This document shows positions 1 through 64,000 of a DNA stretch of 64,000 bases, one piece after another; positions within the stretch are counted from its first letter, which is position 1, and every line of letters begins with the position of its first letter. Below the pieces are notes generated by a model. It searched no databases and was not told the DNA's origin. It worked only from the letters and a program-made list of their open reading frames with translations. The DNA is from Agreia sp. Leaf283 (lineage in GTDB: Bacteria; Actinomycetota; Actinomycetes; Actinomycetales; Microbacteriaceae): the NCBI RefSeq assembly GCF_001422485.1, contig NZ_LMNF01000002.1, positions 383,949-447,948 of the forward strand. The letters are read 5' to 3'. A program made the position numbers and the translations under genes.

Positions 1-411
1 CAGCCCGAGCTTCCAGGGCAGCGCGGACCCACCGCCCTTGCGCGTGACCTTGGCCACGGGGCATCCGAAGTTCATGTCGATGTGGTCGGCGAGGTCCTCG
101 TCGACCAGCATGGTGACCGCCTGGCGCATGGTGGCCGGATCGACACCGTAGAGCTGGATGGATCGGAGGGTCTCGGACGGGTGGTGGCGGATCAGCCGCA
201 TGGATTCCGGGGTGCGTTCCACGAGGGCGCGGCTGGTGATCATCTCGCTGACGTAGAGACCGGCGCCGTACTCGCGGCAGAGCCTGCGGTACGCGGTGTT
301 CGTGATGCCGGCCATCGGCGCGAGCACGACCGGAACGTCGAGCTCGATCGGGCCGATGGAGAGTTTCGGTGCCGGAGCTGTCTGGCTGGCTGTGGCGAGG
401 GAGGAAGTCAT
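1..411 (-). CDS. dusB: tRNA-dihydrouridine synthase DusB, N-terminal part (runs off the left edge)
   Basis: The minus-strand frame from ATG at 409-411 stays open for 137 codons to the window edge. It reduces uridine to dihydrouridine in tRNA D-loops using FMN and NADPH. Visible family motifs are LAPMAGITNTAYRRLCREYG near residue 30, SEMITSRALVER, the Q-L-Y-G strand followed by the DIDMNFGCP signature (here HIDMNFGCPVAKV), and RKGGGSALP at the edge. The catalytic Cys is the C of FGCP. Only the first third of the usual ~330-380 aa is present, because the window ends. It lies downstream of the dsbA-like gene and the 45-aa ORF on the same strand, so it may be the last gene of that unit. The DusB subgroup is the usual actinobacterial form, but DusA/C cannot be excluded from this fragment. 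Confidence 0.93.
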   Translation of the reverse strand, partial: MTSSLATASQTAPAPKLSIGPIELDVPVVLAPMAGITNTAYRRLCREYGAGLYVSEMITSRALVERTPESMRLIRHHPSETLRSIQLYGVDPATMRQAVTMLVDEDLADHIDMNFGCPVAKVTRKGGGSALPWKLGL

Positions 412-493
412 GACTGATCGATTCTCCCAGAGAAATCGGTGCATCGTGCCGGAGGCCGACGAACTGTGGACGACGATGGGCGCGTCGGCCGGG

Positions 494-549
494 TCACTGA
501 GGGGCGGTCACTGTGGCCGGGTCACTGCGGGTCGGTTACTGCGGGTCGG
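494..549 (-). repeat. Four 14-bp tandem copies, each ending in a stop codon, at the 3' end of the 45-aa ORF
   Basis: Read on the minus strand, four consecutive 14-bp units occupy 536-549, 522-535, 508-521 and 494-507. The first two are CCGACCCGCAGTAA and CCGACCCGCAGTGA; the next two are diverged but keep CAGTGA. The first unit contains the real stop codon of the small ORF. Because 14 is not a multiple of three, the extra stops fall in successive reading frames. The rest of the gap to dusB (412-493) shows nothing I recognise. Confidence 0.85.
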
Positions 550-673
550 CGGCGACGGTCGGTTCGACGGTGCAGGTGCCGTCGACGCAAACCGCGCCGG
601 CTGCTCCGAGGAGTCGCAGCGCGGGGGCGGTTGCGGGCGCGAGGATCTTCGCGCTGTCTACGGCGTCGGTCAT
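536..673 (-). CDS. 45-aa micro-protein with a CX4C pair, translationally coupled to the DsbA-like gene
   Basis: The ATG at 671-673 overlaps the TGA of the upstream DsbA-like gene as ATGA, and the frame runs 45 codons to TAA at 536-538. The protein is Ala-rich and ends with the segment AVCVDGTCTVEPTVAADPQ, which contains two cysteines spaced CVDGTC. There is no signal peptide or membrane segment. Coupling to a thioredoxin-fold protein suggests a redox or metal-linked role, but that is inference. I do not recognise a named family. The stop lies in a 14-bp tandem repeat. Support for it being real is the overlap, the codon-like composition and the paired Cys; there is no homology evidence. Confidence 0.6.
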   Translation of the reverse strand: MTDAVDSAKILAPATAPALRLLGAAGAVCVDGTCTVEPTVAADPQ

Positions 674-1371
674 CGTGCTGCCGGCGCGTCGGCGCGCTCG
701 CCCGCCACCTGGCCGAACACCTCGGAGAATGTGGCGGCATCCTGAGCACCCGAGACGCCGTACTTGCCGTCGATCACGAAGAACGGCACGCCCTGGATGC
801 CGTACTCCTGCGCCTGGCGCTGGTCGGCCCTCACGGCGGCGAGGTACTCGCTCGATTCGAGCGATCGCACGACGTCGTCGCGGTCGAGTCCGATCTCGGC
901 GGCGAGGTCGGCGAGATCATCGATGCGGCCGACGTTGCGGCCTTCCTCGAAGTAGGCCTTGAGCAGTCGTTCCTTGGCCTCGAGCTGCAAGCCGTGCGCC
1001 TTCGCATAGTGGATGAGCTCGTGCGCCTTCACCGTGTTGGCATGCTGCAGCGCGTCGTAGTCGTAGTGCAGTCCCACGTCTTCGGCGATGCCGACCACGC
1101 GGGTGAGCATCTGCCGGGCCTGCTCCGCCGGGATGCCCTTGTGGTTCGCCAAGAACTCAACCTCGTCGCCCTCGAAGTCGACGGGCGTATCGGGCGAGAG
1201 CTCGAAGCTGTGGTACTCGATCTCGACCGACGGGGTGCCGGGCATCGCCGCAAATGCTTCGATGCCCGCCTCGAGCTTGCGCTTGCCGATATAGCACCAC
1301 GGGCAGGCGATGTCGCTCCAGACGTCGACCTTGATGGGAGTGAGGGCTGCGGGATTCTGAAGATCGGTCAC
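670..1371 (-). CDS. DsbA family protein, FrnE-like cytoplasmic disulfide oxidoreductase/isomerase
   Basis: A 233-aa thioredoxin-fold protein using GTG at 1369-1371; a much longer upstream ORF exists but its extra residues are non-homologous low-complexity sequence. The N-terminal strand VDVWSDIACPWCYIGKRK carries the CPWC redox motif (around residue 20), typical of FrnE/2-hydroxychromene-isomerase-like DsbA proteins. The C-terminal QEYGIQGVPFFVIDGKYGVSG segment holds the cis-Pro (GVPFF). There is no signal peptide, so it is expected to be cytoplasmic. It overlaps the following 45-aa ORF by 4 bp, and dusB follows. It is divergent from the YbaK gene at 1487. No strong ribosome-binding site is seen at the GTG, so the exact start is less certain than the product. 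Confidence 0.9.
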   Translation of the reverse strand: MTDLQNPAALTPIKVDVWSDIACPWCYIGKRKLEAGIEAFAAMPGTPSVEIEYHSFELSPDTPVDFEGDEVEFLANHKGIPAEQARQMLTRVVGIAEDVGLHYDYDALQHANTVKAHELIHYAKAHGLQLEAKERLLKAYFEEGRNVGRIDDLADLAAEIGLDRDDVVRSLESSEYLAAVRADQRQAQEYGIQGVPFFVIDGKYGVSGAQDAATFSEVFGQVAGERADAPAAR

Positions 1372-1486
1372 ACGGGTGGCAACGGCAGGATGATCGTTGC
1401 TATTCCCACGTCGTGGTCTCGATGATCGTCGCGATCTCGATCGACGTCTCGGGAAGGTTCTCGCGCCTGCGTGGTTGACTTCTTCT

Positions 1487-1975
1487 ATGACGACGTCAGG
1501 ACGTGACCGGGTGATCGAGGATGCGACGAGCCGAGGGCTTTCCGTGGAGATCGTCGAGCGTCCGCCCGCGAACAGCCTCGAAGAGGCGGCGGCAGGCCTG
1601 GGCCTCGAGCCGTCGGGCATCGTGAAGACCCTCGTCGTGAAGCGACACGACGGCGACTTCGTTTTCGCACTGGTGCCGGGCGATCGGCAGATCAGCTGGG
1701 CGAAGCTGCGCGCGATCGTGAAGGTCAACAAGCTCTCGCTTCCCCATCAGGACGTGGCGCGCGATGCCACCGGCTACGAGCGCGGCACGATCACTCCGCT
1801 GGGAAGCACCACGGCGTGGCCGGTGTTCGCCGACGAGCGCATCGTCGGACGACGCATCGCGCTCGGCGCCGGGGCGCACGGCCTGTCGGCCTTCGTCGAC
1901 GCAGACGCGCTTCTGGATGCCTATGGCGCGACGGTCGCGGACATCACCGACGAACTGAAGCCGCGCTCGGCCTGA
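1487..1975 (+). CDS. YbaK/EbsC-type aminoacyl-tRNA deacylase
   Basis: A 162-aa single-domain YbaK/ProX protein that edits mischarged tRNA (typically Cys-tRNAPro or related). Family features are the N-terminal HxEI-like strand SVEIVERPPANSLEEAAAGL, IVKTLVVKRHDGDFVFALVPGD (the conserved Lys of KTL), the core LRAIVKVNKLSLPHQDVARDATGYERGTITPLG and the terminal VGRRIALGAGAHGLS. The GxxxGxITPxG-like motif is that of the EbsC/YbaK group. The ATG at 1487 was chosen because the domain begins there; an upstream in-frame start at 1397 adds unrelated residues. It is divergent from the dsbA-like gene with a 115-bp gap. Substrate specificity cannot be read from the sequence. Confidence 0.92.
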   Translation: MTTSGRDRVIEDATSRGLSVEIVERPPANSLEEAAAGLGLEPSGIVKTLVVKRHDGDFVFALVPGDRQISWAKLRAIVKVNKLSLPHQDVARDATGYERGTITPLGSTTAWPVFADERIVGRRIALGAGAHGLSAFVDADALLDAYGATVADITDELKPRSA

Positions 1976-2030
1976 CGGCGCGGCCGAGTGCCGGGCCCTG
2001 CCCTGGGCGCCCCGTCCCCCGAGCCTGCCG

Positions 2031-2105
2031 TTCCCTGAGCCCGTCGAAGGGCCCGTTCCCTGAGCCTGTCGAAGGGCCCGTTCCCTGAGCCTGTCGAAGG
2101 GCCCT
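2031..2105. repeat. Three tandem units of the TTCCCTGAGCCTGTCGAAGG family
   Basis: Three 25-bp units at 2031, 2056 and 2081 share ttccctgagcctgtcgaagg followed by gcccg (the first unit has cccg for cctg). Each is weakly palindromic (CCCTTCGACAGGCTCAGGG on the other strand). Such short intergenic elements are common in Microbacteriaceae genomes (recalled, not checked). They lie in the 422-bp gap between the YbaK and HNH genes, along with the two following repeat entries. Confidence 0.9.
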
Positions 2106-2128
2106 GGGTTTGCCTAGCCCCATGCGCC

Positions 2129-2172
2129 GGTCGAGTAGCGCTCGCGAGGAACGAGCAGCGCGTATCGAGACC
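2129..2172. repeat. GGTCGAGTAGCGCTCG...CGCGTATCGAGACC imperfect inverted repeat
   Basis: An imperfect inverted repeat begins ggtcgagtagcgctcg and ends gcgcgtatcgagacc, with an inner segment cgaggaacgag. Its ends (GGTCKCGAT-like) and internal GCTCG/CGAGC arms resemble dispersed intergenic repeats I associate with high-GC actinobacteria; that association is from memory. It sits exactly between the two TTCCCTGAG clusters. Confidence 0.6.
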
Positions 2173-2192
2173 ACCCCGGCTCGAACCGCCCG

Positions 2193-2268
2193 TTCCCTGA
2201 GCCCGTCGAAGGGGCCCCGTTCCCTGAGCCTGTCGAAGGGCCCGGTTCCCTGAGCCTGTCGAAGGGCC
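2193..2268. repeat. Second cluster of three TTCCCTGAGCCTGTCGAAGG units
   Basis: Three units start at 2193, 2220 and 2246 with a 26-27-bp step, the same core as the cluster at 2031-2105. Six copies in 240 bp on the same strand, flanking an inverted repeat, make this a compound repeat block just upstream of the DUF222-HNH gene. Confidence 0.88.
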
Positions 2269-2397
2269 GCCCAGGCTCGCCTCGCTCCTCTCCTCCACAG
2301 CCTCCGTTCTGGCCAAATTATCCACACCCATATCCCCTGATCATGTACCGAATGCCCCTGCCGACCCAATGTCGGTGGCTACTGTTTGACTTCTCGT

Positions 2398-4029
2398 ATG
2401 GACCTCCACGACGCATCCCTCGGCGACATCGCCGAGCGCCTCCGCGAGCTCCTCGACCAGAACCGCGCAGCCGTGAACACCGGTGCCGGGCCGGGCGCCG
2501 ATTCCGGTGACGCCCTACTCGAGGCGGCCCACGCGTGGGAGGCGATCGGTCGAGCCGGCGATGCCGCCCGCACCTGGGTCGCTGCCGAAGTCGCGCACGA
2601 CTCCCGCCGCGAACTCGACACCGCCGGTCTCGCCTACCGTCACGGGTTCGCGTCAGCCAAGAAGCTCCTTGCCGCGACCACCAACATCTCGGAGCGCACC
2701 GCGGCGACCCGCATCAGTCTGGGTCAGCGGTTGCGGTCGTCGATCTCGATCTCGGGAACCCCGAACCCGAGTTTCTTCCCGGTCGTGGAGGAGGCATTCT
2801 TCGCCGGTCAGGTGGGTGTCGATACGGCGGCGGTGATCTGCCGCACCCTGTCCGAGGTGGTGAACCGCACCGGCTGGTCGGATGACACTGATCGGGCCGA
2901 ACGGCATCTGGTCGCCGCCGCGATGGCCACCATCGCCGACACGGAAGACGATACCGACTCGGACATAGATACCGACGGGCTCGCGGACAGGGATGCGGGT
3001 GCCGACGAGGGCGGTGGTACAGACGACGCGGATAAGTTCTGGAGGGCACCGAGGCGGTACACGGTCGAGGAGATCGGCCGGCTCGCGATCCGGATCCGGG
3101 AACACCTCGACCCCGACGGAGCCGAACCCCGCGACGCCGTGAAGCAATCCCTGCGCGGGTTCAGCTACCCGAAAGTCGGCGCCGACGGCATGGCCCTGCA
3201 ACTCGGTGTGTTCCTGGCCGCGGTCGACTCCATTCTCAGTCCGCGCACCCTCGATACATCGAATCCGGCATCACACGCGGCGGGCCCGGAAGCGACCGAT
3301 CTCAGTCATGCCAGTGCAGGCCTCGCCGGCAATCAGGGCATCACCGGAGACCAGGCAGAGGGTGCGCTCGCGATCAACGACCCAACACCACTCGAACCGG
3401 CCGCGCAGGACGACACCTCAAGTGACGAGGCGGTCGTCGACGCACGAACGGCGGAGCAGAAGCTTCTCGACGCGGTCATGACCCTTCTCGAGCTGGCCGC
3501 CACCTCACCGTCCGCGTCGCTGCTGAACGGTGCGGCACCGACCGTGAACGTGCACGTCACCCTCGACGACCTCGAATCCGGGCGCGGTGCCGCATGGATC
3601 GACGGCAGCACCGAACCCGTCCCCATCAGCACCGTCGACCAGCTTCGCTGCCATGGCGACACGATCACGACCCTCTTTGGTGACCATGGCGAGGTTCTTC
3701 ATCACGGCAAGACGAAACGGTTGGCCACCCGAAGGCAACGGCGAGCACTCGCCGCCCGCGACGGCGGGTGCGTCATTCCCGGCTGCACCGCGCCACCGTC
3801 ACGATGCCAAGCCCACCACGTCACCCCCTGGGTAAGCCACGACTACCCGCCCGGAAGAACGGACATCGACAACCTGGCTTTGTTGTGTCCGTTCCACCAC
3901 GCCACGATCCACACCTCGGCGTGGCAGCTGGTGATGCTCCACGGCAGACCGCACGTCAGACCACCGAGCTGGCAAGACCCGAACCGAACACCGAGGCCCG
4001 CCGGACACCAACGAACAGGCAGACCTTGA
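2398..4029 (+). CDS. DUF222 / HNH-type protein of the 13E12 repeat family
   Basis: A 543-aa protein with an N-terminal helical DUF222 region (about residues 30-170, with the AYRHGFASAKKLLAATTNIS type segment), a long acidic Asp/Thr-rich linker near residues 185-220, and a C-terminal HNH module. The HNH part shows RRALAARDGGCVIPGC, then CQAHHVTPW, TDIDNLALLCPFHH and ATIH: the His-His, Asn and His of the fold, and the CxxC/CxxH pairs that bind zinc. Actinobacteria carry these genes in many copies; the biological role is poorly known and nuclease activity is inferred from the fold. ATG at 2398 is preferred; a TTG four codons upstream is possible. It follows a repeat block and its stop is followed by 9-bp TGA repeats. 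Confidence 0.88.
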   Translation: MDLHDASLGDIAERLRELLDQNRAAVNTGAGPGADSGDALLEAAHAWEAIGRAGDAARTWVAAEVAHDSRRELDTAGLAYRHGFASAKKLLAATTNISERTAATRISLGQRLRSSISISGTPNPSFFPVVEEAFFAGQVGVDTAAVICRTLSEVVNRTGWSDDTDRAERHLVAAAMATIADTEDDTDSDIDTDGLADRDAGADEGGGTDDADKFWRAPRRYTVEEIGRLAIRIREHLDPDGAEPRDAVKQSLRGFSYPKVGADGMALQLGVFLAAVDSILSPRTLDTSNPASHAAGPEATDLSHASAGLAGNQGITGDQAEGALAINDPTPLEPAAQDDTSSDEAVVDARTAEQKLLDAVMTLLELAATSPSASLLNGAAPTVNVHVTLDDLESGRGAAWIDGSTEPVPISTVDQLRCHGDTITTLFGDHGEVLHHGKTKRLATRRQRRALAARDGGCVIPGCTAPPSRCQAHHVTPWVSHDYPPGRTDIDNLALLCPFHHATIHTSAWQLVMLHGRPHVRPPSWQDPNRTPRPAGHQRTGRP

Positions 4030-4065
4030 TGACCGCGGTGACCGCGGTGAGCTCGGTGAGCTCGG
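4030..4065 (+). repeat. Four 9-bp TGA-led repeats immediately after the HNH stop codon
   Basis: Directly after the stop TGA (4027-4029) come TGACCGCGG twice and TGAGCTCGG twice, period 9 bp. All TGA triplets are in frame with the stop, giving five in-frame stops in a row. The following 140 bp up to 4203 contain a low-complexity stretch (repeated aaccccgcagaa-like words) and no gene I can support. Confidence 0.85.
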
Positions 4066-4203
4066 CGTCGGCCATGGTGAGCCCAATGACCACGGATCAG
4101 TCGAAGGTGTCGGCCGGATGTACGGGCCCGCATGAACCCCGTAGAAACTTCCGCAAGTCCCGCGGAGGCCCCCACAAACCCCGCAGAAGCCCGGCGTGCC
4201 GCG

Positions 4204-4605
4204 TCAGCCGACCAGCGATACGACGTGACGCGCGTATTGCACGCGACCGAACACATCCGGGGCCGTCGCCGCGCTCGTCACCGGAACATTGCTCTGGTAC
4301 TGCAGGTGACCGTTGCGCACGGTCACCTGCACGAATCCGGTCAACCGGGATTCGCGCGCCAACAGAAAGAGCAGGCTGAGCAGGAACACGAAAAAGAACC
4401 CCACGATGGCGAGCACGATGGCCCACGTCGGAGTCTTCTGCTCCACGCGGGTGAAGTCCGTGACAAAGAACTCCGTTCCGGCGAGAGGCACCGTTCCGGC
4501 GGGCGTCACGAGCCAGCTGCTGGTCACCGCTATCTCGCCGATGACCACCAACGGAGGTTCGGGTTGCGACACCGGGAAAGAGTCAACGCGCGTGAGATCC
4601 GACAT
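4204..4605 (-). CDS. Hypothetical single-pass membrane protein
   Basis: A 133-aa protein of no family I recognise. The N-terminal ~60 residues are soluble with short beta-like runs (PPLVVIGEIAVTSSWLVTPA), followed by EFFVTDFTRVEQKTP and one strong hydrophobic segment at about 64-83 (AIVLAIVGFFFVFLLSLLFLLA). The C-terminal 50 residues (GFVQVTVRNGHLQYQSNVPV) are again beta-rich. The layout suggests a small membrane-anchored domain in the cell envelope. ATG at 4603-4605 has no competitor. It is on the same strand as, and downstream of, uppS with an 85-bp gap that holds repeats and a hairpin, so it is probably transcribed separately or by read-through. Confidence 0.7.
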   Translation of the reverse strand: MSDLTRVDSFPVSQPEPPLVVIGEIAVTSSWLVTPAGTVPLAGTEFFVTDFTRVEQKTPTWAIVLAIVGFFFVFLLSLLFLLARESRLTGFVQVTVRNGHLQYQSNVPVTSAATAPDVFGRVQYARHVVSLVG

Positions 4606-4652
4606 GGTGTCAGGCTAGCGGGCCGAGACCGTCCTAGCAGGCCCACACCGTC

Positions 4653-4698
4653 TCAGCGGGCTTCGCCCGATTCAACGGGCTTCTTCCGATTCAGCGGG
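4653..4698 (-). repeat. 19-bp tandem repeats carrying extra stop codons after uppS, with a small hairpin
   Basis: On the minus strand the end of uppS (CCCGCTGA, stop 4691-4693) is followed by two 19-bp units, ATCGGAAGAAGCCCGTTGA (4672-4690) and ATCGGGCGAAGCCCGCTGA (4653-4671). Each ends in CCCGYTGA like the gene itself. The second contains CGGGCGAAGCCCG, a 5-bp stem with a 3-nt loop that could act as a weak terminator. Confidence 0.8.
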
Positions 4699-5497
4699 TC
4701 GGCGCCGAGGGTGCGTCGATGGCGCCGCCGAAGCGGCGGGAGCGGCCCGTGTAGTGCTCGATCGCCTGCCACAGGTCGGCCCGGGTGAAGTCGGGCCACA
4801 GCCTGTCGAGGAACACCATCTCGGCATAGGCCGACTGCCAGAGCTGGAAGTTGCTGGTGCGCTGCTCGCCCGAACTGCGCACGAAGAGATCGACGTCGGG
4901 CAGGTCGGGCAGGTACAGGTGCTTCTGGATGGTCTTCTCGCTGATGCCGGACGGCTTGAGCCTTCCGGCCCGCACCTCGTCGGCGATGGCGGTCACGGCA
5001 TCCACGATCTCGTTGCGACCGCCGTAGTTCACGCACATGCTCAGCGTCATCGTGCTGTTCGACGCGGTCAGCTGCTCCGCGAGCTGCAGGTCTTTGATGA
5101 CGCTCGCCCAGAGCCTGGGCTTGCGCCCCGCCCACCGGATGCGCACGCCCCACTCGTTGAGCTGGTCGCGTCGACGGTGCAGCACCTCTCGATTGAAGCC
5201 CATGAGAAAACGCACCTCGTCGGGCGAACGCTTCCAGTTCTCGGTGGAGAACGCGTAGACGCTGAGGTGCTTCACACCGATCTGGATGGCGCCGGCCACG
5301 ACGTCGAGCAGCGCCGCCTCGCCCGCACGGTGTCCTTCGACACGGGTCAGGCCCCGCGAATTCGCCCAGCGACCGTTGCCGTCCATCACGACGGCCACAT
5401 GAGCGGGAACCTGGCCTCGCGGGATATCGGGCGGATACACGCCGGTCCAGTCGAGAGGGCGGAACTCCGGAACGTCCGACGCTCGGGATCTGCTCAT
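4691..5497 (-). CDS. uppS: Isoprenyl transferase (undecaprenyl/decaprenyl diphosphate synthase, UppS)
   Basis: A 268-aa cis-prenyltransferase that condenses isopentenyl diphosphate onto an allylic primer to make the lipid carrier for peptidoglycan and arabinogalactan-type polymers. Diagnostic motifs are [12 protein letters not shown] with catalytic Asp at residue 39, the [12 protein letters not shown] phosphate-binding region, [17 protein letters not shown], and the C-terminal [18 protein letters not shown] plus [18 protein letters not shown]. The ATG at 5495-5497 overlaps the TGA of recO, so the pair is translationally coupled. An ORF start further upstream (5830) lies inside recO and is a shadow. 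Length is normal. Chain length of the product (C50 or C55) cannot be told from sequence. Confidence 0.97.
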
Positions 5498-6267
5498 GAC
5501 GCGGCCTCCTGGCGCTGCTGCTGCTGGCGCTGTTCTTTCTGCGCCGAGCGGTCCACGTGCTCGAGGGAACGCAGTCCCCGCTCCAGGTGCCACTGCGTGT
5601 AGGCCGAGACCACACCGCTGGCCTTCGAACGGGATGCCTGGTCGGACGCGTCCGCGCTCGCCCAGTCCCCCGTGAGCAGGGCGCTGAGGAGACCCACGGT
5701 CTGCGCGTCGAGCCGAGGGGTGCCGGGAGGAGCCACCGAGTCGCTCACGACTCCCCCGAGCTGCACGACGAAAGCGGAATGGGGACCGGGCTCGCCGGTG
5801 ACCGCGCAGTCGTGGAAGCTCGGCGCCCAACCCGCCATCGACAGGGCGCGCAGCAGATAGGAATCGAGAGTGAGGCTTGCGCCGTGCTCACCTCGGGAGA
5901 GCGAGCGAAGCGCCCCGACGAGCAGCAGGTACTGAGGGAGGCCGGCCTCGGCCTCGCTGAGCTTGTCGGCTGTCTCGACCATGGCGCTGGCCGCGGTGTA
6001 ACTGGCGTAGTCGGCGGTGATGGCGGCCCCGTAGGAGGAGATCGTCTCGGCCTGGGTGACCGTGTCGAGCGACCGGCCCTCGTAGAACTGCACATCGGCG
6101 ACCATGAACGGCTCGAGGCGCGCTCCGAACTTCGATCCAGTGCGGCGCACTCCGCGGGCGACGGCCCGAACCTTGCCGTGCTGACGGGTGAGCATGGTGA
6201 CGATGCGATCCGCCTCACCCAGCTTGTGGGTGCGCAGCACCACACAGTCGTCACGGTAAACAGGCAC
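5494..6267 (-). CDS. recO: DNA repair protein RecO
   Basis: A 257-aa recombination mediator of the RecFOR pathway that helps load RecA on SSB-coated DNA. The N-terminal OB-fold starts [20 protein letters not shown], followed by [22 protein letters not shown] and [28 protein letters not shown], all typical of RecO. The C-terminal helical half contains the [17 protein letters not shown] region, where the usual zinc Cys set is reduced to one Cys, common in actinobacterial forms. It is followed by uppS with a 4-bp overlap, a conserved arrangement in this group. It is divergent from the TRIC-family gene at 6327. Confidence 0.95.
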
Positions 6268-6326
6268 GATCCATTATCGACCCTCGGCCACGCGAATGCC
6301 CGGCGCACGCGCGGTCGTGGTACACC

Positions 6327-7049
6327 TTGAAGGTGTCAGCAGCCGAGCCCTTCTCCATCCCCCTCTGGGCCGACCTGTTGGCCGTCGGCATCGGCAGCCT
6401 GCAGGGCGCCATGTTCGCCTCCCAGTTCAGGGACCGGCGCCTCGACCTGCTCGGCGTCGCCATCATCGGCGTCGCGACCGGACTCGGCGGAGGTCTCCTC
6501 CGCGACATCTTCCTCGTGGTGCCGCTTGTCGCCCTGCACACCAACTGGTACCTGAGCGTCGCCGTGCTCTCGGCCCTGTTCGGCATGCTGCTCGTGCGCC
6601 TTTTCGAGAGGCTCGACACGGTCATCACGATCCTCGACGCCCTCACCATCGGACTCTTCGGAGCGATCGGTACGACCAAGGCGCTGTCGCTGGGCCTTCC
6701 GGTCATCCCGTCGATCTTCGTCGGCGTCGTCTCGGCGGTCGGAGGGTCCGTCGTGCGCGACGTGCTTCTCGCCATGCCCATCGCCCTGATGCACGTGGGA
6801 TCGCTGTACGCCGTCGCCGCGGGTGCCGGATCGGCCGTTCTGGTCGCGTTCTGGGCCGGCGGCATGGACATCACGGTCGCGGCGATCATCTGCGTCATCG
6901 TCACCACCGTGGTGCGCCTGCTGGCGGTGCGCTACGGGTGGAGCCTGCCCGAGCAGCGCGCCATCCGGCGCATGCCCCGCATCTCTCGCTCGGCGCTGCG
7001 GCCGCGCTGGCCCCGACTCCGCCGAACGGCGAAGCCGGGGCAGGGCTGA
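6327..7049 (+). CDS. TRIC cation channel family (UPF0126/YadS-type) membrane protein
   Basis: A 238-240-aa polytopic protein with about seven hydrophobic helices and two internal homologous halves, each carrying a Gly-rich stretch: GVATGLGGGLLRDIFL in the first and GVVSAVGGSVVRDVLL in the second. Paired GGG.LRD / GG.VRD motifs are the hallmark of the bacterial TRIC/UPF0126 family, homotrimeric cation channels of the inner membrane. The start is TTG at 6327 or GTG at 6333; the latter fits equally well. The C-terminus is a basic Arg/Pro tail. It is convergent with leuA (18-bp gap) and divergent from recO. Physiological ion and role are unknown. Confidence 0.9.
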   Translation: MKVSAAEPFSIPLWADLLAVGIGSLQGAMFASQFRDRRLDLLGVAIIGVATGLGGGLLRDIFLVVPLVALHTNWYLSVAVLSALFGMLLVRLFERLDTVITILDALTIGLFGAIGTTKALSLGLPVIPSIFVGVVSAVGGSVVRDVLLAMPIALMHVGSLYAVAAGAGSAVLVAFWAGGMDITVAAIICVIVTTVVRLLAVRYGWSLPEQRAIRRMPRISRSALRPRWPRLRRTAKPGQG

Positions 7050-7067
7050 CAGCGGCGGCGGGCCTGA

Positions 7068-8855
<1,788 letters not shown>

Positions 8856-8880
8856 TCAGATGGTCAGCCAACGGCGAACT

Positions 8881-8918
8881 CCGCGACGAGGGAGGCCTGA
8901 GACTAGGACTCGTCGCGG
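8881..8918 (-). promoter_or_regulatory. leuA attenuator hairpin
   Basis: On the minus strand a perfect 10-bp stem, CCGCGACGAG (8909-8918) with CTCGTCGCGG (8881-8890), encloses an 18-nt loop. The 5' arm overlaps the last codons of the Leu-rich leader ORF. A ribosome stalled at the Leu codons would cover this arm, while one finishing the leader would free it. No U-tract follows, which is common for high-GC actinobacterial terminators. Confidence 0.7.
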
Positions 8919-8947
8919 CAGCTAAGAAGGAGCAGACCGAACAACAC
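8903..8947 (-). CDS. Leucine leader peptide (LeuL-like), 14 codons
   Basis: GTG at 8945-8947 opens a 14-codon frame, VLFGLLLLSCRDES, stopping at TAG 8903-8905. Five of fourteen residues are leucine, four in a row (CTG CTC CTT CTT). It ends 68 nt before leuA on the same strand. Upstream, TACCGT lies 6 nt before the GTG as a possible -10, so the transcript may start at the GTG, making the leader leaderless. Leucine-rich leaders before leuA are established in other actinobacteria; this instance is inferred from position and codons. Confidence 0.75.
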   Translation of the reverse strand: MLFGLLLLSCRDES

Positions 8948-9038
8948 CCTGCAACGGTAGCACCGATTGCCCACGCCGGCGAAGACGTTCAAGACCGGAG
9001 CAGACGAGGCGGTTAGGCTGGAACAAAGGGGAGGCCGT

Positions 9039-9941
9039 ATGCCTGAACAGCAGACCATCGTCATTGCCGGCGCATCCGGCATGATCGGCACCGAATTGAC
9101 GCGCCAGCTCGAGGAGGCCGGTCACCTGGTGATCCGCCTCGTCAGGCACCCCACCCACCACCCGAAGGAACGCCAGTGGGACCCGGAGGTCTCGTGGCTG
9201 AACGTGGCCACCGTCGATGCCGCCGACGTCATCGTGAATCTGTCGGGCGCATCCATCTCACGACTGCCGTGGACCCTTCCGTACAAGAAGCAGATCCTCT
9301 CGTCGCGGATCCAGGCCACGAGCACGATCACGGCGGCGATCGCCAAGTCGTCCTCTCCCCCGCACACGCTGGTCAACGGCTCGGCCGTGGGCTTCTACGG
9401 CGACCGTCCGTCAGAGATCCTCACCGAGACCTCGGCGCAGGGCGAGGGATTCCTCGCGAAGGTCGTCGAGGCCTGGGAGCGCGCCGCCTCGAAGGCCTCG
9501 TCGAATACACGGGTCGTGATGGCTCGTACCGGTCTCGTGCTCGGCGACGGAGGTGCCCTGAAGCCACTGGAGATCCTCGCCCGACTCGGCGTGGCCGGTC
9601 CGCTCGGCGCCGGAACCCAGATCTGGCCCTGGATCAGCCTCCACGATGAGGCTGCGGCCATCATGCACCTCGCACTCCACTCGTCGCTGGTCGGGCCTGT
9701 GAACCTCGCGGCGCCCCATCCGGTGACGGCCACGGAGCTGTCAGAGACCCTGGCCCGCAAGCTCAACAGGCCGTTCTGGCTTCCCGCACCCGGATGGGCC
9801 ATCAAGGCGGCCCTCGCCGATGCAGGCAAGGAGCTGCTCCTGTCGGACCAGAACGTGTCGTCGCAGCTGCTCGTGGCAGACGGGTTCTCTTTCCGCGACG
9901 AGAGCGTCAGCCAGGGCCTGACCGCGGCCCTGTCGAAGTAG
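9039..9941 (+). CDS. TIGR01777 family NAD(P)-binding epimerase-like protein
   Basis: A 300-aa extended short-chain-dehydrogenase-like protein. The N-terminal Rossmann motif is IVIAGASGMIGTELTRQLEE, followed by DVIVNLSGASISRLPW, LVNGSAVGFYGDR (the family's S..G.YG, with the Tyr but no YxxxK), and the C-terminal DUF1731-like region with LLLSDQNVSSQLLVADGFSF. The ATG at 9039 has an AAAGGGGAGG ribosome-binding site. The family resembles cell-division-inhibitor SulA-like/YfcH proteins; the reaction is unknown. A second, diverged member of the same family is encoded at 55154-56164. It is divergent from the leuA leader, sharing a ~90-bp promoter region. Confidence 0.9.
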   Translation: MPEQQTIVIAGASGMIGTELTRQLEEAGHLVIRLVRHPTHHPKERQWDPEVSWLNVATVDAADVIVNLSGASISRLPWTLPYKKQILSSRIQATSTITAAIAKSSSPPHTLVNGSAVGFYGDRPSEILTETSAQGEGFLAKVVEAWERAASKASSNTRVVMARTGLVLGDGGALKPLEILARLGVAGPLGAGTQIWPWISLHDEAAAIMHLALHSSLVGPVNLAAPHPVTATELSETLARKLNRPFWLPAPGWAIKAALADAGKELLLSDQNVSSQLLVADGFSFRDESVSQGLTAALSK

Positions 9942-9970
9942 CACAGGGCGAACTGCCAGCGCTCGAGAGG

Positions 9971-10002
9971 TCAGGCAGCCTGGCGGTCAGGCAGCCTGGC
10001 GG
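9971..10002 (-). repeat. 16-bp tandem duplication containing the stop codon
   Basis: Minus-strand CCGCCAGGCTGCCTGA occurs twice in direct succession (9987-10002 and 9971-9986). The first copy is the coding end with its TGA of the gene at 9987-10430; the second repeats the final codons and stop, shifted one frame. Confidence 0.88.
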
Positions 10003-10430
10003 TTCAGGGCGATAGCTCGCCGCAGGGCAGCCCGTGCCCGGCGTCGGTCGCCGCTCGCGTCGTAGGCCAGGCCCAGCCTGAACCAGGCGCGCCAGCTCTC
10101 GGGGGCGGCGTCGACCTCTGCCCGATACCGATCGAACTCGGCGTCGGCGGCCTTTCTGTCGGGGCGCCCGCTCGGCCGTCTCGGCAGGTCGTCCTCGGGC
10201 AGGGCGTGCTCCGCCGCGAGGTCTTTGACCAGTCGTTCGGTGCGGATGCCGAAGAGGAGTTCCCTCATCAGCGCCCAGGCGGCGATGAGCGGGAAGACGA
10301 TGAGCGCGACGCCCAGTCCGATGGCGACGGGCACACCCGTCGCGACGAGGCGTACCGCGCGATCGGCGACGAGCACGAGGTACAGGGCCAGAAGCACGGC
10401 CATCGACAGGGCGGCGATGCGCCCCTTCAT
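9987..10430 (-). CDS. Membrane protein with a TPR-like C-terminus
   Basis: A 147-aa protein starting ATG at 10428-10430. Two hydrophobic helices come first (about residues 5-22 and 29-55, ALSMAVLLALYLVLVADRAV and VAIGLGVALIVFPLIAAWAL), then a linker with Arg-rich text. A C-terminal tetratricopeptide-like helix pair follows: APESWRAWFRLGLAYDASGD and RRRARAALRRAIALNRQAA. Small two-TM/TPR proteins of this type are frequent in actinobacteria and have no established role. It follows dapB on the same strand with a 37-bp gap, suggesting co-transcription. The stop codon is duplicated by a 16-bp repeat. Confidence 0.82.
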   Translation of the reverse strand: MKGRIAALSMAVLLALYLVLVADRAVRLVATGVPVAIGLGVALIVFPLIAAWALMRELLFGIRTERLVKDLAAEHALPEDDLPRRPSGRPDRKAADAEFDRYRAEVDAAPESWRAWFRLGLAYDASGDRRRARAALRRAIALNRQAA

Positions 10431-10467
10431 CGGCCGGCTCGGTCGCACAGCATGGGGAGCGCGGTGC

Positions 10468-11214
10468 TCATTCGCCCTGTCCTGCCGAGAGGTCGATGAG
10501 CCTGTCGAGCCCGACGACCACACCGCGAGCCTCGACGCTCGCGCGCAGGGCGATGGCGATTCCGGCCTCGTAGGCGCTCGGGGCCAGGGTCTCGTGACTG
10601 ATCGTGAGCACCTCGCCCACTCCCCCGAGGATCACGTCCTGCTTGGCCACGACGCCCTGCAGGCGAAGGCTGTGAATGGGAACGCTGGCGACCTGCTGGC
10701 CACGCGCGCGCTGATCCGTGTGCGGGGCCGAGACCGGGCCCAGTGTTCCTCTTGCCGCGGCGATGAGCTCCGCGGTTCTGACCGCCGTGCCCGACGGCGA
10801 GTCGATCTTCGTGGCGTGGTGCGCCTCGACGATCTCGATGGAGTCGAAGAATCGTGCCGCCATGGCGGCGAAGGAGCTGGCGAGCACCGACCCGACGGAG
10901 AAGTTCGGGATGATGACCACGCCGAGGTCGGGGGTCGAGGCCAGACGCCTCTCGAGCGCGCGGATGCGGTCGGCGGACCAGCCCGAGGTGCCCACCAGCA
11001 CGGGAATGCCGTGGGAGACGGCGAACTCGACGATGGTGTGCGACACGGCGGGAATGGTGACGTCGACGGCGAGGTCGGCTCCGAGCATCTCCGACAGGTC
11101 GCCCGTCGATCCGATCTGCGCGTAGAGCTCGAAGCCCGGCGTCTCGGTGACGATCTTCGAGACGAGTCGTCCCATTCGGCCGGATGCGCCGACGACGGCG
11201 ACCTTCGTAGTCAT
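10468..11214 (-). CDS. dapB: 4-hydroxy-tetrahydrodipicolinate reductase
   Basis: A 248-aa NAD(P)H-dependent enzyme of the diaminopimelate/lysine pathway, which also supplies the peptidoglycan cross-link. The cofactor motif is VAVVGASGRMGRLV at residues 5-18. The catalytic loop is EIVEAHHATKIDSPSGTA, with His-His and the Lys; SGTA closes the dipicolinate site. VIIPNFSVGSVL precedes it. Length is normal. Start ATG at 11212-11214. The upstream GNAT gene is divergent. The downstream small membrane gene is probably in the same transcript; M16 protease and pnp are nearby on the same strand, a neighbourhood often kept in actinobacteria. Confidence 0.96.
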   Translation of the reverse strand: MTTKVAVVGASGRMGRLVSKIVTETPGFELYAQIGSTGDLSEMLGADLAVDVTIPAVSHTIVEFAVSHGIPVLVGTSGWSADRIRALERRLASTPDLGVVIIPNFSVGSVLASSFAAMAARFFDSIEIVEAHHATKIDSPSGTAVRTAELIAAARGTLGPVSAPHTDQRARGQQVASVPIHSLRLQGVVAKQDVILGGVGEVLTISHETLAPSAYEAGIAIALRASVEARGVVVGLDRLIDLSAGQGE

Positions 11215-11258
11215 TGAACCAACCTACCAAGTCGTGGCACCTCGCCTAGCCTTGACGT

Positions 11259-11738
11259 ATGACCATACGCGAGGCCAGAACGGACTCCCCCGAAGCCCAC
11301 CGGCTGCTCACCGACTACTTCACATGGAGGGCCATCGAATTCCCGCCGGCGCAGGGCGCGTACACCGTGGTCTATCCCGATCCGAGCGCGTTCCAGGAGC
11401 CGGACGGGGTGTTCCTCCTCGCCGGAGACGACCGGGCGGTCGGATGCGGCGGCATCCGCCGGATCGCGCCCGACGAGCAGGGCCGGGTGCGTTTCGAGGT
11501 CAAGCACCTGTGGCTGGCGCCGGAGAGTCGAGGACAGGGGCTCGCCGGGGCACTCATGACCGAGCTCGAGTCCCGTGCGCGGCAGTTCGGGGCCGACGTG
11601 ATGGTTCTCGACACGCATCACACCCTCACCGACGCCGGGCGACTGTACTCCAAGCGGGGCTATGTGCGCGTCGATCCCTACAACGACAACCCCAACGCGA
11701 CCGTCTGGTACGCGAAGCAGCTGGTTGCCGCTGAGTAG
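11259..11738 (+). CDS. GNAT family N-acetyltransferase
   Basis: A 159-aa acetyltransferase. The acetyl-CoA-binding motif A is VKHLWLAPESRGQGLAGALM (Q/RxxGxA form: RGQGLA), preceded by a beta-strand CGGIRRI and followed by LDTHHTLTDAGRLYSKRGYV, where the last helix-strand packs on CoA. The acceptor substrate is not predictable. Start ATG at 11259. Its TAG stop belongs to an 11-bp tandem repeat shared with the end of the convergent phosphatase gene, with only 15 bp separating the two reading frames. Confidence 0.9.
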   Translation: MTIREARTDSPEAHRLLTDYFTWRAIEFPPAQGAYTVVYPDPSAFQEPDGVFLLAGDDRAVGCGGIRRIAPDEQGRVRFEVKHLWLAPESRGQGLAGALMTELESRARQFGADVMVLDTHHTLTDAGRLYSKRGYVRVDPYNDNPNATVWYAKQLVAAE

Positions 11739-11760
11739 TCGCTCAGTAGTCGGTCAGTAG
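11736..11760. repeat. 11-bp tandem repeat that supplies stop codons to two convergent genes
   Basis: Units ending TCAGTAG (first copy TGAGTAG) recur with period 11, placing TAG at 11736, 11747 and 11758 on the plus strand. Read on the minus strand the same units give TGA at 11754-11756 (the true stop of the phosphatase gene) and 11743-11745. One short motif thus terminates translation from both sides. Confidence 0.85.
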
Positions 11761-12356
11761 GGCTGGGCCTCGGGAAGACCGGTGCGCAGTTCGACAGGGA
11801 GATGGCCCAGGTCGTTGTGCGTCACGAGTTCGGGAAGCCTGCCGGCCTTGATGTTGATGATCGTGAGCCCGCAGTTGGCCTGGTTGACGCCGACCCAGCG
11901 CCAATCGGGAGCGCCCATGGCCTCACGCACGAGCCAGCCGATGACGAAGTTGTGAGTGATGAGCAGGTCGTTCGTCGTCTCACGGGTCGGTGAGAGGAAC
12001 TCCGAGACGGCGTCGGCCATCTGCGCCCTGCCGGCGTCGACCTGCTCGATGGTCACGGAGTTGAAGAACGGCTGGAACGCATGCGGCATCTGGGGCGAGT
12101 ACCCCGTGGGAACGCAGTCGAAAAGCAGAGCCGTGGACTCGGGCTGCAGCGCCGGCAGATGCTCGGCCATGATCGCGGCCGTGTCCTCGGCGCGCTGAAG
12201 AGGCGAATGCCAGACGTTGGTGAAGGGCACGCCCCCGAGCCGTTCCGCGATGAGCCGAGCCTGACGCTGGCCCCTCGGCGACAGGGGGCCGTCGTCCATG
12301 CCGTACTCGGCATCCTGTTGCTCGCCGTGCCGCACGAGGTAGAGCGTGCGGGTCAC
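11754..12356 (-). CDS. Histidine phosphatase family protein (phosphoglycerate-mutase-like)
   Basis: A 200-aa protein of the histidine phosphatase superfamily. The N-terminal strand RTLYLVRHGEQQDAEYG carries the RHG catalytic motif; LSPRGQRQARLIAERL follows, then the Arg-containing WHSPLQRAEDTAAIMA, and a late His in LLITHNFVIGWLVREAMG completes the pocket. Substrate unknown; this branch includes broad-specificity phosphatases. The GTG start at 12354-12356 overlaps the M16 peptidase stop as GTGA, so the two are translationally coupled. Confidence 0.92.
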   Translation of the reverse strand: MTRTLYLVRHGEQQDAEYGMDDGPLSPRGQRQARLIAERLGGVPFTNVWHSPLQRAEDTAAIMAEHLPALQPESTALLFDCVPTGYSPQMPHAFQPFFNSVTIEQVDAGRAQMADAVSEFLSPTRETTNDLLITHNFVIGWLVREAMGAPDWRWVGVNQANCGLTIINIKAGRLPELVTHNDLGHLPVELRTGLPEAQPY

Positions 12357-13753
12357 GATGTCGCTCCCGCGAGCGTTGCCTCGAGGCGATCGAACGCGCC
12401 GTCCGAGATGGCGCCCACGGCCGAGATGGAGAGCGGACGGGAGGCGATGTCGCGGGCCAGGTCTTGCACGTCGCCCGGCGTGACCCGGTCGAGTCGTCGC
12501 AGAGCCTCGTCGAGATCGACGAACTCGCCCTGGGTGATCTCCGCCCGCCCGAGCCGCGACATCCGCGTGTCGGAGTCTTCGAGCGCAAGGGCCGCGGAAC
12601 CGGAGAGCTGCCCGTGCGCACGGCGCAGCTCCTCCGCCGTGATGCCCTGATCGGCGAGCAGGTGCAGCTGGTCGATCATGAGTTCGGCGACCTCGCCGAC
12701 ACGGGCCGGCGTGCAGCCCGCGTTCATGCCGAAGAGCCCGGCGTCGGAGTACGACGGAGCGAACGAGTACACCGAGTAGGCCAGCCCCCGCTTCTCCCGG
12801 ATCTCCTGGAACAGCCTCGACGACATGCCTCCGCCGAACACGGAGCCGAGCACGCTGAGTGCGGAACGGCGTTCGTCGTTCGCCGTGAAACCCGAGGTGC
12901 CCACGATCAGGCTCGCCTGCTCGTTCGGGCGCTGAACCACCACGAGGGGAGATCCCCTGCGCACGACGGCTCCGGCCGATTCGCGACGGGCCACAGGTTC
13001 GGCTGTGCGCTCCAGGTCCCAGCCCGCGGCGGTGAGCGCCGCCGTGACCCTCGACACGAGCTCGTCGTGGTCGACCGCGCCGGCGGCTGTGATGACGAGG
13101 TCTTGAGGGCGGTAGTTCTCGAGGTAGTGCTGCCAGACCGCGTCGCGGGAGACGGCTCGGATGGTCTCGGCGCTGCCGCCGACGGGACGGCCGAGCGGAT
13201 GATCCCCCAGCACGGCCTCGAAGAATCGTTCACCCGCGACGTCGGAGGGGTCGTCGGATGCCTCGGCCAGCTCCTCGAGGATGACGCCCCGTTCGGTCTC
13301 GAATTCGCCGGGTTCGATCAGCGAGGACGTGAGCATGTCGGCGATCACGTCGATCGCCATCGGCAGGTCCTGGTCTCGCACCTTGGCGTAGTAGCAGGTG
13401 TATTCCTTGCTGGTGGCGGCGTTGTGCTCTCCGCCCACGGCGTCGAAGGCCACGGCGATGTCGAGGGCCGACCTGGTGGGCGTTCCCTTGAACAGCAGGT
13501 GCTCGAGAAAGTGCGTCGAGCCGAAACGCGAGGGAACAGCGGACGCCGTCGGCCCCGCCAGCACGCTGCCGAGCTCGTCGCGCGAGCCCACTGCGACCCA
13601 GTAGCCGACCGTTGCGCTCTGGGCGCCGGGCATCTTCTCGGTGAGGATGCGCACGCCCGACGGCAGGATCGTTCGGCGGACCAGCGAACCGCCCGAGGCT
13701 TCGACACGGAGTTCAGGCAGGGTCAAGGGCAGTGGCACGGCGGTGTTCATCAC
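12353..13753 (-). CDS. M16 family zinc metallopeptidase (PqqL/mitochondrial-processing-peptidase-like)
   Basis: A 466-aa two-domain M16 protein. The inverted zinc motif HFLEH is at residues 81-85, in STHFLEHLLFKGTPTR, and the third ligand Glu lies in GVILEELAEASDD about 75 residues later. C-terminal half has FGGGMSSRLFQEIREKRGLAYSVYS, the substrate-binding region of family members. There is no signal peptide, so it acts inside the cell. An unusual insertion (LAGPTASAVPSR, about residues 65-76) sits just before the zinc site; most relatives go directly from the SRDE segment to the HFLEH helix. Location downstream of pnp on the same strand is typical in actinobacteria. Coupled to the downstream phosphatase. 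Confidence 0.93.
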   Translation of the reverse strand: MMNTAVPLPLTLPELRVEASGGSLVRRTILPSGVRILTEKMPGAQSATVGYWVAVGSRDELGSVLAGPTASAVPSRFGSTHFLEHLLFKGTPTRSALDIAVAFDAVGGEHNAATSKEYTCYYAKVRDQDLPMAIDVIADMLTSSLIEPGEFETERGVILEELAEASDDPSDVAGERFFEAVLGDHPLGRPVGGSAETIRAVSRDAVWQHYLENYRPQDLVITAAGAVDHDELVSRVTAALTAAGWDLERTAEPVARRESAGAVVRRGSPLVVVQRPNEQASLIVGTSGFTANDERRSALSVLGSVFGGGMSSRLFQEIREKRGLAYSVYSFAPSYSDAGLFGMNAGCTPARVGEVAELMIDQLHLLADQGITAEELRRAHGQLSGSAALALEDSDTRMSRLGRAEITQGEFVDLDEALRRLDRVTPGDVQDLARDIASRPLSISAVGAISDGAFDRLEATLAGATS

Positions 13754-13765
13754 GCCCAGCCTATG

Positions 13766-14698
13766 TCACTCCGACGCGCGATCGAGGGCGGCGAGCTGGT
13801 GCGGCTGCAGAACGATATCGACGGATGCCACGAGTTCGGCGACCTGATCGGCCGACGCCGCCCGCACCACGGGGGCGATGACGTTGGGTCTGGAACGCAC
13901 CCAGGCCAGGGCGCACGCGCCGAGCGATGCGCCCTGCTCCGACGCGACCAGCTCGAGCGCCTTGAGGACCCTGAAGCCGGCTCGACCGAGATGCTGGGCA
14001 GCGTCGACGAACATGACGGATTCGGGGACATCGTTCTGACTGCGGTATGCGCCGGTCAGGAAGCCGTTCGCGAGGGGCAGCCGCGCGAAGATGCCGATGC
14101 CGAGGGTCGACACGGCCGGGAGCAGGTCGTTCTCGACGGGGCGACGGGTCATGAGGCTGTACGGGCTGAACACGGCCCTGAATCGGGGCAGTCCGAGTTC
14201 GTCGGCCGCCTGCTTGGCCTGCAGGAGGCGCGCGCCCGAGTACGACGATGCGGAGAGGGCGCCCACTTTGCCGCTGTCGATGAGAGCCTTTGCGGCCGCG
14301 AGACTCTCCTCCAGGGGCGTCTGGGGATGATCTCCGTCGAACGAGAGCAGATCGATGTGGTCGGTCTGGAGCCGTTCGAGACACGCGTCGGCCGCTGCCG
14401 CGATGCTGTGGGCGCTCAGCCCCGGCGCATCCGGGTGACGACCGATCTTGGTCGCGAGGAATACCTGTGAACGCCTCTTGCGCGTGCGCACCCAGTTGCC
14501 GATCATGACCTCGCTGCGGCCGCCCGCGTAGTGGTCCGCCGTCGAGATCAGGCGACCGCCCGCGTCGTAGAACGCGTCGAGAACGGCGGCCGTGGCCTCG
14601 ACTCCCGAGGCCCATCCGAAGATGCTTCCGTCGATCGCGAGTCGGAATCGGGCAGGTGGCAGGGCCGTAGAGGTGCTGGCGTCGTCGTTCGGCGTCAT
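13766..14698 (-). CDS. Aldo/keto reductase
   Basis: A 310-aa TIM-barrel oxidoreductase using NADPH. Catalytic residues are visible: Asp/Tyr in LISTADHYAGGRSEVMIGNW (Tyr of DHYAGG), Lys in VFLATKIGRHPD, and the HIDLLSFDGDHPQTPLEE strand where the family's His is replaced in context by DGDHP. ALAWVRSRPNVIAPVVRA forms the 2'-phosphate-binding area. Start ATG at 14696-14698, since upstream in-frame sequence is non-homologous. It lies between pnp and the M16 gene (12 bp before it), separated from pnp by a strong hairpin. Substrate is unknown. A second AKR is at 42951-43790, of a different subfamily. Confidence 0.9.
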   Translation of the reverse strand: MTPNDDASTSTALPPARFRLAIDGSIFGWASGVEATAAVLDAFYDAGGRLISTADHYAGGRSEVMIGNWVRTRKRRSQVFLATKIGRHPDAPGLSAHSIAAAADACLERLQTDHIDLLSFDGDHPQTPLEESLAAAKALIDSGKVGALSASSYSGARLLQAKQAADELGLPRFRAVFSPYSLMTRRPVENDLLPAVSTLGIGIFARLPLANGFLTGAYRSQNDVPESVMFVDAAQHLGRAGFRVLKALELVASEQGASLGACALAWVRSRPNVIAPVVRAASADQVAELVASVDIVLQPHQLAALDRASE

Positions 14699-14748
14699 GA
14701 AGGCAGTGTAGTTGGGCAGGGGCCCCAAACGACGAATGCCCGCGACGA

Positions 14749-14785
14749 CGAATGCCCGCCCCACCTTCAGTGGGACGGGCATTCG
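14749..14785 (-). terminator. Probable transcription terminator of pnp
   Basis: A 15-bp stem (cgaatgcccgcccca against tgggacgggcattcg, one mismatch allowing G-U) with a 7-nt loop lies 13 bp after the pnp stop. A partial upstream copy of the left arm, cgacgaatgcccgcg at 14731, makes a 16-bp tandem duplication. No U-tract is seen on the minus strand. Confidence 0.75.
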
Positions 14786-14797
14786 ACTGACGGGTGA

Positions 14798-17071
14798 CTA
14801 GCCTTCGGCCGGAGCCTCGGGGCCCTCGCTGGCGGCAGCGGAGCCCTCGGTGTCTGCGTCGTCGGCGACCACCGGAGCGAGCGACAGCTTTCCGCGGTCG
14901 TCGATCTTGGTGATCTCGACCAGGATCTTCTGGCCGACGCCGAGCACGTCTTCGACGTTCTCGACGCGCTTGCCACCGGCGAGCTTGCGGACCTCGCTGA
15001 TGTGCAGCAGGCCGTCCTTGCCGGGGAGCAGCGAGACGAACGCACCGAACGTCGCGATCTTGACGACGGTTCCGAGGAACTGCTCGCCGACCTCGGGGTT
15101 GGTCGGGTTGGCGATCGCGTTGACCTGCGCACGCGCGGCCTCTGCGGAAGGACCGTCGACGGCTCCGATGTACACGGTGCCGTCTTCCTCGATCGAGATG
15201 TCGGCGCCGGTCTCGTCCTGGATCGCGTTGATCGTCTTGCCCTTCGGGCCGATCAGTTCGCCGATCTTGTCGACGGGGATCTGCACGCTGATCACGCGGG
15301 GCGCGGTCGGTGCCATCTCGTCGGGAGCGTCGATCGCGGAGTTGATGACGTTCAGGATCGCGGTACGCGCAGCCTTCGCCTGCTTCAGGGCGCCGTCGAG
15401 CACGCTCGTGGGCAGACCGTCGAGCTTCGTGTCGAGCTGGATCGCGGTGATGAACTCGGAAGTTCCCGCGACCTTGAAGTCCATGTCGCCGAGTGCGTCT
15501 TCAGCACCGAGGATGTCGGTAAGCGCCGCGTAGCGGGTCTCACCATCGATCGTGTCGGAGACGAGGCCCATGGCGATACCGGCCACGGGTGCGCGCAGCG
15601 GCACACCGGCGTTCAGCAGCGACAGGGTGGAGGCGCAGACGGAACCCATCGACGTGGATCCGTTGGAGCCGAGAGCCTCGGACACCTGGCGGATCGCGTA
15701 GGGGAACTCGTCGCGGCTCGGCAGCACCGGCGCGATGGCGCGCTCGGCGAGGAAGCCGTGCCCGATCTCGCGACGCTTCGGCGAACCGACACGGCCCGTC
15801 TCTCCGGTGGAGTAGGGCGGGAAGTTGTAGTGGTGCAGGTAGCGCTTCTTCTTGATCGGGCTCAGCGAGTCGATCTGCTGCTCCATCTTGAGCATGTTCA
15901 GCGTGGTGACGCCCAGGATCTGGGTCTCACCGCGCTGGAAGATGGCGGAGCCGTGCACGCGCGGGATGACCTGCACCTCGGCGTCGAGCGGACGGATGTC
16001 GGCGAGGCCACGACCGTCGATGCGGATGCCCTCGGTGAGGATGCGGCCGCGGACGACCGTCTTCGTGACCGACTTGTAGGCGGCGGAGACCATCGGCGGG
16101 ATGTCGCCGGACAGCTCGCCCGCGGTCACCTTGTCGTTGATCGCCAGCTTGACGCGCTCTTTCAGCGCGTCGTCGGCGTCCTGGCGCTCGGTCTTGTCGG
16201 CGATCTGGTAGATCGAGACGAGCTCGTCGTAGGCGAGCTCCGCGACGGCGTCGTATCCGGCCTGGCTGTAGGCGGGGAAGACGGGGTAGTCGCGAACGGC
16301 CTTGTTGACCTGCGCGGCAAGCGAGGCCTGGGCGGCGACGAGCTGCTTGAGGAACGGCTTGGCGGCCTCGAGGCCCTGGGCGACGATCTCCTCATTGGGC
16401 TTCGTGGCGCCGGCCTGGATCAGGTTCCAGCTGTTCTCGGTGGCTTCGGCCTCGACCATCATGATCGCGACGTCTTCGTTGCCCTGGGCGTCGGTGACGA
16501 CACGGCCGGCGACGACGAGGTCGAAGACGGCCTCCTCGAGCTGCGAGTACTTGGGGAAGGCGACCCACTGGTCACCGATGAGTGCGAGGCGCACACCGGC
16601 GATGGGACCCGAAAACGGGATTCCCGAGATCTGGCTCGACGCGGAAGCCGCGTTGATCGCCAGGGTGTCGTAGAACTCGTCGGGCGCGATGCTCAGCACC
16701 GTGATGACGACCTGGACCTCGTTGCGGAGGCCGTTGACGAACGACGGGCGCAGGGGGCGGTCGATGAGGCGGCAGACCAGGATGGCCTCGGTCGAGGGTC
16801 GGCCCTCGCGGCGGAAGAACGATCCGGGGATCTTTCCGGCGGCGTAGCTGCGCTCTTCGACATCGATGGTGAGCGGGAAGAAGTCGAAGTTGTCCTTCGG
16901 GTGCTTTCCGATGCTGGTGGCGCTCAGCAGCATGGTTTCCTCGTCGAGGTAGGCCGCGACGGCGCCCTGTGCCTGCTGTGCCAGACGACCCGCTTCGAAG
17001 CGGACCGTGCGGGTGCCGAACTTGCCGTTGTCGAGAACGGCTTCGGCGAATTTGATTTCTGGACCCTCCAT
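14798..17071 (-). CDS. pnp: Polyribonucleotide nucleotidyltransferase (PNPase / guanosine pentaphosphate synthetase)
   Basis: A 757-aa phosphorolytic 3'-5' exoribonuclease, a core RNA-decay enzyme; actinobacterial forms also make pppGpp. Domains in order: RNase PH 1 ([20 protein letters not shown] and [20 protein letters not shown]), a helical linker, RNase PH 2 ([16 protein letters not shown] and [19 protein letters not shown]), a KH domain ([20 protein letters not shown]) and an S1 domain ([20 protein letters not shown]). The ATG at 17069-17071 was chosen because AAAGGAG lies 10-15 nt upstream; a larger in-frame ORF extending to 17338 is not family sequence. It is transcribed alone or with a long leader, followed by a hairpin terminator. 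In many actinobacteria rpsO is directly upstream; here it is 2.9 kb upstream on the same strand. Confidence 0.97.
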
Positions 17072-17410
17072 ATGGGGGTTTCTCCTTTTGTTTTGTCTCC
17101 CCCTGCCATGCAGGCCCAGGGGATTCGCGGCCCCGTGTGGGCTCTCGCGATGCGTACAGCGGAGTGGGGTGACAGAGCGACATGGGGGTGCCCGCCGATT
17201 GCGAGACCCGTGCACGTACGCGCATTGGAACCCTGAGAGTAGGGGCGCATGTCTGGCCAACAGTAGAAAACCTCGGACCGCGCGTCGCGTTCCGAAACCC
17301 ACCACCGGTGACCAGCGTCCTGCCGGCCTGCTCCGCATTGGTGCTCGTGTATTGATTTATTCGCGCCGCCCAGTAGGGGCGACAAGCCGATCCTAGCAGG
17401 CGGGGGCTGA
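17072..17410 (-). other. 339-bp pnp leader/promoter region
   Basis: No convincing gene or tRNA on either strand. On the minus strand TAGGAT near 17392 could be a -10 element, implying a leader of about 300 nt; a second candidate is TACTGT near 17264. Long structured leaders are usual for pnp genes, which often control their own mRNA. The AAAGGAG ribosome-binding site is at the right end of this leader, next to the ATG. Confidence 0.4.
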
Positions 17411-18049
17411 TCAGGGCCGGATGGCGGCCAGTGCGTCGTCGACGGGCCGGCCGACCTCGACGGTGAGAGGACGGGCGAGACGAGTGAACGGCCGAGTGGG
17501 ATCGGGCAGCTTGCCGTCGCCGAAGATGCGTGCGTCGACGGTGACCAGCACACCCGCATCACGCAGGCTCTCGAGGGCCTCGCCGATGGATGCGTCGGTT
17601 CCGCGGGGCAGGAATCCCGCCCGGGCGGGTCGCGGGCCCCCGACGAAGTACGCCTCGGTGCGCAGTTCGCGACCGAGCCAGCGTGTGGCAGAGGGCCAGA
17701 GCACGACGGTGAAGGAGTGTTCGGTCCATCCGAGGGCGAGGTCGATCGAGTCCTGGCGCCTGTTCGTCTCGTCGAGCATGAGCGTTCCGTCCGTGGCGAC
17801 GGGCCGCAGGTCGAATCCGTCGAGGCGCACCAGCCTCGACGCCGAGTTGCGCTCTCCCCCGGTCCTGAGTCCGAGCCTGACGAGCTGCACGATCGCGGGC
17901 AGGGCCACGAGTGCGGCGATCACTCCCACGATCGTTCCGGTGACGGCGAGCCGTACCGTGAGCGACGCGGCGAGGGCAGCGAGGAGCACGATACCCAGGA
18001 GGAAGGGCTCCCAGTCGAACAGCGGGAGCTTGCGAGACCGGGGATGCAT
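17411..18049 (-). CDS. Hypothetical membrane-anchored protein
   Basis: A 212-aa protein of no family I recognise. The N-terminal 65 residues form two close hydrophobic segments (WEPFLLGIVLLAALAASLTV and GTIVGVIAALVALPAIVQLV), followed by a soluble ~145-aa region with Gly-Arg turns and beta-like strands, including HSFTVVLWPSATRWLGRELR and AYFVGGPRPARAGFLPRGTD. The topology suggests a domain anchored at the cytoplasmic face. ATG at 18047-18049 has no better alternative. It is downstream of two paralogous HIRAN-like genes on the same strand with a 40-bp gap; it could be part of the same transcript as those and the VanZ gene. Confidence 0.7.
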   Translation of the reverse strand: MHPRSRKLPLFDWEPFLLGIVLLAALAASLTVRLAVTGTIVGVIAALVALPAIVQLVRLGLRTGGERNSASRLVRLDGFDLRPVATDGTLMLDETNRRQDSIDLALGWTEHSFTVVLWPSATRWLGRELRTEAYFVGGPRPARAGFLPRGTDASIGEALESLRDAGVLVTVDARIFGDGKLPDPTRPFTRLARPLTVEVGRPVDDALAAIRP

Positions 18050-18089
18050 CCGTCAATCCAAGCACGTCCGCACCGGAGGGATCGACGCG

Positions 18090-18515
18090 TCAGTAGGCCC
18101 GCCCCATGCCGAGATCCACCCGCAGCCCGTGCCGGGTCGAGACGATCGTGCACGGGATCCGCGGTCCTTTGCCCCTGTCGGACAGTCGGCCGAGGCACGC
18201 GTCGACAGGCGCCTCGAGGCCTCGGGGAACGTACCCGACCATCCCGCTCAGCTCGGATCCGATCCAGAGGCGCACGGGCATCGGTGCGTCGACACGGTCC
18301 TCCGCCGGTGGCCGTCGCTCGACGAACGCGTCATGCGGTGGTGACGGCGATTCGAGGAGTTCTCGCAGCTCGGACTGGAACGGCGTGCTGCCGGCGACCC
18401 GCAGCACCACGCTCGTGAACCGGGGAAAGAGGTTGTAGGTGTAATCGGCCAGCGAGCCCGTTCCGGCATCGTGCCGGTCGGGAACGCCTGAGCGCCGAGG
18501 ATCGCCGATGACCAT
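18090..18515 (-). CDS. HIRAN-like domain protein, copy A
   Basis: A ~141-aa protein. It shares with the neighbour at 18599-19030 the pattern GTGSL.DY.Y.L.PR near the N-terminus, then DAPMPVRLWIGSE, GMVGYVPRGLEAPVDA, GRLSDRGKGPR, and the C-terminal GLRVDLGMG. The VGYVPRGLEAP block with PVRLW before it and a terminal xLRVDLxxG strand resembles HIRAN domains (found alone or fused to helicases), but the similarity is by eye and could be misleading. ATG at 18513-18515 is preferred, with GAGGGG about 12 nt upstream; TTG at 18527 is possible. Tandem duplication with copy B is clear. Confidence 0.65.
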   Translation of the reverse strand: MVIGDPRRSGVPDRHDAGTGSLADYTYNLFPRFTSVVLRVAGSTPFQSELRELLESPSPPHDAFVERRPPAEDRVDAPMPVRLWIGSELSGMVGYVPRGLEAPVDACLGRLSDRGKGPRIPCTIVSTRHGLRVDLGMGRAY

Positions 18516-18598
18516 ATCGCCATTCAACCCCTCTGCGGCGCGGGAGGGAAGCGGGAACGACGATGCCAGCGGGTGAGCCGGCTCCGTGGCTGTGGGCC

Positions 18599-19030
18599 TC
18601 AGCGCGTGAGGCCGATGGCCAGGTCGACCCTGAGACCGTTCTTCGTGTCGCGGATCGTCGCCTCCATGCGCGTCGACTTTCCCGAGTCCGCGAGCCGCCC
18701 GAGGGCGGCTTCGACAGGAGCCTCGAGGCCACGGGGCACGAAGCCGACGACCGGGGTCGGGCGCTGGTTCACGAACAGGCGCACCGGCGTCGGCGCATCC
18801 GTTCGTTCGTCGGCCGCGCTCCGGCGAGTGATGAAAGCCTCGGTCTCTGTGACGCCCTGCTCGATCACGGTGCGCAGGGCGTCCTGGCAGGGGTCGCTGT
18901 CGGCGAGTTGGATGCGCACCCGCTTGTTGCGCGGCACGAGGTCGTAGAGGTAGTCGTCGAGCGAGCCCGTGCCCTGATCGGTCTTCGCGAGGTTCGGATT
19001 GTTGAGGCGACCGAACGAAAAGAATCTCAT
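18599..19030 (-). CDS. HIRAN-like domain protein, copy B
   Basis: A 143-aa paralog of copy A. Corresponding blocks are GTGSLDDYLYDLVPRNKR, DAPTPVRLFVNQRP, VVGFVPRGLEAPVEAALGRL, ADSGKSTRMEATI and NGLRVDLAIGL. HIRAN-like fit is by pattern only. Start ATG at 19028-19030; an earlier GTG at 19069 lies inside the VanZ gene. The gap to the upstream VanZ gene is 4 bp, so the two are probably coupled. A GGCCTCA-CGCGC-TGAGGCC hairpin overlaps the stop codon and may end transcription here. Divergence between copies A and B is considerable, so the duplication is old. Confidence 0.68.
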   Translation of the reverse strand: MRFFSFGRLNNPNLAKTDQGTGSLDDYLYDLVPRNKRVRIQLADSDPCQDALRTVIEQGVTETEAFITRRSAADERTDAPTPVRLFVNQRPTPVVGFVPRGLEAPVEAALGRLADSGKSTRMEATIRDTKNGLRVDLAIGLTR

Positions 19031-19034
19031 GACC

Positions 19035-19499
19035 CTATCCAAGCGCGTGCACGGCGTTCGCGCGAACACGACGTCGGCTGCGCCGGGCGAGGGAGATCGA
19101 CATCAGCACGACGCCGAGGACGGCGCCGATCGCACCGCCCGAGGTGTTGGCGATGACGTCGGCCAGATCGGAGACACGCGTGGGAAGCAGCGCGCCCTGT
19201 GAGATCTCGATGGCGCACGACAGCGCGCCGCACAGGAGGATGGCGAGCCACCAGTGCCTCCGCCCGAACAGCAGCACGAAGAAGATGCCCAGGGGCACGA
19301 ACATGGCGATGTTGGCCGTGAACTCGACCCGACCGAACGTGATCCAGTCGGTGGCCTCGTACCGCGCGAAGAAGCGGAGGAAACGCCAGAGCACCCCGCT
19401 CGTGCCCGAGTCGTAGGGTTCCGGGCCGAGCGTCACCCAGGCGACCCCCGCGAGGTAGAGCACCGTGAGCACGGAGAGCACGGGGTGGCGTCGGAACAT
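19035..19499 (-). CDS. VanZ family membrane protein
   Basis: A 154-aa protein with about four hydrophobic helices. The core VanZ pattern is present: a first helix VLSVLTVLYLAGVAWVTLGP, then WITFGRVEFTANIAMFVPLG (FxxNxxxFxPLG), a helix ending FGRRHWWLAILLCGALSCAI, and EISQGALLPTRVSDLADVIA NTSGG (with the ExxQ, R.xDxxDxxxNxxG signature). Despite the name, most VanZ homologues are not teicoplanin-resistance genes; the function in actinobacteria is unknown. It precedes the HIRAN-like pair on the same strand. Confidence 0.92.
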   Translation of the reverse strand: MFRRHPVLSVLTVLYLAGVAWVTLGPEPYDSGTSGVLWRFLRFFARYEATDWITFGRVEFTANIAMFVPLGIFFVLLFGRRHWWLAILLCGALSCAIEISQGALLPTRVSDLADVIANTSGGAIGAVLGVVLMSISLARRSRRRVRANAVHALG

Positions 19500-19561
19500 G
19501 TGTCGATCCTGCCGTACGAGTCTTGGTGGATCGTGTGCATCCGCTGTTCTAGAGTCGAGAT

Positions 19562-19849
19562 ATGACTGACAAAGAGCGAGACGAATACAGCAACGAAGAC
19601 CTGCTCGAGGTGTCGAGCGAACTCGATGGTCGCGGCGACGCCGAGTTCACGAATCCGGGCGACCCGTCGGTCGACGACGAGGAGAGCCTCGACGAGGGAC
19701 TGCTCGACGGCGCCGACACCGAGTTCGGTGTCGAGAACGACATCGACACCCTGCAGATCGATGACCCCGACGAGACGAACGACGATCTCGACGACGAGGA
19801 CTACGAGGCGGAGAGCGCGGCCGAACTCGGCGACGACGACCGCGTCTGA
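19562..19849 (+). CDS. Small, highly acidic hypothetical protein
   Basis: A 95-aa protein with roughly 40% Asp+Glu and no Cys, Trp or His, expected to be largely disordered. It begins MTDKERDEYSNEDLLEVSSE and ends AAELGDDDRV. I do not recognise a domain. ATG at 19562 follows a short promoter-sized gap divergent from the VanZ gene. A bidirectional hairpin separates its end from rpsO. Acidic proteins of this size are common in actinobacteria; a role in nucleic-acid mimicry or protein buffering is only speculation. Confidence 0.72.
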   Translation: MTDKERDEYSNEDLLEVSSELDGRGDAEFTNPGDPSVDDEESLDEGLLDGADTEFGVENDIDTLQIDDPDETNDDLDDEDYEAESAAELGDDDRV

Positions 19850-19887
19850 TCCTCAGTGCCGCCGCACGACCCGGCCGCACAACGAGA

Positions 19888-19921
19888 ATGGGCCGTTCTC
19901 CCGTGAGAGAGAACGGCCCAT
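19888..19921. terminator. Bidirectional terminator between the acidic ORF and rpsO
   Basis: ATGGGCCGTTCTC (19888-19900) pairs perfectly with GAGAACGGCCCAT (19909-19921) around an 8-nt loop: a 13-bp stem between two convergent genes. It lacks a long T-tract on either side, as usual in this GC range. Confidence 0.85.
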
Positions 19922-19956
19922 CGTCAAGAAATGCGGCGAGCTATCGACGCAGGCAC

Positions 19957-20226
19957 TTACCTACGAAGGCCCAGACGCTCGATCAGAGCACGGTAGCGCT
20001 CGATCTCGACATCGGCCAGGTAACCCAGCAGTCGGCGACGCTGTCCGACCAGGAGCAGGAGGCCACGACGCGAGTGGTGGTCGTGCTTGTGCTCCTTGAG
20101 GTGCTCCGTGAGGTCCTTGATACGACGCGTGAGCATCGCGACCTGGACCTCTGGGGATCCGGTGTCACCGGGGTGGGTTGCGTATTCTTCGATGATCGCC
20201 TTCTTGACATCAGCTTCAAGAGCCAT
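19957..20226 (-). CDS. rpsO: 30S ribosomal protein S15
   Basis: An 89-aa protein that binds 16S rRNA helices 20-22 and the 23S bridge in the 30S platform. The sequence is typical: [40 protein letters not shown] with [20 protein letters not shown], ending [13 protein letters not shown]. Full length. ATG at 20224-20226 has AAAGGGG about 9 nt upstream. It stands as a single-gene unit with a terminator behind it. PNPase, usually next to it, is separated here by five unrelated genes. Confidence 0.98.
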
Positions 20227-20345
20227 AGTTGGTGATCCCCTTTCTCCTCATTGCGCGGTGCCCGTCACAGAATGTGCGGGCTCTCTTTATCCGCGGCCGT
20301 CAGACGGCAACCTTGAGATTCTAGCAGATGAACGATTCGCGCCGC
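20227..20345 (-). promoter_or_regulatory. rpsO: rpsO promoter and leader, with the terminator of the upstream MFS gene
   Basis: On the minus strand GCCGTCTGACGGC forms a 5-bp hairpin just after a TAGAAT -10 candidate (20318-20323), and GCCCGCACATTC...GACGGGC can form another stem before the ribosome-binding site. Either could serve as terminator for the MFS gene or as rpsO leader structure, which in other bacteria mediates S15 autoregulation. The assignment is tentative. Confidence 0.4.
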
Positions 20346-21662
20346 TCAATGCTGCACGATGGCCACGAGCGGCAGCCGACGGCGCAGCCGCACGGTGAGC
20401 CTGCCGCTCCTGGCGAGCACGATTCCCACGATGAGGGCGGCGACGGCCGGAACGACACCAGACACGAGCATGCCGAACTGGGGGCCGTAGCTCTCGACGA
20501 GCCACCCCATGAGCGGGCCGCCGAGCGCCTGTCCTCCCAGCAGCACGAGCACGTACACCGACATGACTCGGCCCCGGATCGACACGTTGCTCGAGAGCTG
20601 GATCAGCTGATTGGCGCCCGTCAGGAACTGCAGCGTGCAGAATCCGACGAAGACGAGCAGGATGCCGACGACCAGCTCCGAGGGCGCGCCCGCGACGATC
20701 GCCTGCACAATTCCCCAAGCGAGACCCGTGATCACCACGGCGCGAAGCCGGATGCTCGTGCGCCGCGTCGAGAGGACGGCTCCGGCGAGCGCGCCGACGG
20801 CCACGAGCGAGTTGAAGAGGCCGTATCCGCCAGGGCCCGTGTCGAAGACGTCGGATGCGTATGCCGCGAGGAGCACGGGCATGTTCAGCGCGAAGACGGC
20901 GACGAACGCGACCATCACGACGGTCCAGAGGATCGTCGGCTTGGCGAAGACGTAGGAGAGGCCCTCGCGGAGCTGCCCCTTGGCCCGCGGCGCCACCGGT
21001 GCGGGATACAGGGTCTTCGGGTTGAGCATCAGCACGGTGATGACCACCCCCAGGCAGGCCAGAGCGTTGATCGCGAACGACCAGCCGGCGCCGACCGACA
21101 CGAGGAGTACGCCTCCGATCGCGGGTCCGATCAGCGCTCCGAGCTGGAACACGGAGGAGTTGAGGCTGATGGCGTTGCGCAGGTACTTCGGACCGACGAG
21201 TTCGTTGACGAAGACCTGGCGGGTGGGGTTGTCGATCACGGTCGCGAGGCCCACGATGAGGGCGACGAGCATGATGTGCCACACCTCGACGACGCCGGTC
21301 AGCGCCAGCACGGCGAGGGCGACACTCGCGAGGAGCGACACGCTCTGGGTGATCGCCAGGAGCATCCGCTTGGAGTATCGGTCGACGAGGACGCCGCCGT
21401 AGAGGCCGAGGAAGAGCATCGGCGCGAACTGCAGCGCGACGGTGATGCCGACGGCGGCGACGCTGCCGGAGAGTTCGAGCACGAGCCAGTCCTGGGCGAT
21501 CCTCTGGATCCAGAGTGCGGTCATGGCCACGATGTTCGCGGAGGTGAAGAGGCGGAAGTTCGGCACCCTCAGTGAGGAGAACGTGTCTCTCCACGGTGGC
21601 GCGGAGGCCAGGACGGGCATGGGGGCGGTAACGGGAAACGGGTCGGAAGGAGGCGGTGTCAC
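20346..21662 (-). CDS. MFS transporter (EntS-like exporter group)
   Basis: A 438-aa polytopic protein with about twelve hydrophobic helices. The loop 2-3 motif is LYGGVLVDRYSKRMLLAITQ (GxxxDRxxxR, the general MFS motif A), and a matching GNxxxG-like region is in helix 5. Sequence such as NFRLFTSANIVAMTALWIQR and DNPTRQVFVNELVGP resembles the enterobactin-exporter (EntS)/multidrug group. GTG start at 21660-21662. It is divergent from the LysR gene (134-bp gap) and may be regulated by it. Substrate unknown; a second exporter of the same general type follows the LysR gene at 22651. Confidence 0.92.
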   Translation of the reverse strand: MTPPPSDPFPVTAPMPVLASAPPWRDTFSSLRVPNFRLFTSANIVAMTALWIQRIAQDWLVLELSGSVAAVGITVALQFAPMLFLGLYGGVLVDRYSKRMLLAITQSVSLLASVALAVLALTGVVEVWHIMLVALIVGLATVIDNPTRQVFVNELVGPKYLRNAISLNSSVFQLGALIGPAIGGVLLVSVGAGWSFAINALACLGVVITVLMLNPKTLYPAPVAPRAKGQLREGLSYVFAKPTILWTVVMVAFVAVFALNMPVLLAAYASDVFDTGPGGYGLFNSLVAVGALAGAVLSTRRTSIRLRAVVITGLAWGIVQAIVAGAPSELVVGILLVFVGFCTLQFLTGANQLIQLSSNVSIRGRVMSVYVLVLLGGQALGGPLMGWLVESYGPQFGMLVSGVVPAVAALIVGIVLARSGRLTVRLRRRLPLVAIVQH

Positions 21663-21796
21663 GAGTAATCCAGGTGCGAGATGAGAAAGGCGGTTTCGTA
21701 TGGGTGCGGATGCCGGGCATCCGATTCCTCAACGCTATTGCCCCACCGGATCATTCCCCGAGTAAATTGACCCTATAACTCCCATTACCTTTTCGA

Positions 21797-22654
21797 ATGA
21801 GACGCATGTTCGACCCCACCCTGCTCCGCACCTTCCTCGCCGTCGCCGAGACCTCGAGCTTCACCCTGGCGGCCCAGCGTCTGGGAATCAGCCAGCCCAC
21901 GGTCAGCCAGCACGTCCGGCGGCTCGAACAGGCATCCGGACGACTGCTCGTGGCCCGCGACACCCGAGACGTCTCCCTGACGGACAACGGGGATGCGATG
22001 GCGGGATTCGCGCGCACGATCCTCGCGGCACACAGCGCGGCCGACGACTACTTCAGCGGCTCCGCCATGAAGGGCAAGCTGCGGTTCGGCGCCGCCGACG
22101 ACCTCGCGATCACCCAGCTCCCCCGCATCCTCAGGCACTTCCGCCAGCTCTACCCGCAGATCAACCTCGAGCTCACCGTCGACCAGTCGGCCCCGCTTTT
22201 CCGCAAGCTGCACGCCGGGTCGCTCGATCTCATCTTCATCAAGCAGAAGCCGGAGACCACGGACGGCACCGTCGTGCGACGGGACCAGCTCGTGTGGGTG
22301 GGACAGGAGAAGACGATCGTCGAACTCGGCGCTCCCGTTCCGCTCATCACGTACCAGGGAACGACCGTCAGCCGCACGAGCGCGATCGAAGCGCTCGAGC
22401 AGGCGGGGCGGCGGTGGCGCATCACCTGCAACACGCGCGAGGTGAACGGCCTGCTCGCCGCGGTGCGGGCCGGTCTCGGCGTGGCCGTGTTCCCCCGCTC
22501 GCTGATTCCCGACGATCTGGTCGTCGTCGGCACGCGCTTCGCCCTGCCCGTTCTCGGCGAAGTCGACCTCACGCTGCTGCGCAACCCCGGTGCACCGGCC
22601 GAGCCGGTCGACGCGCTCATCTCGGCCATCATGGGCCGTACGCTGAACAGGTGA
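21797..22654 (+). CDS. LysR family transcriptional regulator
   Basis: A 285-aa regulator. The N-terminal winged helix-turn-helix is typical: LLRTFLAVAETSSFTLAAQR followed by LGISQPTVSQHVRRLEQASG, then LLVARDTRDVSLTDNGDAM. The effector domain starts LRFGAADDLAITQLPRILRH and closes with EVNGLLAAVRAGLGVAVFPR. ATG at 21797 or three codons later at 21806. It lies between two MFS exporters, one divergent and one overlapping its stop (GTGA at 22651), a classic regulator-transporter layout. A TTGACC...TATAAC promoter pair is visible near 21763-21778 facing the gene. The operator cannot be defined from one site. Confidence 0.94.
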   Translation: MRRMFDPTLLRTFLAVAETSSFTLAAQRLGISQPTVSQHVRRLEQASGRLLVARDTRDVSLTDNGDAMAGFARTILAAHSAADDYFSGSAMKGKLRFGAADDLAITQLPRILRHFRQLYPQINLELTVDQSAPLFRKLHAGSLDLIFIKQKPETTDGTVVRRDQLVWVGQEKTIVELGAPVPLITYQGTTVSRTSAIEALEQAGRRWRITCNTREVNGLLAAVRAGLGVAVFPRSLIPDDLVVVGTRFALPVLGEVDLTLLRNPGAPAEPVDALISAIMGRTLNR

Positions 22655-23976
22655 GCACTTCACCGGCGCCGGCAGAGACCCGCCGCACCCACTTCGTCGA
22701 CCTCGCCCCCTTCCGCCGCAGCCCGGCGTTCTTCCGACTGTGGCTCGGAGGCCTGATCGCGGGAATCGGTGGCCAGATGACCATCATCGCGGTCGGCCTG
22801 CACATCTACGACATCACCGGCTCGACGACGGCGGTCTCGCTCGTGGGCGTCTTCGCGCTCGTTCCGATGATCATCGCCGGGGTGTACGGCGGGGTGCTCG
22901 CCGACAGCTTCGACCGGCGAACCGTGGTGCTCATCGCCGAGTTCCTCGCATGGGGCTCCACGGTGGGGCTCGCCCTGCTGGCCTGGAACCACATCGACGA
23001 GCTGTGGATGTTCTACGCGCTCACCACCGTGACGGCCGTCGCCACCACGGTCATCGGCGCCACACGCTCGGCCATCGTGCCGCGGCTGCTCACGCCCGAT
23101 CTGCTTCCGGCGGCCTCTGCGCTCGGAGGCATCAGCTTCGGCGTGCAGGTCACCGTCGGCCCGGCCCTCGCCGGCGTGCTCGTGGCCACCGTCGGATTCC
23201 AGTGGACCTACACCGTCGACGTCGTGCTGTTCATCGCGGCATTCACGGGCGTGGTCACCCTGCCCCGCATCATTCCCGAGGGAGGCAGCCGGCGGGCCGG
23301 CTTCGCGGCCGTCTGGGAGGGCCTGGCGTTTTTGAAACGCGCCCCGAACATCCGCATGTCCTTCCTCATCGACATCGTGGCGATGACCTTCGGCATGCCG
23401 CGAGTCGTGTTCCCGGCCGTCGGCGCCCTCCTCATCGGCGGCGGCGCGATCACCGTGGGCATCCTCTCGGCCGCCTTCGCCGTCGGAGCCCTGCTCTCAT
23501 CGGTCTTCTCGGGTCGACTGGGGCACGTGCGCCTGCAGGGGCGTGCGATCGGACGAGCCGTGGCCGTCTACGGGGCCTTCATCGCCGCATTCGGCCTCGT
23601 CCTCCTCGTGATGGACCACGGCCCGATCGAGGGCATCACGTCGGCCTTCGAGGACGCGAATCTTCCCGCGCTGGCCCTGGCGAGCATCGCCCTGGCGGGT
23701 GCGGGTGCGGCCGACAACGTCAGCGCCATCTTCCGGCAGACAATGATGCAGTCCGCCGTTCCCGACATCATGCGCGGTCGCATCCAGGGTGTGTTCACCG
23801 TGGTCGTGACCGGAGGGCCCAGGCTGGGAGACGCTTACGTCGGCCTGGCGGCGGCCACGGCGCTGCTGTGGCTGCCGCCGCTTCTCGGCGGCATCGTCGT
23901 CGTGGTCTTCTCGCTCGCCGCCATCGCACTGCACCGGTCGCTCCGCGAGTACGACGCCCTCGCCCCCACGCCGTAG
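22651..23976 (+). CDS. MFS transporter co-transcribed with the LysR regulator
   Basis: A 441-aa exporter of the enterobactin-exporter-like MFS group, with ~12 hydrophobic segments. The N-terminal region is FRRSPAFFRLWLGGLIAGIG, followed by YGGVLADSFDRRTVVLIAEF, which carries the GxLADxxDRRxV motif A, and ATRSAIVPRLLTPDLLPAAS with a conserved Arg. GTG at 22651 overlaps the LysR stop by 4 bp, so the pair is translationally coupled. An in-frame ORF extending upstream to 22294 lies inside lysR and is a shadow. The regulator and exporter likely respond to the same compound, which is unknown. Confidence 0.92.
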   Translation: MSTSPAPAETRRTHFVDLAPFRRSPAFFRLWLGGLIAGIGGQMTIIAVGLHIYDITGSTTAVSLVGVFALVPMIIAGVYGGVLADSFDRRTVVLIAEFLAWGSTVGLALLAWNHIDELWMFYALTTVTAVATTVIGATRSAIVPRLLTPDLLPAASALGGISFGVQVTVGPALAGVLVATVGFQWTYTVDVVLFIAAFTGVVTLPRIIPEGGSRRAGFAAVWEGLAFLKRAPNIRMSFLIDIVAMTFGMPRVVFPAVGALLIGGGAITVGILSAAFAVGALLSSVFSGRLGHVRLQGRAIGRAVAVYGAFIAAFGLVLLVMDHGPIEGITSAFEDANLPALALASIALAGAGAADNVSAIFRQTMMQSAVPDIMRGRIQGVFTVVVTGGPRLGDAYVGLAAATALLWLPPLLGGIVVVVFSLAAIALHRSLREYDALAPTP

Positions 23977-23984
23977 CGCTCGGT

Positions 23985-24542
23985 TCAGACGAGCAGCGCC
24001 ACGGCCGTCGTCCCGACGGACAGCGACATCGAGACCACCTCCAGCGCCACGATGCGCGCCGGATGGGGCGCTCGCTGAACCCGGCCCAGCAGCCACGCGC
24101 TCAGCGCGACGAACGCGATCGACGATGCGCCGAGCATCCACTCGACACCCCCGCCCCCGCCGGCATGGTGCGCGGGGGTCGCGGCACCCGCCCCCAGCGC
24201 CGGGGTCGCCATCACGAGCATGAGGCCGCCCATCAGCAGGGTTCCGAGAGAGCGATGGATGGCCATCGCCGTCGCGTGTCTCGCCACCGGCAGGCCGGCC
24301 CGCATACGGTCTCTCCGGAGTTGCGCCGCGGGCAGGACTGCGACGGCGACCAGCAGGACGGTCCAGAGCACCGCCGGAACCAGACGCGAACCGAGGGCTG
24401 CGTCGGCCATCGCCGCGGTCATCACGCCGGCCGGAGCCCACCCTGCGACGGCGGAGAAGCCGTGCTGCCGCGGCGAGGCCGCCGTGCAGCAGAGACCGAC
24501 CGTCGCGGGGAGGAGGGCTCCGACGTGCAGCGCCTCGATCAT
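23985..24542 (-). CDS. Hypothetical polytopic membrane protein coupled to the copper amine oxidase
   Basis: A 185-aa protein with about four to five hydrophobic segments (for example VPAVLWTVLLVAVAVLPAAQ and TLLMGGLMLVMATPALGAGA). It has an early Cys pair (GLCCTAASPRQHG), scattered His and Met (HATAMAIHRSLG, PAHHAGGGGG), and no family I can name confidently. ATG at 24540-24542 overlaps the stop of the amine oxidase (ATGA), so it is made along with it. Because its partner needs copper and ends in a His-rich tail, a metal-handling role is tempting, but that is inference only. A weak resemblance to DUF5134-type proteins was noted and not confirmed. Confidence 0.68.
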   Translation of the reverse strand: MIEALHVGALLPATVGLCCTAASPRQHGFSAVAGWAPAGVMTAAMADAALGSRLVPAVLWTVLLVAVAVLPAAQLRRDRMRAGLPVARHATAMAIHRSLGTLLMGGLMLVMATPALGAGAATPAHHAGGGGGVEWMLGASSIAFVALSAWLLGRVQRAPHPARIVALEVVSMSLSVGTTAVALLV

Positions 24543-26578
24543 CCGTGCGCCGTGTGGTCGTGCGCAGCATGCTCGTGCCCGGAATGCTCGTGCCCGGAAT
24601 GCTCGATGTGCGCCGTCTGGTCGTGCCCGTGCGAGCACATGTGCACAGGCTCATTGGCGGGAACGTTGAGCGTGGGATTGCGCTCGAAGAACCCATAGGG
24701 CTTCAGGGTGAATTTCGCGTAGTCCGTCGGCATCACGGGCCAGTCCTCGGGGCGAGGGAAGTGCGTCGGGCCGAACGTGTGCCAGAGCACGATGTCCTGC
24801 CCGTCGATCGACGCCTCGGTGTTCGTGTAGGCGGGAATGCCGGCTCCGCCGGGGTTCTGGTGCACGAAGTCGCCCGCGGCGTACTTCTCGCTCGGGTCGT
24901 AGGGCGTGACCCACAGGTGCTTCGTCGTGAAGGCCGCCCTCTGCGCGATCGATGACGACGGGTCGGCCATCAGCGTGGGGTTCTCCTCCGGATAGAGCAC
25001 GTATCCCGTCTGTCCGCCGAGCCTGTTGGTCTTCTCGGTGTTCACGATGTGCCAGGCCCGCCCTGTCGACGAGCTGGCGAGCCTGCCGTCGGACGGCTCC
25101 GTGAGCCTCGTCGTGCTGTTGGTGAAGGCGCCGCCGTGCGGGTTCTGATCGCTGACCGGCAGCCGCACGGCTTCGACCTCGTCGACGGCGTTGGCCAGGC
25201 CGTCGACCATCATGTCGAGCCGGGCGTTGAAGAGGTGCTGGTGATAGGGCGCCCCGAGCCCTGGTGCGACCTCGCTCGCATACGGGTAGCCGGCTCCGGG
25301 GTACGACGACGTGAAGAGAACACCGGTGAGCTTGGCTTCGCACTCGATCGTGCCGTCGAGGTAGAGGTACCAGTAGAAGCCGTAATCGTAGTTGCCGACC
25401 GTCGTGAAGAAGCTGATGACGAGTCGGCGCTGCCGACGCACCTCGTTCGAGCCCGTGAACATGTCGCTGTGCTTCCACAGCGTTCCGTAGTCCTCCTCGT
25501 GCATGCAGATCCCGTTCTCGATCGTGAACGGATTGCCCAGTTCGTCGGCGAGCACGCAGTCGAAGTAGTGGATCTCGCCCACGCAGTCGCATCCGAGGGC
25601 CAGGGAGTTCGTGAACCGTCCGAAGAGGTACTCGCCCGTGTCGAAGTAGTTCTGCCAGAACCGCACCGGCGACGGGTCGCCGTAGGGAACCACCATCTCG
25701 CTGATGGAGGCCCGATATATCACGGGTCGCGCCTCGCCTCCATCGGTGTAGCTGAGCTGACGCAGAATGAGTCCCTCGCGCGAGTCGAAACCCACCTGGA
25801 AGTTCCAGTTGGCCCAGCTGACCGTCTCGCCGTCGACGGTGAAGCTCGGTCCCTCGGGCTGGGAGATGACGATCGGCTTCAGCGTCGTGAGCGGCTCCCC
25901 TTGCAGGATGGCGTCGTCGAAGTTGCCTCCCTCGGCGGGGATGGGCATGACCTCGCTGTCGATCAGCCGTGTGATGGCGCGGGCCGCGACGTCGACGTAG
26001 GCGCACAGGCCGTCGACGGGATGCGCCCAGGGGTGATCCTCCGGATAGTCCTGGCGGAATGCGAGGACCCGCACGATGCGCCGGCCCTGCTCCTCGGGGA
26101 ATGCGTAGGACCCCGCCGACAGCGGCACGCACATCACGCTCTCGACCGTGCATCCTCGGGCCGCGAGGGCGTCGACCCACCGCGGGTCTGCGGCGACGAT
26201 CGGGCCGATCGCGTCGAACTCCTCGATGAGAATGGGCAGCTGGCCCGTGCTTCCGTCGAGCACCGTCGTGCTGAGGACCTCGCCCGTGGCCACGGAGAGC
26301 ACCGAGTCGGTCGAGTGACCGGTGGTCATGTCGAGCAGCATGACGCGGGCTCGCCGGTCTGGCGTCGGCCCCTCGCCGGCCTGGAATGCGAGCACCTCGT
26401 TCTTGTGCGGTTCCTCGAGGCCCACGTAGGCGAACCGGGTGCTGGGCGTCGTGAGGCCGCTGCCCAGCACGATCTGCTGGATGCGCGTGAATTCGTCGGT
26501 GCTGAGGCTGGCGAGCGGGCCGCGTGACGAGGTGGTCGAGGCAGCCGTCGAGTCGGTCTTCGGTTCGAGCAGGGTCAT
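24539..26578 (-). CDS. Copper-containing primary amine oxidase with His-rich C-terminal tail
   Basis: A 679-aa copper/TPQ amine oxidase that turns primary amines (tyramine, phenylethylamine, histamine or similar) into aldehydes, ammonia and H2O2. Active-site residues are visible: the base Asp313 in YFDTGEY, the quinone-forming Tyr397 in GNYDYGFYWYLY, and copper ligands His446 and His448 in YHQHLFNARLDMMVDG with His606 in THFPRPEDWP. The spacing matches family members. There is no signal peptide, so it is cytoplasmic unless the tail acts otherwise. The last ~35 residues are very His-rich (MCSHGHDQTAHIEH, then SGHEH twice), a possible copper-collecting tail not part of the fold. ATG at 26576-26578 fits the domain. 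Downstream membrane protein overlaps by 4 bp; permeases and an IclR regulator follow. Confidence 0.96.
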   Translation of the reverse strand: MTLLEPKTDSTAASTTSSRGPLASLSTDEFTRIQQIVLGSGLTTPSTRFAYVGLEEPHKNEVLAFQAGEGPTPDRRARVMLLDMTTGHSTDSVLSVATGEVLSTTVLDGSTGQLPILIEEFDAIGPIVAADPRWVDALAARGCTVESVMCVPLSAGSYAFPEEQGRRIVRVLAFRQDYPEDHPWAHPVDGLCAYVDVAARAITRLIDSEVMPIPAEGGNFDDAILQGEPLTTLKPIVISQPEGPSFTVDGETVSWANWNFQVGFDSREGLILRQLSYTDGGEARPVIYRASISEMVVPYGDPSPVRFWQNYFDTGEYLFGRFTNSLALGCDCVGEIHYFDCVLADELGNPFTIENGICMHEEDYGTLWKHSDMFTGSNEVRRQRRLVISFFTTVGNYDYGFYWYLYLDGTIECEAKLTGVLFTSSYPGAGYPYASEVAPGLGAPYHQHLFNARLDMMVDGLANAVDEVEAVRLPVSDQNPHGGAFTNSTTRLTEPSDGRLASSSTGRAWHIVNTEKTNRLGGQTGYVLYPEENPTLMADPSSSIAQRAAFTTKHLWVTPYDPSEKYAAGDFVHQNPGGAGIPAYTNTEASIDGQDIVLWHTFGPTHFPRPEDWPVMPTDYAKFTLKPYGFFERNPTLNVPANEPVHMCSHGHDQTAHIEHSGHEHSGHEHAAHDHTAHG

Positions 26579-26654
26579 GATGTTGCCGTCTTTCTGTGTC
26601 GTTCTGGAGGCGGGGACGTTGAGGGGGGTGAGCGGACGTCGGGGGTGGGGGGCG

Positions 26655-28142
26655 TCAGGCGATCGCGTCGGTGATCGCGTCATAGGTCTCCGGGCTCCGC
26701 TTTCGGAGGACGAGCGCCTGCACGACCCCGATGAGCGGGAAGATGACGATGAGGGCCAGCAGCACGGCGCTGATGACGCCGAACGCCGGAGCGCCGTCGC
26801 CATCCACGTCGCCCACGAGCATCGGGAAGTTCGCGGCGATCACGACGGCCGAGCCGATGAGGCCGAGGAAGCCGATGGCCGGGGCGATGACGGTGTTCCA
26901 GACCCGCGTGTCCGACTTCGTGCGGACGAAGAAGACGATCACCGCGACGCTGGTGAGGGCCATGAGCAGGGCGATCGCGAGTGTGGCCACGCCGGAGAAC
27001 CACGTGAACACCTGGAGCACCGGGTCGAGGCCGAGCAGCGCGAACACGATGATCAGCACGAGCGCCGTGCCCGACTGAACGAGTGACGACAGATGCGGCG
27101 ACAGGTGCCGGGCGTGCACCGCACCGACCCGGGCCGGAAGCAGCCCGGCATTCGACATGGTGTGCTGGTAGCGCGTGATCACGTTGTGGAACGACAGCAC
27201 GCAGGCGAACATGCTCGTGATGAGCAGCACGTTGATGATGATCTCACCGACCACCCCGAGGTAGTTCAGGGTGGTGACGATGACCATCGCGCCCGGATCC
27301 TCGGCGGCGGCGGCGAGCACGTTGTCGGGGCCCCACGCCATCACGATGGCCCAGGACGCCAGCGTGTAGAAGATGCCGATGCCGATCACCGCGGTGTAGG
27401 TCGCCCGGGGAATCGTGCGGTCGGGGTTCTTGGCCTCGTCGCGGAAGATGGCGGTCGCCTCGAATCCGATGAACGCCGCGATGGCGAACATGAGTCCCAC
27501 GCCGGGCGAGCCCGAGAAGATGTTGTTCGGCTCGAACGGTTCGAGCGAGAGACCTGCGGCGCCGCCCGAGAATGCGACCGCGGCCACGAGCACGAGCACG
27601 ATGCCCACCTCGGCGACGAGCAGCACGCCCAGGACCTTCGAGCTGAGATCGATGTGCCGATAGCCCAGCACTCCCACGATGGCGATGGATGCGATCGAGT
27701 AGACAAACCAAGGGATGTCCGGTCCCCCGATGCCCGCCACCGTGACCTCGAGGATGTATCCGACGTAGCCGTGAACGGCGATCTGGATGGTGGTGTAGGT
27801 CAGCAGCGCGAGGTAGGCCGTCGCGAGTCCGGCGGGTTTGCCGAGTCCGTAGCCCACGTACGTGAAGAATGCTCCCGGCTTGGGGACCTTGCGCGTCATC
27901 GCCACCATGCCGACGGCGAAGAACACGAGGACGACCGCCGAGACGGCGTAGAGGCTCGGAAAACCGACGCCGTTGCCGAGCAGGATGCCGAGCGGCGCAG
28001 CGCCGCCGATGACGGTGAGCGGAGCAGCGGCGGCGACCACCATGAAGACGATGGGCCCCACTCCCAGCGAACCGCTGAGATTCCGTCTGGTGGCAGGAAG
28101 GCCGCTGAGGCCGGCCGCTGCCTGATCGCGTGTTGAGGTCAT
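26655..28142 (-). CDS. APC family amino acid/amine permease
   Basis: A 495-aa polytopic transporter (about 12-14 helices) of the amino acid-polyamine-organocation superfamily. The first helix GVGPIVFMVVAAAAPLTVIG contains the family's unwound Gly segment; VPKPGAFFTYVGYGLGKPAG and AFIGFEATAIFRDEAKNPDR (GFExxxxxxxExKNP) are typical signatures. The ATG at 28140-28142 has GGGAG about 12 nt upstream. It lies 76 bp upstream of the amine oxidase on the same strand and likely imports its amine substrate. An in-frame start at 28451 exists but the extra text is not transporter sequence. It is divergent from another APC permease, with palindromes between. Confidence 0.93.
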   Translation of the reverse strand: MTSTRDQAAAGLSGLPATRRNLSGSLGVGPIVFMVVAAAAPLTVIGGAAPLGILLGNGVGFPSLYAVSAVVLVFFAVGMVAMTRKVPKPGAFFTYVGYGLGKPAGLATAYLALLTYTTIQIAVHGYVGYILEVTVAGIGGPDIPWFVYSIASIAIVGVLGYRHIDLSSKVLGVLLVAEVGIVLVLVAAVAFSGGAAGLSLEPFEPNNIFSGSPGVGLMFAIAAFIGFEATAIFRDEAKNPDRTIPRATYTAVIGIGIFYTLASWAIVMAWGPDNVLAAAAEDPGAMVIVTTLNYLGVVGEIIINVLLITSMFACVLSFHNVITRYQHTMSNAGLLPARVGAVHARHLSPHLSSLVQSGTALVLIIVFALLGLDPVLQVFTWFSGVATLAIALLMALTSVAVIVFFVRTKSDTRVWNTVIAPAIGFLGLIGSAVVIAANFPMLVGDVDGDGAPAFGVISAVLLALIVIFPLIGVVQALVLRKRSPETYDAITDAIA

Positions 28143-28251
28143 GTCGATGTGCTCCCTGGGGGTGAGGACGTGCATGGTGGTGGTCTCGGATGGAACGATT
28201 CGCTCGTTCGCGATCCAGCATCGCGGGGGCTCGTTGCGGTCGCGTTCCGCT

Positions 28252-28346
28252 CGGATGAAGCTCTCCGCATCCGAAACGAGACACCGGGCGTGAGGTGTCT
28301 CATTTGCGCAACTCGAAGCCGAAACACGATCGGAACGTGTGCGCAA
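28252..28346. promoter_or_regulatory. Cluster of inverted repeats between divergent permease genes (candidate operators)
   Basis: GAGACACC (28278-28285) and GGTGTCTC (28294-28301) form a perfect 8-bp inverted repeat with an 8-bp spacer. Nearby are TTGCGCA (28304-28310) with TGCGCAA (28340-28346), and CGGATG...CATCCG around 28253-28273. They sit in the 227-bp divergent promoter region of two APC permeases. A candidate binder is the IclR regulator at 29838; assignment is not proven. Confidence 0.5.
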
Positions 28347-28369
28347 TGCGTGCGGGTTAGCGTCGGTCC

Positions 28370-29845
28370 GTGACAGCTCTCGAACGCGCAATCGCCGATC
28401 CCCGCCCCGTCGAGGGCCTCGGCGATCGCTCCCCCATGGCCGGACTCGCACGGAGAAGCGTCGGCTTCTACGACGTGCTGGCCCAGTCGGTCTCGGCCGT
28501 CGCTCCGTCGGCCGCGGCGACGACCGTTCCGCTCATGGTGGCCGCGGCCGCGGGCAAGGCTACGGTTCTGGCGCTGTTCGCAGCCCTGCTCCTGTGTCTG
28601 CTCGTCGCCACGACCGTCAACCAGTTCACCCGTCGCCTGTCGGCACCGGGCTCGCTTTTCACATTCGTGTCGAAGGGTCTGGGCGGCGGCGCCGGATTCG
28701 TCACAGGTGTCACGCTGCTCATCGGCTACGGCTTCATCGCCATGTTCTCCCTCGCGGGCGCCGGGTACTACCTCGCCATCCTCGTCGGCCATTTCGTCCC
28801 CGGCGCCGAATCGTCCGGGCTGCTGGTGTGCATCCTGATCGTCGCCATGGGCGGCCTCTCGTTCGTGGTCCTCGCCCGAGGCATCCGCATCTCGACCAGG
28901 GTCACCCTTCTGGTCGAGACCCTCTCGGTGGGCATCATCCTCGCTCTCGTCGTGGCACTGCTCTCGACGCAGGGGCCCGGAATCGACTGGTCCATGCTCT
29001 CGCTCGGCGATACCACTCCCGGAGACTTCGCCATCGGAGCCGTGCTCGCCATCACGGCCTTCGTCGGGTTCGAGAGCTCTGCGACGCTCGGAGTCGAGGC
29101 CCGACGGCCCTTCGCCACGATCCCCCGGGCCATCGTGTGGACCGTGATCGTCTCCGGCCTGCTCTATCTCGTGGCGTCCTACACGCAGTTCGTCGGTTTC
29201 TCCGGTCTGGGCCGCGACTTCGTCGACAGTGGATCGCCGGTCAACGACCTGGCCACCGCCTACGGCGTGGAGTGGATGGGGCTGCTGCTCGACGTGAGCA
29301 TCGCCGCATCGTTCTTCGCCTGTGCCGTCAGCTCCACCACTGCGCTCGTGCGGGTCGTCTTCGCCATGGGGCGGGAGGGCCTTCTCCCTTCCACGTTCGG
29401 ACGCACGCATCGCCGCTTCTCGACTCCGATCGTCGCGATCTGCGTGACCCTGCCGATCCTGACGCTCGTTCCCGTGCTCGTGATCGCCGTGGGCAACGAC
29501 GCCTGGCAGGCGATGAGCTTTTTCATCGTCGGGGCGGCCGGCGGGTACATCGCGGCCTACATCCTCGTGTGCGCCGCCGTGCCCGTCTTTCTCGGGCGTA
29601 TCGGCGAGGCGACCGTCTGGCCGGTCGTACGCGCGTCGGTGGCCGCGGTCGCCCTCGCGATAGTGCTCACTGTTTATCTCGTCGCCGAACTGGCGACACC
29701 ACAGTGGCCCGGCGTGGTCATCGTCGTCGCGATCGTGCTCCTCGCCGTGGCCGCTCATGGGCTGCTCGGAGTCCGGTATCCCGACCGGCGCCGCAGTGTG
29801 GGCGCGTACGACGAGCCCACGAGGGAGGACGTGCTCGGTGGCTGA
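28370..29845 (+). CDS. APC family permease, second copy
   Basis: A 491-aa transporter of the APC superfamily, distinct from the 26655 gene. Signatures: FYDVLAQSVSAVAPSAAATT, the GSLFTFVSKGLGGGAGFVTG first-half motif, and AFVGFESSATLGVEARRPFA in helix 6. About 12 hydrophobic segments; the last ~25 residues are polar (RRSVGAYDEPTREDVLGG). The GTG start at 28370 follows a region with several inverted repeats. It overlaps the IclR gene start by 8 bp (GTG at 29838), so regulator and transporter are co-translated. It is probably an importer for amines or amino acids handled by the adjacent oxidase, though the substrate could be separate. Confidence 0.92.
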   Translation: MTALERAIADPRPVEGLGDRSPMAGLARRSVGFYDVLAQSVSAVAPSAAATTVPLMVAAAAGKATVLALFAALLLCLLVATTVNQFTRRLSAPGSLFTFVSKGLGGGAGFVTGVTLLIGYGFIAMFSLAGAGYYLAILVGHFVPGAESSGLLVCILIVAMGGLSFVVLARGIRISTRVTLLVETLSVGIILALVVALLSTQGPGIDWSMLSLGDTTPGDFAIGAVLAITAFVGFESSATLGVEARRPFATIPRAIVWTVIVSGLLYLVASYTQFVGFSGLGRDFVDSGSPVNDLATAYGVEWMGLLLDVSIAASFFACAVSSTTALVRVVFAMGREGLLPSTFGRTHRRFSTPIVAICVTLPILTLVPVLVIAVGNDAWQAMSFFIVGAAGGYIAAYILVCAAVPVFLGRIGEATVWPVVRASVAAVALAIVLTVYLVAELATPQWPGVVIVVAIVLLAVAAHGLLGVRYPDRRRSVGAYDEPTREDVLGG

Positions 29846-30572
29846 TCCTCTCGGCGCATCCGGCGAACTTCGGGCGCGGCAGCCGAAGGCGATCCACAGC
29901 GCCCTGACGGTGCTGGAGGAGGTCGCCAGGGCAGGCGCCGGCGTCACCGCACGAGAGGTCTCCGAGGGCCTCGGTCTGCCCCGGGCGACGACCTACCGGC
30001 TTCTCAACCTGCTCGTGCAGGACGAGTACCTGGTGCGCATGCCCGACCTGCGCGGCTTCGCGCTGGGTCGGAAGGTGGCGGAACTCGTCGGCTCGGTTGC
30101 GCCGTCGCGTCCACCTCAGGCCGCCCGCGAGGTGATCGCGGAGCTGCGCCAGCGGATCCGCGGGGGCGTGCACGTCGTGCGATACGGCGACGACAGCATC
30201 AGCATCGTCGACAGCGACCCCGATTTTCCGCTCAATGACGAGCTGCGAGTGCTGCGTGAGTTCGACGCATCGGCCATCGGACTGCTGTTGCTCGCGGAGC
30301 AGAGGAGCCTCGGCCGGGCCAGCGCTCGAACGGCACACGCGGGACGCGGGATCGACGACGATCTCGCTGCGGCTCTCGCCCGCGGCTACTCGAGCCAGAT
30401 CGGTCGATTCGTTCCGGGCTTCGGATGTATCGGAGTGCCGATCAGGGACTCCAGCGGGCTGCTCGTGGCCGGGCTGTGCTTCTCCGGGCCGCGCACTCGC
30501 ATCGAAAGCCCTGAACGGATCGTGGCCGAACTCGCGAACTCGGGACGCTCACTGGCACCCCTGCTCGCCTAG
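29838..30572 (+). CDS. IclR family transcriptional regulator
   Basis: A 244-aa regulator with an N-terminal winged helix (AIHSALTVLEEVARAGAGVT, then SEGLGLPRATTYRLLNLLVQ) and a C-terminal IclR effector domain (VHVVRYGDDSISIVDSD, ARGYSSQIGRFVPGFGCIGV, RESPERIVAEL-like end). GTG start at 29838-29840 overlaps the permease stop at 29843-29845. Location in an amine transporter/oxidase cluster makes it the likely local regulator, perhaps acting on the palindromes at 28252-28346. The IclR family includes both repressors and activators; which one applies is unknown. Confidence 0.93.
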   Translation: MADPLGASGELRARQPKAIHSALTVLEEVARAGAGVTAREVSEGLGLPRATTYRLLNLLVQDEYLVRMPDLRGFALGRKVAELVGSVAPSRPPQAAREVIAELRQRIRGGVHVVRYGDDSISIVDSDPDFPLNDELRVLREFDASAIGLLLLAEQRSLGRASARTAHAGRGIDDDLAAALARGYSSQIGRFVPGFGCIGVPIRDSSGLLVAGLCFSGPRTRIESPERIVAELANSGRSLAPLLA

Positions 30573-30590
30573 TCCGGCCACGATGGATGG

Positions 30591-30962
30591 TTACGGGACG
30601 CTGATGAGGTCGATGACGAAGACCAGGGTCTTTCCGCCGAGGAAGTGACCGCCGGCGGGGCCGTAGGCCAGGTGGGGCGGAATGGTGAGCTTGCGACGGC
30701 CGCCCGCCTTCATTCCCGGGATGCCCTCCTGCCAGCCGGCGATGAGGCCGTTCAGCGGAAAGCTGATGGTCTCGCCGCGACCCCACGAGGAGTCGAACTC
30801 CTCGCCGGTCTCGTACTCGACACCGAGGTAGTGCACCTCGACGGTTGCACCGGGCGTCGCTTCTGCACCGTCTCCGACGACGATGTCCTCGATGACGAGC
30901 TCGGTCGGAGCGGGGCCCTCGGGAAAATCGATCTCGGGCTTGGTGTTCATGTTTTCGGTCAT
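30591..30962 (-). CDS. FKBP-type peptidyl-prolyl cis-trans isomerase
   Basis: A 123-aa protein with a single FKBP domain: VEVHYLGVEYETGEEFDSSW, GETISFPLNGLIAGWQEGIP, GMKAGGRRKLTIPPHLAYGP and the C-terminal strand KTLVFVIDLISVP. The GMK.GG+RKL.IPP..AYG signature is complete. There is no signal peptide, so cytoplasmic. ATG at 30960-30962 is preferred; another ATG is four codons later. It is a foldase assisting proline isomerisation. The convergent neighbour is the IclR gene; the HelD-like gene lies upstream on the same strand, 64 bp before it. Confidence 0.95.
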   Translation of the reverse strand: MTENMNTKPEIDFPEGPAPTELVIEDIVVGDGAEATPGATVEVHYLGVEYETGEEFDSSWGRGETISFPLNGLIAGWQEGIPGMKAGGRRKLTIPPHLAYGPAGGHFLGGKTLVFVIDLISVP

Positions 30963-31026
30963 GACACCATCCAACCGTTCCCGGGGTGCGCGGGTCAAAA
31001 GCGTTCTCTCACGGGGTAATCGCGTG

Positions 31027-33315
31027 TCACACCGGGCGCACGAGGTGCAGCCGCTGGGTGGGCCTCGTCATCGCGACGTAGAGGCCGGATGCCCCGCGGG
31101 TCGACTCGGCGAGGATGCCGTCGGGGTCCACGACGACGACCGCGTCGAACTCCAGGCCCTTCGCGTCCTGCGCCGTCAGCACGGCGATCGAGCGGTTGAG
31201 GCCCTGTGCACCGAGCCCGATGTCGCGGCCGAACGATTCCGACAGTGCGGGGTACAGCGCATCCACCGTCGCCTCGGTCGCGATCACCGCGACCGTGCCC
31301 CGGGAGTCGATGTCGCGATCGTCTTCGATCACCGTGATCACCGCGTCGCCCAGGGCGTCGGGATCGGCGGCGCGACCGGCCGGGCTGAGCTCGACCGTCG
31401 TCGTGGTGACGGGCCACTCGCTCTCGCGCACGGCGGTCGCGCGGGTGATCGGCAGGTGGTTGCGCTCGGCCATCCGTTCGGCCTCGGCCGCGATCTGAGC
31501 GGGCGTGCGGTAATTGACGGTGAGCTCCTCGAGGCGCCACTTCTCTCCGAGGGGCGAGGCGCCGACGAGCGGGCGCACGGCATCCTGCCAGCTGCGGGCA
31601 CTGGCCGCCGAGCTCGCCTGGGCCATGTCGCCCACGACGGTGAACGATCGCAGAGGGCAGCGGCGGGCGAGCACGCGCCACTGCATCGCCGAGAGCTCCT
31701 GCGCCTCGTCGACGACGATGTGCCCGTAGGTCCAGGTTCTGTCTGCCGCGGCCTGCTCGGCCGTCGTGCCACGCACGCTGCGTTCGGCGAATCCCGCGGC
31801 CAGGTCCTCCGCATGCACGAGTCCCTCGACCTGCATGTTGCGGATCGCGTTCTCGGCGTTCTCGATGTCGCGCTTCTTCTGCAGCTTCTCCTCGCGCTTC
31901 AGGGCGGCGTTCTGGGCGTTGTACTCGCCGAGCAGCTCGGCCGCCTCGTCGAGCAGGGGCACGTCGGAGATCGTGAACGGCGCATCGCGGTCGCGACGCA
32001 GCAGGGCGCGTCGGGCATCGCTCCACGACGGGGTCAACGACGCCAGCCACTGCGGCCGGGCGTAGAGGTCTTGAAGAAGCTTCTCGGGCGTGAGCGGCAG
32101 CCACGCCGTATTGAGCGCCACGACCACATCGGGCGACGTGCGCAGGTCTTCGCGGAGCACGGCCTGGTCGGCATCGTCGACCGTATTGCCGTGCGAGCGC
32201 AGCTGGTCGGCGAGGAGTCGGCTCAGCTGGTTCAGCGCGCTCTTGACGAAGACGACCCGTGCCTCGTTGTGCGGCTTGCGGCTCTCCCATGCCCGCTGCA
32301 TGGCCGAGGAGATGAGCCCGGGTTCGAGGGTGAGTCGCTCGCCGTTGACCTCGAGGTCGGTCGCCTCGGCGGGCACACGCTGGCGCGAGCGCACGGCGCG
32401 CTTGATGAGTGCCGCCATCTCGGCGGCTCCCTTCACCCGCGCGGTCTCCGGGGCATCGTCGTGCGTCGCCTCGAGGCCCGGGTAGAGGCCCCCGACGCTC
32501 GAGACGACGACACCCGTCTCGCCCAGGCTCGGCAGCACGGCCTCGATGTACTGCAGAAAGGCCCTCGTCGGGCCGACCACCAGCACACCGGATGACGCGA
32601 GTCGCTCACGGTGGGAGTACAGCAGGTAGGCGGCGCGGTGCAGGGCCACGGCGGTCTTTCCTGTGCCTGGCCCTCCCTGCACGACGAGCACTCCCCCGAG
32701 CTCGGACCGGATGATCCTGTCCTGCTCGGCCTGGATGGTGGCGACGATGTCGGACATACGGCCCGTTCGCTGGCTCGTGAGAGCGGCGAGAAGTGCCGCC
32801 TCGCCCTGCAGCGAATCGGCCTGCTCGACGAGCAGCTCCGCATCGAAGATCTCGTCGTCGATGCGTGTGACGGTGCGACCCTCGGTGATGAGGTGGCGCC
32901 GGGCCCGGGCGCCGAGCGGCGTGGCGGCGGTGGCCTGGTAGAACGCGGCTGCCTGCGGCACCCGCCAGTCGAGCAGGATCGGCCTCAACTGCTCGTCGCG
33001 CAGACCGATGCGACCGATGTAGCGGAACGGGGAGCTGTCGTCGGGGTCGTCGGCTGCCTCGGCCGTTTCGGCGTCGGCATCGACGAGCTCGAGCCGTCCG
33101 AACGCCAGCCGGTCGTCGACCTCGTCGAGCTGGGCGATGCGGTCCTCGTAGAGCCGGGCGTACGCGTCGCGCTCGGAGCGGCTCTGGTGGTTGCCCCCCA
33201 CGCTCTCGCGCCGCACCCTCTCGAGAGCCGTGCGCGCCTCCGCCCTCAGTGCGTCGAGGCGGGTGTACAGCCCCTCGACATAGCGACGTTCCTGGGCGAG
33301 CTCGGTTGAAACCAC
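31027..33315 (-). CDS. helD: HelD-like superfamily 1 ATPase (RNA polymerase recycling motor)
   Basis: A 762-aa UvrD/Rep-type ATPase. Walker A is GGPGTGKTAVALHRAAYLLY; an N-terminal coiled-coil-like arm is present (LAQERRYVEGLYTRLDALRA onward), and the RDEQLRPILLDWRVPQAAAF and DIVATIQAEQDRIIRSELGG segments match HelD rather than canonical UvrD. Walker B is VDEAQELS, and later SF1 motifs include QASSAASARSWQDAVRPLVG and GLYVAMTRPTQRLHLVRPV. HelD releases stalled or inactive RNA polymerase. Class I/II cannot be decided by eye. GTG at 33313-33315 has an AGGAG site. It follows the PrsW-like gene on the same strand. Confidence 0.9.
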   Translation of the reverse strand: MVSTELAQERRYVEGLYTRLDALRAEARTALERVRRESVGGNHQSRSERDAYARLYEDRIAQLDEVDDRLAFGRLELVDADAETAEAADDPDDSSPFRYIGRIGLRDEQLRPILLDWRVPQAAAFYQATAATPLGARARRHLITEGRTVTRIDDEIFDAELLVEQADSLQGEAALLAALTSQRTGRMSDIVATIQAEQDRIIRSELGGVLVVQGGPGTGKTAVALHRAAYLLYSHRERLASSGVLVVGPTRAFLQYIEAVLPSLGETGVVVSSVGGLYPGLEATHDDAPETARVKGAAEMAALIKRAVRSRQRVPAEATDLEVNGERLTLEPGLISSAMQRAWESRKPHNEARVVFVKSALNQLSRLLADQLRSHGNTVDDADQAVLREDLRTSPDVVVALNTAWLPLTPEKLLQDLYARPQWLASLTPSWSDARRALLRRDRDAPFTISDVPLLDEAAELLGEYNAQNAALKREEKLQKKRDIENAENAIRNMQVEGLVHAEDLAAGFAERSVRGTTAEQAAADRTWTYGHIVVDEAQELSAMQWRVLARRCPLRSFTVVGDMAQASSAASARSWQDAVRPLVGASPLGEKWRLEELTVNYRTPAQIAAEAERMAERNHLPITRATAVRESEWPVTTTTVELSPAGRAADPDALGDAVITVIEDDRDIDSRGTVAVIATEATVDALYPALSESFGRDIGLGAQGLNRSIAVLTAQDAKGLEFDAVVVVDPDGILAESTRGASGLYVAMTRPTQRLHLVRPV

Positions 33316-33378
33316 TTTTTTGACACTCCTTGGCAGCGGCCAACCAGTTTACTCGGGTCTGAGGACGCCGCCCCGCGG

Positions 33379-34725
33379 TCAGATGACGGGCGGACCCTGC
33401 TGCGGAGAAGGCGAGGAGTACAGGTCGGCAGCCGGCGGCGAATACGGATCGGCGGCGGGCGGTGAGTACGAACCCTGAACCGGCGCCTGGGGCCCTGTCG
33501 ACAGCAGCATGGCGCGGTCGGTGGACACGGCCTGCAGGAGGTCGGCCTCGTCCCGGCGTCCGCCGATTCCGTCACGGCCGGTGACGACGCGCTGGCGCGC
33601 GAAGGCGAGGCGCGTCGCATCTTGCGTGAACCGTCGCATGACCGTGCCCTTGTCTCCACCCTGCGCCTTCGCCCAGGTGCGAGCCTGCCGCCGTCCGGTG
33701 CCGGTCGACAGCATCGCCACCTCCTCGGGCGTGAACCACCCGGCCGCCGCGTACTCGTCGAGTCGAACCCGCGTGAGTGCGGCCTCGCGCTTGCGCAGGA
33801 ACACGACGGCGACGATGGCCAGGGCGAACAGGGGAACCTGAACGAGGGCGTAGACGATGAAGAAGCCGCCCAGGCCCTCGACGATGAACGACGACCCGTT
33901 CCACAGGGCGTGCAGGAGAACCGCGGGGACGAGCCCGATGAAGAAGAAGCCGATGCCGGGGAGCCAGCCCTTCTTCTGCGATGCGAAGCCGAGGGCCACG
34001 CCGGTGCAGGCGGTGAACATCACGTGGGCGAAGGGCGACATGATGCCGCGCAGGAAGAACGTGAAGCCGAGCCCGATGCCTCCCGACTCGATCAGCGACG
34101 AGCCGAAGTAGAGGATGTTCTCGGTGAAGGCGAAGCCCGCGGCGACCGTGGCGCCGTAGACGAGGCCGTCGACCGGTCCGTCGAAGTGGCGGCGCAGCAC
34201 GAAGAACAGGATCAGCACGCCGAGACCCTTGGCGCCCTCCTCGACCAGCGGAGCCTGGATGACGGCGGAGAAGAAGTCGCCGACGCCGCCCTGGCCCTGC
34301 GTGGCGTAGTAGACGGCGAGCTGCACGCCGAGACCGACGAGCAGGGCGATGGCGACGGATGCGGCCGCGCCCCAGAGGAAGGCGAACCAGAGGGCCCCTC
34401 GCGGTTCCGGCTCCCACCGGTCGATCCACGTGATGGTGAGGATGACGACGGCGAGCGGGATGAGCGCAACGAGGCCGCAGACGAAGAGAGCGAACGGGCC
34501 GAGCCCGATGAGGATGTAGACGAGGACGGCGAGGAAGACGAAGCCCAGAACGCTGATGCCGATGATCGACAGCACGAGCCCCGTCGACTTCTGCGTCGGC
34601 GGGGTGGGTGCGCTCCACACCGCCTGCTCGGAGTAGACGGGGTTCGCCGCCTGCTGGGGAGCGGGGGCGAATGCAGGTGCTGCCTGCTGCTGCGCGTAGT
34701 AGCCGGGCTGGTAAGGCTGGGTCAC
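33379..34725 (-). CDS. PrsW family intramembrane metalloprotease
   Basis: A 448-aa protein with a Pro/Gln-rich cytosolic N-terminus (YQPGYYAQQQAAPAFAPAP), about eight hydrophobic helices, and a polar C-terminus. Active-site motifs of the PrsW/M82 family are present: VEEGAKGLGVLILFFVLRRH (EExxK), GFAFTENILYFG, and PFAHVMFTACTGVALGF plus LHALWNGSSF for the zinc His residues. PrsW cleaves anti-sigma factors in Bacillus; here the substrate is unknown. GTG at 34723-34725 is chosen because GAGGAG lies 5 nt upstream; the ATG at 34737 overlaps that site. The C-terminus repeats YSPPAAD three times, a low-complexity tail. Confidence 0.88.
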   Translation of the reverse strand: MTQPYQPGYYAQQQAAPAFAPAPQQAANPVYSEQAVWSAPTPPTQKSTGLVLSIIGISVLGFVFLAVLVYILIGLGPFALFVCGLVALIPLAVVILTITWIDRWEPEPRGALWFAFLWGAAASVAIALLVGLGVQLAVYYATQGQGGVGDFFSAVIQAPLVEEGAKGLGVLILFFVLRRHFDGPVDGLVYGATVAAGFAFTENILYFGSSLIESGGIGLGFTFFLRGIMSPFAHVMFTACTGVALGFASQKKGWLPGIGFFFIGLVPAVLLHALWNGSSFIVEGLGGFFIVYALVQVPLFALAIVAVVFLRKREAALTRVRLDEYAAAGWFTPEEVAMLSTGTGRRQARTWAKAQGGDKGTVMRRFTQDATRLAFARQRVVTGRDGIGGRRDEADLLQAVSTDRAMLLSTGPQAPVQGSYSPPAADPYSPPAADLYSSPSPQQGPPVI

Positions 34726-34792
34726 GGGACTCCTCATCGGGGACAGGCCACCGAGCCTATCGGCACGGCGATGATTCGGGGAGGCCGATGCG

Positions 34793-36223
34793 TCAGAACA
34801 CCGCGCCGGGATTCATGATCGACTGCGGGTCGAACACCGCTTTGATACCGCGCTGGAGCGCGAGGGAATGCGGACCGATCTCGTTCTCGAGCCAGCGCTT
34901 CTTGAGCACTCCCACACCGTGCTCGCCGGTCAGCGTTCCCTCGAGCGCCACGGCCGCCTGGAAGAGCTCGTCGGCCGCCGCCCACACCGCATCGGGCACC
35001 CACTTCTCGTCTACTCCCACCTCACTGCCGGCAGTGCCGCCGATCGAGCGTGGCGGCCGCTCGGGAAGCACGAAGTTCGGATGCAGGTTGCCGTCGCCCG
35101 CGTGCGCGACGGTCGGGATGGAGATGCCGTGGCGCCTCGAGATGTCCTCGATGGCCGCGAACATCTCGACGAGCCGAGAACGGGGAACGCAGACGTCCTC
35201 GATGAGCACCTCGCCCCGGGAGGCCAGGGCCGGGTGGAAGTTCCGCCTCACGGCGAGCAGGGCCTCGCCCTCCGCCGCATCTCGCGCGAGCCTGACGTCG
35301 GCCCCTGCCCGCGCGAGGATCTCGGTGATCGCCGATGCCTCGTCTGCGGCACCACGGGCATCCGTCTGCACGAGGAGGTACGCCGCGCCGCCCTCGGCCA
35401 GCCGCGTGCCGGAGTAGGCATCGATCGCGATCAGCGAGGCGGAGTCCATGAGCTCCATGACCGCCGGCCTGATGCGGGCGGCCGTGATGGCCGCTGCAGC
35501 GGAGGCGGCGGCCGCCAGGTCGGCGAAGAAAGCGCCGATCGTCACGACGTCGCCGGGGGGAATGGGTCGAAGACGCACCGTGGCCTCGACGATGATGCCG
35601 AGCGTGCCCTCCGAGCCGGTGAAGAGGGCCGTGAGGTCGTAACCCGTGACGCCCTTGACGCTGCGATGGCCGGTACGAAGAAGCGATCCGTCGGGCAGCA
35701 CCACGAGAAGACCGAGGATCGCCTCTCTGGTCACCCCGTACTTCGCGCACAGGAGCCCGCCGGCGTTCGTGGCGATGTTGCCGCCGATCGTCGAGATGGC
35801 CCTGGATGCGGGATCCGGCGAGAAGACGAGGCCGTGCGGTGCCACGAGATCGCTCAGGTGCTGGTTGATGACGCCGGCCTGCACGACGGCGAGCTCATCG
35901 GCGAGGTTCACCTCGACGACCTCGGTCATGCGCTCGGTCGAGATGACGAGCGCGCCATCGGTGCCCACGCCTCCCCCGGCAAGGCCCGTGCCCGCTCCCC
36001 GGGGAACGACGGGAACGCGGTACCGCGCGGCGATGCGCATGGCCGCCTGAACCTGATCGACAGTGCGTGCGCGCACGACCGCGAGGGGCGTGCCGGGCGC
36101 GACCCAGCCCGACTTGTCTGTGCGAACGGACTGCAGGAGCGCTGGATCGGTCGACACGGCCTCGCCCAACTCTGCTTCGAGCAGATCGAGGATCCCCTGC
36201 GGCGCGGTCTCGGCAACGTGCAT
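34793..36223 (-). CDS. FAD-binding oxidoreductase, GlcD/D-lactate dehydrogenase type
   Basis: A 476-aa flavoprotein of the vanillyl-alcohol-oxidase/glycolate-oxidase GlcD family. The N-terminal PCMH FAD domain has VPVVPRGAGTGLAGGGVGTD and PDPASRAISTIGGNIATNAG (GGNIATNAGG); GVTGYDLTALFTGSEGTLGI follows. The C-terminal cap ends with PTVAHAGDGNLHPNFVLPER (metal His-His), FQAAVALEGTLTGEHGVGVL and DPQSIMNPG, as in 2-hydroxyacid dehydrogenases. Likely oxidises a 2-hydroxyacid such as glycolate, D-lactate or D-2-hydroxyglutarate. ATG at 36221-36223. It is divergent from the YihY gene with a short shared promoter region. The exact substrate is open. Confidence 0.94.
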   Translation of the reverse strand: MHVAETAPQGILDLLEAELGEAVSTDPALLQSVRTDKSGWVAPGTPLAVVRARTVDQVQAAMRIAARYRVPVVPRGAGTGLAGGGVGTDGALVISTERMTEVVEVNLADELAVVQAGVINQHLSDLVAPHGLVFSPDPASRAISTIGGNIATNAGGLLCAKYGVTREAILGLLVVLPDGSLLRTGHRSVKGVTGYDLTALFTGSEGTLGIIVEATVRLRPIPPGDVVTIGAFFADLAAAASAAAAITAARIRPAVMELMDSASLIAIDAYSGTRLAEGGAAYLLVQTDARGAADEASAITEILARAGADVRLARDAAEGEALLAVRRNFHPALASRGEVLIEDVCVPRSRLVEMFAAIEDISRRHGISIPTVAHAGDGNLHPNFVLPERPPRSIGGTAGSEVGVDEKWVPDAVWAAADELFQAAVALEGTLTGEHGVGVLKKRWLENEIGPHSLALQRGIKAVFDPQSIMNPGAVF

Positions 36224-36278
36224 ACGGCCATGCTAAGCCTTGTCACGGCGCGATGCGGGCCGCCTCTACTATCGAATC

Positions 36279-37325
36279 ATGACGCGCGCGGGTGATCCCC
36301 TCCTCACCCGCAGGCAGCTCGATCGCAGGGCCACCCGCTACGCCATCCGTCGCACCTGGCACGGCTTCATCCTCCACCGCGACATCGACGCGGCCGCTTC
36401 GATCACCTTCTTCTCCGCGCTGTCGCTGTTCCCGGCCGCCCTCGCCATCGTCTCCGGCCTGGCCCTGTTCGACAACGGGGATGCGACGATCCAGCTGATC
36501 CTCGACGTGGTCGGGCGCCTCTCCCAGCCGGACACGTCGCAGGCCGTCCGCGCGATCTTCGACCAGCTGTCGCTGCTGCCGAATTCCGGCTGGGCGCTGC
36601 TCATCGGAACGGTGCTCACTCTCTGGACCGTGTCAGGGTTCGCCACGGCGTTCGGCCGCGCCATGAACAACGTGTACGAGGTGGAGGAAGGACGTCGGCT
36701 CACGAAGAACCGCATCCTGATGCTCGGCGTGGCCGCGGGACTGATCGTGTGCTATCTCGTGATCGGTGTCATCGTCGGGCTCACGCCCACCGTGGCCGGA
36801 GCTCTGGTGGACTCCCTGGGCTGGCCCCGCGTCGTCGCAGAGCTCTGGTCGGCGCTCAAATGGATTCCGTTTGCGCTCGTGGCCATCTTCACTGTCGGGT
36901 TCCTGTACTACGGCACGCCCAACCTGCATCGGCCGCGACTGCGCTGGCTGTCGGTCGGGGCCACCTTCACCGTCGCCATCTGGACCTTGGCCGCGGTCGG
37001 TTTCGGCCTCTACCTCGCGACATTCGCGAACTACGACCGGCTGTACGGCTGGCTCGGCGTTCCCATCGCGGCGCTCATCTGGCTTTACATCTCGTCGGTC
37101 GTGCTGATGATCGGCGTCGAGGTGGATGCCGAGCTCACCCGGGCGCGCCAGTTGTTGGCCGGGCTGCCGGCCGAGGAGACCATCCAGGTGCCGCTGCGAG
37201 ACACCGCGCGCAACAGCATCCTGGCCCGCCGCTGGTCGGCCGATGTCTCGGACGGGCGCGAACTGCGCCGTCTCTCGCAGATGCTGCGAGAGGCGGAAGC
37301 GCGTTCTACGGGTCCTGGCGAGTAG
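36279..37325 (+). CDS. YihY/BrkB family inner membrane protein
   Basis: A 348-aa protein with about six hydrophobic helices. Family motifs are DIDAAASITFFSALSLFPAA near residue 38, LTLWTVSGFATAFGRAMNNV YEVEEGRR, IPFALVAIFTVGFLYYGTPN and WLSVGATFTVAIWTLAAVGF, ending with the YDRLYGWLGVPIAALIWLYI core. The former BrkB/RNase BN names are misleading; the function is not established. ATG at 36279-36281. It overlaps the tail end of the convergent aspA gene by 20 bp, with the overlap inside a repeat-adjacent region. The last 60 residues are a charged cytosolic tail. Confidence 0.92.
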   Translation: MTRAGDPLLTRRQLDRRATRYAIRRTWHGFILHRDIDAAASITFFSALSLFPAALAIVSGLALFDNGDATIQLILDVVGRLSQPDTSQAVRAIFDQLSLLPNSGWALLIGTVLTLWTVSGFATAFGRAMNNVYEVEEGRRLTKNRILMLGVAAGLIVCYLVIGVIVGLTPTVAGALVDSLGWPRVVAELWSALKWIPFALVAIFTVGFLYYGTPNLHRPRLRWLSVGATFTVAIWTLAAVGFGLYLATFANYDRLYGWLGVPIAALIWLYISSVVLMIGVEVDAELTRARQLLAGLPAEETIQVPLRDTARNSILARRWSADVSDGRELRRLSQMLREAEARSTGPGE

Positions 37326-38898
37326 AAGCCTCTGCCTCTGCCTCTGCCTCTGCCTCTGCCTCTGCCTCTGCCTCTGCCTCGGCCTGCGCGATCACCTGCA
37401 GCACGTCGGTCACGGGTTCCAGGCCGGAGAGCCGGGCCGGCGAGAGCAGCTTCAGCACGCGCTCCCGATCCATGAGGCCCGCCTCGACCACGAGGTCGGC
37501 GATGTTGCGCTTCGTGAGCAGGGCCGCGTGCGCCAGCGACGAGGCGGCGGCGTATCCGATGTATGGAGTGAGGGCGGTGACGACGCCTACGCTCGACGCG
37601 ACCATGGCGTCGAGTCTCTCGTGGTTGGCCGTGATGCCGTCGATGCAGTTGATGCGCAGTGTGCGGCATCCCTGCCTCATCCACGCGAGGCTCTGCAGCA
37701 GGGAGTGGGCGATGACGGGCTCGAACGCGTTCAGCTGCAGCTGGCCGCCCTCGGCCGCCATGGTCACGGTGAGGTCGGCGCCCGCGACAGAGAAGGCGAT
37801 CTGGTTCACGACCTCGGGGATCACCGGGTTCACCTTGCCCGGCATGATGCTCGACCCTGCCTGCCTGGGGGGAAGGTTGATCTCGCCGAAGCCGGCCTGC
37901 GGGCCGCTGGAGAGCAGCCGCAGATCGTTGCAGATCTTCGAGAGCTTGATCGCGCTGCGCTTGAGGATGCCGGAGAGCTGCATGAACACGCCCGCATCGC
38001 TGGTGGCCTCGATGAGGTCGACGGCGGTGATGTGCTCGTAGCCGGTGAGCGCGCTCAAGTGGGCGCGTACGGACTCGACGTAGCGGGGGTCGGCGGTGAT
38101 TCCGGTGCCGATCGCCGTGGCGCCGAGGTTGATCTCCCACAGCAGTGGAACGGTCTCCTCCATGCGCTCGAGGTCTTCGGTCAGGGTGGTGGCGAACCCG
38201 TGGAACTCCTGGCCGAGCGTCATCGGCACGGCGTCCTGCAACTGGGTGCGACCCACCTTCAGGATGCCCGCGAACTCCTTGCCCTTGGCGCCGAACGAGT
38301 CGCGCATCAGCGCATGCTCGACGAGCAGCCGCTGCAGGGAGAAGACGAGTGCGAGCTTGACAGCGGTGGGGTAGGTGTCGTTCGTGCTCTGGCTGCGGTT
38401 CACGTCGTCGAGGGGGTGCAGCAGGTCGTAGCGCCCCTTCTCTTCGCCGGCCAGCTGCAGGGCCACGTTGGCGATGACCTCGTTCGTGTTCATGTTGGTC
38501 GAGGTGCCCGCGCCGCCCTGGATGACGCCCACGACGAACTGGTCGTGGTACTCCCCCCGGCGGATCGCCTCGCACGCCGAGTCGATCATCGCGCCCTTCT
38601 CGGCCGTCAGCACACCGATCTCGACGTTCGCCCTCGCCGCCGCCTGCTTCACGATCACGAGCGCGTCGATCAGGTCAGGGTAGACGGAGATGGGACGACG
38701 GCTGATGGGGAAGTTCTCGAGTGCCCTGGCCGTGTGCACGCCCCAGAAGGCATCGAACGGAATGTCGACGCTTCCGAGCGAGTCGGTCTCGGTGCGGAAG
38801 CGGGTGGCCGTCGAGGGGCTCGCTGCCGTCTCTGCGGAGGTCTGCGCGGCCAGTCTCTCCGCGGCGGTCGTAGGCGCGGTCGTCGAGGCATTCGTCAT
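37306..38898 (-). CDS. aspA: Aspartate ammonia-lyase with Glu-Ala repeat tail
   Basis: A 530-aa enzyme that interconverts L-aspartate with fumarate and ammonia. Superfamily motifs: GTSTNMNTNEVIANVALQL, SQSTNDTYPTAVKLALVFSL, GTGITADPRYVESVRAHLSA and the signature AGSSIMPGKVNPVIPEVVNQ with the catalytic Ser on the flexible loop. It is longer than the usual ~470 aa for two reasons: an N-terminal Ala/Thr-rich extension of about 35-40 residues and a C-terminal tail with about nine Glu-Ala dipeptides encoded by a gcctct hexanucleotide repeat. The core is intact, so the protein should be active. ATG at 38896-38898. The 3' end overlaps the YihY gene. Confidence 0.93.
   Translation of the reverse strand: MTNASTTAPTTAAERLAAQTSAETAASPSTATRFRTETDSLGSVDIPFDAFWGVHTARALENFPISRRPISVYPDLIDALVIVKQAAARANVEIGVLTAEKGAMIDSACEAIRRGEYHDQFVVGVIQGGAGTSTNMNTNEVIANVALQLAGEEKGRYDLLHPLDDVNRSQSTNDTYPTAVKLALVFSLQRLLVEHALMRDSFGAKGKEFAGILKVGRTQLQDAVPMTLGQEFHGFATTLTEDLERMEETVPLLWEINLGATAIGTGITADPRYVESVRAHLSALTGYEHITAVDLIEATSDAGVFMQLSGILKRSAIKLSKICNDLRLLSSGPQAGFGEINLPPRQAGSSIMPGKVNPVIPEVVNQIAFSVAGADLTVTMAAEGGQLQLNAFEPVIAHSLLQSLAWMRQGCRTLRINCIDGITANHERLDAMVASSVGVVTALTPYIGYAAASSLAHAALLTKRNIADLVVEAGLMDRERVLKLLSPARLSGLEPVTDVLQVIAQAEAEAEAEAEAEAEAEAEASTRQDP
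37328..37380. repeat. Hexanucleotide (GCCTCT) microsatellite inside aspA
   Basis: Eight perfect gcctct units plus a partial one occupy 37328-37380. Read on the minus strand it is GAGGCA repeated, coding for Glu-Ala in aspA. Slippage would add or remove dipeptides without changing the frame, because the unit is six bases. Confidence 0.95.
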
Positions 38899-38952
38899 GT
38901 GAATATCAGCTCCATTGCTTGGGAAGGGGGCTCGTGGCCCCCGGCAACAACC

Positions 38953-40347
38953 CTAACTCAGCCTGCGCAGCAGGCCTCTGATGAACGAGCTGCGCTTCGG
39001 CGTGTAGGGCGGGTAGACCAGACCGAGCGTGTCCGGCGCGAGTGGCTTCGACAGCACGGCCTTCTCGTGGCTGAACGTCTCCACGCTCCTCCGCCCGTGA
39101 TAGCTGCCGGTGCCGCTCTCCCCCACTCCGCCGAACGGCAGCCCGGGCACGCTGAGATGAGCCACCGTCACGCCGAAGCCGACCGCGCCCGACGACGTCT
39201 CGGTCAGGAACCGGCGGCGGGCATCCTTGTCGTCGCTGAACACATAGAGCGCGAGCGGCTTGTCACCGGCACGGATGACGGCGAGTGCGTCGTCGAGGCC
39301 GGTGACGGTCACGATCGGCAGGATCGGCCCGAAGATCTCCTGCGTCATGACCTCGTCGTGCAGGCCGACGTCGACCAGCACCGTCGGCTCGATGTACCGC
39401 TCCGTCGCCTCGGATCGACCGCCGATGGCGGCCTGCTGGTCATTCAGGAGACCCGTGAGCCGCGCGAACTGGGCGTCGTTGACGATGCGGCCGTAGTCGG
39501 CCGTCTCGTGCGCGTCGCCGCCGTAGAGCGAGGAGATCGCGACGCGCAGGGCGTCGACGAGGCGAGCCGAGACATCCGGTGTCGCCAGAACGTAGTCGGG
39601 CGCCACGCACGTCTGCCCGGCGTTGAGGAACTTGCCCCACGCGATGCGCCTGGCCGCGGCGTCGATGTCGACGGTGTCATCGACGTAGACGGGCGACTTG
39701 CCACCGAGCTCGAGGGTGACAGGCGTCAGGTTCTTCGCCGCCGCCTGCGCCACGATGCGCGCAACCCTCGAGTTGCCGGTGTAGAAGATGTGATCGAAGC
39801 GCTGGGCGAGCAGCTCGGTGGTCTCATCGACCGCCCCCTCGACCACCGCGACGGCGCGGTCGTCGAGATAGCGCGGCAGGAAGCGGGCCATCACGGCCGA
39901 GGTCGCGGGAGCGAGCTCGCTCGGCTTGAGCACGACGGCGTTGCCCGCGGCGAGGGCACCGACCAGCGGCGCCAGCAGGAGCTGAACCGGGTAGTTCCAC
40001 GGCGAGATGATGAGCACCACGCCCAGCGGCTCGAGCATCACGGAGGCGGAGGCCGGAGCCAGGGCGAGCGGAACGCCCACCCGACGCGGGCGGAGCCACG
40101 CCCGTAGCTGCGAGATCGTGTGCGTCACCTCGGAGAGCACGACGCCGATCTCTGTGAGCTGGGACTCGCTCGGGTTCTTCGCCAGGTCGGAACGGAGGGC
40201 CTTTTCGAGTTCAGGACCCCGCTCGACGAGGAAGTCGCGCAGACCCCTCAGCTGCTCGAGCCTCCAGCGGAGAGAACGCGTGCGCCCCGAGTCGAAACGG
40301 CCGCGCACGGCGGCGACGAGATCGGGAATGGCCGTCGAGGAATCCAT
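38953..40347 (-). CDS. Aldehyde dehydrogenase family protein
   Basis: A 464-aa NAD(P)-dependent dehydrogenase. Visible residues are the oxyanion Asn in SPWNYPVQLLLAPLVGALAA, the catalytic Glu in VTLELGGKSPVYVDDTV and the catalytic Cys in FLNAGQTCVAPDYVLATPD. The short length and ending (SRHLSV-like DTLGLVYPPYTPKRSSFIRG) point to the coniferyl/fatty-aldehyde ALDH3 subgroup, often membrane-associated. ATG at 40345-40347. It follows aspA on the opposite side of a 54-bp gap, both on the minus strand. Substrate not predictable. Confidence 0.94.
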   Translation of the reverse strand: MDSSTAIPDLVAAVRGRFDSGRTRSLRWRLEQLRGLRDFLVERGPELEKALRSDLAKNPSESQLTEIGVVLSEVTHTISQLRAWLRPRRVGVPLALAPASASVMLEPLGVVLIISPWNYPVQLLLAPLVGALAAGNAVVLKPSELAPATSAVMARFLPRYLDDRAVAVVEGAVDETTELLAQRFDHIFYTGNSRVARIVAQAAAKNLTPVTLELGGKSPVYVDDTVDIDAAARRIAWGKFLNAGQTCVAPDYVLATPDVSARLVDALRVAISSLYGGDAHETADYGRIVNDAQFARLTGLLNDQQAAIGGRSEATERYIEPTVLVDVGLHDEVMTQEIFGPILPIVTVTGLDDALAVIRAGDKPLALYVFSDDKDARRRFLTETSSGAVGFGVTVAHLSVPGLPFGGVGESGTGSYHGRRSVETFSHEKAVLSKPLAPDTLGLVYPPYTPKRSSFIRGLLRRLS

Positions 40348-40372
40348 GGCCCCGACACTAGCGCCCCTCGCC

Positions 40373-40669
40373 TCAGCTCGCGTGGAAGAACGGCACGATC
40401 AGGTAGATGCCGAAGAGCACGGCCAGGATGCAGAGGCCGAAGCAGATCACGGCGCAGAATGTGGCCCATCGTGGACGGCTCTCCTGCTGTGCGGGCACGA
40501 CCGAGACGGAGCCGGATTCGGTGGTCTCTATCGCGCCCGGAGTGTCGTCGGCGTCGACGCCTCGTCCTACGTTCAACAGGCGGAGCCCGAAGGCGAACAG
40601 GCTCACGACGACCGACGCCGACACGAGCGCGGCCACGGCCACGATGGCGAATGCTGCCCAGTCGATCAT
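40373..40669 (-). CDS. Small two-helix membrane protein coupled to the phosphate transporter
   Basis: A 98-aa protein with an N-terminal membrane segment (WAAFAIVAVAALVSASVVVS, residues 4-25), a polar ~45-aa middle, and a second segment near the C-terminus (FCAVICFGLCILAVLFGIYL). ATG at 40667-40669 overlaps the stop of the PiT gene as ATGA. Small proteins in this place after actinobacterial PiT genes are common and may be accessory subunits, but no function is known to me. Confidence 0.78.
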   Translation of the reverse strand: MIDWAAFAIVAVAALVSASVVVSLFAFGLRLLNVGRGVDADDTPGAIETTESGSVSVVPAQQESRPRWATFCAVICFGLCILAVLFGIYLIVPFFHAS

Positions 40670-41859
40670 TCGGCCGCCTGCCTCTTCTTCTTCAGGTTCC
40701 TGCGTGTGGCCTTGGGGGTACGCACGGCGCCGACGGCCGCGTCGACCTCGCTGACGACCGTGCCGCTGGTGACCTGGTCGCGGGAGGAGATGATGAAGAT
40801 CGCCACGATCACTCCCAGGCCGAGCACGGCGTCGATGACGATGCCGACCGGCCCGATGCTGGCGAGAAGGGCGGCGATCGCACCGACCGCCGCAGCGGCC
40901 GGCAGGGTCAGCAGCCACCCCACGCCGATGCGGCCCGCGGTGCGCCATCGCACGGACGCACCCTTGCGTCCGAGTCCCGAACCGATCACGGAGCCCGAGG
41001 CGACCTGGGTCGTCGAGAGCGCGAAACCGAGGTGGCTCGAGGCCAGGATCGTGGCGGCGGTCGAGGTCTCCGCCGCGAAGCCCTGGGCCGGCTTGATGTC
41101 CGTGAGTCCGGTTCCCATCGTCTTGATGATCCGCCAGCCGCCGGTGTACGTGCCGAGTGCGATGGCCAGGGCGCAGGCCGCGATGACCCAGAACTCCGGG
41201 CCCGTACCGACCGCCTGCGAGCCGGTCGCGATCAGGGTGAGGGTGATCACGCCCATCGTCTTCTGGGCATCGTTCGTGCCGTGGGCGAGCGCGACGAGCG
41301 ACGACGAGAAGATCTGCGCGTATCGGAAGTTGCCGCGCCCGAGCCCTCGGCCCGTGGCGGGGTCGCGCGTGATCGCGTAGGCGAGCCTCGTGGCGGCGAA
41401 GGCGACGAAGCCGGCCACGATCGGAGCGACGAGCGCGGGCAGGACGACCTTGGAGACCAGCACGCTGAAGTCGACTGCACCGACGCCGGCTCCGACGATC
41501 GCGGCCCCGATGAGTCCGCCGAACAGGGCGTGCGACGAGCTCGACGGCAGGCCGAACAGCCACGTGACCATGTTCCAGCACACTGCACCGATGAGCCCGG
41601 CGAAGATCATCTCCGGGGTGATCTGGATGCCCCCGTCGCCCTCCCTGATCAGGCCGCCCGAGATCGTACGGGCGACCTCGGTGCTCAGGAACGCGCCGAC
41701 CAGGTTCAGGACGGCGGCGAGCCCGACGGCCATCCGTGGCTTCAGCGCACCCGTCGCGATCGGCGTCGCCATGGCGTTCGCGGTGTCGTGAAAACCGTTC
41801 GTGAAGTCGAAGAAGAGGGCCAGGACGACGACCAGGACAACGATGAGGGTGAGATCCAC
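40666..41859 (-). CDS. Low-affinity inorganic phosphate transporter (PiT family)
   Basis: A 397-aa protein with about ten helices arranged as two repeats. The paired PiT signatures are DFTNGFHDTANAMATPIATG (N-terminal, GFxDxANAxAT) and SSSLVALAHGTNDAQKTMGV (C-terminal, GxNDAxxxxG). GLPSSSSHALFGGLIGAAIV and AASSHLGFALSTTQVASGSV contain the PS-S-H/ST-H-type loops of the family. It moves phosphate with a cation across the inner membrane. GTG start at 41857-41859. A candidate PHO-like pair is upstream at 41917-41938, and a coupled small membrane protein follows. Confidence 0.95.
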   Translation of the reverse strand: MDLTLIVVLVVVLALFFDFTNGFHDTANAMATPIATGALKPRMAVGLAAVLNLVGAFLSTEVARTISGGLIREGDGGIQITPEMIFAGLIGAVCWNMVTWLFGLPSSSSHALFGGLIGAAIVGAGVGAVDFSVLVSKVVLPALVAPIVAGFVAFAATRLAYAITRDPATGRGLGRGNFRYAQIFSSSLVALAHGTNDAQKTMGVITLTLIATGSQAVGTGPEFWVIAACALAIALGTYTGGWRIIKTMGTGLTDIKPAQGFAAETSTAATILASSHLGFALSTTQVASGSVIGSGLGRKGASVRWRTAGRIGVGWLLTLPAAAAVGAIAALLASIGPVGIVIDAVLGLGVIVAIFIISSRDQVTSGTVVSEVDAAVGAVRTPKATRRNLKKKRQAAE

Positions 41860-41916
41860 CAGCGACTCTCTCTAGAGGTGCACACACGTTCGCGTAAGGC
41901 GAATTACACCGCATTC

Positions 41917-41938
41917 GTTCGCGATGAGTTCACACACT
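41917..41938. promoter_or_regulatory. Two GTTCRC units spaced 11 bp apart (PHO-box-like)
   Basis: GTTCGC at 41917 and GTTCAC at 41928 stand 11 bp apart, about 60 bp before the PiT start and 110 bp before the hydrolase. Streptomyces PhoP sites are direct repeats of GTTCACC-like words with an 11-bp step, so this could be a PHO box. A third GTTCGC at 41888 is off that phase (29 bp). Only two repeats in phase, so the call is weak. Confidence 0.35.
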
Positions 41939-42047
41939 ATTAGGGTGTCTAGGGTTGCCCTGTTGACGGGCATGTCGATACTGGCATTCTTCGATCCGCA
42001 CGGTCAACTTCTTCGGCGGGTCCCGAGCAGATGGACGGGTAGTGCCG

Positions 42048-42917
42048 ATGCGTCGTCTTCTCGTCGCCCTGTGCGGAATGCTCCTGGTCGGGCTCGTCGT
42101 CGTGGCTTGCGGGCAGGCGTGGTCGGGCCGCAACGACGCGGACCGGGTCGCCGCCGCATCCGCCGCACTGCCACCGAAACAGGCGCTCGTCGCCGGTGTC
42201 ACCTCCGAGGTCTTCTCGAGCGCGGAGAAGGCCTCCGACGTGCAGGTGCTCTTCATTCACGGGGGCTCGTACGTGCATGAGGCCTCGGCGCTGCACGCCC
42301 CGTTCTTCGATCGGATCCTCGACACCGTCGATGCGACCATCACGATGCCGATCTACGCCCTTGCGCCGGAGCACGGCTACCGGGTCGCGTACGAGCAGAT
42401 CATGGATGTCTACCTCGAGCTCCGCAGATCGCATCCCGATTCGCCGATCGTGCTGATGGGCGGTTCCGCCGGCGGCGGCTTGGCTCTCGGATTCGCGGAG
42501 AGCCTGCTCGAGGAGGGAATCGCCCAGCCCGATCGCATCGTGCTGCTCTCGCCCTGGCTCGATCTGACCCTGACGAATCCCGCCATCCCCGCGATCGACA
42601 CGACAGACGTGCTGCTCGACCGAGACGCGCTGGTGCCGAACGGCCTCGCCTGGGCCCACGGCGACGATCCGTCCGGGTACCGGCTGAGCCCGGTGAACGG
42701 CACCCTCACCGGCCTCGCACCGACCACCGTGCTCGCCGGCACGAACGACATCCTCTATCCGGACACACTCGTGCTCGAGACCCGCGCCGAGGCCGCCGGC
42801 GTCGACTTCGAGCTCACGAGTTTCTCGGGTGCCGACCACATCTTCGCCATGACGCCGGGGGCCGCGGGCGACGAGGCCCGGGCGATCGTCGAGTCGATCA
42901 TCGGATCGCTCGGCTGA
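42048..42917 (+). CDS. Alpha/beta hydrolase (HSL-like esterase) with lipoprotein signal
   Basis: A 289-aa protein with a lipoprotein signal peptide: hydrophobic GMLLVGLVVVACGQA, where the Cys after VVA fits a lipobox. It is therefore expected to be anchored on the outer face of the membrane. The hydrolase part has the HGG oxyanion motif in FIHGGSYVHEAS and the nucleophile in LMGGSAGGGLALGF (GxSxG); Asp is near TNDILYPDT and His in GADHIFAM. It belongs to the hormone-sensitive-lipase-like group; substrates are short esters. ATG at 42048 has a GGACGG site 9 nt upstream; a GTG at 42042 is possible. Confidence 0.88.
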   Translation: MRRLLVALCGMLLVGLVVVACGQAWSGRNDADRVAAASAALPPKQALVAGVTSEVFSSAEKASDVQVLFIHGGSYVHEASALHAPFFDRILDTVDATITMPIYALAPEHGYRVAYEQIMDVYLELRRSHPDSPIVLMGGSAGGGLALGFAESLLEEGIAQPDRIVLLSPWLDLTLTNPAIPAIDTTDVLLDRDALVPNGLAWAHGDDPSGYRLSPVNGTLTGLAPTTVLAGTNDILYPDTLVLETRAEAAGVDFELTSFSGADHIFAMTPGAAGDEARAIVESIIGSLG

Positions 42918-42929
42918 ACGGAGCGGGCA

Positions 42930-42971
42930 TCACTGCTCGTTGTGGGTCGGTCACTGCTCGTTGTGAGTCAC
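42930..42971 (-). repeat. 21-bp tandem duplication containing the stop of the aldo/keto reductase
   Basis: Minus-strand copies 42951-42971 and 42930-42950 agree at about 19 of 21 positions (core CACAACGAGCAGTGA). The first copy holds the last six codons and stop of the aldo/keto reductase; the second repeats them in the same frame after the stop. Confidence 0.86.
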
Positions 42972-43790
42972 CGGGTCGCCGCCGAACAGCCTGCCGTCCG
43001 GACGACCAAGCAGGGTGATCTCCTCGATCTCCTCAGAGGTGAGCTCGAAGCCGAAGATGTCGAGGTTCTGGGCCTGCCTCGCCGGGTCGGCCGACTTCGG
43101 CAGCGGCACACTGCCGAGCTGCACGTGCCAGCGCAGAACGACCTGGGCCTCCGTCACTCCATGCGTCCTGGCCGCGCGAACGATCACCGGCGAGGTGAGC
43201 ACGTCGGATCCCTTGCCGAGCGGGCTCCACGACTCGGTGCGGATGTTGTGCAGCTCGTGGAACTCGCGCAGTGCGAGCTGCGGGAAGTACGGATGCAGCT
43301 CCACCTGGTTCACGGTGGGAAGAACGCCCGTCTCGGACTGCAGCCGCGTCAGGTACTCCTCGGTGAAGTTGGAGACGCCGATCGAGCGGGCGAGGCCCTG
43401 TTCGTGCAGATGCACCATGGCCCGCCAGCTGTCGACGTACCGGTCGTCGCCCGGGTTCGGCCAGTGGATGAGGTAGAGGTCGATGCGCTCGAGCCCGAGC
43501 CTGTCGAGCGACGACTGGAACGAGGCGAGCGTGCTCTCGTAGCCGTGGTCTCGCCCGGGCAGCTTCGTCGTGACGACGATCTCGTCGCGAGGTATCCCTG
43601 CGGTGCGGATCGCCTCGCCGACGGCATCCTCGTTTCCGTAGTTCACGGCACTGTCGACCAGCCGGTAGCCGGCCCTGAGCCCCGCGCTCACGGCGGCGAC
43701 CGCATCCGGACCCTTGAGCGGGTAGGTTCCCAGCCCCACGGCGGGAAGAGAATTGCCGTCGGCCAGCAGGTGTGTGGGTGCACTCGTCAT
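42951..43790 (-). CDS. Aldo/keto reductase (AKR5-type)
   Basis: A 279-aa NADPH-dependent reductase of the AKR5 group. The catalytic tetrad shows LVDSAVNYGNEDAVGEAIRT (Asp and Tyr of YGNE), VVTTKLPGRDHGY (Lys) and LYLIHWPNPGDDRYVDSWRA (His of IHWP). The cofactor Lys-Ser-Arg-like loop SVPLPKSADPARQAQN and GFELTSEEIEEI close the barrel. Members reduce 2,5-diketo-D-gluconate, aldehydes and ketones. ATG at 43788-43790. It is divergent from the maltokinase-like gene. Its stop codon lies in a 21-bp tandem duplication. Confidence 0.94.
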   Translation of the reverse strand: MTSAPTHLLADGNSLPAVGLGTYPLKGPDAVAAVSAGLRAGYRLVDSAVNYGNEDAVGEAIRTAGIPRDEIVVTTKLPGRDHGYESTLASFQSSLDRLGLERIDLYLIHWPNPGDDRYVDSWRAMVHLHEQGLARSIGVSNFTEEYLTRLQSETGVLPTVNQVELHPYFPQLALREFHELHNIRTESWSPLGKGSDVLTSPVIVRAARTHGVTEAQVVLRWHVQLGSVPLPKSADPARQAQNLDIFGFELTSEEIEEITLLGRPDGRLFGGDPVTHNEQ

Positions 43791-43857
43791 GCTTCGAGCC
43801 TAATCCCGTGCGGGCAAGCCCCCCTGACTCGCACCGTGCCCGAGGTAGGGTCAAGGA

Positions 43858-45282
43858 ATGACCGCTGGTGTTGTCCGTCCTGATCGCCGTCCGAACACCC
43901 TCCCCGAATGGGTCGCGCGTCAGCGCTGGTACCAGAGCGCAGGGTCGAATCCCGACCTCGCGCTCGTGGGCGAATGGCTGCTGCCACCCGGGCCCGACGG
44001 CACCGCCTTCGTCACGCACCTGCTGCGCGACAGTTCGGGCGCGGCATCCACGCTGTACCAGGTGCCCCTCGCCTATCGTTCCGCGCCGAGACCGGATGCG
44101 GCGGAGGCGACCCTCGTCGGCACGGTCGACGGCATCGTCGACGACGCGCCGGCCACGCTCTGGGTGTACGACGCCCCGCACGATCCCGCCTACTGCGCGA
44201 CCCTTCTGGAGTTCATCCTCGACGGAGGCGTCGGGGTGCAGAGCGAGCGCTCGTCGGGTGCGTCCGCTGCCGGTCATCGCCATCCCACGGCCTCGCACTC
44301 GTCGTTCGCTCACTCACAGGTTCTCCGGGGCGAGCAGTCGAACACCTCGATCATCTTCGACACGGTCGATGCCTCCGGCGAGCCGTCCCTTCCCATCATC
44401 TGCAAGGTCTTCCGAACGCTGCACCACGGAGAGAACCCCGACATCATCGTGCAGTCGGCGCTCGCGGAGGCCGGGTGCACACTCGTTCCGCCGTCTGTGG
44501 GATTCGTCTCGGGCACCTGGCGCGCCGAAGCATCACCCGACTCGCCGATCGACGGCGGCCACCTCGCCTTCGCGCAGCGGTTCCTCCCCGGTGTGCGCGA
44601 CGCGTGGCGCGTGGCGCTCGACGCGGTCGAGCAGAACGAGGACTTCTCCGATCGGGCTCGCAGCCTCGGGGCCGCGACGGCCGAGGTGCACGCCGTGCTC
44701 GCCGACATCATGCCGACGGTGGCCGCGACGGCCGAGGAGCGGGCGGGGGTGGCCTCCCGCATGCGCCGCCGCCTGGGCGCCGCCGTCGCCGAGGTGCCCG
44801 AACTGGGCGTCTACGCATCGGCGGTCGACGCGATCATCACCGGAGCGGAGTCGGCCGAGTGGCCGAGGCTTCAACGCATCCACGGCGACTACCACCTGGG
44901 ACAGGTGGTCGCGGTGCCCGATCGGGGGTGGGTGCTCCTCGACTTCGAAGGCGAGCCGCTCAGGCCGCTGGCGGAGAGATCGCGCCCCGATCTGACCCTG
45001 CGCGATGTCGCCGGGATGCTCAGGTCGTTCGACTATGTGGCCGGATCCTTCGAGCAGTCGCACCCCGGAGCATCCGCCGAAAGCTGGGCGCAGGCCTCGC
45101 GAACGGCGTTCCTCGAGGGATACTCCGACCGGGCCGGAGTCGACATCAAGCGTTTCCGGGTTCTGCTCGACGCGTTCGAAATCGACAAGGCCCTCTACGA
45201 GTCCATCTACGAGGCACGCAACCGCCCCGCCTGGCTGCCGATCCCCGTCACCGCCATCTCGAGGCTGGTGACCCTGATATGA
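43858..45282 (+). CDS. Maltokinase-like phosphotransferase (Mak/Pep2 family)
   Basis: A 474-aa kinase with a helical N-terminal cap (LPEWVARQRWYQSAGSNPDL) and an aminoglycoside-phosphotransferase-like core. The catalytic loop is IHGDYHLGQVVAVPDRGWVL followed by LLDFEGEPLRPLAERSRPDL (DFEGEP metal-binding Asp) and TLRDVAGMLRSFDYVAGSFE. The RPD...LRDVAG ending fits maltokinases (ATP + maltose to maltose-1-phosphate for the GlgE pathway) rather than the related glucosamine kinases, which usually have RxxK.SPL. No treS or glgE is in this window, so the assignment rests on motifs only. ATG at 43858. It overlaps the S9 peptidase start by 4 bp. Confidence 0.83.
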   Translation: MTAGVVRPDRRPNTLPEWVARQRWYQSAGSNPDLALVGEWLLPPGPDGTAFVTHLLRDSSGAASTLYQVPLAYRSAPRPDAAEATLVGTVDGIVDDAPATLWVYDAPHDPAYCATLLEFILDGGVGVQSERSSGASAAGHRHPTASHSSFAHSQVLRGEQSNTSIIFDTVDASGEPSLPIICKVFRTLHHGENPDIIVQSALAEAGCTLVPPSVGFVSGTWRAEASPDSPIDGGHLAFAQRFLPGVRDAWRVALDAVEQNEDFSDRARSLGAATAEVHAVLADIMPTVAATAEERAGVASRMRRRLGAAVAEVPELGVYASAVDAIITGAESAEWPRLQRIHGDYHLGQVVAVPDRGWVLLDFEGEPLRPLAERSRPDLTLRDVAGMLRSFDYVAGSFEQSHPGASAESWAQASRTAFLEGYSDRAGVDIKRFRVLLDAFEIDKALYESIYEARNRPAWLPIPVTAISRLVTLI

Positions 45283-47405
45283 CGCGCCTTCCCGACGCCC
45301 CTCGAGCGGAGCGCCGCCCGTCGGAGCGCACCCACCACGGCGATACGGTCATCGACGAGTTCGAATGGCTGCGCCAGAAGGACGACCCGGCGGTTCGCGC
45401 CTATCTCGATGCCGAGAACGAGTTCACCCGTGCATCGACCGCGCATCTCGAGGGACTCCGCCAGTCGATCTTCGACGAGATCAAGGCGCGCACGCTCGAG
45501 ACCGACCTCTCGGTGCCCGTGCGCCATGGCCGATTCTGGTACTACTCCCGCACCGTCGAAGGGCGGCAGTACGGCATCCACTGCCGCATTCCGATCTCCG
45601 GCGACGACGACTGGACGCCACCCGACCTCGCGGCTCACGACGACCGGGAGCAGGTGCTGCTCGACGACAACATCGAGGCAGAGGGAACGGACTTCTACTC
45701 CCTGGGCAGCTTCGACGTGTCTATGGACGGCCGCCTCCTCGCCTATTCGGTCGACACGACGGGCGACGAGCGGTACACGCTCCGCATACGGGATCTCGAC
45801 ACGGGTGCGAACCGGGCCGATGTGGTTCCCGACACCTTCCCCGGTGCCACGTTCTCGCCGGACGCGAGCGTCGTGTTCTACCCGACCGTCGACGACTCGT
45901 GGCGCCCCGACACCATCTGGCGGCACACGGTCGGCACCGATCCGTCCGACGACGTCGCCGTCTTCTCCGAGCCCGACGAGAGGTTCTGGGTCGGTGTCGG
46001 ACTCACCCGGAGCGGCCGCTACCTCGTGCTCGACATCGCCTCGAAGATCACCAGCGAGGTGCGCATCCTCGATACGAACGACGTCGGGGGCGAGTTCCAG
46101 GTCGTATGGCCGCGACGAGAGGGAGTCGAGTACCAGGTCGAGCACGCGGTGATCTCCGGCGAGGACCGCCTGCTCATCGTGCACAACGACGGCGCCGAGG
46201 ACTTCCAGGTGGTCGACGTGCCCGCATCCAGTCCGCACGATGAGACGACCCGGCGAACGGTGGTCGCGCCGAGCCCCGGCCGACGCATCGAGGAGGTCGA
46301 CGCCTTCGCCGATCACCTCACGCTCGAATACCGTCGTGACGGCCTGACGCGCGTGGCCGTCATCCGGCTCGGCGAAGGAGAGAATCCGTTCGGTCCCATC
46401 GAGGAGATCCCCTTCGACGAGGCCCTCTTCCAGGTGGGCACCGGAGGAAATCCCGAGTGGACACAGCACACGGTGCGGCTCGGCTACACCTCATTCGTGA
46501 CCCCGTCGACCGTCTTCGACTACTCCGTGACCGACGGCTCGATGACGCTGCTGAAGCGTCAGTCCGTTCAGGGCGACTACGACCCGCTCGACTACGAGCA
46601 GGAGCGCGTCTGGGCGACGGCGGACGACGGCGCGCGCATTCCCGTCTCCATCGTGCGACGTCGGGTCGACGAGCACGGGATGCCGCGGCCGACGCTCCTC
46701 TACGGTTACGGCTCGTACGAGGCGAGCATCGATCCCGGCTTCTCCGTGCCGAGGCTCTCCCTGCTCGATCGAGGCGTGGTCTTCGCCATCGCTCACGTGC
46801 GCGGCGGCGGCGAGCTCGGCCGCCACTGGTACGAGCAGGGCAAGACGCTCACGAAGAAGAACACCTTCACCGACTTCGTCGCCGTGGCCGACGAACTCAT
46901 CCGTTCCGGCAGGACGACGGCGGATCTGATGGTCGCCCAGGGCGGAAGCGCCGGCGGACTGCTCATGGGTGCGGTCGCGAACATGGCGCCCGACCGCTTC
47001 GCCGGGATCCTTGCCCAGGTGCCGTTCGTCGACGCGCTGACCTCGATCCTCGACCCCGATCTCCCCCTGACGGTCATCGAGTGGGACGAGTGGGGGGACC
47101 CGCTGCACGACGCCGAGGTCTACGCCTACATGAAGTCGTATTCGCCCTACGAGAACGTGCGCGACGACGTCGCCTATCCGCCGATCCTTGCTGTGACGAG
47201 CCTCAACGACACCCGCGTGCTGTACGTCGAGCCCGCCAAATGGACCGCGCGGCTCCGCCAGGCGGGCGCGCCCGTGCTTCTTCTCACCGAGATGACCGCC
47301 GGGCACGGCGGCGTCAGCGGGCGCTATGAGCGCTGGAAGGAAGTCGCCGAGGAGTACGCCTGGGTGCTCGATCGCCTCGGGCTGGCGGCTGCGACGCCGG
47401 TCTGA
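45279..47405 (+). CDS. Prolyl oligopeptidase family (S9A) serine peptidase
   Basis: A 708-aa peptidase of the prolyl oligopeptidase/oligopeptidase B family. N-terminal beta-propeller region (about residues 60-400) is followed by an alpha/beta hydrolase domain with the nucleophile in AQGGSAGGLLMGAV (GGSAGG), the Asp near TSLNDTRVLYVEP and the His in MTAGHGGVSGRYERW. AHVRGGGELGRHWYEQGKTL is the usual substrate-gating region of protease II. There is no signal peptide. ATG at 45279 overlaps the maltokinase stop. A longer in-frame ORF extending to 43908 is a shadow of the kinase gene. It likely cleaves short peptides after Arg/Lys or Pro. Confidence 0.95.
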   Translation: MTRLPDAPRAERRPSERTHHGDTVIDEFEWLRQKDDPAVRAYLDAENEFTRASTAHLEGLRQSIFDEIKARTLETDLSVPVRHGRFWYYSRTVEGRQYGIHCRIPISGDDDWTPPDLAAHDDREQVLLDDNIEAEGTDFYSLGSFDVSMDGRLLAYSVDTTGDERYTLRIRDLDTGANRADVVPDTFPGATFSPDASVVFYPTVDDSWRPDTIWRHTVGTDPSDDVAVFSEPDERFWVGVGLTRSGRYLVLDIASKITSEVRILDTNDVGGEFQVVWPRREGVEYQVEHAVISGEDRLLIVHNDGAEDFQVVDVPASSPHDETTRRTVVAPSPGRRIEEVDAFADHLTLEYRRDGLTRVAVIRLGEGENPFGPIEEIPFDEALFQVGTGGNPEWTQHTVRLGYTSFVTPSTVFDYSVTDGSMTLLKRQSVQGDYDPLDYEQERVWATADDGARIPVSIVRRRVDEHGMPRPTLLYGYGSYEASIDPGFSVPRLSLLDRGVVFAIAHVRGGGELGRHWYEQGKTLTKKNTFTDFVAVADELIRSGRTTADLMVAQGGSAGGLLMGAVANMAPDRFAGILAQVPFVDALTSILDPDLPLTVIEWDEWGDPLHDAEVYAYMKSYSPYENVRDDVAYPPILAVTSLNDTRVLYVEPAKWTARLRQAGAPVLLLTEMTAGHGGVSGRYERWKEVAEEYAWVLDRLGLAAATPV

Positions 47406-47473
47406 AATACCGTCGAATCTGCGCGCCGTTTACCCATCGTTCAGTCGGACATGGTTAATTAGGTGCAACCGCA

Positions 47474-47494
47474 CGGAGGTCGAGCGAACCTCCG
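47474..47494. promoter_or_regulatory. Inverted repeat upstream of the CpdA-like gene
   Basis: CGGAGGT (47474-47480) pairs with ACCTCCG (47488-47494) around a 7-nt loop, 20 bp before the ATG of the phosphodiesterase. It could be a terminator for the S9 peptidase gene or an operator. The 109-bp gap holds nothing else I recognise except an AT-rich stretch around 47440-47462. Confidence 0.4.
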
Positions 47495-47513
47495 GCATAC
47501 ACCCGAGGTTGAC

Positions 47514-48470
47514 ATGTCTGTCAGAACCGCCGAGTACGCCCGCCCCGATCACTTCATTCTGCACCTGAGTGACACACACTTCATCGGCGGTGACGGCCTT
47601 CTCTACGGGGCCGTCGACGCCGAGGCACACCTTGCCCAGCTGCTCGACGAACTCGAGAGCTCAGGGGCCCGTCCCGAGGCCATCGTCTTCACGGGTGATC
47701 TCGCCGACAAGGGCGATCCCCGCGCATACGAGAAGCTGCGTGCCATGGTCGAGCCCGTCGCCGCTCGGCTCGGCGCCCAGCTCATCTGGGTGATGGGCAA
47801 TCACGACAACCGGGCGTCCTTCCGCGCGGGCCTGCTGGGTCAGCTGCCCTCGATGAAGCCGATCGACCGGGTGCACGACGTCAACGGGCTGAGGATCATC
47901 GCGCTCGACTCGAGCGTGCCCGGTGCCCACCACGGCGAGATCGCGCCCGAGCAGCTGGACTGGCTGGCAGAGGAGCTCTCCTCCCCCGCGCCGCACGGCA
48001 CGATCCTCGCCCTGCACCACCCTCCCGTTCCGAGCGTCCTAGACCTCGCCGTGCTCGTGGAGCTTCGAGACCAGTCGGCCTTGGCCGAGGTGCTCGAGGG
48101 ATCCGACGTGCGATCGATCCTGGCCGGCCACCTCCACTACTCGAGCACGGCCACGTTTGCCGGAATCCCCGTCTCTGTGGCATCGGCGACCTGCTACACC
48201 CAAGACCTCAACGTGCCCGTCGGCGGAACACGGGCGCGCGACGGGGCGCAGGGGTTCAACCTCGTTCACGTATACGAGAACACGATCCTTCATACCGTCG
48301 TGCCGATCGGCTCCTACAGCACGACGTCGTACACGTCGGCGGAGGAGACCGCTCGCATCCTCGAACGCGAGAACGTCGTCATCCGGCCTGCCCGAGCGAT
48401 CGAGCTGCCTGTCGACGATGTCCTCACCGTTCCGCAACTGGTCGCTCAGGAGCCCGCCCTGGCTCCCTGA
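47514..48470 (+). CDS. Metallophosphoesterase, CpdA-like 3',5'-cyclic-nucleotide phosphodiesterase
   Basis: A 318-aa calcineurin-like phosphoesterase. The metal motifs are in order: [10 protein letters not shown] (DxH), [20 protein letters not shown] (GDxxD), [11 protein letters not shown] (GNHD/E), [20 protein letters not shown] (H) and [14 protein letters not shown] (GHxH). The pattern and the HHPP/PSVLD segment match CpdA/Icc-type cAMP phosphodiesterases. ATG at 47514 with GAGGTTG 5-10 nt upstream. An in-frame start at 47463 is not needed. It is expected to be cytoplasmic. It is convergent with the Stealth gene, 8 bp apart. Confidence 0.9.
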
Positions 48471-48478
48471 GCCGACGG

Positions 48479-50101
48479 TCAGTTCGTCGTCTTCTCCCAC
48501 GGAGCGGCGATCGGGAAGTACTTCTCGAGGAAGTCGACCATCAGCGCGGCGCGCTCCCCCGCGGGAACCTCGGGAAAGCTGCCGTCGTTGAGGCAGAAGA
48601 GATCGTACTGACGACGGCGGAGAAGCGCGGGCAGTCGGCCCAGGCCGCTCTTCAGCGTTGTGTCGACGTAGAGGACCTTCGCGTCCTCCTGGGTGACGGC
48701 GCGCCCCTCGAGCAGTGCGTAGTAGTGGTACAGCGAGTTCGTGACCGAGATGTCGGACTTCGAGCGGAAGCGACTCGCCGCCGTACGCCGGAACTCCTCG
48801 GGGAAGTCGGCCTCGAGCAGCGAGATCACGCTCTTGCGCAGCGGGGCGGGCGTGTGCTCGAGGTGGCGCGTGATCACATGGCCGAACTTCTTGAGCAGCA
48901 GGTCGCGGTTGACTCGGGCGGAGTTCTCGAAGCCGCTGCGGCTCGGATCGCTGAATCCCAGTCCGATGCGCGTGGTCGCCTCGATGAACTTGGTGACGCC
49001 GCCCGACGAGAAGAACATGGAGGGCTGCACAGGCCGACCGAAGAACATGTCGTCGTTGGAGTACAGGAAGTGCTCGCTCAGCCCGGGGATGTTGTGCAGC
49101 TGGCTCTCGACGGCCTGCGAGTTGTGCGTGGGCAGCACCGACGGGTCGGCGAAGAACTGCTCGCTGCGCATCAGCTGCACGCGAGGGTGCTCGTCGAGCC
49201 AGGCGGGTCGCGGCGAGTCCGTCGCGATGAAGATGTTGCGCACCCAGGGTGCGAAGAGGTAGACGGAGCGGAGGGCGTACTTGAGCTCGTCGACCTGGCG
49301 GTAGCGCGCATCCGCCTCGTCGCCCTCGCCGACCACGACGCCCTCCATGCGCGCGGCGCGCGCCTTCTGGTACTCGACATCGTTGCCGTCGACCCAGGAG
49401 AAGACGACGTCGATGTCGAATGTCACGTCTGTGGCGTGCGGTTCGAACATGCCCTGGAACGTGTCCCAGTTGCGGCCGAACAGCTCGACCGTGGCGGGAA
49501 TCGCCTCGACCAGCGGAAGCACGCGGCGGGTCAGGGAGTTCTCGACGGGGCAGATGTAGTCGTCGCCCTCGATGCTCCAGAACTGCAGCTCGATGCCGGT
49601 CGACGACCCGTAGGCGAGACCGCCGAGCGGCTCGAGCCTCGGACGGAAGAGCCGGAAGATCTTCGCCTTGCGCTTCTCGGACAGCAGCCCGTCGCCGAGC
49701 AGCACGGGCGGCCTGCGTCGACCGCCGACCGTTCGCGAGTAGAACGGTTCGTTAGCGCACGCGACCGCGAGGGCCTTCTCCACCCGGCGTCGCAGCGGAG
49801 CATCCACCACGAGCACGGGCCGTTCGTCGTTGCCGCGGACCAGCACGAAGTCGATGCCGGCCGCGATGAACGCGTCGCGGATGAAGAGCAGGTCTTCGAC
49901 GAGCGCCTGATGAGGAGTCAGCGACGTATTGATGAGGGTCGCGAGACCCTTCTTGACGACGACGTCGGGCCTGCCGTGCAGCTCGGGCCACGAGCGGGGT
50001 GCACCGTGCACCCCCGTGGCTGCGGTGAAGAGCTCTTCGGGGGTGAAGGCCTCGACGCTCTCGTCGAGGTCGATGTTGTGAGTGGCGGAGCTTCCGGTCA
50101 A
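48479..50101 (-). CDS. Stealth family sugar phosphotransferase
   Basis: A 540-aa protein with Stealth conserved regions: CR1 DIDVVFSWVDGND (about residue 230), CR2 YRQVDELKYALRSVYLFAPW followed by VRNIFIATDSPRPAWLDEHP and HNIPGLSEHFLYSNDDMFFG, and a later HYYALLEGRAVTQEDAKVLY (CR3/4). Such enzymes transfer sugar-1-phosphates to form phosphodiester-linked surface polysaccharides. The N-terminal ~220 residues are an additional domain of unknown role. A TTG start (50099-50101) is used; GAAAGG lies 12 nt upstream. No capsule genes are adjacent, so the polymer is unknown. Confidence 0.92.
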   Translation of the reverse strand: MTGSSATHNIDLDESVEAFTPEELFTAATGVHGAPRSWPELHGRPDVVVKKGLATLINTSLTPHQALVEDLLFIRDAFIAAGIDFVLVRGNDERPVLVVDAPLRRRVEKALAVACANEPFYSRTVGGRRRPPVLLGDGLLSEKRKAKIFRLFRPRLEPLGGLAYGSSTGIELQFWSIEGDDYICPVENSLTRRVLPLVEAIPATVELFGRNWDTFQGMFEPHATDVTFDIDVVFSWVDGNDVEYQKARAARMEGVVVGEGDEADARYRQVDELKYALRSVYLFAPWVRNIFIATDSPRPAWLDEHPRVQLMRSEQFFADPSVLPTHNSQAVESQLHNIPGLSEHFLYSNDDMFFGRPVQPSMFFSSGGVTKFIEATTRIGLGFSDPSRSGFENSARVNRDLLLKKFGHVITRHLEHTPAPLRKSVISLLEADFPEEFRRTAASRFRSKSDISVTNSLYHYYALLEGRAVTQEDAKVLYVDTTLKSGLGRLPALLRRRQYDLFCLNDGSFPEVPAGERAALMVDFLEKYFPIAAPWEKTTN

Positions 50102-50196
50102 GTAGATATCAAGCCTTTCTGAGCAGTACCCAGGCGGCCCCAGTCTGTGCTGACGACAATTCTATCCTGCGCGGCCGCCCTCGTCGCTCGGTGGTC

Positions 50197-51330
50197 TCAG
50201 AGCCACCCTCGACGCTTGAACATCACGTAGAGCCCGGTCATCGCGACCAGCATGACGCCGATCGTGACCGGGTAGCCGAACTGCCATTGCAGCTCCGGCA
50301 TGGCCGCGAAATTCATGCCGTAGATGCCGGAGATCACGGTCGGCGCGAAGAAGATCGCCGCCCACGCGGAGATCTTCTTCACCTCCTCGTTCTGCCGGTT
50401 GCTGGCCTCGGCGAGAACCTTCATGTCCTCGTTCTGGCGCTGGGCCACCAGGGTCGCATTCACCGCGAGGATCTCGCGGAGAGTGCTGCGGAACCCGTCG
50501 ACGCGATCGTTCACGACCGCCACGTGGTCGGCCACGTCTCGCAGCGCGCGTCGCAGCTCGAGGTTCGTCTCGAACGCGTCGAATCCCTCTCTCAGCGTCT
50601 CGAGCATCCCGACGAGGGGCAGCGTGGCCCTCTGGAAGTCGAGCACCTCCTGCGAGAGCTCGTAGATGCGTCGCGACACCTCGGCGTCGCCGGCGAACAC
50701 CTGGGCCTCGATCTCGTCGATGTCGTTCTCGAGGCCCGACACGACCGGCAGGTACTGGTCGACGACCGCATCGAGGATGCCGTACAGCACCGCGACCGGG
50801 CCGAGGGCGAGCAGCTCCGGCTCCGCCTCCATGCGCTGGCGCACGACGGCGAGGTCGGGCGATTCGCTGTGCCGCACGGAGACGACGAAGTTGGGGCCGA
50901 CGAACAGGTGGAGTTCGCCGAAGTCGACCTCTTCTCGTTCATCGGAGTAGCTGGCAGCGCGGAGGACGACGAAGAGGGTGTTGCCATAGCGCTCGAGCTT
51001 GGGCCGCTGGTGGGCACCGATGGCATCCTCGACCGCGAGAGGGTGCAGATCGAATTCCTTCTGGATGGCTGCGAGCTCGGTCTCGTCGGGCCGGTAGAGC
51101 CCGATCCAGGCCATCGACGAGGCGTACCGGGAGCATCCGGCCAGCGTGTCCTCGAGGCTGGTCGGCGACAGCACGCGACGCCCCTCTGCGTACACGGCGT
51201 TGTCGACGGTGCTGTTGTGCTTGGGATGCGGCTCCGCACTGGGCGGCTGCGCGGGAGGTGCGGGGGTATGCGAACCCGGTCGAAGAGACGACATCACCCG
51301 GAGGGCCTGCGACACACTCGGCTTTTTCAT
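50197..51330 (-). CDS. corA: CorA family magnesium/cobalt transporter
   Basis: A 377-aa pentameric channel protein. The large N-terminal domain (VDFGELHLFVGPNFVVSVRH type alpha/beta fold) is followed by the long stalk helix (QNEDMKVLAEASNRQNEEVK) and two membrane helices at the C-terminus with the YGMNF selectivity motif (GIYGMNFAAMPELQWQFGYP). The terminal helix ends FKRRGWL. ATG at 51328-51330 is preceded by GGAGAGG. The N-terminus carries a Pro/Ser-rich extension of about 50 residues (HTPAPPAQPPSAEPHPKHN). It is divergent from the GHR-like gene. Mg2+ and Co2+/Ni2+ are the typical ions. Confidence 0.95.
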   Translation of the reverse strand: MKKPSVSQALRVMSSLRPGSHTPAPPAQPPSAEPHPKHNSTVDNAVYAEGRRVLSPTSLEDTLAGCSRYASSMAWIGLYRPDETELAAIQKEFDLHPLAVEDAIGAHQRPKLERYGNTLFVVLRAASYSDEREEVDFGELHLFVGPNFVVSVRHSESPDLAVVRQRMEAEPELLALGPVAVLYGILDAVVDQYLPVVSGLENDIDEIEAQVFAGDAEVSRRIYELSQEVLDFQRATLPLVGMLETLREGFDAFETNLELRRALRDVADHVAVVNDRVDGFRSTLREILAVNATLVAQRQNEDMKVLAEASNRQNEEVKKISAWAAIFFAPTVISGIYGMNFAAMPELQWQFGYPVTIGVMLVAMTGLYVMFKRRGWL

Positions 51331-51395
51331 AGTCACCTCTCCAGCACATACCCCGGCAAGGGCGGTTAACCTTGCCACATGGATGTGAACGAGAT

Positions 51396-52442
51396 ATGAA
51401 CGACGACCTGAGCACGGCCGGCTCCTATGTGACCCCCGGCTCCGAGTTCACCCGAGACACGAACTACATCGACGACCGCATCACCGCCTCGGGCACCGAG
51501 TCCGGCCACGATGCCGAGGGCCGGATGCTGTGGCCCGCCGAGGCCGACCGGTACAGGCTGATCGTGGCCCGGGGCTGCCCTTGGGCGAATCGCGCCGTCA
51601 TCTCACGGCGCCTGCTCGGCCTCGAGAACACCATCTCGCTGGGCATCGCCGGCCCGGTGCACGACAAGCGCAGCTGGAGCTTCGATCTCGACCCCGACGG
51701 TCTCGATCCGGTGTTGAGGATCCCGCGCCTGCAGGACGCCTTCCTCGCCCGGTACCCCGACTACCCCCGCGGCATCACCGTGCCCGCCATCGTCGACGTT
51801 CCGACCGGAAAGGTGGTGACGAACGACTACCCCCGGATCACCATCGACTTCGCCACGGAGTGGACGGCCTGGCACCGTGAGGGAGCTCCCGATCTCTACC
51901 CCGAGCACCTGCGCGCCGAGATCGACGAGGTGAACGCCCTGGTCTTCTCCGATGTGAACAACGGCGTCTACCGGTGCGGCTTCGCGGGCTCGCAGAAGTC
52001 CTACGAGCGCGCCTACCGCATCCTCTTCGAGCGGCTCGACTGGCTCGGCCACCGGCTGAGCCGCCGACGGTATCTCGTGGGCGACACGATCACCGAGGCC
52101 GACATCCGGCTGTTCACGACGCTCGTGCGCTTCGACGCGGTGTACCACGGCCACTTCAAGACGAACAGGCAGAAGCTCACAGAGATGCCCGTGCTCTGGG
52201 CCTACGCGCGCGACCTCTTCCAGACGCCCGGTTTCGGAGACACCATCGACTTCGAGCAGATCAAGCAGCACTACTACATCGTGCACACCGATCTGAACCC
52301 GACGCAGATCGTGCCCGTCGGGCCGGATGCGACGGGCTGGCTCGAGCCGTCGGGCCGCGAGAGCCTCGGCGGCCGCCCATTCGGAGACGGCACCCCGCCT
52401 CCCCCGCCGCCGGCCGGCGAACGCGTGCCCGACCTGGTCTAG
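51396..52442 (+). CDS. Glutathionyl-hydroquinone-reductase-like (GST superfamily, ECM4/YqjG type)
   Basis: A 348-aa GST-fold protein of the ECM4/glutathionyl-hydroquinone reductase family. The catalytic Cys is in LIVARGCPWANRAVISRRLL (CPWA), followed by YPRGITVPAIVDVPTGKVVT and NDYPRITIDFATEWTAW with the VTNDYP motif, and the C-terminal helical domain WLGHRLSRRRYLVGDTITEA (DxxxxAD/E IRLFTTL). As actinobacteria make mycothiol, not glutathione, it likely uses mycothiol. ATG at 51396; an in-frame start at 51372 is possible. It ends with an unusual Pro-run tail (TPPPPPPAGERVPDLV). It is convergent with the SNF2-type helicase gene, separated by 2 bp. Confidence 0.91.
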   Translation: MNDDLSTAGSYVTPGSEFTRDTNYIDDRITASGTESGHDAEGRMLWPAEADRYRLIVARGCPWANRAVISRRLLGLENTISLGIAGPVHDKRSWSFDLDPDGLDPVLRIPRLQDAFLARYPDYPRGITVPAIVDVPTGKVVTNDYPRITIDFATEWTAWHREGAPDLYPEHLRAEIDEVNALVFSDVNNGVYRCGFAGSQKSYERAYRILFERLDWLGHRLSRRRYLVGDTITEADIRLFTTLVRFDAVYHGHFKTNRQKLTEMPVLWAYARDLFQTPGFGDTIDFEQIKQHYYIVHTDLNPTQIVPVGPDATGWLEPSGRESLGGRPFGDGTPPPPPPAGERVPDLV

Positions 52443-52444
52443 GT

Positions 52445-54565
52445 TCAGCTCTCGAGTGCCTGCTCCAGCAGGTGCACGAGCGCGTCGAGCTGCACGCTGT
52501 CGCCCGACGAGACCTCTTCGTCGCTACCGTCGAGTGCCCGCGCGGCGAGACCCTGCTTGCTGTCGATGAGCTCGGCGATCTTCGCGTCGATGGTCTGGGC
52601 GGCGACGATGCGCCACGCGGTGACCGGTTCCTCCTGGCCTATGCGGTGCACCCGGTCGATCGCCTGGGTCTGCTCGGCTGCGGTCCACGACAGTTCGGCG
52701 AGGACCACGTTCGATGCGGCCTGCAGGTTCAGTCCCACGCCGGCGGCGGTCAGGGAGCACACGGCCACGGCGACGGAGGGATCGTTGTTGAACGCGTCGA
52801 TCTCCTTCTGCCTGTGCAGCGCCGACTGGTCTCCACGGATCGACACGGTCTGAAGTCCCGCCTTGGCGAAGGCCTCCTCGGCCTGGTCCATGACGTCGAT
52901 GTGCTTGGCGAAGAACACGACCTTGCCGACCGAACGGGCGAGCTGGGCCGTGTAGTCCGCGGCGAGCGACGCCTTGGCCTGGCCGATGAGCCGCACCATC
53001 GTGAAGACGTTGTCTCCGCTTCCGCCCTGGGCCTTCGACTCCTCGATCTCCTGTCGGGCGACGGCGCGCATGAGGTTCTCGGTCGACACCTCGGCATCGG
53101 GATCGGACTTCGTGCGGGCGGCGAAGAGCCGCGTATATCGGGTGACGAGCCGGCGGCCGAGCTCCGCCTCCGCCTCGCGGATCGAGCGACCGAGGTCGTC
53201 GTCGAGCTCCACGGGCAGGTCGACGACCCTCTTCGCCGGGAGGTCGGCCGCGACGTCGAGCTTGCGTCGCCGCACGATGCCCATGTCGATGACCGCCTCG
53301 CGCGCCTCGGAGAAGAACCCGAAGTCGGCCGGGGTGAGCCCGGTCTCCTCGAGTCGCTGCATCAGCTGCGGAGTGGGCTTGGTGCCGTCGATCCAGCCGA
53401 GAAGCTGCCAGATGGCCCGGAAGTCGTCGATGTCGTTGATGAGCGGGGTGCCGGTGAGCGCCATCATGAGCGGGTTTCCGCCGGGCGCCTGCGACCGGAT
53501 GCGCTCGGCCAGTGCGAGCACGTGCTTCGATCGCTGCGACGACAGGTTCTTGATGAAGTGGGCCTCGTCGACCACCATGCCGCGGAAGCCGAGCGTGCTG
53601 AGCCACGCGAGGTGCCGGTCGAGCACCTCGTAGTTCACGATCACGACGTCGGCGAAGGCGTCGAGCCCTGCACCGTCGCCGTGGATGACGGTGGCGCGAC
53701 GGTGCGGGGTCCAGAGTTCGACCTCGCGAGCCCAGTTCATCTTCACGACGTTGGGCACGACCGCGAGCAGCGGGTAGGCATCGGCGACGGATGCGGCCAG
53801 CAGCGACTGCGCGGTCTTTCCGAGGCCGGGCTCGTCGGCCAGCAGGAAGGACCGGTGCCCCTGGGACACGCTCGCGACGAAGCGGGCCTGGTGGCGCATG
53901 AGCTCCTGCCCGGGCGGGGAGAGCCTGTCGATGCGCGGCGCCTCGGGCAGCTCCATGCTGGCCACCTGGCCGCCGGCGCCGTACTCGAACGCGCGGAAGA
54001 GCGGTCCGAGGAGCTCCCAGTTCGACAGGCGGCCGTGCGTCGAGTGCTTCTGCGTCTCGAACGACGCGAAGTCTGGTGCGAGGAACGGATTCGCAAGCTG
54101 ACGCGCCTTGACCGACTGGGGAATCACCTGGCGCTCCGCCAGCTCGGGCGGCAGCATCGTGGTCTGCTTCGGCGCTTCGACGATCTCGTCGGGCACCTCT
54201 ATGCCTGCATCTTCGAGGTACTGACGTCGCAGCTTCTGCGCGACCGGTGAGATCGGTGCATCGTTCTCGAGCAGCGTGATCAGCGAGGTGTCACGGGCTG
54301 CCGTCTTCGCGAGGATCGAACCGATGCCGTCGAGACGCTTGATCTGCTCCGCGCGGTCGGACTCGGCCAGGTCGGGGTTGTTGCGCACGGCCGTACGCTC
54401 CTCCCGGGCGAGGAGGGCGACGACCAGGAACTTCGTGCGGTTGGAGGGCGCGACCTTTCCGCGCTGCGCCGCCGCTTCGACCTCGCGCACCTTGCGCGCG
54501 AGGATCGGGATGAGGCCGGTGTTGTCGACGCTCTTGGGTGATCGGCGTCCGCCGGATCGAGACAT
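52445..54565 (-). CDS. SNF2-family DEAD/DEAH helicase-like ATPase
   Basis: A 706-aa SF2 ATPase. Helicase motifs are SFLLADEPGLGKTAQSLLAA (Q/Walker A: DEPGLGKT), MVVDEAHFIKNLSSQRSKHV (DEAH), MMALTGTPLINDIDDFRAIW (motif III), and ASNVVLAELSWTAAEQTQAI DRVHRIGQEEPV (motif VI: QxxxRxHRIGQ), typical of SNF2/RapA-like remodelers. The N-terminal ~180 residues form a non-helicase extension. It translocates on duplex DNA or remodels nucleoprotein; the specific role is unknown. ATG at 54563-54565. The 219-bp gap to the next gene (54785) shows a short AT-poor leader and nothing clear. Confidence 0.93.
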   Translation of the reverse strand: MSRSGGRRSPKSVDNTGLIPILARKVREVEAAAQRGKVAPSNRTKFLVVALLAREERTAVRNNPDLAESDRAEQIKRLDGIGSILAKTAARDTSLITLLENDAPISPVAQKLRRQYLEDAGIEVPDEIVEAPKQTTMLPPELAERQVIPQSVKARQLANPFLAPDFASFETQKHSTHGRLSNWELLGPLFRAFEYGAGGQVASMELPEAPRIDRLSPPGQELMRHQARFVASVSQGHRSFLLADEPGLGKTAQSLLAASVADAYPLLAVVPNVVKMNWAREVELWTPHRRATVIHGDGAGLDAFADVVIVNYEVLDRHLAWLSTLGFRGMVVDEAHFIKNLSSQRSKHVLALAERIRSQAPGGNPLMMALTGTPLINDIDDFRAIWQLLGWIDGTKPTPQLMQRLEETGLTPADFGFFSEAREAVIDMGIVRRRKLDVAADLPAKRVVDLPVELDDDLGRSIREAEAELGRRLVTRYTRLFAARTKSDPDAEVSTENLMRAVARQEIEESKAQGGSGDNVFTMVRLIGQAKASLAADYTAQLARSVGKVVFFAKHIDVMDQAEEAFAKAGLQTVSIRGDQSALHRQKEIDAFNNDPSVAVAVCSLTAAGVGLNLQAASNVVLAELSWTAAEQTQAIDRVHRIGQEEPVTAWRIVAAQTIDAKIAELIDSKQGLAARALDGSDEEVSSGDSVQLDALVHLLEQALES

Positions 54566-54784
54566 GCTCCTCCTGTGGAGTGTGGGCTCCGCCGTCCGTG
54601 CTCCCTCAGTGGACGACGAGGCTTCAATAACGATCCCGAGCCGGGATCGGTGCGGTCGTGCAGGCCGGATGTGGCGTCGAGCAACATGACATGGTCACGG
54701 TCGACGGGGAGAGCGATGCAACCCGGCCTTTCGGAAAGTCTACGACACGGCGAACACGGCCGCGAACACGGTCGTTCGGGAGGC

Positions 54785-55141
54785 TCAGCGTCGCGTGGAG
54801 GCGGGGTCTGGCGCCTGAGGCACCTTGATCAGCAGTCCGGCGGCGACGAACACCACCGCGGCGACGAGGTGGAGGATCTGCCACACGAGCAGCTCCAGCT
54901 GCAGGGGAACGATGGGGTTCCAGACCACCACGATGGCCGCCAGCGCCGGAAGCCACCACCACTGGCGGGCCTGGAACGCGAAGACACCGATGATGGCGGC
55001 CAGGATGCTGATCGCGTAGCGGAAGATCGTGAACCAGTCGCTCTCGACCAGGGCGACCCCCGCGAGCAGCAGGATCGCCGCCAGAAGTCCGGGCGCAAGG
55101 GCGAGACGGGCGAAGGACGGGTTCGGATAGCGCTGCGACAT
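54785..55141 (-). CDS. Small polytopic membrane protein (DUF6804-like)
   Basis: A 118-aa protein with about four hydrophobic helices: LALAPGLLAAILLLAGVALV, FRYAISILAAIIGVFAFQAR, WWWLPALAAIVVVWNPIVPL and LVWQILHLVAAVVFVAAGLL. It resembles DUF6804 proteins by the WWWLPALxAI..WNPxxPL segment, from memory. ATG at 55139-55141. It lies between the SNF2 and TIGR01777 genes, all on the minus strand, with 12 bp before it. Function unknown. Confidence 0.72.
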   Translation of the reverse strand: MSQRYPNPSFARLALAPGLLAAILLLAGVALVESDWFTIFRYAISILAAIIGVFAFQARQWWWLPALAAIVVVWNPIVPLQLELLVWQILHLVAAVVFVAAGLLIKVPQAPDPASTRR

Positions 55142-55153
55142 CGTGCCGTCAGC

Positions 55154-56164
55154 TTAACTCGTCGGGCGGGGCGCGGGCCGCGCGAGTTCGTCGAGCGCCT
55201 GCTCGAGCGTGCTGTGACGGAACACGTAGCCCGCGTTCTGCAGTCGCTCCGGCAGCACCCACCGGCTCTTCAGAACGAGCTCCGTCTCGGTTCGGAGCAG
55301 CCACATGGCCGGCTCGAGCATCCACCGGTATGCGGGCAGCCCGACAGGAGCTCCGACGTTGCGGCGCAGCAGGGCCATGAGCCGTCTGTTGTCGCTCGGC
55401 TCGGGGGCGCTGACATTGACGACGCCGGAGATGTTCGGCCTGTCGCGGATGAAGCGGACGACACCGACGACGTCGTCGATGTGCACCCAGCTGAACTTCT
55501 GGAGGCCCTTCGTGCCCTGCTTCTCGTGCCAGACGCCCGCCCGACGACGGGCGGCCGAACCGAAAAGCGACCGGAACCACCAGCCGTCGTGCTGGGTGCC
55601 GCCGAGCCCCAGCCGAGCGACCCGTTCGAGCGGTTCGAGGGCGCCGCCCCGACCGAGCACGATCGCCATGCGGAGCGCGACCCGCCGGGTCTTCGGAAGG
55701 TCTGCGTCGAAGAACTCGCTCTCCCAGTCGGTGGCGATCGAGACGGAGAATCCCGAGCCGATCTCGCCGGTCGACTCGGTCTGCGGTCGATCCTCTGCGT
55801 GCCGGTAGATGGTCGCCGTACTCGAATTCAGCCAGAGGGGCGGCGGGGAGGCGACGCGGGCGATCGACTCGCTGAGGAGTCTCGTCGTCTCGACGCGCGA
55901 GCGTCGGATCTCGAGCCGGTTGGGCTCGGTGTAGCGGCAGTTCACGCTCTTGCCCGCGAGATTGATGACGAGCGCGGCTCCGTCGATGGCCCGGTCGATC
56001 GCGCTGGCATCGTGCCAGCCCACGGCCGGCGCCGAACGACCGATGAGCACGACCTCGTAGCCTTCCGAACGGAGTTCGCGCTGCAGCACCTGGCCGATAA
56101 AGCCACCGGCACCGGCGATCACCGCGCGGCCCGGGGCTCGTGCGCCTGAGGAGTCGGGAGTCAT
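55154..56164 (-). CDS. TIGR01777 family NAD(P)-binding protein, second paralog
   Basis: A 336-aa protein with the Rossmann motif RAVIAGAGGFIGQVLQRELR, then ALVINLAGKSVNCRYTEPNR (NLAGKSVNCRYT), LWLNSSTATIYRHAEDRPQ (the S..TIYR region), VALRMAIVLGRGGALEPLER and, in the C-terminal DUF1731-like part, LVLKSRWVLPERLQNAGYVF. It is related to the gene at 9039-9941 but longer and diverged. ATG at 56162-56164 is taken; an in-frame start at 56203 exists. Function unknown. It follows the 118-aa membrane gene, with which it may share a transcript. Confidence 0.88.
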   Translation of the reverse strand: MTPDSSGARAPGRAVIAGAGGFIGQVLQRELRSEGYEVVLIGRSAPAVGWHDASAIDRAIDGAALVINLAGKSVNCRYTEPNRLEIRRSRVETTRLLSESIARVASPPPLWLNSSTATIYRHAEDRPQTESTGEIGSGFSVSIATDWESEFFDADLPKTRRVALRMAIVLGRGGALEPLERVARLGLGGTQHDGWWFRSLFGSAARRRAGVWHEKQGTKGLQKFSWVHIDDVVGVVRFIRDRPNISGVVNVSAPEPSDNRRLMALLRRNVGAPVGLPAYRWMLEPAMWLLRTETELVLKSRWVLPERLQNAGYVFRHSTLEQALDELARPAPRPTS

Positions 56165-56243
56165 GACACCAGTCTGGACGACGGCGCCGACATTCACGGT
56201 CACGACGATTGTCCACGGCGGGCCACGACGCTAGGTTTTCCTT

Positions 56244-56651
56244 ATGACCTCTCCTGTGCCCTTCGGCGCCCCGTCCCCCGCTCTGTTCTCCGGCCCGGAA
56301 GGCGTCTGGAACGCAGACCCCGTCGAACTCGCCGCCCGCCTGTTCGTCGCCGTCTTCCAGCCGCAGGCATCCGCACCGCTGCCCCAGAGGGAGGTGTCCG
56401 ACATCTACGACGCACTCGCAGCCCTCGGCGGCTACACCCTCCCGGCCCAGCGCGTCGGAAACACGCAGCCCCTGGCCCTGACCGTGCAGCTCGCCCAGGA
56501 GGCGATCCTCACCTGGGAGCGCGCCACCATCGCGACGCGTCTGTCCGCCGGTGCGGGCCCGGTCTCCCACACGGTCACCGTTCTGCGGTTCGGCCCGGGA
56601 GTCCTGCAGGCCGCCGACCCCGTCGCCGCGCTGCGCGGCCGACTCGGCTGA
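56244..56651 (+). CDS. Hypothetical protein
   Basis: A 135-aa protein I do not recognise. It is mostly alpha-helical in character (for example VELAARLFVAVFQPQASAPL and ALTVQLAQEAILTWERATIA) with Pro-rich ends and a conserved-looking GPVSHTVTVLRFGPGVLQAA segment. No signal or membrane helix. ATG at 56244-56246. It sits 8 bp before psuG on the same strand, so it is likely in the same transcript and could be accessory to pseudouridine breakdown, but there is no direct evidence. Confidence 0.68.
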   Translation: MTSPVPFGAPSPALFSGPEGVWNADPVELAARLFVAVFQPQASAPLPQREVSDIYDALAALGGYTLPAQRVGNTQPLALTVQLAQEAILTWERATIATRLSAGAGPVSHTVTVLRFGPGVLQAADPVAALRGRLG

Positions 56652-56659
56652 CCCGGGGC

Positions 56660-57583
56660 ATGACCTCGCCGTTCCTCGTCTCTCCTGCCGTCGCCGAGGC
56701 ACTCGCCGACGGGCGCCCCGTGGTCGCGCTCGAGTCCACGATCATCTCGCACGGCCTCCCGCGACCCCGCAACCTCGAGGCAGCGCGCGAGTTCGAGCAG
56801 ATCCTGCTCTCCCGGGGTGTCACCCCCGCCACGGTCGCCGTCCTCGACGGCATCCCCCGCATCGGCCTCGAGGCCGACGGCGTGGAGCGCATCGCATCGG
56901 AGGACATGGCGAAGGCCAGCGTGCGCGACCTGCCGATTCTGGCTGCCAAGGGCATCAGCGGAGCGACGACGGTCGCCGCCACGGCCTACCTCGCGGCGAA
57001 GGCGGGCGTGCGAGTCTTCGCCACGGGCGGACTGGGCGGAGTGCACCGCGGGGCCGACCAGACCTTCGATGAGTCGGCCGACCTCTCCGCCCTCGCGATC
57101 TCGCCCGTCGCCGTGGTGTCGGCCGGCGTCAAGAGCGTTCTCGACATCCCCGCCACGCTCGAACGGCTCGAGACCCTCTCGGTGCCCGTCATCGGGTACC
57201 GCACCACGAACTTCCCGAGCTTCTGGCTCCGCGAATCGGGCCACACGATCGACTGGTCGGTCGATTCGGCAGCGGAGATCGCGGCGGTCATGCGCAACCA
57301 GGATGCTCTGGGTCACGGTCAAGGCATCGTCGTCGCGAATCCGATCCCCCTCGAGCAGCAGTGGGACCCGGAGGAGCACGACCGCGTCCTCGCCCAGGCA
57401 TTCGAGGCCGCGGAGGCCGCCGGCGTTCACGGCAAGGCGGTCACGCCCTTTCTGCTCGGCTACATCGTCGACGCCTCGGGCGGACGAAGCCTCGAGGTGA
57501 ACCTCGACATCGCGCGCAACAACGTGCGCCTCGCCGCGGAGATCGCCACGGCGTGGAGCGAGGGTGCGCCCGTCCGTGGCTGA
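56660..57583 (+). CDS. psuG: Pseudouridine-5'-phosphate glycosidase
   Basis: A 307-aa enzyme that splits pseudouridine-5'-phosphate into uracil and ribose-5-phosphate. Family motifs: RPVVALESTIISHGLPRPRN (ESTIxxHGxP), GVTPATVAVLDGIPRIGLEA, the active-site Lys near MAKASVRDLPILAAKGISGA TTV, ATGGLGGVHRGADQTFDESA and VNVDIARNNVRLAAEIA-like end. Length is normal. ATG at 56660-56662. The next gene, a PfkB kinase, overlaps its end, which is the usual PsuG-PsuK arrangement for pseudouridine recycling. Confidence 0.95.
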   Translation: MTSPFLVSPAVAEALADGRPVVALESTIISHGLPRPRNLEAAREFEQILLSRGVTPATVAVLDGIPRIGLEADGVERIASEDMAKASVRDLPILAAKGISGATTVAATAYLAAKAGVRVFATGGLGGVHRGADQTFDESADLSALAISPVAVVSAGVKSVLDIPATLERLETLSVPVIGYRTTNFPSFWLRESGHTIDWSVDSAAEIAAVMRNQDALGHGQGIVVANPIPLEQQWDPEEHDRVLAQAFEAAEAAGVHGKAVTPFLLGYIVDASGGRSLEVNLDIARNNVRLAAEIATAWSEGAPVRG

Positions 57584-58517
57584 GCTCGGTTCCGCGCATG
57601 CCGCTGCGGGATCTCCGCGGGTGATCGTCTTCGGCGACGTCATCGACGACATCATCGTGACGCCGACCGGCGACATCCGGCCCGACACCGACACCCCCGC
57701 GAGCATCGTTCGAACGGCCGGAGGCTCCGCTGCCAACTCGGCGGCGTGGCTGGCGTGGGCCGGGTGCCATGTCGACTTCATCGGCCGCGTGCACGTCACC
57801 GATCTCGACAGGCACCGCGCCCTCCTGGTCGAGGCACGGGTCAGCCCTCATCTGCTGGGCGAGCCCGATCTCCCCACCGGGGCCATCGTGGTGATCGTCT
57901 CGGCCGACGGGGCGCGCACGATGCTCACCCAGCGTGGCGCGAACGCCGCGCTCACTCCCCGCGACATCGGTGCCGACCGCCTCTTGAGGGCCGGTCACCT
58001 GCATTTCACCGGCTACTCGGTGTTCCGGCATCCGAGGGTTGAGGACTTCCCCGACCTCATCCGACGCGCCCACGATTCGGGTGTGACGGTCAGCGTCGAC
58101 CCTGGATCGGCGGGGTTCATCGACGACTTCGGCGGCGAGAGATTCCTCGAGGCGATCGACGGCAGCGACATCATCGTTCCGAACCTCGACGAGGGTCGCG
58201 CGCTCACCGGAGAAGACGATCCGGCCGAGGTGCTCGACGCGCTCGTCGCCCGTTTTCCGCTCGTTGCCCTGACCCTGGGCCGCGACGGGGTGGCGCTCGG
58301 CACGCAGGAGGGCATCCGACTCACTGCTCCGAGCAAGGCCGTCTCCGCGCTCGACACCACCGGCGCGGGCGACGCGTTCTGCGCATCCTTTCTCGCCGTC
58401 CTCCTGCGGGAATCGTCCCGAGAACCGGATGTTCTCTCGCGGGCACTGTCGTCCGGCCTCGACGCCGCCGCCCTCGCCGTGTCGAGTATCGGAGCGAGGC
58501 CCCGGCCCACCGCGTAA
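57564..58517 (+). CDS. psuK: PfkB family carbohydrate kinase, probable pseudouridine kinase
   Basis: A ~317-aa kinase of the PfkB/ribokinase family. The N-terminal substrate loop is IVFGDVIDDIIVTPTGDIRP, and AGGSAANSAAWLAWAGCHVD (GGSAANSA) is the second motif. The catalytic ending is SALDTTGAGDAFCASFLAVL (the DTTGAGD motif with catalytic Asp). A GTG at 57564 has GGAG 5 nt upstream; a GTG at 57576 also fits. It overlaps psuG by 20 bp. In PsuG-PsuK pairs the kinase makes pseudouridine-5'-phosphate from pseudouridine; other nucleosides or sugars remain possible. Confidence 0.88.
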   Translation: MRPSVAELGSAHAAAGSPRVIVFGDVIDDIIVTPTGDIRPDTDTPASIVRTAGGSAANSAAWLAWAGCHVDFIGRVHVTDLDRHRALLVEARVSPHLLGEPDLPTGAIVVIVSADGARTMLTQRGANAALTPRDIGADRLLRAGHLHFTGYSVFRHPRVEDFPDLIRRAHDSGVTVSVDPGSAGFIDDFGGERFLEAIDGSDIIVPNLDEGRALTGEDDPAEVLDALVARFPLVALTLGRDGVALGTQEGIRLTAPSKAVSALDTTGAGDAFCASFLAVLLRESSREPDVLSRALSSGLDAAALAVSSIGARPRPTA

Positions 58518-58526
58518 AGTCGTCGT

Positions 58527-59885
58527 GTGGAAGACGAGGCGACCGAGCGGCACGACGACGCGACTGCGCTCGAGCACCTGCGTACCCTCCTGAGAATCCC
58601 GACCGTGTCGCGGCTCGACGAGTCGAGCATCGACTGGGCGCGCTTCGACGAGTTCATCGGCGCGCTCGAGAAGCTGTATCCGCTCGTGCATCGCGAGCTC
58701 GTCGTCGATGTCGTCGACGGCCACGCTCTCCTCATGCGGTGGGCCGGCAAGCGGCCCGAGCGGGAGGCCGTGCTGATGGCCCACTACGACGTGGTCGCGG
58801 CCGACGATCCTGAGGCCTGGACGCATCCGCCGTTCGACGCGGTCGTGACCGGCGCTGGTGCCGATGCGATCGTGTGGGGGCGAGGCACCCTCGACGACAA
58901 GGGAGCGGTCGCCGCCATCCTCGAGGCGGTCGAGCAGCTCCTTCGCGCGGGCTTCGTTCCCGAACACGACGTCTATCTGAGCTTCGGGCACAACGAGGAG
59001 ACGGCGGGCTCCGGAGCGGCGAGCCTCGTGGCCGAACTCTCGAGCAGAGGGGTCAGCCCCCGTCTCGTTCTCGACGAGGGCGGTGCCGTCATCGAGAACG
59101 TGTTCCCCGGCGTGCGTCGCCCGAGCGCGGTCGTGGGGGTGAGCGAGAAGGGCATGGCGAACATCTCGCTGACGGTCGAGCAGTCCGGCGGTCACGCCTC
59201 GACTCCCCCGCGCATGACGGCGACCACCCGGCTGGCCCGGGCACTCGTGCGCCTGAACGCCCGGCGTTTCCCTGCCTCGTTCACCGCTCCCAACATCGAG
59301 ATGATCCGCACGATCGGGGCGCACTCGACGCCGCTGCTGCGCTTCGTCTTCACCCGAGTCGACACGTTCAGGCGACCTCTGCTCGCCCTCTTCGCCCGGC
59401 TCAGCGACGAGACGAACGCCATGGTGCGAACCACCGCGGCCGTGACGCAGCTGCGTGCGAGCGACTCCGCCAACGCGCTGGCCGAGAGGGCCGTCGCCGT
59501 GGTCAACACCCGCATCGCCATCGACTCCTCGGTCGACGAGACGCTCGGCCACATCCGACGAGCGATACACGACCCCCTCGTCGTGGTCGCCGCGAGCACG
59601 CCGAGCGAACCGTCCCCCGTCTCCCCCTCCTCGGGTGAGGCCTGGCAGCTCGTCTCCGAGTCCATCTCAGCGGTCTATCCCCGCGCGATCGTGTCGCCCT
59701 ACGTCATGCTCGGGGCCAGCGACGCCAGACACTTCACCACGATCAGCCCGTTCGTCTACAGATTCACGCCCTTCGAGATGTCCTCCGACGAGCGTGCCAC
59801 CCTGCACGCCATCGACGAACGGATGCACGTGGCGACTTTCCTGTCCGGAATCCGGTTCTACAGAACCCTGATCGAGCGACTCTAG
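58527..59885 (+). CDS. M20 family metallopeptidase (carboxypeptidase/aminoacylase type)
   Basis: A 452-aa dizinc exopeptidase. Metal ligands follow the M20 pattern: EAVLMAHYDVVAADDPEAWT (H.D), IVWGRGTLDDKGAVAAILEA (DDKG), SFGHNEETAGSGAASLVAEL (Glu-Glu general base) and the distal His in MLGASDARHFTTISPFVYRF. The central lid insert GHASTPPRMTATTRLARALV (GGHASTPP) is the dimerisation domain. Similar to PM20D1-like peptidases. GTG at 58527-58529. It lies 9 bp after psuK, so probably co-transcribed. Substrate is unknown; acyl-amino acids and dipeptides are typical. Confidence 0.93.
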   Translation: MEDEATERHDDATALEHLRTLLRIPTVSRLDESSIDWARFDEFIGALEKLYPLVHRELVVDVVDGHALLMRWAGKRPEREAVLMAHYDVVAADDPEAWTHPPFDAVVTGAGADAIVWGRGTLDDKGAVAAILEAVEQLLRAGFVPEHDVYLSFGHNEETAGSGAASLVAELSSRGVSPRLVLDEGGAVIENVFPGVRRPSAVVGVSEKGMANISLTVEQSGGHASTPPRMTATTRLARALVRLNARRFPASFTAPNIEMIRTIGAHSTPLLRFVFTRVDTFRRPLLALFARLSDETNAMVRTTAAVTQLRASDSANALAERAVAVVNTRIAIDSSVDETLGHIRRAIHDPLVVVAASTPSEPSPVSPSSGEAWQLVSESISAVYPRAIVSPYVMLGASDARHFTTISPFVYRFTPFEMSSDERATLHAIDERMHVATFLSGIRFYRTLIERL

Positions 59886-59890
59886 TCGGC

Positions 59891-60565
59891 GTGCGGCGTC
59901 GTACCGGGCCGTCCTCCGGCCAGAGCAGAGCGCGCACCGCCTTCGGGGTGGCGCGCGTCGTCGTGGCGATCGTGGGCATCGTCGCGCTCGTCGGCGACTA
60001 CCAGTACATCCTCGGGTTCAGCAGTTTCTCCAAAGCCAACTACTTCGCCTACTTCACCAACCAGAGCAACGCCGCCGGAGTCGTGGTGATGTGCCTCGGG
60101 GCCTGGCTCTCGTTCAGGAGACCCGTCGACCCGGGCTGGCTCATGACGGCCCGGATGCTCACGGCCACCTTCACGATCATCTCCGGCATCGTCTTCGGAC
60201 TCATCGTGAGCCAGGCCGGCGACTACAACTACCGGATCGTCGTTCCGTGGTCGAGCCAGCTTCTGCACTTCTGGATTCCGTCGTACGTGATCATCGACTG
60301 GATCCTCGCACCGGGGCGCTCCCCTATCGCTTGGAAGAGAGTCTGGCTCGTGCTCATCTACCCGCTCGTGTGGGGCGGCTTCACCATGATCCGTGGCGCC
60401 ATCGTGGGCTGGTACCCCTACTTCTTCCTCGACCCCGGCCAGGTGTCGGGCCCCCTGGAATTCTCGGCCTACTCCGGTGCCATCCTGCTCGTCATCGTGG
60501 GCCTTGCAGCCGGTCTGATCGCACTCTCGAGGAGAGGCCGTCAGGGCGCAGGAAGGAAAGGCTGA
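59891..60565 (+). CDS. Pr6Pr family membrane protein
   Basis: A 224-aa polytopic protein with about six hydrophobic helices. The YFAYFTNQSNAAGVVVMCLG segment (FTxQSN near residue 55) is the hallmark of the Pr6Pr/FAR-17a-like family; WSSQLLHFWIPSYVIIDWIL, YPLVWGGFTMIRGAIVGWYP and YFFLDPGQVSGPLEF also match. Function unknown. The GTG start at 59891 lies 5 bp after the M20 gene. Its 3' end overlaps the convergent flavin oxidase gene at 60541 by 25 bp. Confidence 0.9.
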   Translation: MRRRTGPSSGQSRARTAFGVARVVVAIVGIVALVGDYQYILGFSSFSKANYFAYFTNQSNAAGVVVMCLGAWLSFRRPVDPGWLMTARMLTATFTIISGIVFGLIVSQAGDYNYRIVVPWSSQLLHFWIPSYVIIDWILAPGRSPIAWKRVWLVLIYPLVWGGFTMIRGAIVGWYPYFFLDPGQVSGPLEFSAYSGAILLVIVGLAAGLIALSRRGRQGAGRKG

Positions 60566-62037
60566 AGGCTCGCCAGGGCGATCTCTCGAACGTCGTCGTC
60601 GCCGAGCTCCGACAGGGCGAGCGCGTCGCTGCCCCCGATGAGCCCGATCAGCACGGCGTCGCCCGTCAGGGGCATGAGGTTGATCCACTGCCGGATCAGG
60701 ATCGAATCCGCGGCATCCGGCGACGGCGACGGCGTGGCGGCGAGCGAGGACGCCTCGTCGGCGCTGAATGGAGGCGAGTCGACCACGAGGCTCCAGAAGG
60801 CGGCCTCCTCGGTCCAGAACGGGGTGTCGTAGCGCAGCCAGACCTTCTCGACGGCTCCCGATCCGAGGGATGCGATCGCGGATCTGTGGGCGAAGGGAAG
60901 CGGGGGGTCGAAGGTGATGGAGTCCGACTGCAGCACGCCGAGCGGCACCGTGACGATCACCCGGTCGACGCGGAGCGATTCGCCGGTGGCCATCTTCAGG
61001 CGAACCGCGTCGTCGTCGACCGACACCTCGCGAACCGGCGTCGACAGGGCCACGTCTGCTCCGTCGAGCAGCTCTGTCACGAGAGGGAGCGCCGAGCCCA
61101 CGACGAAGGCGTCGCCGCCCTCACCCTGCGCCACGTCGTCGAGCCCGTACCAGGTCGACAGCTGTGCCGCGTCTGCGCCGAGCACGGTGACGACCGTGCG
61201 GTCGACGTACTCGGCCACGCGTGACGCGGGGCTGACGCCGATCTCGTCGGCGGTGCCGTCGACCGACGCACCGCCCGAGCCGGCGAGCGATGCGGTGAGG
61301 CTCGGGTCTCTGCTCTGCAACGCACCCCAGGTCACGGCCGCGGCCAGCGCATCCGGTCCGACGGCATTGTCGGGCACGGCATCGGATGCCACGGTCAGCT
61401 GCACGCGCGACGTCGCGTCGACGGCAACGGTCACCACGTCGAGCTCGGCGAGCGAGTCGGTGAGGGTGGAGGAGTCGACGCCACGAACGAATGACGGGCC
61501 GAGGTCGACGACCACCGGCCAGTCTCCGGGCCCATGCGCATCCACCCTTCCGCCCACCCGGTCACGGCCCTCGAACACCAGAACCTCGTAGCCGGCAGCG
61601 ACGAGAGCCTTGGCGGCCGCCGCGCCCGCGAGGCCGGCGCCGATGATGCCGATCCGCTCGCCGTCGGACGCCGTCTGGAGCACGTCGGCGGCGGCCCGCG
61701 CGCCGGAACTCTGGGCACCGTTCAGGGTGCCGGGGAACTCCGTGCTGGTGGCCTCGCCGGCGAAGAAGATCCTGTCGGACACGCTTTCACCGAGCACCTC
61801 CCGTGCGTCGGGAGCCGAACCGGTGGGCAGATAGCTGGTGCTGCCGAGCGAGAACGGGTCTGCCGCCCAGTTGGAGCGGATGAATCCGTTCGGACGGGGA
61901 ACGGCGCCCGGCGTGGGCGTCGGCGTGCCCGCTGCCGTCGTGGGGATGGGCGTGGGCGGACCGACGCAGGCCGTCAGGGCGAGCACGGCGGCTCCCGTCG
62001 CCGCGCCCACCAGAAAGGTGCGACGATCCACGGTCAT
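60541..62037 (-). CDS. Flavin amine oxidase with permuted motif order, Tat/lipoprotein signal
   Basis: A 498-aa FAD protein of the flavin monoamine/polyamine oxidase family. The N-terminus is a twin-arginine lipoprotein signal: DRRTFLVGAATGAAVLALTAC, with RR at 5-6 and the lipobox Cys at 24. Residues 51-120 then hold what is normally the C-terminal motif: NWAADPFSLGS, DRIFFAGEATSTEFPGTLNG and AQSSGARAAADV. Only after that comes the FAD Rossmann motif IGIIGAGLAGAAAAKALVAA (GAGLAG at 133-138) and VFEGRDRVGGRVDAHG. The usual middle (IVTVPLGVLQSDSITFDPPL) is at 361-380 and the protein ends at the LASLQPF helix. This order fits a circular permutation. No Cys for covalent FAD is seen. Substrate is unknown. 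Start ATG at 62035-62037. Confidence 0.87.
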   Translation of the reverse strand: MTVDRRTFLVGAATGAAVLALTACVGPPTPIPTTAAGTPTPTPGAVPRPNGFIRSNWAADPFSLGSTSYLPTGSAPDAREVLGESVSDRIFFAGEATSTEFPGTLNGAQSSGARAAADVLQTASDGERIGIIGAGLAGAAAAKALVAAGYEVLVFEGRDRVGGRVDAHGPGDWPVVVDLGPSFVRGVDSSTLTDSLAELDVVTVAVDATSRVQLTVASDAVPDNAVGPDALAAAVTWGALQSRDPSLTASLAGSGGASVDGTADEIGVSPASRVAEYVDRTVVTVLGADAAQLSTWYGLDDVAQGEGGDAFVVGSALPLVTELLDGADVALSTPVREVSVDDDAVRLKMATGESLRVDRVIVTVPLGVLQSDSITFDPPLPFAHRSAIASLGSGAVEKVWLRYDTPFWTEEAAFWSLVVDSPPFSADEASSLAATPSPSPDAADSILIRQWINLMPLTGDAVLIGLIGGSDALALSELGDDDVREIALASLQPFLPAP

Positions 62038-62065
62038 TGCATCTGCTCCGATACTCGGGCGCGCG

Positions 62066-62641
62066 TCACTGCGCGGAGAGGTCGGGCAGCCTGATCGGAC
62101 GAGACATGGGAGGGAGGTCGTTCACCCTCTCGAATGCGGGGCGGAGCTCCGACAGCCAGACGTCGTATCCGGCCTCGTTGAGATGCAGCCGGTCATCGGT
62201 GTAGTCGGCCTTCAATTCGCCGTCGGCATCGGCCATCGCTGGCCACAGATCGAGATAGTGCACCCTCTGGGTTGCAGCGAACTGCCAGATGTGACGGTTG
62301 ATCTCTCTGATGTTCTCTGCGTACTCGCGCCCACGGGGAAGGACGGACTGCAGCAGGATGCGTGCGTCCGGCAGCTCCTGGTGCAGGCGCACGAGGGCGC
62401 TCTCGATGTTGCGGACGATGCGCTCGATGCCGCGACGCTCCGCCAGGTCGTTCGTTCCGATGAGGAGCACGACCGTCTGCGGGTCGCTCTCGATCAATGC
62501 ATCGAGTCTCTCGAGAAGCCCATCGGTCGTCTCACCGTCGACTCCGAAGTTGCGGGCATCGACATCGGCGAACCACTCCTGCCAGGCTCCTGCTGCGGTA
62601 ATGCTGTCTCCGACGAATGCGGTCACAGGCTTGTCAGTCAT
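62066..62641 (-). CDS. SGNH/GDSL hydrolase
   Basis: A 191-aa SGNH-fold esterase. Block I AFVGDSITAAGAWQEWFADV (GDS), block III LLIGTNDLAERRG (GTND) and block V DDRLHLNEAGYDVWLSELRP (DxxHLxxxG) carry the Ser, Gly/Asn and Asp-His residues. No signal peptide is seen, so it is probably cytoplasmic. It sits 28 bp upstream of the permuted oxidase on the same strand. ATG at 62639-62641. Substrate could be a short ester or carbohydrate ester. Confidence 0.94.
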   Translation of the reverse strand: MTDKPVTAFVGDSITAAGAWQEWFADVDARNFGVDGETTDGLLERLDALIESDPQTVVLLIGTNDLAERRGIERIVRNIESALVRLHQELPDARILLQSVLPRGREYAENIREINRHIWQFAATQRVHYLDLWPAMADADGELKADYTDDRLHLNEAGYDVWLSELRPAFERVNDLPPMSRPIRLPDLSAQ

Positions 62642-62686
62642 CGTGCCTCCGTAAGTGCTCTTCAGACATGATACGCGGCACCCCTT

Positions 62687-64000
62687 TCAGGGGGTGGGAA
62701 CCACCTCCGGCGGAGACGACACTTCAGCGCCCCGATCACGGGTCGCCTTCTCCGCCGTCGCCGTGATGCGATTCGCCATGCCGTTGAAGATCACGCCGTG
62801 GAACGGGAGGATGGCGAACCAGTACAGACGGCCTCCCAGGCCGCGGGGAAAGAACACGGCGCGCTGGTCGTAGACGGACCCGTGCCCGTCTTCGGCGGCG
62901 GTGGCGCGCATCTCGAGCCAGGCGAGGCCGGGAACCTTCATCTCCGCTCGAAGCCGCAGGAGCGACCCACGGTCGATCGCCTCCACCCTCCAGAAATCGA
63001 GCGCGTCTCCGCTGTGCAGCTCCGTGGCACTGCGACGTCCGCGGCGCAGACCGACGCCGCCGACCAGCTTGTCCATCCAGCCCCGGGCGGCCCACGCGAG
63101 GGGGAATGAATACCACCCGTTGTCGCCCCCGATGCCCTCGATGACCTTCCAGAGCTCGGATGCGCTTGCGCCGCTCCTCCGCTGCTTGACATCGAGATAG
63201 ACCGTGTGACCGGCCCACTCCGGGTCAGAAGGCAGCGGGTCGCTCGCCGCGCCCCGCACGACGGCGTTCTGCCAGCTCGTCTCGACCTCGCCCGCCTTCA
63301 TCTTGCCGAGCGCGAGACGAACGGCACGCCGGTACGAGGTGAGTCCCCCCTCGGGATCGGGGATCAGCTTTCGGATGTCTTCGTCGTGCGCCACGCAGTC
63401 GAACTGCAGCGAGGCGATGATGGGCACGGCGAGAGCACGAGGAATCGGCGTGACGAGGTTCACCCACTGCGATGCGAGCCACGGGGTCATCACCGGCAGC
63501 GCGGCGATCGGCCGTTGCTTCAGGCCCGCCTCGAGGGCGTATCCGTTCATCATCTGGCCGTACCGCAGCACATCCGGCCCGCCGATGTCGAACGCCCGGT
63601 TGACCTCGGACGGCACGGAGGCAGCGTGGACGAGGTAGTAGAGCACGTCGCGCACGGCGATGGGCTGGATACGGTTGCGCACCCAGCGCGGGGCCGGCAT
63701 GTAGGGAAGCACGTCGGTCAGATGGCGCACCATCTCGAACGACGTCGACCCGGAGCCGATGATGACCCCGGCCTGCAGCGCGATGGTGGGCACGCCCGAG
63801 GCGAGCAGGATCTCGCCGACGCGCTTGCGGCTCTCCAGGTGCTCCGACAGGCGGCCCTCCACGGGGTGCAGACCGCCGAGATAGACGATGCGCTTCACGC
63901 CGGAGGCCTTCGCCGCGCGGGCGGTGTTCAGGGCTGCCCGCTCCTCCTGCTCGCGGAAGTGTCCGGGCCTGCCCATGGAGTGCACGAGGTAGTAGAGAAC
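62687..64000 (-). CDS. NAD(P)-binding SDR-like protein with DUF2867 domain, truncated by the window edge
   Basis: At least 437 residues; the frame is still open at the window edge, so the N-terminus with the Rossmann motif lies outside. The visible part begins VLYYLVHSMG, followed by EERAALNTARAAKASGVKRI VYLGG (the NAD(P)-binding half of an atypical SDR), GVPTIALQAGVIIGSGSTSF and ALEAGLKQRPIAALPVMTPW. The C-terminal DUF2867 region has GWYSFPLAWAARGWMDKLVG and DALDFWRVEAIDRGSLLRLR. An in-frame GTG at 63985 is not the start. Function unknown; related proteins resemble complex I NDUFA9-like or NmrA-like regulators. The 45 bp to the GDSL gene suggest a shared transcript. Confidence 0.88.
   Translation of the reverse strand, partial: VLYYLVHSMGRPGHFREQEERAALNTARAAKASGVKRIVYLGGLHPVEGRLSEHLESRKRVGEILLASGVPTIALQAGVIIGSGSTSFEMVRHLTDVLPYMPAPRWVRNRIQPIAVRDVLYYLVHAASVPSEVNRAFDIGGPDVLRYGQMMNGYALEAGLKQRPIAALPVMTPWLASQWVNLVTPIPRALAVPIIASLQFDCVAHDEDIRKLIPDPEGGLTSYRRAVRLALGKMKAGEVETSWQNAVVRGAASDPLPSDPEWAGHTVYLDVKQRRSGASASELWKVIEGIGGDNGWYSFPLAWAARGWMDKLVGGVGLRRGRRSATELHSGDALDFWRVEAIDRGSLLRLRAEMKVPGLAWLEMRATAAEDGHGSVYDQRAVFFPRGLGGRLYWFAILPFHGVIFNGMANRITATAEKATRDRGAEVSSPPEVVPTP

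Follow-up and report, generated by a model that had tools for sequence, protein, structure and literature searches.

The locus studied here raises the question of whether a gene of Agreia sp. Leaf283 encodes a natural circular permutant of a flavin amine oxidase, in which the C-terminal FAD block of ordinary members now stands at the front of the chain. The gene lies in the window, that is, the whole stretch of 64,000 nucleotides that was analysed. The single continuous frame described in the earlier note was borne out, and its strand, which that note did not give, is minus; the plus-strand reading of the same interval is interrupted by two stops. The frame encodes 498 residues, closes at the stop at 60541-60543 and ends in the LASLQPF helix (...LASLQPFLPAP, residue 498). 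The residues quoted in the note are correct in the translation: Cys24, NWAADPFSLGS at 56-66, FFAGEAT at 91-97 and GxGxxG at 133-138. The features of the gene and of its convergent neighbour are collected in Table 1.

Table 1. Features of the permuted oxidase gene and the adjoining gene, in window coordinates
Feature	Coordinates	Strand	Basis
Circularly permuted flavin amine oxidoreductase, 498 aa	60541..62037	-	ORF, Pfam
Residues 1-24: twin-arginine-like signal (DRRTFLVG), lipobox to Cys24	61966..62037	-	Pattern only
Residues 25-48: Pro/Thr-rich linker	61894..61965	-	Sequence; pLDDT <50 through residue 41
Residues 49-119: W..DPF..G...FFAGEAT...GT..GA..SG block, C-terminal in ordinary members	61681..61893	-	PF01593 positions 368-443
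Residues 120-127: new junction, old C-terminal helix to old N-terminal strand	61657..61680	-	Block matches
Residues 133-138: GxGxxG dinucleotide (FAD) motif, start of the body (PF01593 1-368)	61624..61641	-	Sequence, Pfam
Lys398, aligned with the flavin-N5 lysine of the superfamily	60844..60846	-	Alignment
Pr6Pr family membrane protein, convergent with the oxidase	59891..60565	+	NF038065

We consider that the locus as a whole is very probably best explained by a circular permutant of the PF01593 superfamily (MAO/polyamine oxidase/LSD1 type), this reading including a closed fold and a lipid-anchored flavoenzyme. Its sequence-level features are the block order, the single copies of the blocks, the intact FAD-motif residues, the conservation, and a signal-like N-terminus with a lipobox. 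In such an enzyme, the old C-terminal FAD block would begin the mature protein, about 8 residues ahead of the GxGxxG Rossmann unit, and the new termini would fall in the loop that normally connects the last helix of the substrate domain to the W..DP strand. A well-studied flavoenzyme fold, that of MAO, polyamine oxidase and LSD1, would thus have a natural and widely inherited circular permutant. The parts of which we are least sure are the substrate and the partnership of the oxidase with the Pr6Pr protein.

The permutation is visible in the profile match itself. PF01593 matches the whole protein (E 4e-56, 191.6 bits, with a curated cut-off of 19.8) in two stretches, model positions 1-368 aligning with the C-terminal part and 368-443 with the N-terminal block, which amounts to one cut and one new join. 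Since the one stretch ends and the other begins at the same model position, no long part of the domain is lost or doubled. The FAD-binding block with its W..DP, F.AGE and GT..GA..SG motifs (residues 49-119) stands ahead of the Rossmann and substrate parts in this protein, as it does in 57 further distinct proteins. The alignment with KDM1B (4gu0) displays the same swapped pieces: query residues 126-166, 295-428 and 45-119 fall on chain residues 336-376, 512-644 and 699-773, respectively, and the order that is usual in the three KDM1B chains aligned is rotated in the query. With a profile of 14 permuted sequences, positions 126-473 cover residues 4-378 of the maize polyamine oxidase chain (1b37); because the alignment runs from chain residue 4, the maize chain starts where the body of the permuted protein starts. 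The joint is also regular in length, with 8 residues between the block matches in 43 of the 58 permuted proteins and a range of 6 to 12. Profile-based annotation would take genes of this kind for ordinary or partial members of the superfamily, and no NCBIfam model matched the oxidase at its cut-off among the 25 of 29 matches listed.

Block order was scored with separate profiles for the three blocks (N, M and C), and copies were merged only when they were identical from the first through the last block. The search for homologues in both orders that the earlier note had proposed covered 163 loci and gave 58 distinct proteins in the order C-N-M and 74 in the order N-M-C, the latter made up of 72 canonical proteins and 2 with a split N block; another five are partial (three M-C, two N-M). 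The two with a split block (L062 and L080) are canonical relatives in which the Rossmann block was matched in two pieces, N-N-M-C. An order that recurs in 58 distinct proteins is inherited rather than due to chance. An assembly error, a concern already raised in the note, or a chance fusion in a single genome therefore has a negligible probability: we found no point in its support, and it has to face full-length matches in at least seven of the eight genomes of the genus, counting that of the window, as well as the recurrence of the order. Circular permutants usually arise by duplication followed by trimming, and this route speaks for a partial tandem duplication, in which an extra C block was added in front while the original remained at the back or nearby. 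Against it, the block profiles detected a second C block in none of the 132 proteins having all three blocks, in keeping with the claim of the note that each block is present once, and we regard such a duplication as very improbable. An earlier duplication of which nothing remains does not compete with the permutation. With single blocks, the PF01593 match split at 368, 58 proteins alike and a predicted fold of good confidence, the circular permutation that the note had called likely is supported.

The permuted proteins occur in Agreia, the host genus, in many more Microbacteriaceae, in a few Actinomycetota outside this family and in Alphaproteobacteria. The genome counts that follow are lower bounds, as few candidates per genome were scored in most of the searches. 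The matches in Agreia share 67-100% identity; one genome of the genus (G007; 96% complete, 260 contigs, 2.8 Mb) has no oxidase match, which may be a loss or a gap. In the Microbacteriaceae, the oxidase was matched at 1e-30 in at least 136 of 398 genomes, which represent at least 32 of the 85 genera. Of these matches, 132 begin at query residue 5 or before and continue into the Rossmann part, and are read as permuted; all 30 of them that were examined as loci are permuted, and the remaining four begin at residue 83 or later. Outside the family, a search at the level of the taxonomic order (248 genomes, some of them Microbacteriaceae) found at least four permuted (L130-L133) and two canonical (L134, L135) proteins. 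The phylum search matched at least 9 of 296 genomes, seven being permuted (G000, G085, G112, G147, G1253, G1349, G1304) and two canonical (L162, L163). The class to which the Acidimicrobiales genome belongs gave at least 7 matches in 148 genomes, with four permuted (L043/L152, L153-L155), two canonical (L156, L158) and one cut by a contig end (L157), and the class of Nitratireductor at least 4 in 385, with permuted L045/L137, L149 and L150 and canonical L151. In the contig scan, among the best 80 of 119 relatives, 13 (L033-L045) are permuted, while L046-L112 are canonical wherever all three blocks were found, the rest being partial. One of two matching Haloarcula plasmid records seemed permuted by query coverage, and both proved canonical by block order.

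Structure prediction is consistent with a chain that folds in spite of its rotated connections. The best of five AlphaFold models, built with 14 permuted sequences, has a pLDDT of 79.8 and a pTM of 0.81 (pLDDT of the others, 74.8 to 63.9). The moved block is predicted at good confidence, with ten-residue pLDDT means of 77-97 across residues 41-120; the segments below 50 are residues 1-41, 161-163, 167-170, 302-306 and 427-444. In the model, strands at 51-54, 67-69 and 90-92 and a helix at 105-122 are followed by a strand at 128-132. The best Foldseek match in the PDB is LSD2 (4hsu; E 1.7e-20, TMq 0.57, 394 columns), followed by LSD1; a bacterial monoamine oxidase, putrescine oxidase and maize polyamine oxidase rank lower. 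The TM-scores with LSD2 (0.57-0.59 of the query) presumably come from a sequence-order alignment, which cannot place the moved block. A model of the alphaproteobacterial permutant from 11 sequences is weak (pLDDT 64.6, pTM 0.69), and its best matches are LSD2, polyamine oxidase and LSD1. The predicted fold is therefore LSD2-like, and we infer that the chain would close into the usual two-domain fold and bind FAD as usual. The permutant offers a direct test of which chain connections are needed for FAD binding and folding, and a natural engineering scaffold with new termini. The last of the low-confidence segments (residues 427-444; 60706-60759, minus strand) is a Pro/Ser/Thr/Ala-rich insert inside the substrate domain that, in the 14-row alignment, only the six Agreia rows have.

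The protein shares its blocks, FAD motifs and predicted fold with the PF01593 superfamily (MAO A/B, polyamine, spermine and putrescine oxidases), in which the C block usually comes last, whereas here the C-terminal FAD block comes first. Judged on sequence, it would be a member of the superfamily by descent that departs from the canonical block order, and hence a variant rather than a canonical member. Among solved structures, the oxidase domains of KDM1B/LSD2 and KDM1A/LSD1 are its best sequence and fold matches. However, it differs from LSD1 and LSD2 in its signal-like N-terminus and rotated order; SWIRM is not among the 19 Pfam families listed for the permuted protein at E up to 1, and there is no reason to suppose histone substrates. 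Relatives in Nocardia (L046), Pseudanabaena (L053) and on Haloarcula plasmids (L164, L165) have all three blocks and, unlike the permuted protein, the usual order N-M-C. Several canonical relatives of this type, among 14 listed, carry by eye a Tat-like N-terminus ahead of GxGxxG. MurB belongs to another fold family. The FAD protein LucY (MurB) has been engineered into circular permutants, which shows that an FAD protein can tolerate permutation (PMC4408115); those permutants are man-made, whereas the permuted flavin amine oxidase is natural. The NicA2/Pnao-type FAO dehydrogenases are Tat-exported members of the same superfamily according to PMC12224317, the main text of which has no word starting with "permut". 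The literature matches listed, among which subscription journals are thinly covered, include no description of a permuted flavin amine oxidase; this is weak evidence from partial sources, and within that scope the suggestion of a conserved but undescribed architecture stands, with 58 distinct proteins behind it.

How often the permutation arose is less clear than that it occurred. For the trees, the moved block was set back to the canonical order, for alignment only. The permuted rows form three groups among canonical relatives: group A contains the Microbacteriaceae and three copies from the class of the Acidimicrobiales genome, group B the Alphaproteobacteria and the Acidimicrobiales copy L043, and group C L130-L133 and L161. 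Because canonical rows separate these groups, the quick tree of 114 rows needs 3 changes of order and the careful tree of 48 rows needs 2, and a single permuted group appears in 0% of 200 bootstrap trees. These results argue for two or three independent permutations near the same cut point. On the other hand, the AU test does not reject one permuted group (27 vs 21 rows; log-likelihood 14.5 lower, p-AU 0.073), the starred branches of both trees force only one change, and the alike junction lengths also fit one origin with transfer. The sequences may fit either a single origin with later transfer or two or three separate ones, and we hold independent permutations to be possible, while leaning against them.

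The permuted proteins agree in the residues counted in the FAD motifs and differ in two other columns. All 58 permuted rows keep the three GxGxxG glycines, E156, R164 and E95, the glutamate of FFAGE, and the E...R.GG.. Rossmann signature (E156, R160, GGR162-164) is invariant together with GxGxxG in the 14-row alignment. The column of Lys398, counted over 130 rows, holds Lys in KDM1B, and we take it to be equivalent to the flavin-N5 lysine of MAO-B and LSD1. This lysine is present in the window protein by alignment, in all 14 permuted rows outside the Microbacteriaceae (3/3 other clade-A, 6/6 clade-B and 5/5 clade-C rows) and in 49 of the 72 canonical rows (R in 16, H in 7). It is kept in 15 of the 44 Microbacteriaceae permuted rows and absent from 29, with T in 18. 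A second column, that of the cage residue (T67 in the window), is Tyr in 63 of 72 canonical rows and in all nine rows of clade B and of the non-Microbacteriaceae part of clade A, and Trp in four of the five clade-C rows. Among the 44 Microbacteriaceae rows, at least 38 have another residue than Tyr, those listed being F (13), T (9), V (5), A (4), Q (4) and H (3). Thus in this clade the lysine and cage-Tyr columns vary while the counted FAD-motif residues stay fixed.

The loss of the lysine from most Microbacteriaceae copies and a mostly non-Tyr cage column make classical amine oxidation doubtful for this clade. The same two columns speak for a further reading, in which the Microbacteriaceae permutants are decaying or repurposed: amine oxidation would be lost, the fold and FAD retained, and the protein would serve as a lipoprotein that binds FAD or as some other redox enzyme. 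Yet all 44 rows keep the counted FAD-motif residues, the matches extend over at least 32 genera of the family (a few may be canonical), the Agreia copy retains Lys398 and every other permuted row has the lysine, and we consider decay or repurposing unlikely. PMC12224317 describes the flavin-N5 lysine as almost universal among members of the superfamily and treats it as an O2 determinant that matters for the reaction with oxygen; a low O2 rate, it suggests, may be explained by one loss of the residue. On that role, lysine-less copies would be expected to be dehydrogenases. For a flavoenzyme that is permuted and still redox-active, most Microbacteriaceae copies are therefore more likely dehydrogenases passing electrons to another acceptor, whereas the Agreia copy may still use O2 because it keeps the lysine; by sequence, it could be an oxidase or a dehydrogenase.

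The new N-terminus follows an export-like segment. The stretch from RRTFLVG to LTAC24 resembles, by pattern only, a twin-arginine signal with a lipobox Cys, and a simple lipobox pattern is found in 49 of the 58 permuted proteins. The nine exceptions are L042, L044, L045, L149, L150 and L130-L133, so that five of the six proteins in clade B and four of the five in clade C lack the pattern. As the divergent L130-L133 have no lipobox pattern before the block, permutation may not always be tied to export. Provided that the fold closes with FAD, the mature enzyme would be lipid-anchored and extracytoplasmic and would oxidise an amine-like substrate.

At its 3' end, the oxidase gene overlaps the convergent Pr6Pr gene by 25 bp. 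A Pr6Pr match lies convergent at this end in 44 of 44 distinct Microbacteriaceae loci, its start lying -11 to 209 bases from where the oxidase frame ends; at the 14 permuted loci outside the family, whose 3' flanks measure 1.3-5 kb, none was detected, nor in the 74 loci of canonical order. Pr6Pr genes occur in at least 168 of the 199 Microbacteriaceae genomes searched, so co-occurrence says little, and it is the fixed convergent position that is the clue. This constant neighbour is a concrete candidate partner, whereas the NicA2/Pnao-type enzymes have a cytochrome c partner, according to PMC12224317. We treat the partnership as a lead, as convergent genes need not act together. A wider proposal is improbable in our view: repeated permutation at one place (in the Microbacteriaceae, in the Alphaproteobacteria/Acidimicrobiales and in a third actinobacterial line) would mark a permissive, selected cut site, and the Microbacteriaceae protein would be a lysine-poor, lipid-anchored dehydrogenase paired with Pr6Pr, its new N-terminus holding the FAD face to the membrane.

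The Pr6Pr protein itself matches little. The window copy hits no Pfam family at E up to 1, eight homologues gave three weak single-member Pfam matches (best 0.013), the PDB search returned nothing below E 0.1, and a full-text literature search found no paper on it. A conceivable likeness to AIG1-type membrane hydrolases received no support from the Pfam and PDB searches. The columns that do not vary among the eight homologues include T56, H126 and R168. Five loci (L013, L014, L016, L018 and L040) have a second Pr6Pr match elsewhere, besides the convergent one. Farther along the window, an ORF at 62687-64000 on the minus strand is open at the window edge; its N-terminal part is SDR-like by eye, and DUF2867 matches residues 257-403 of the scanned protein.
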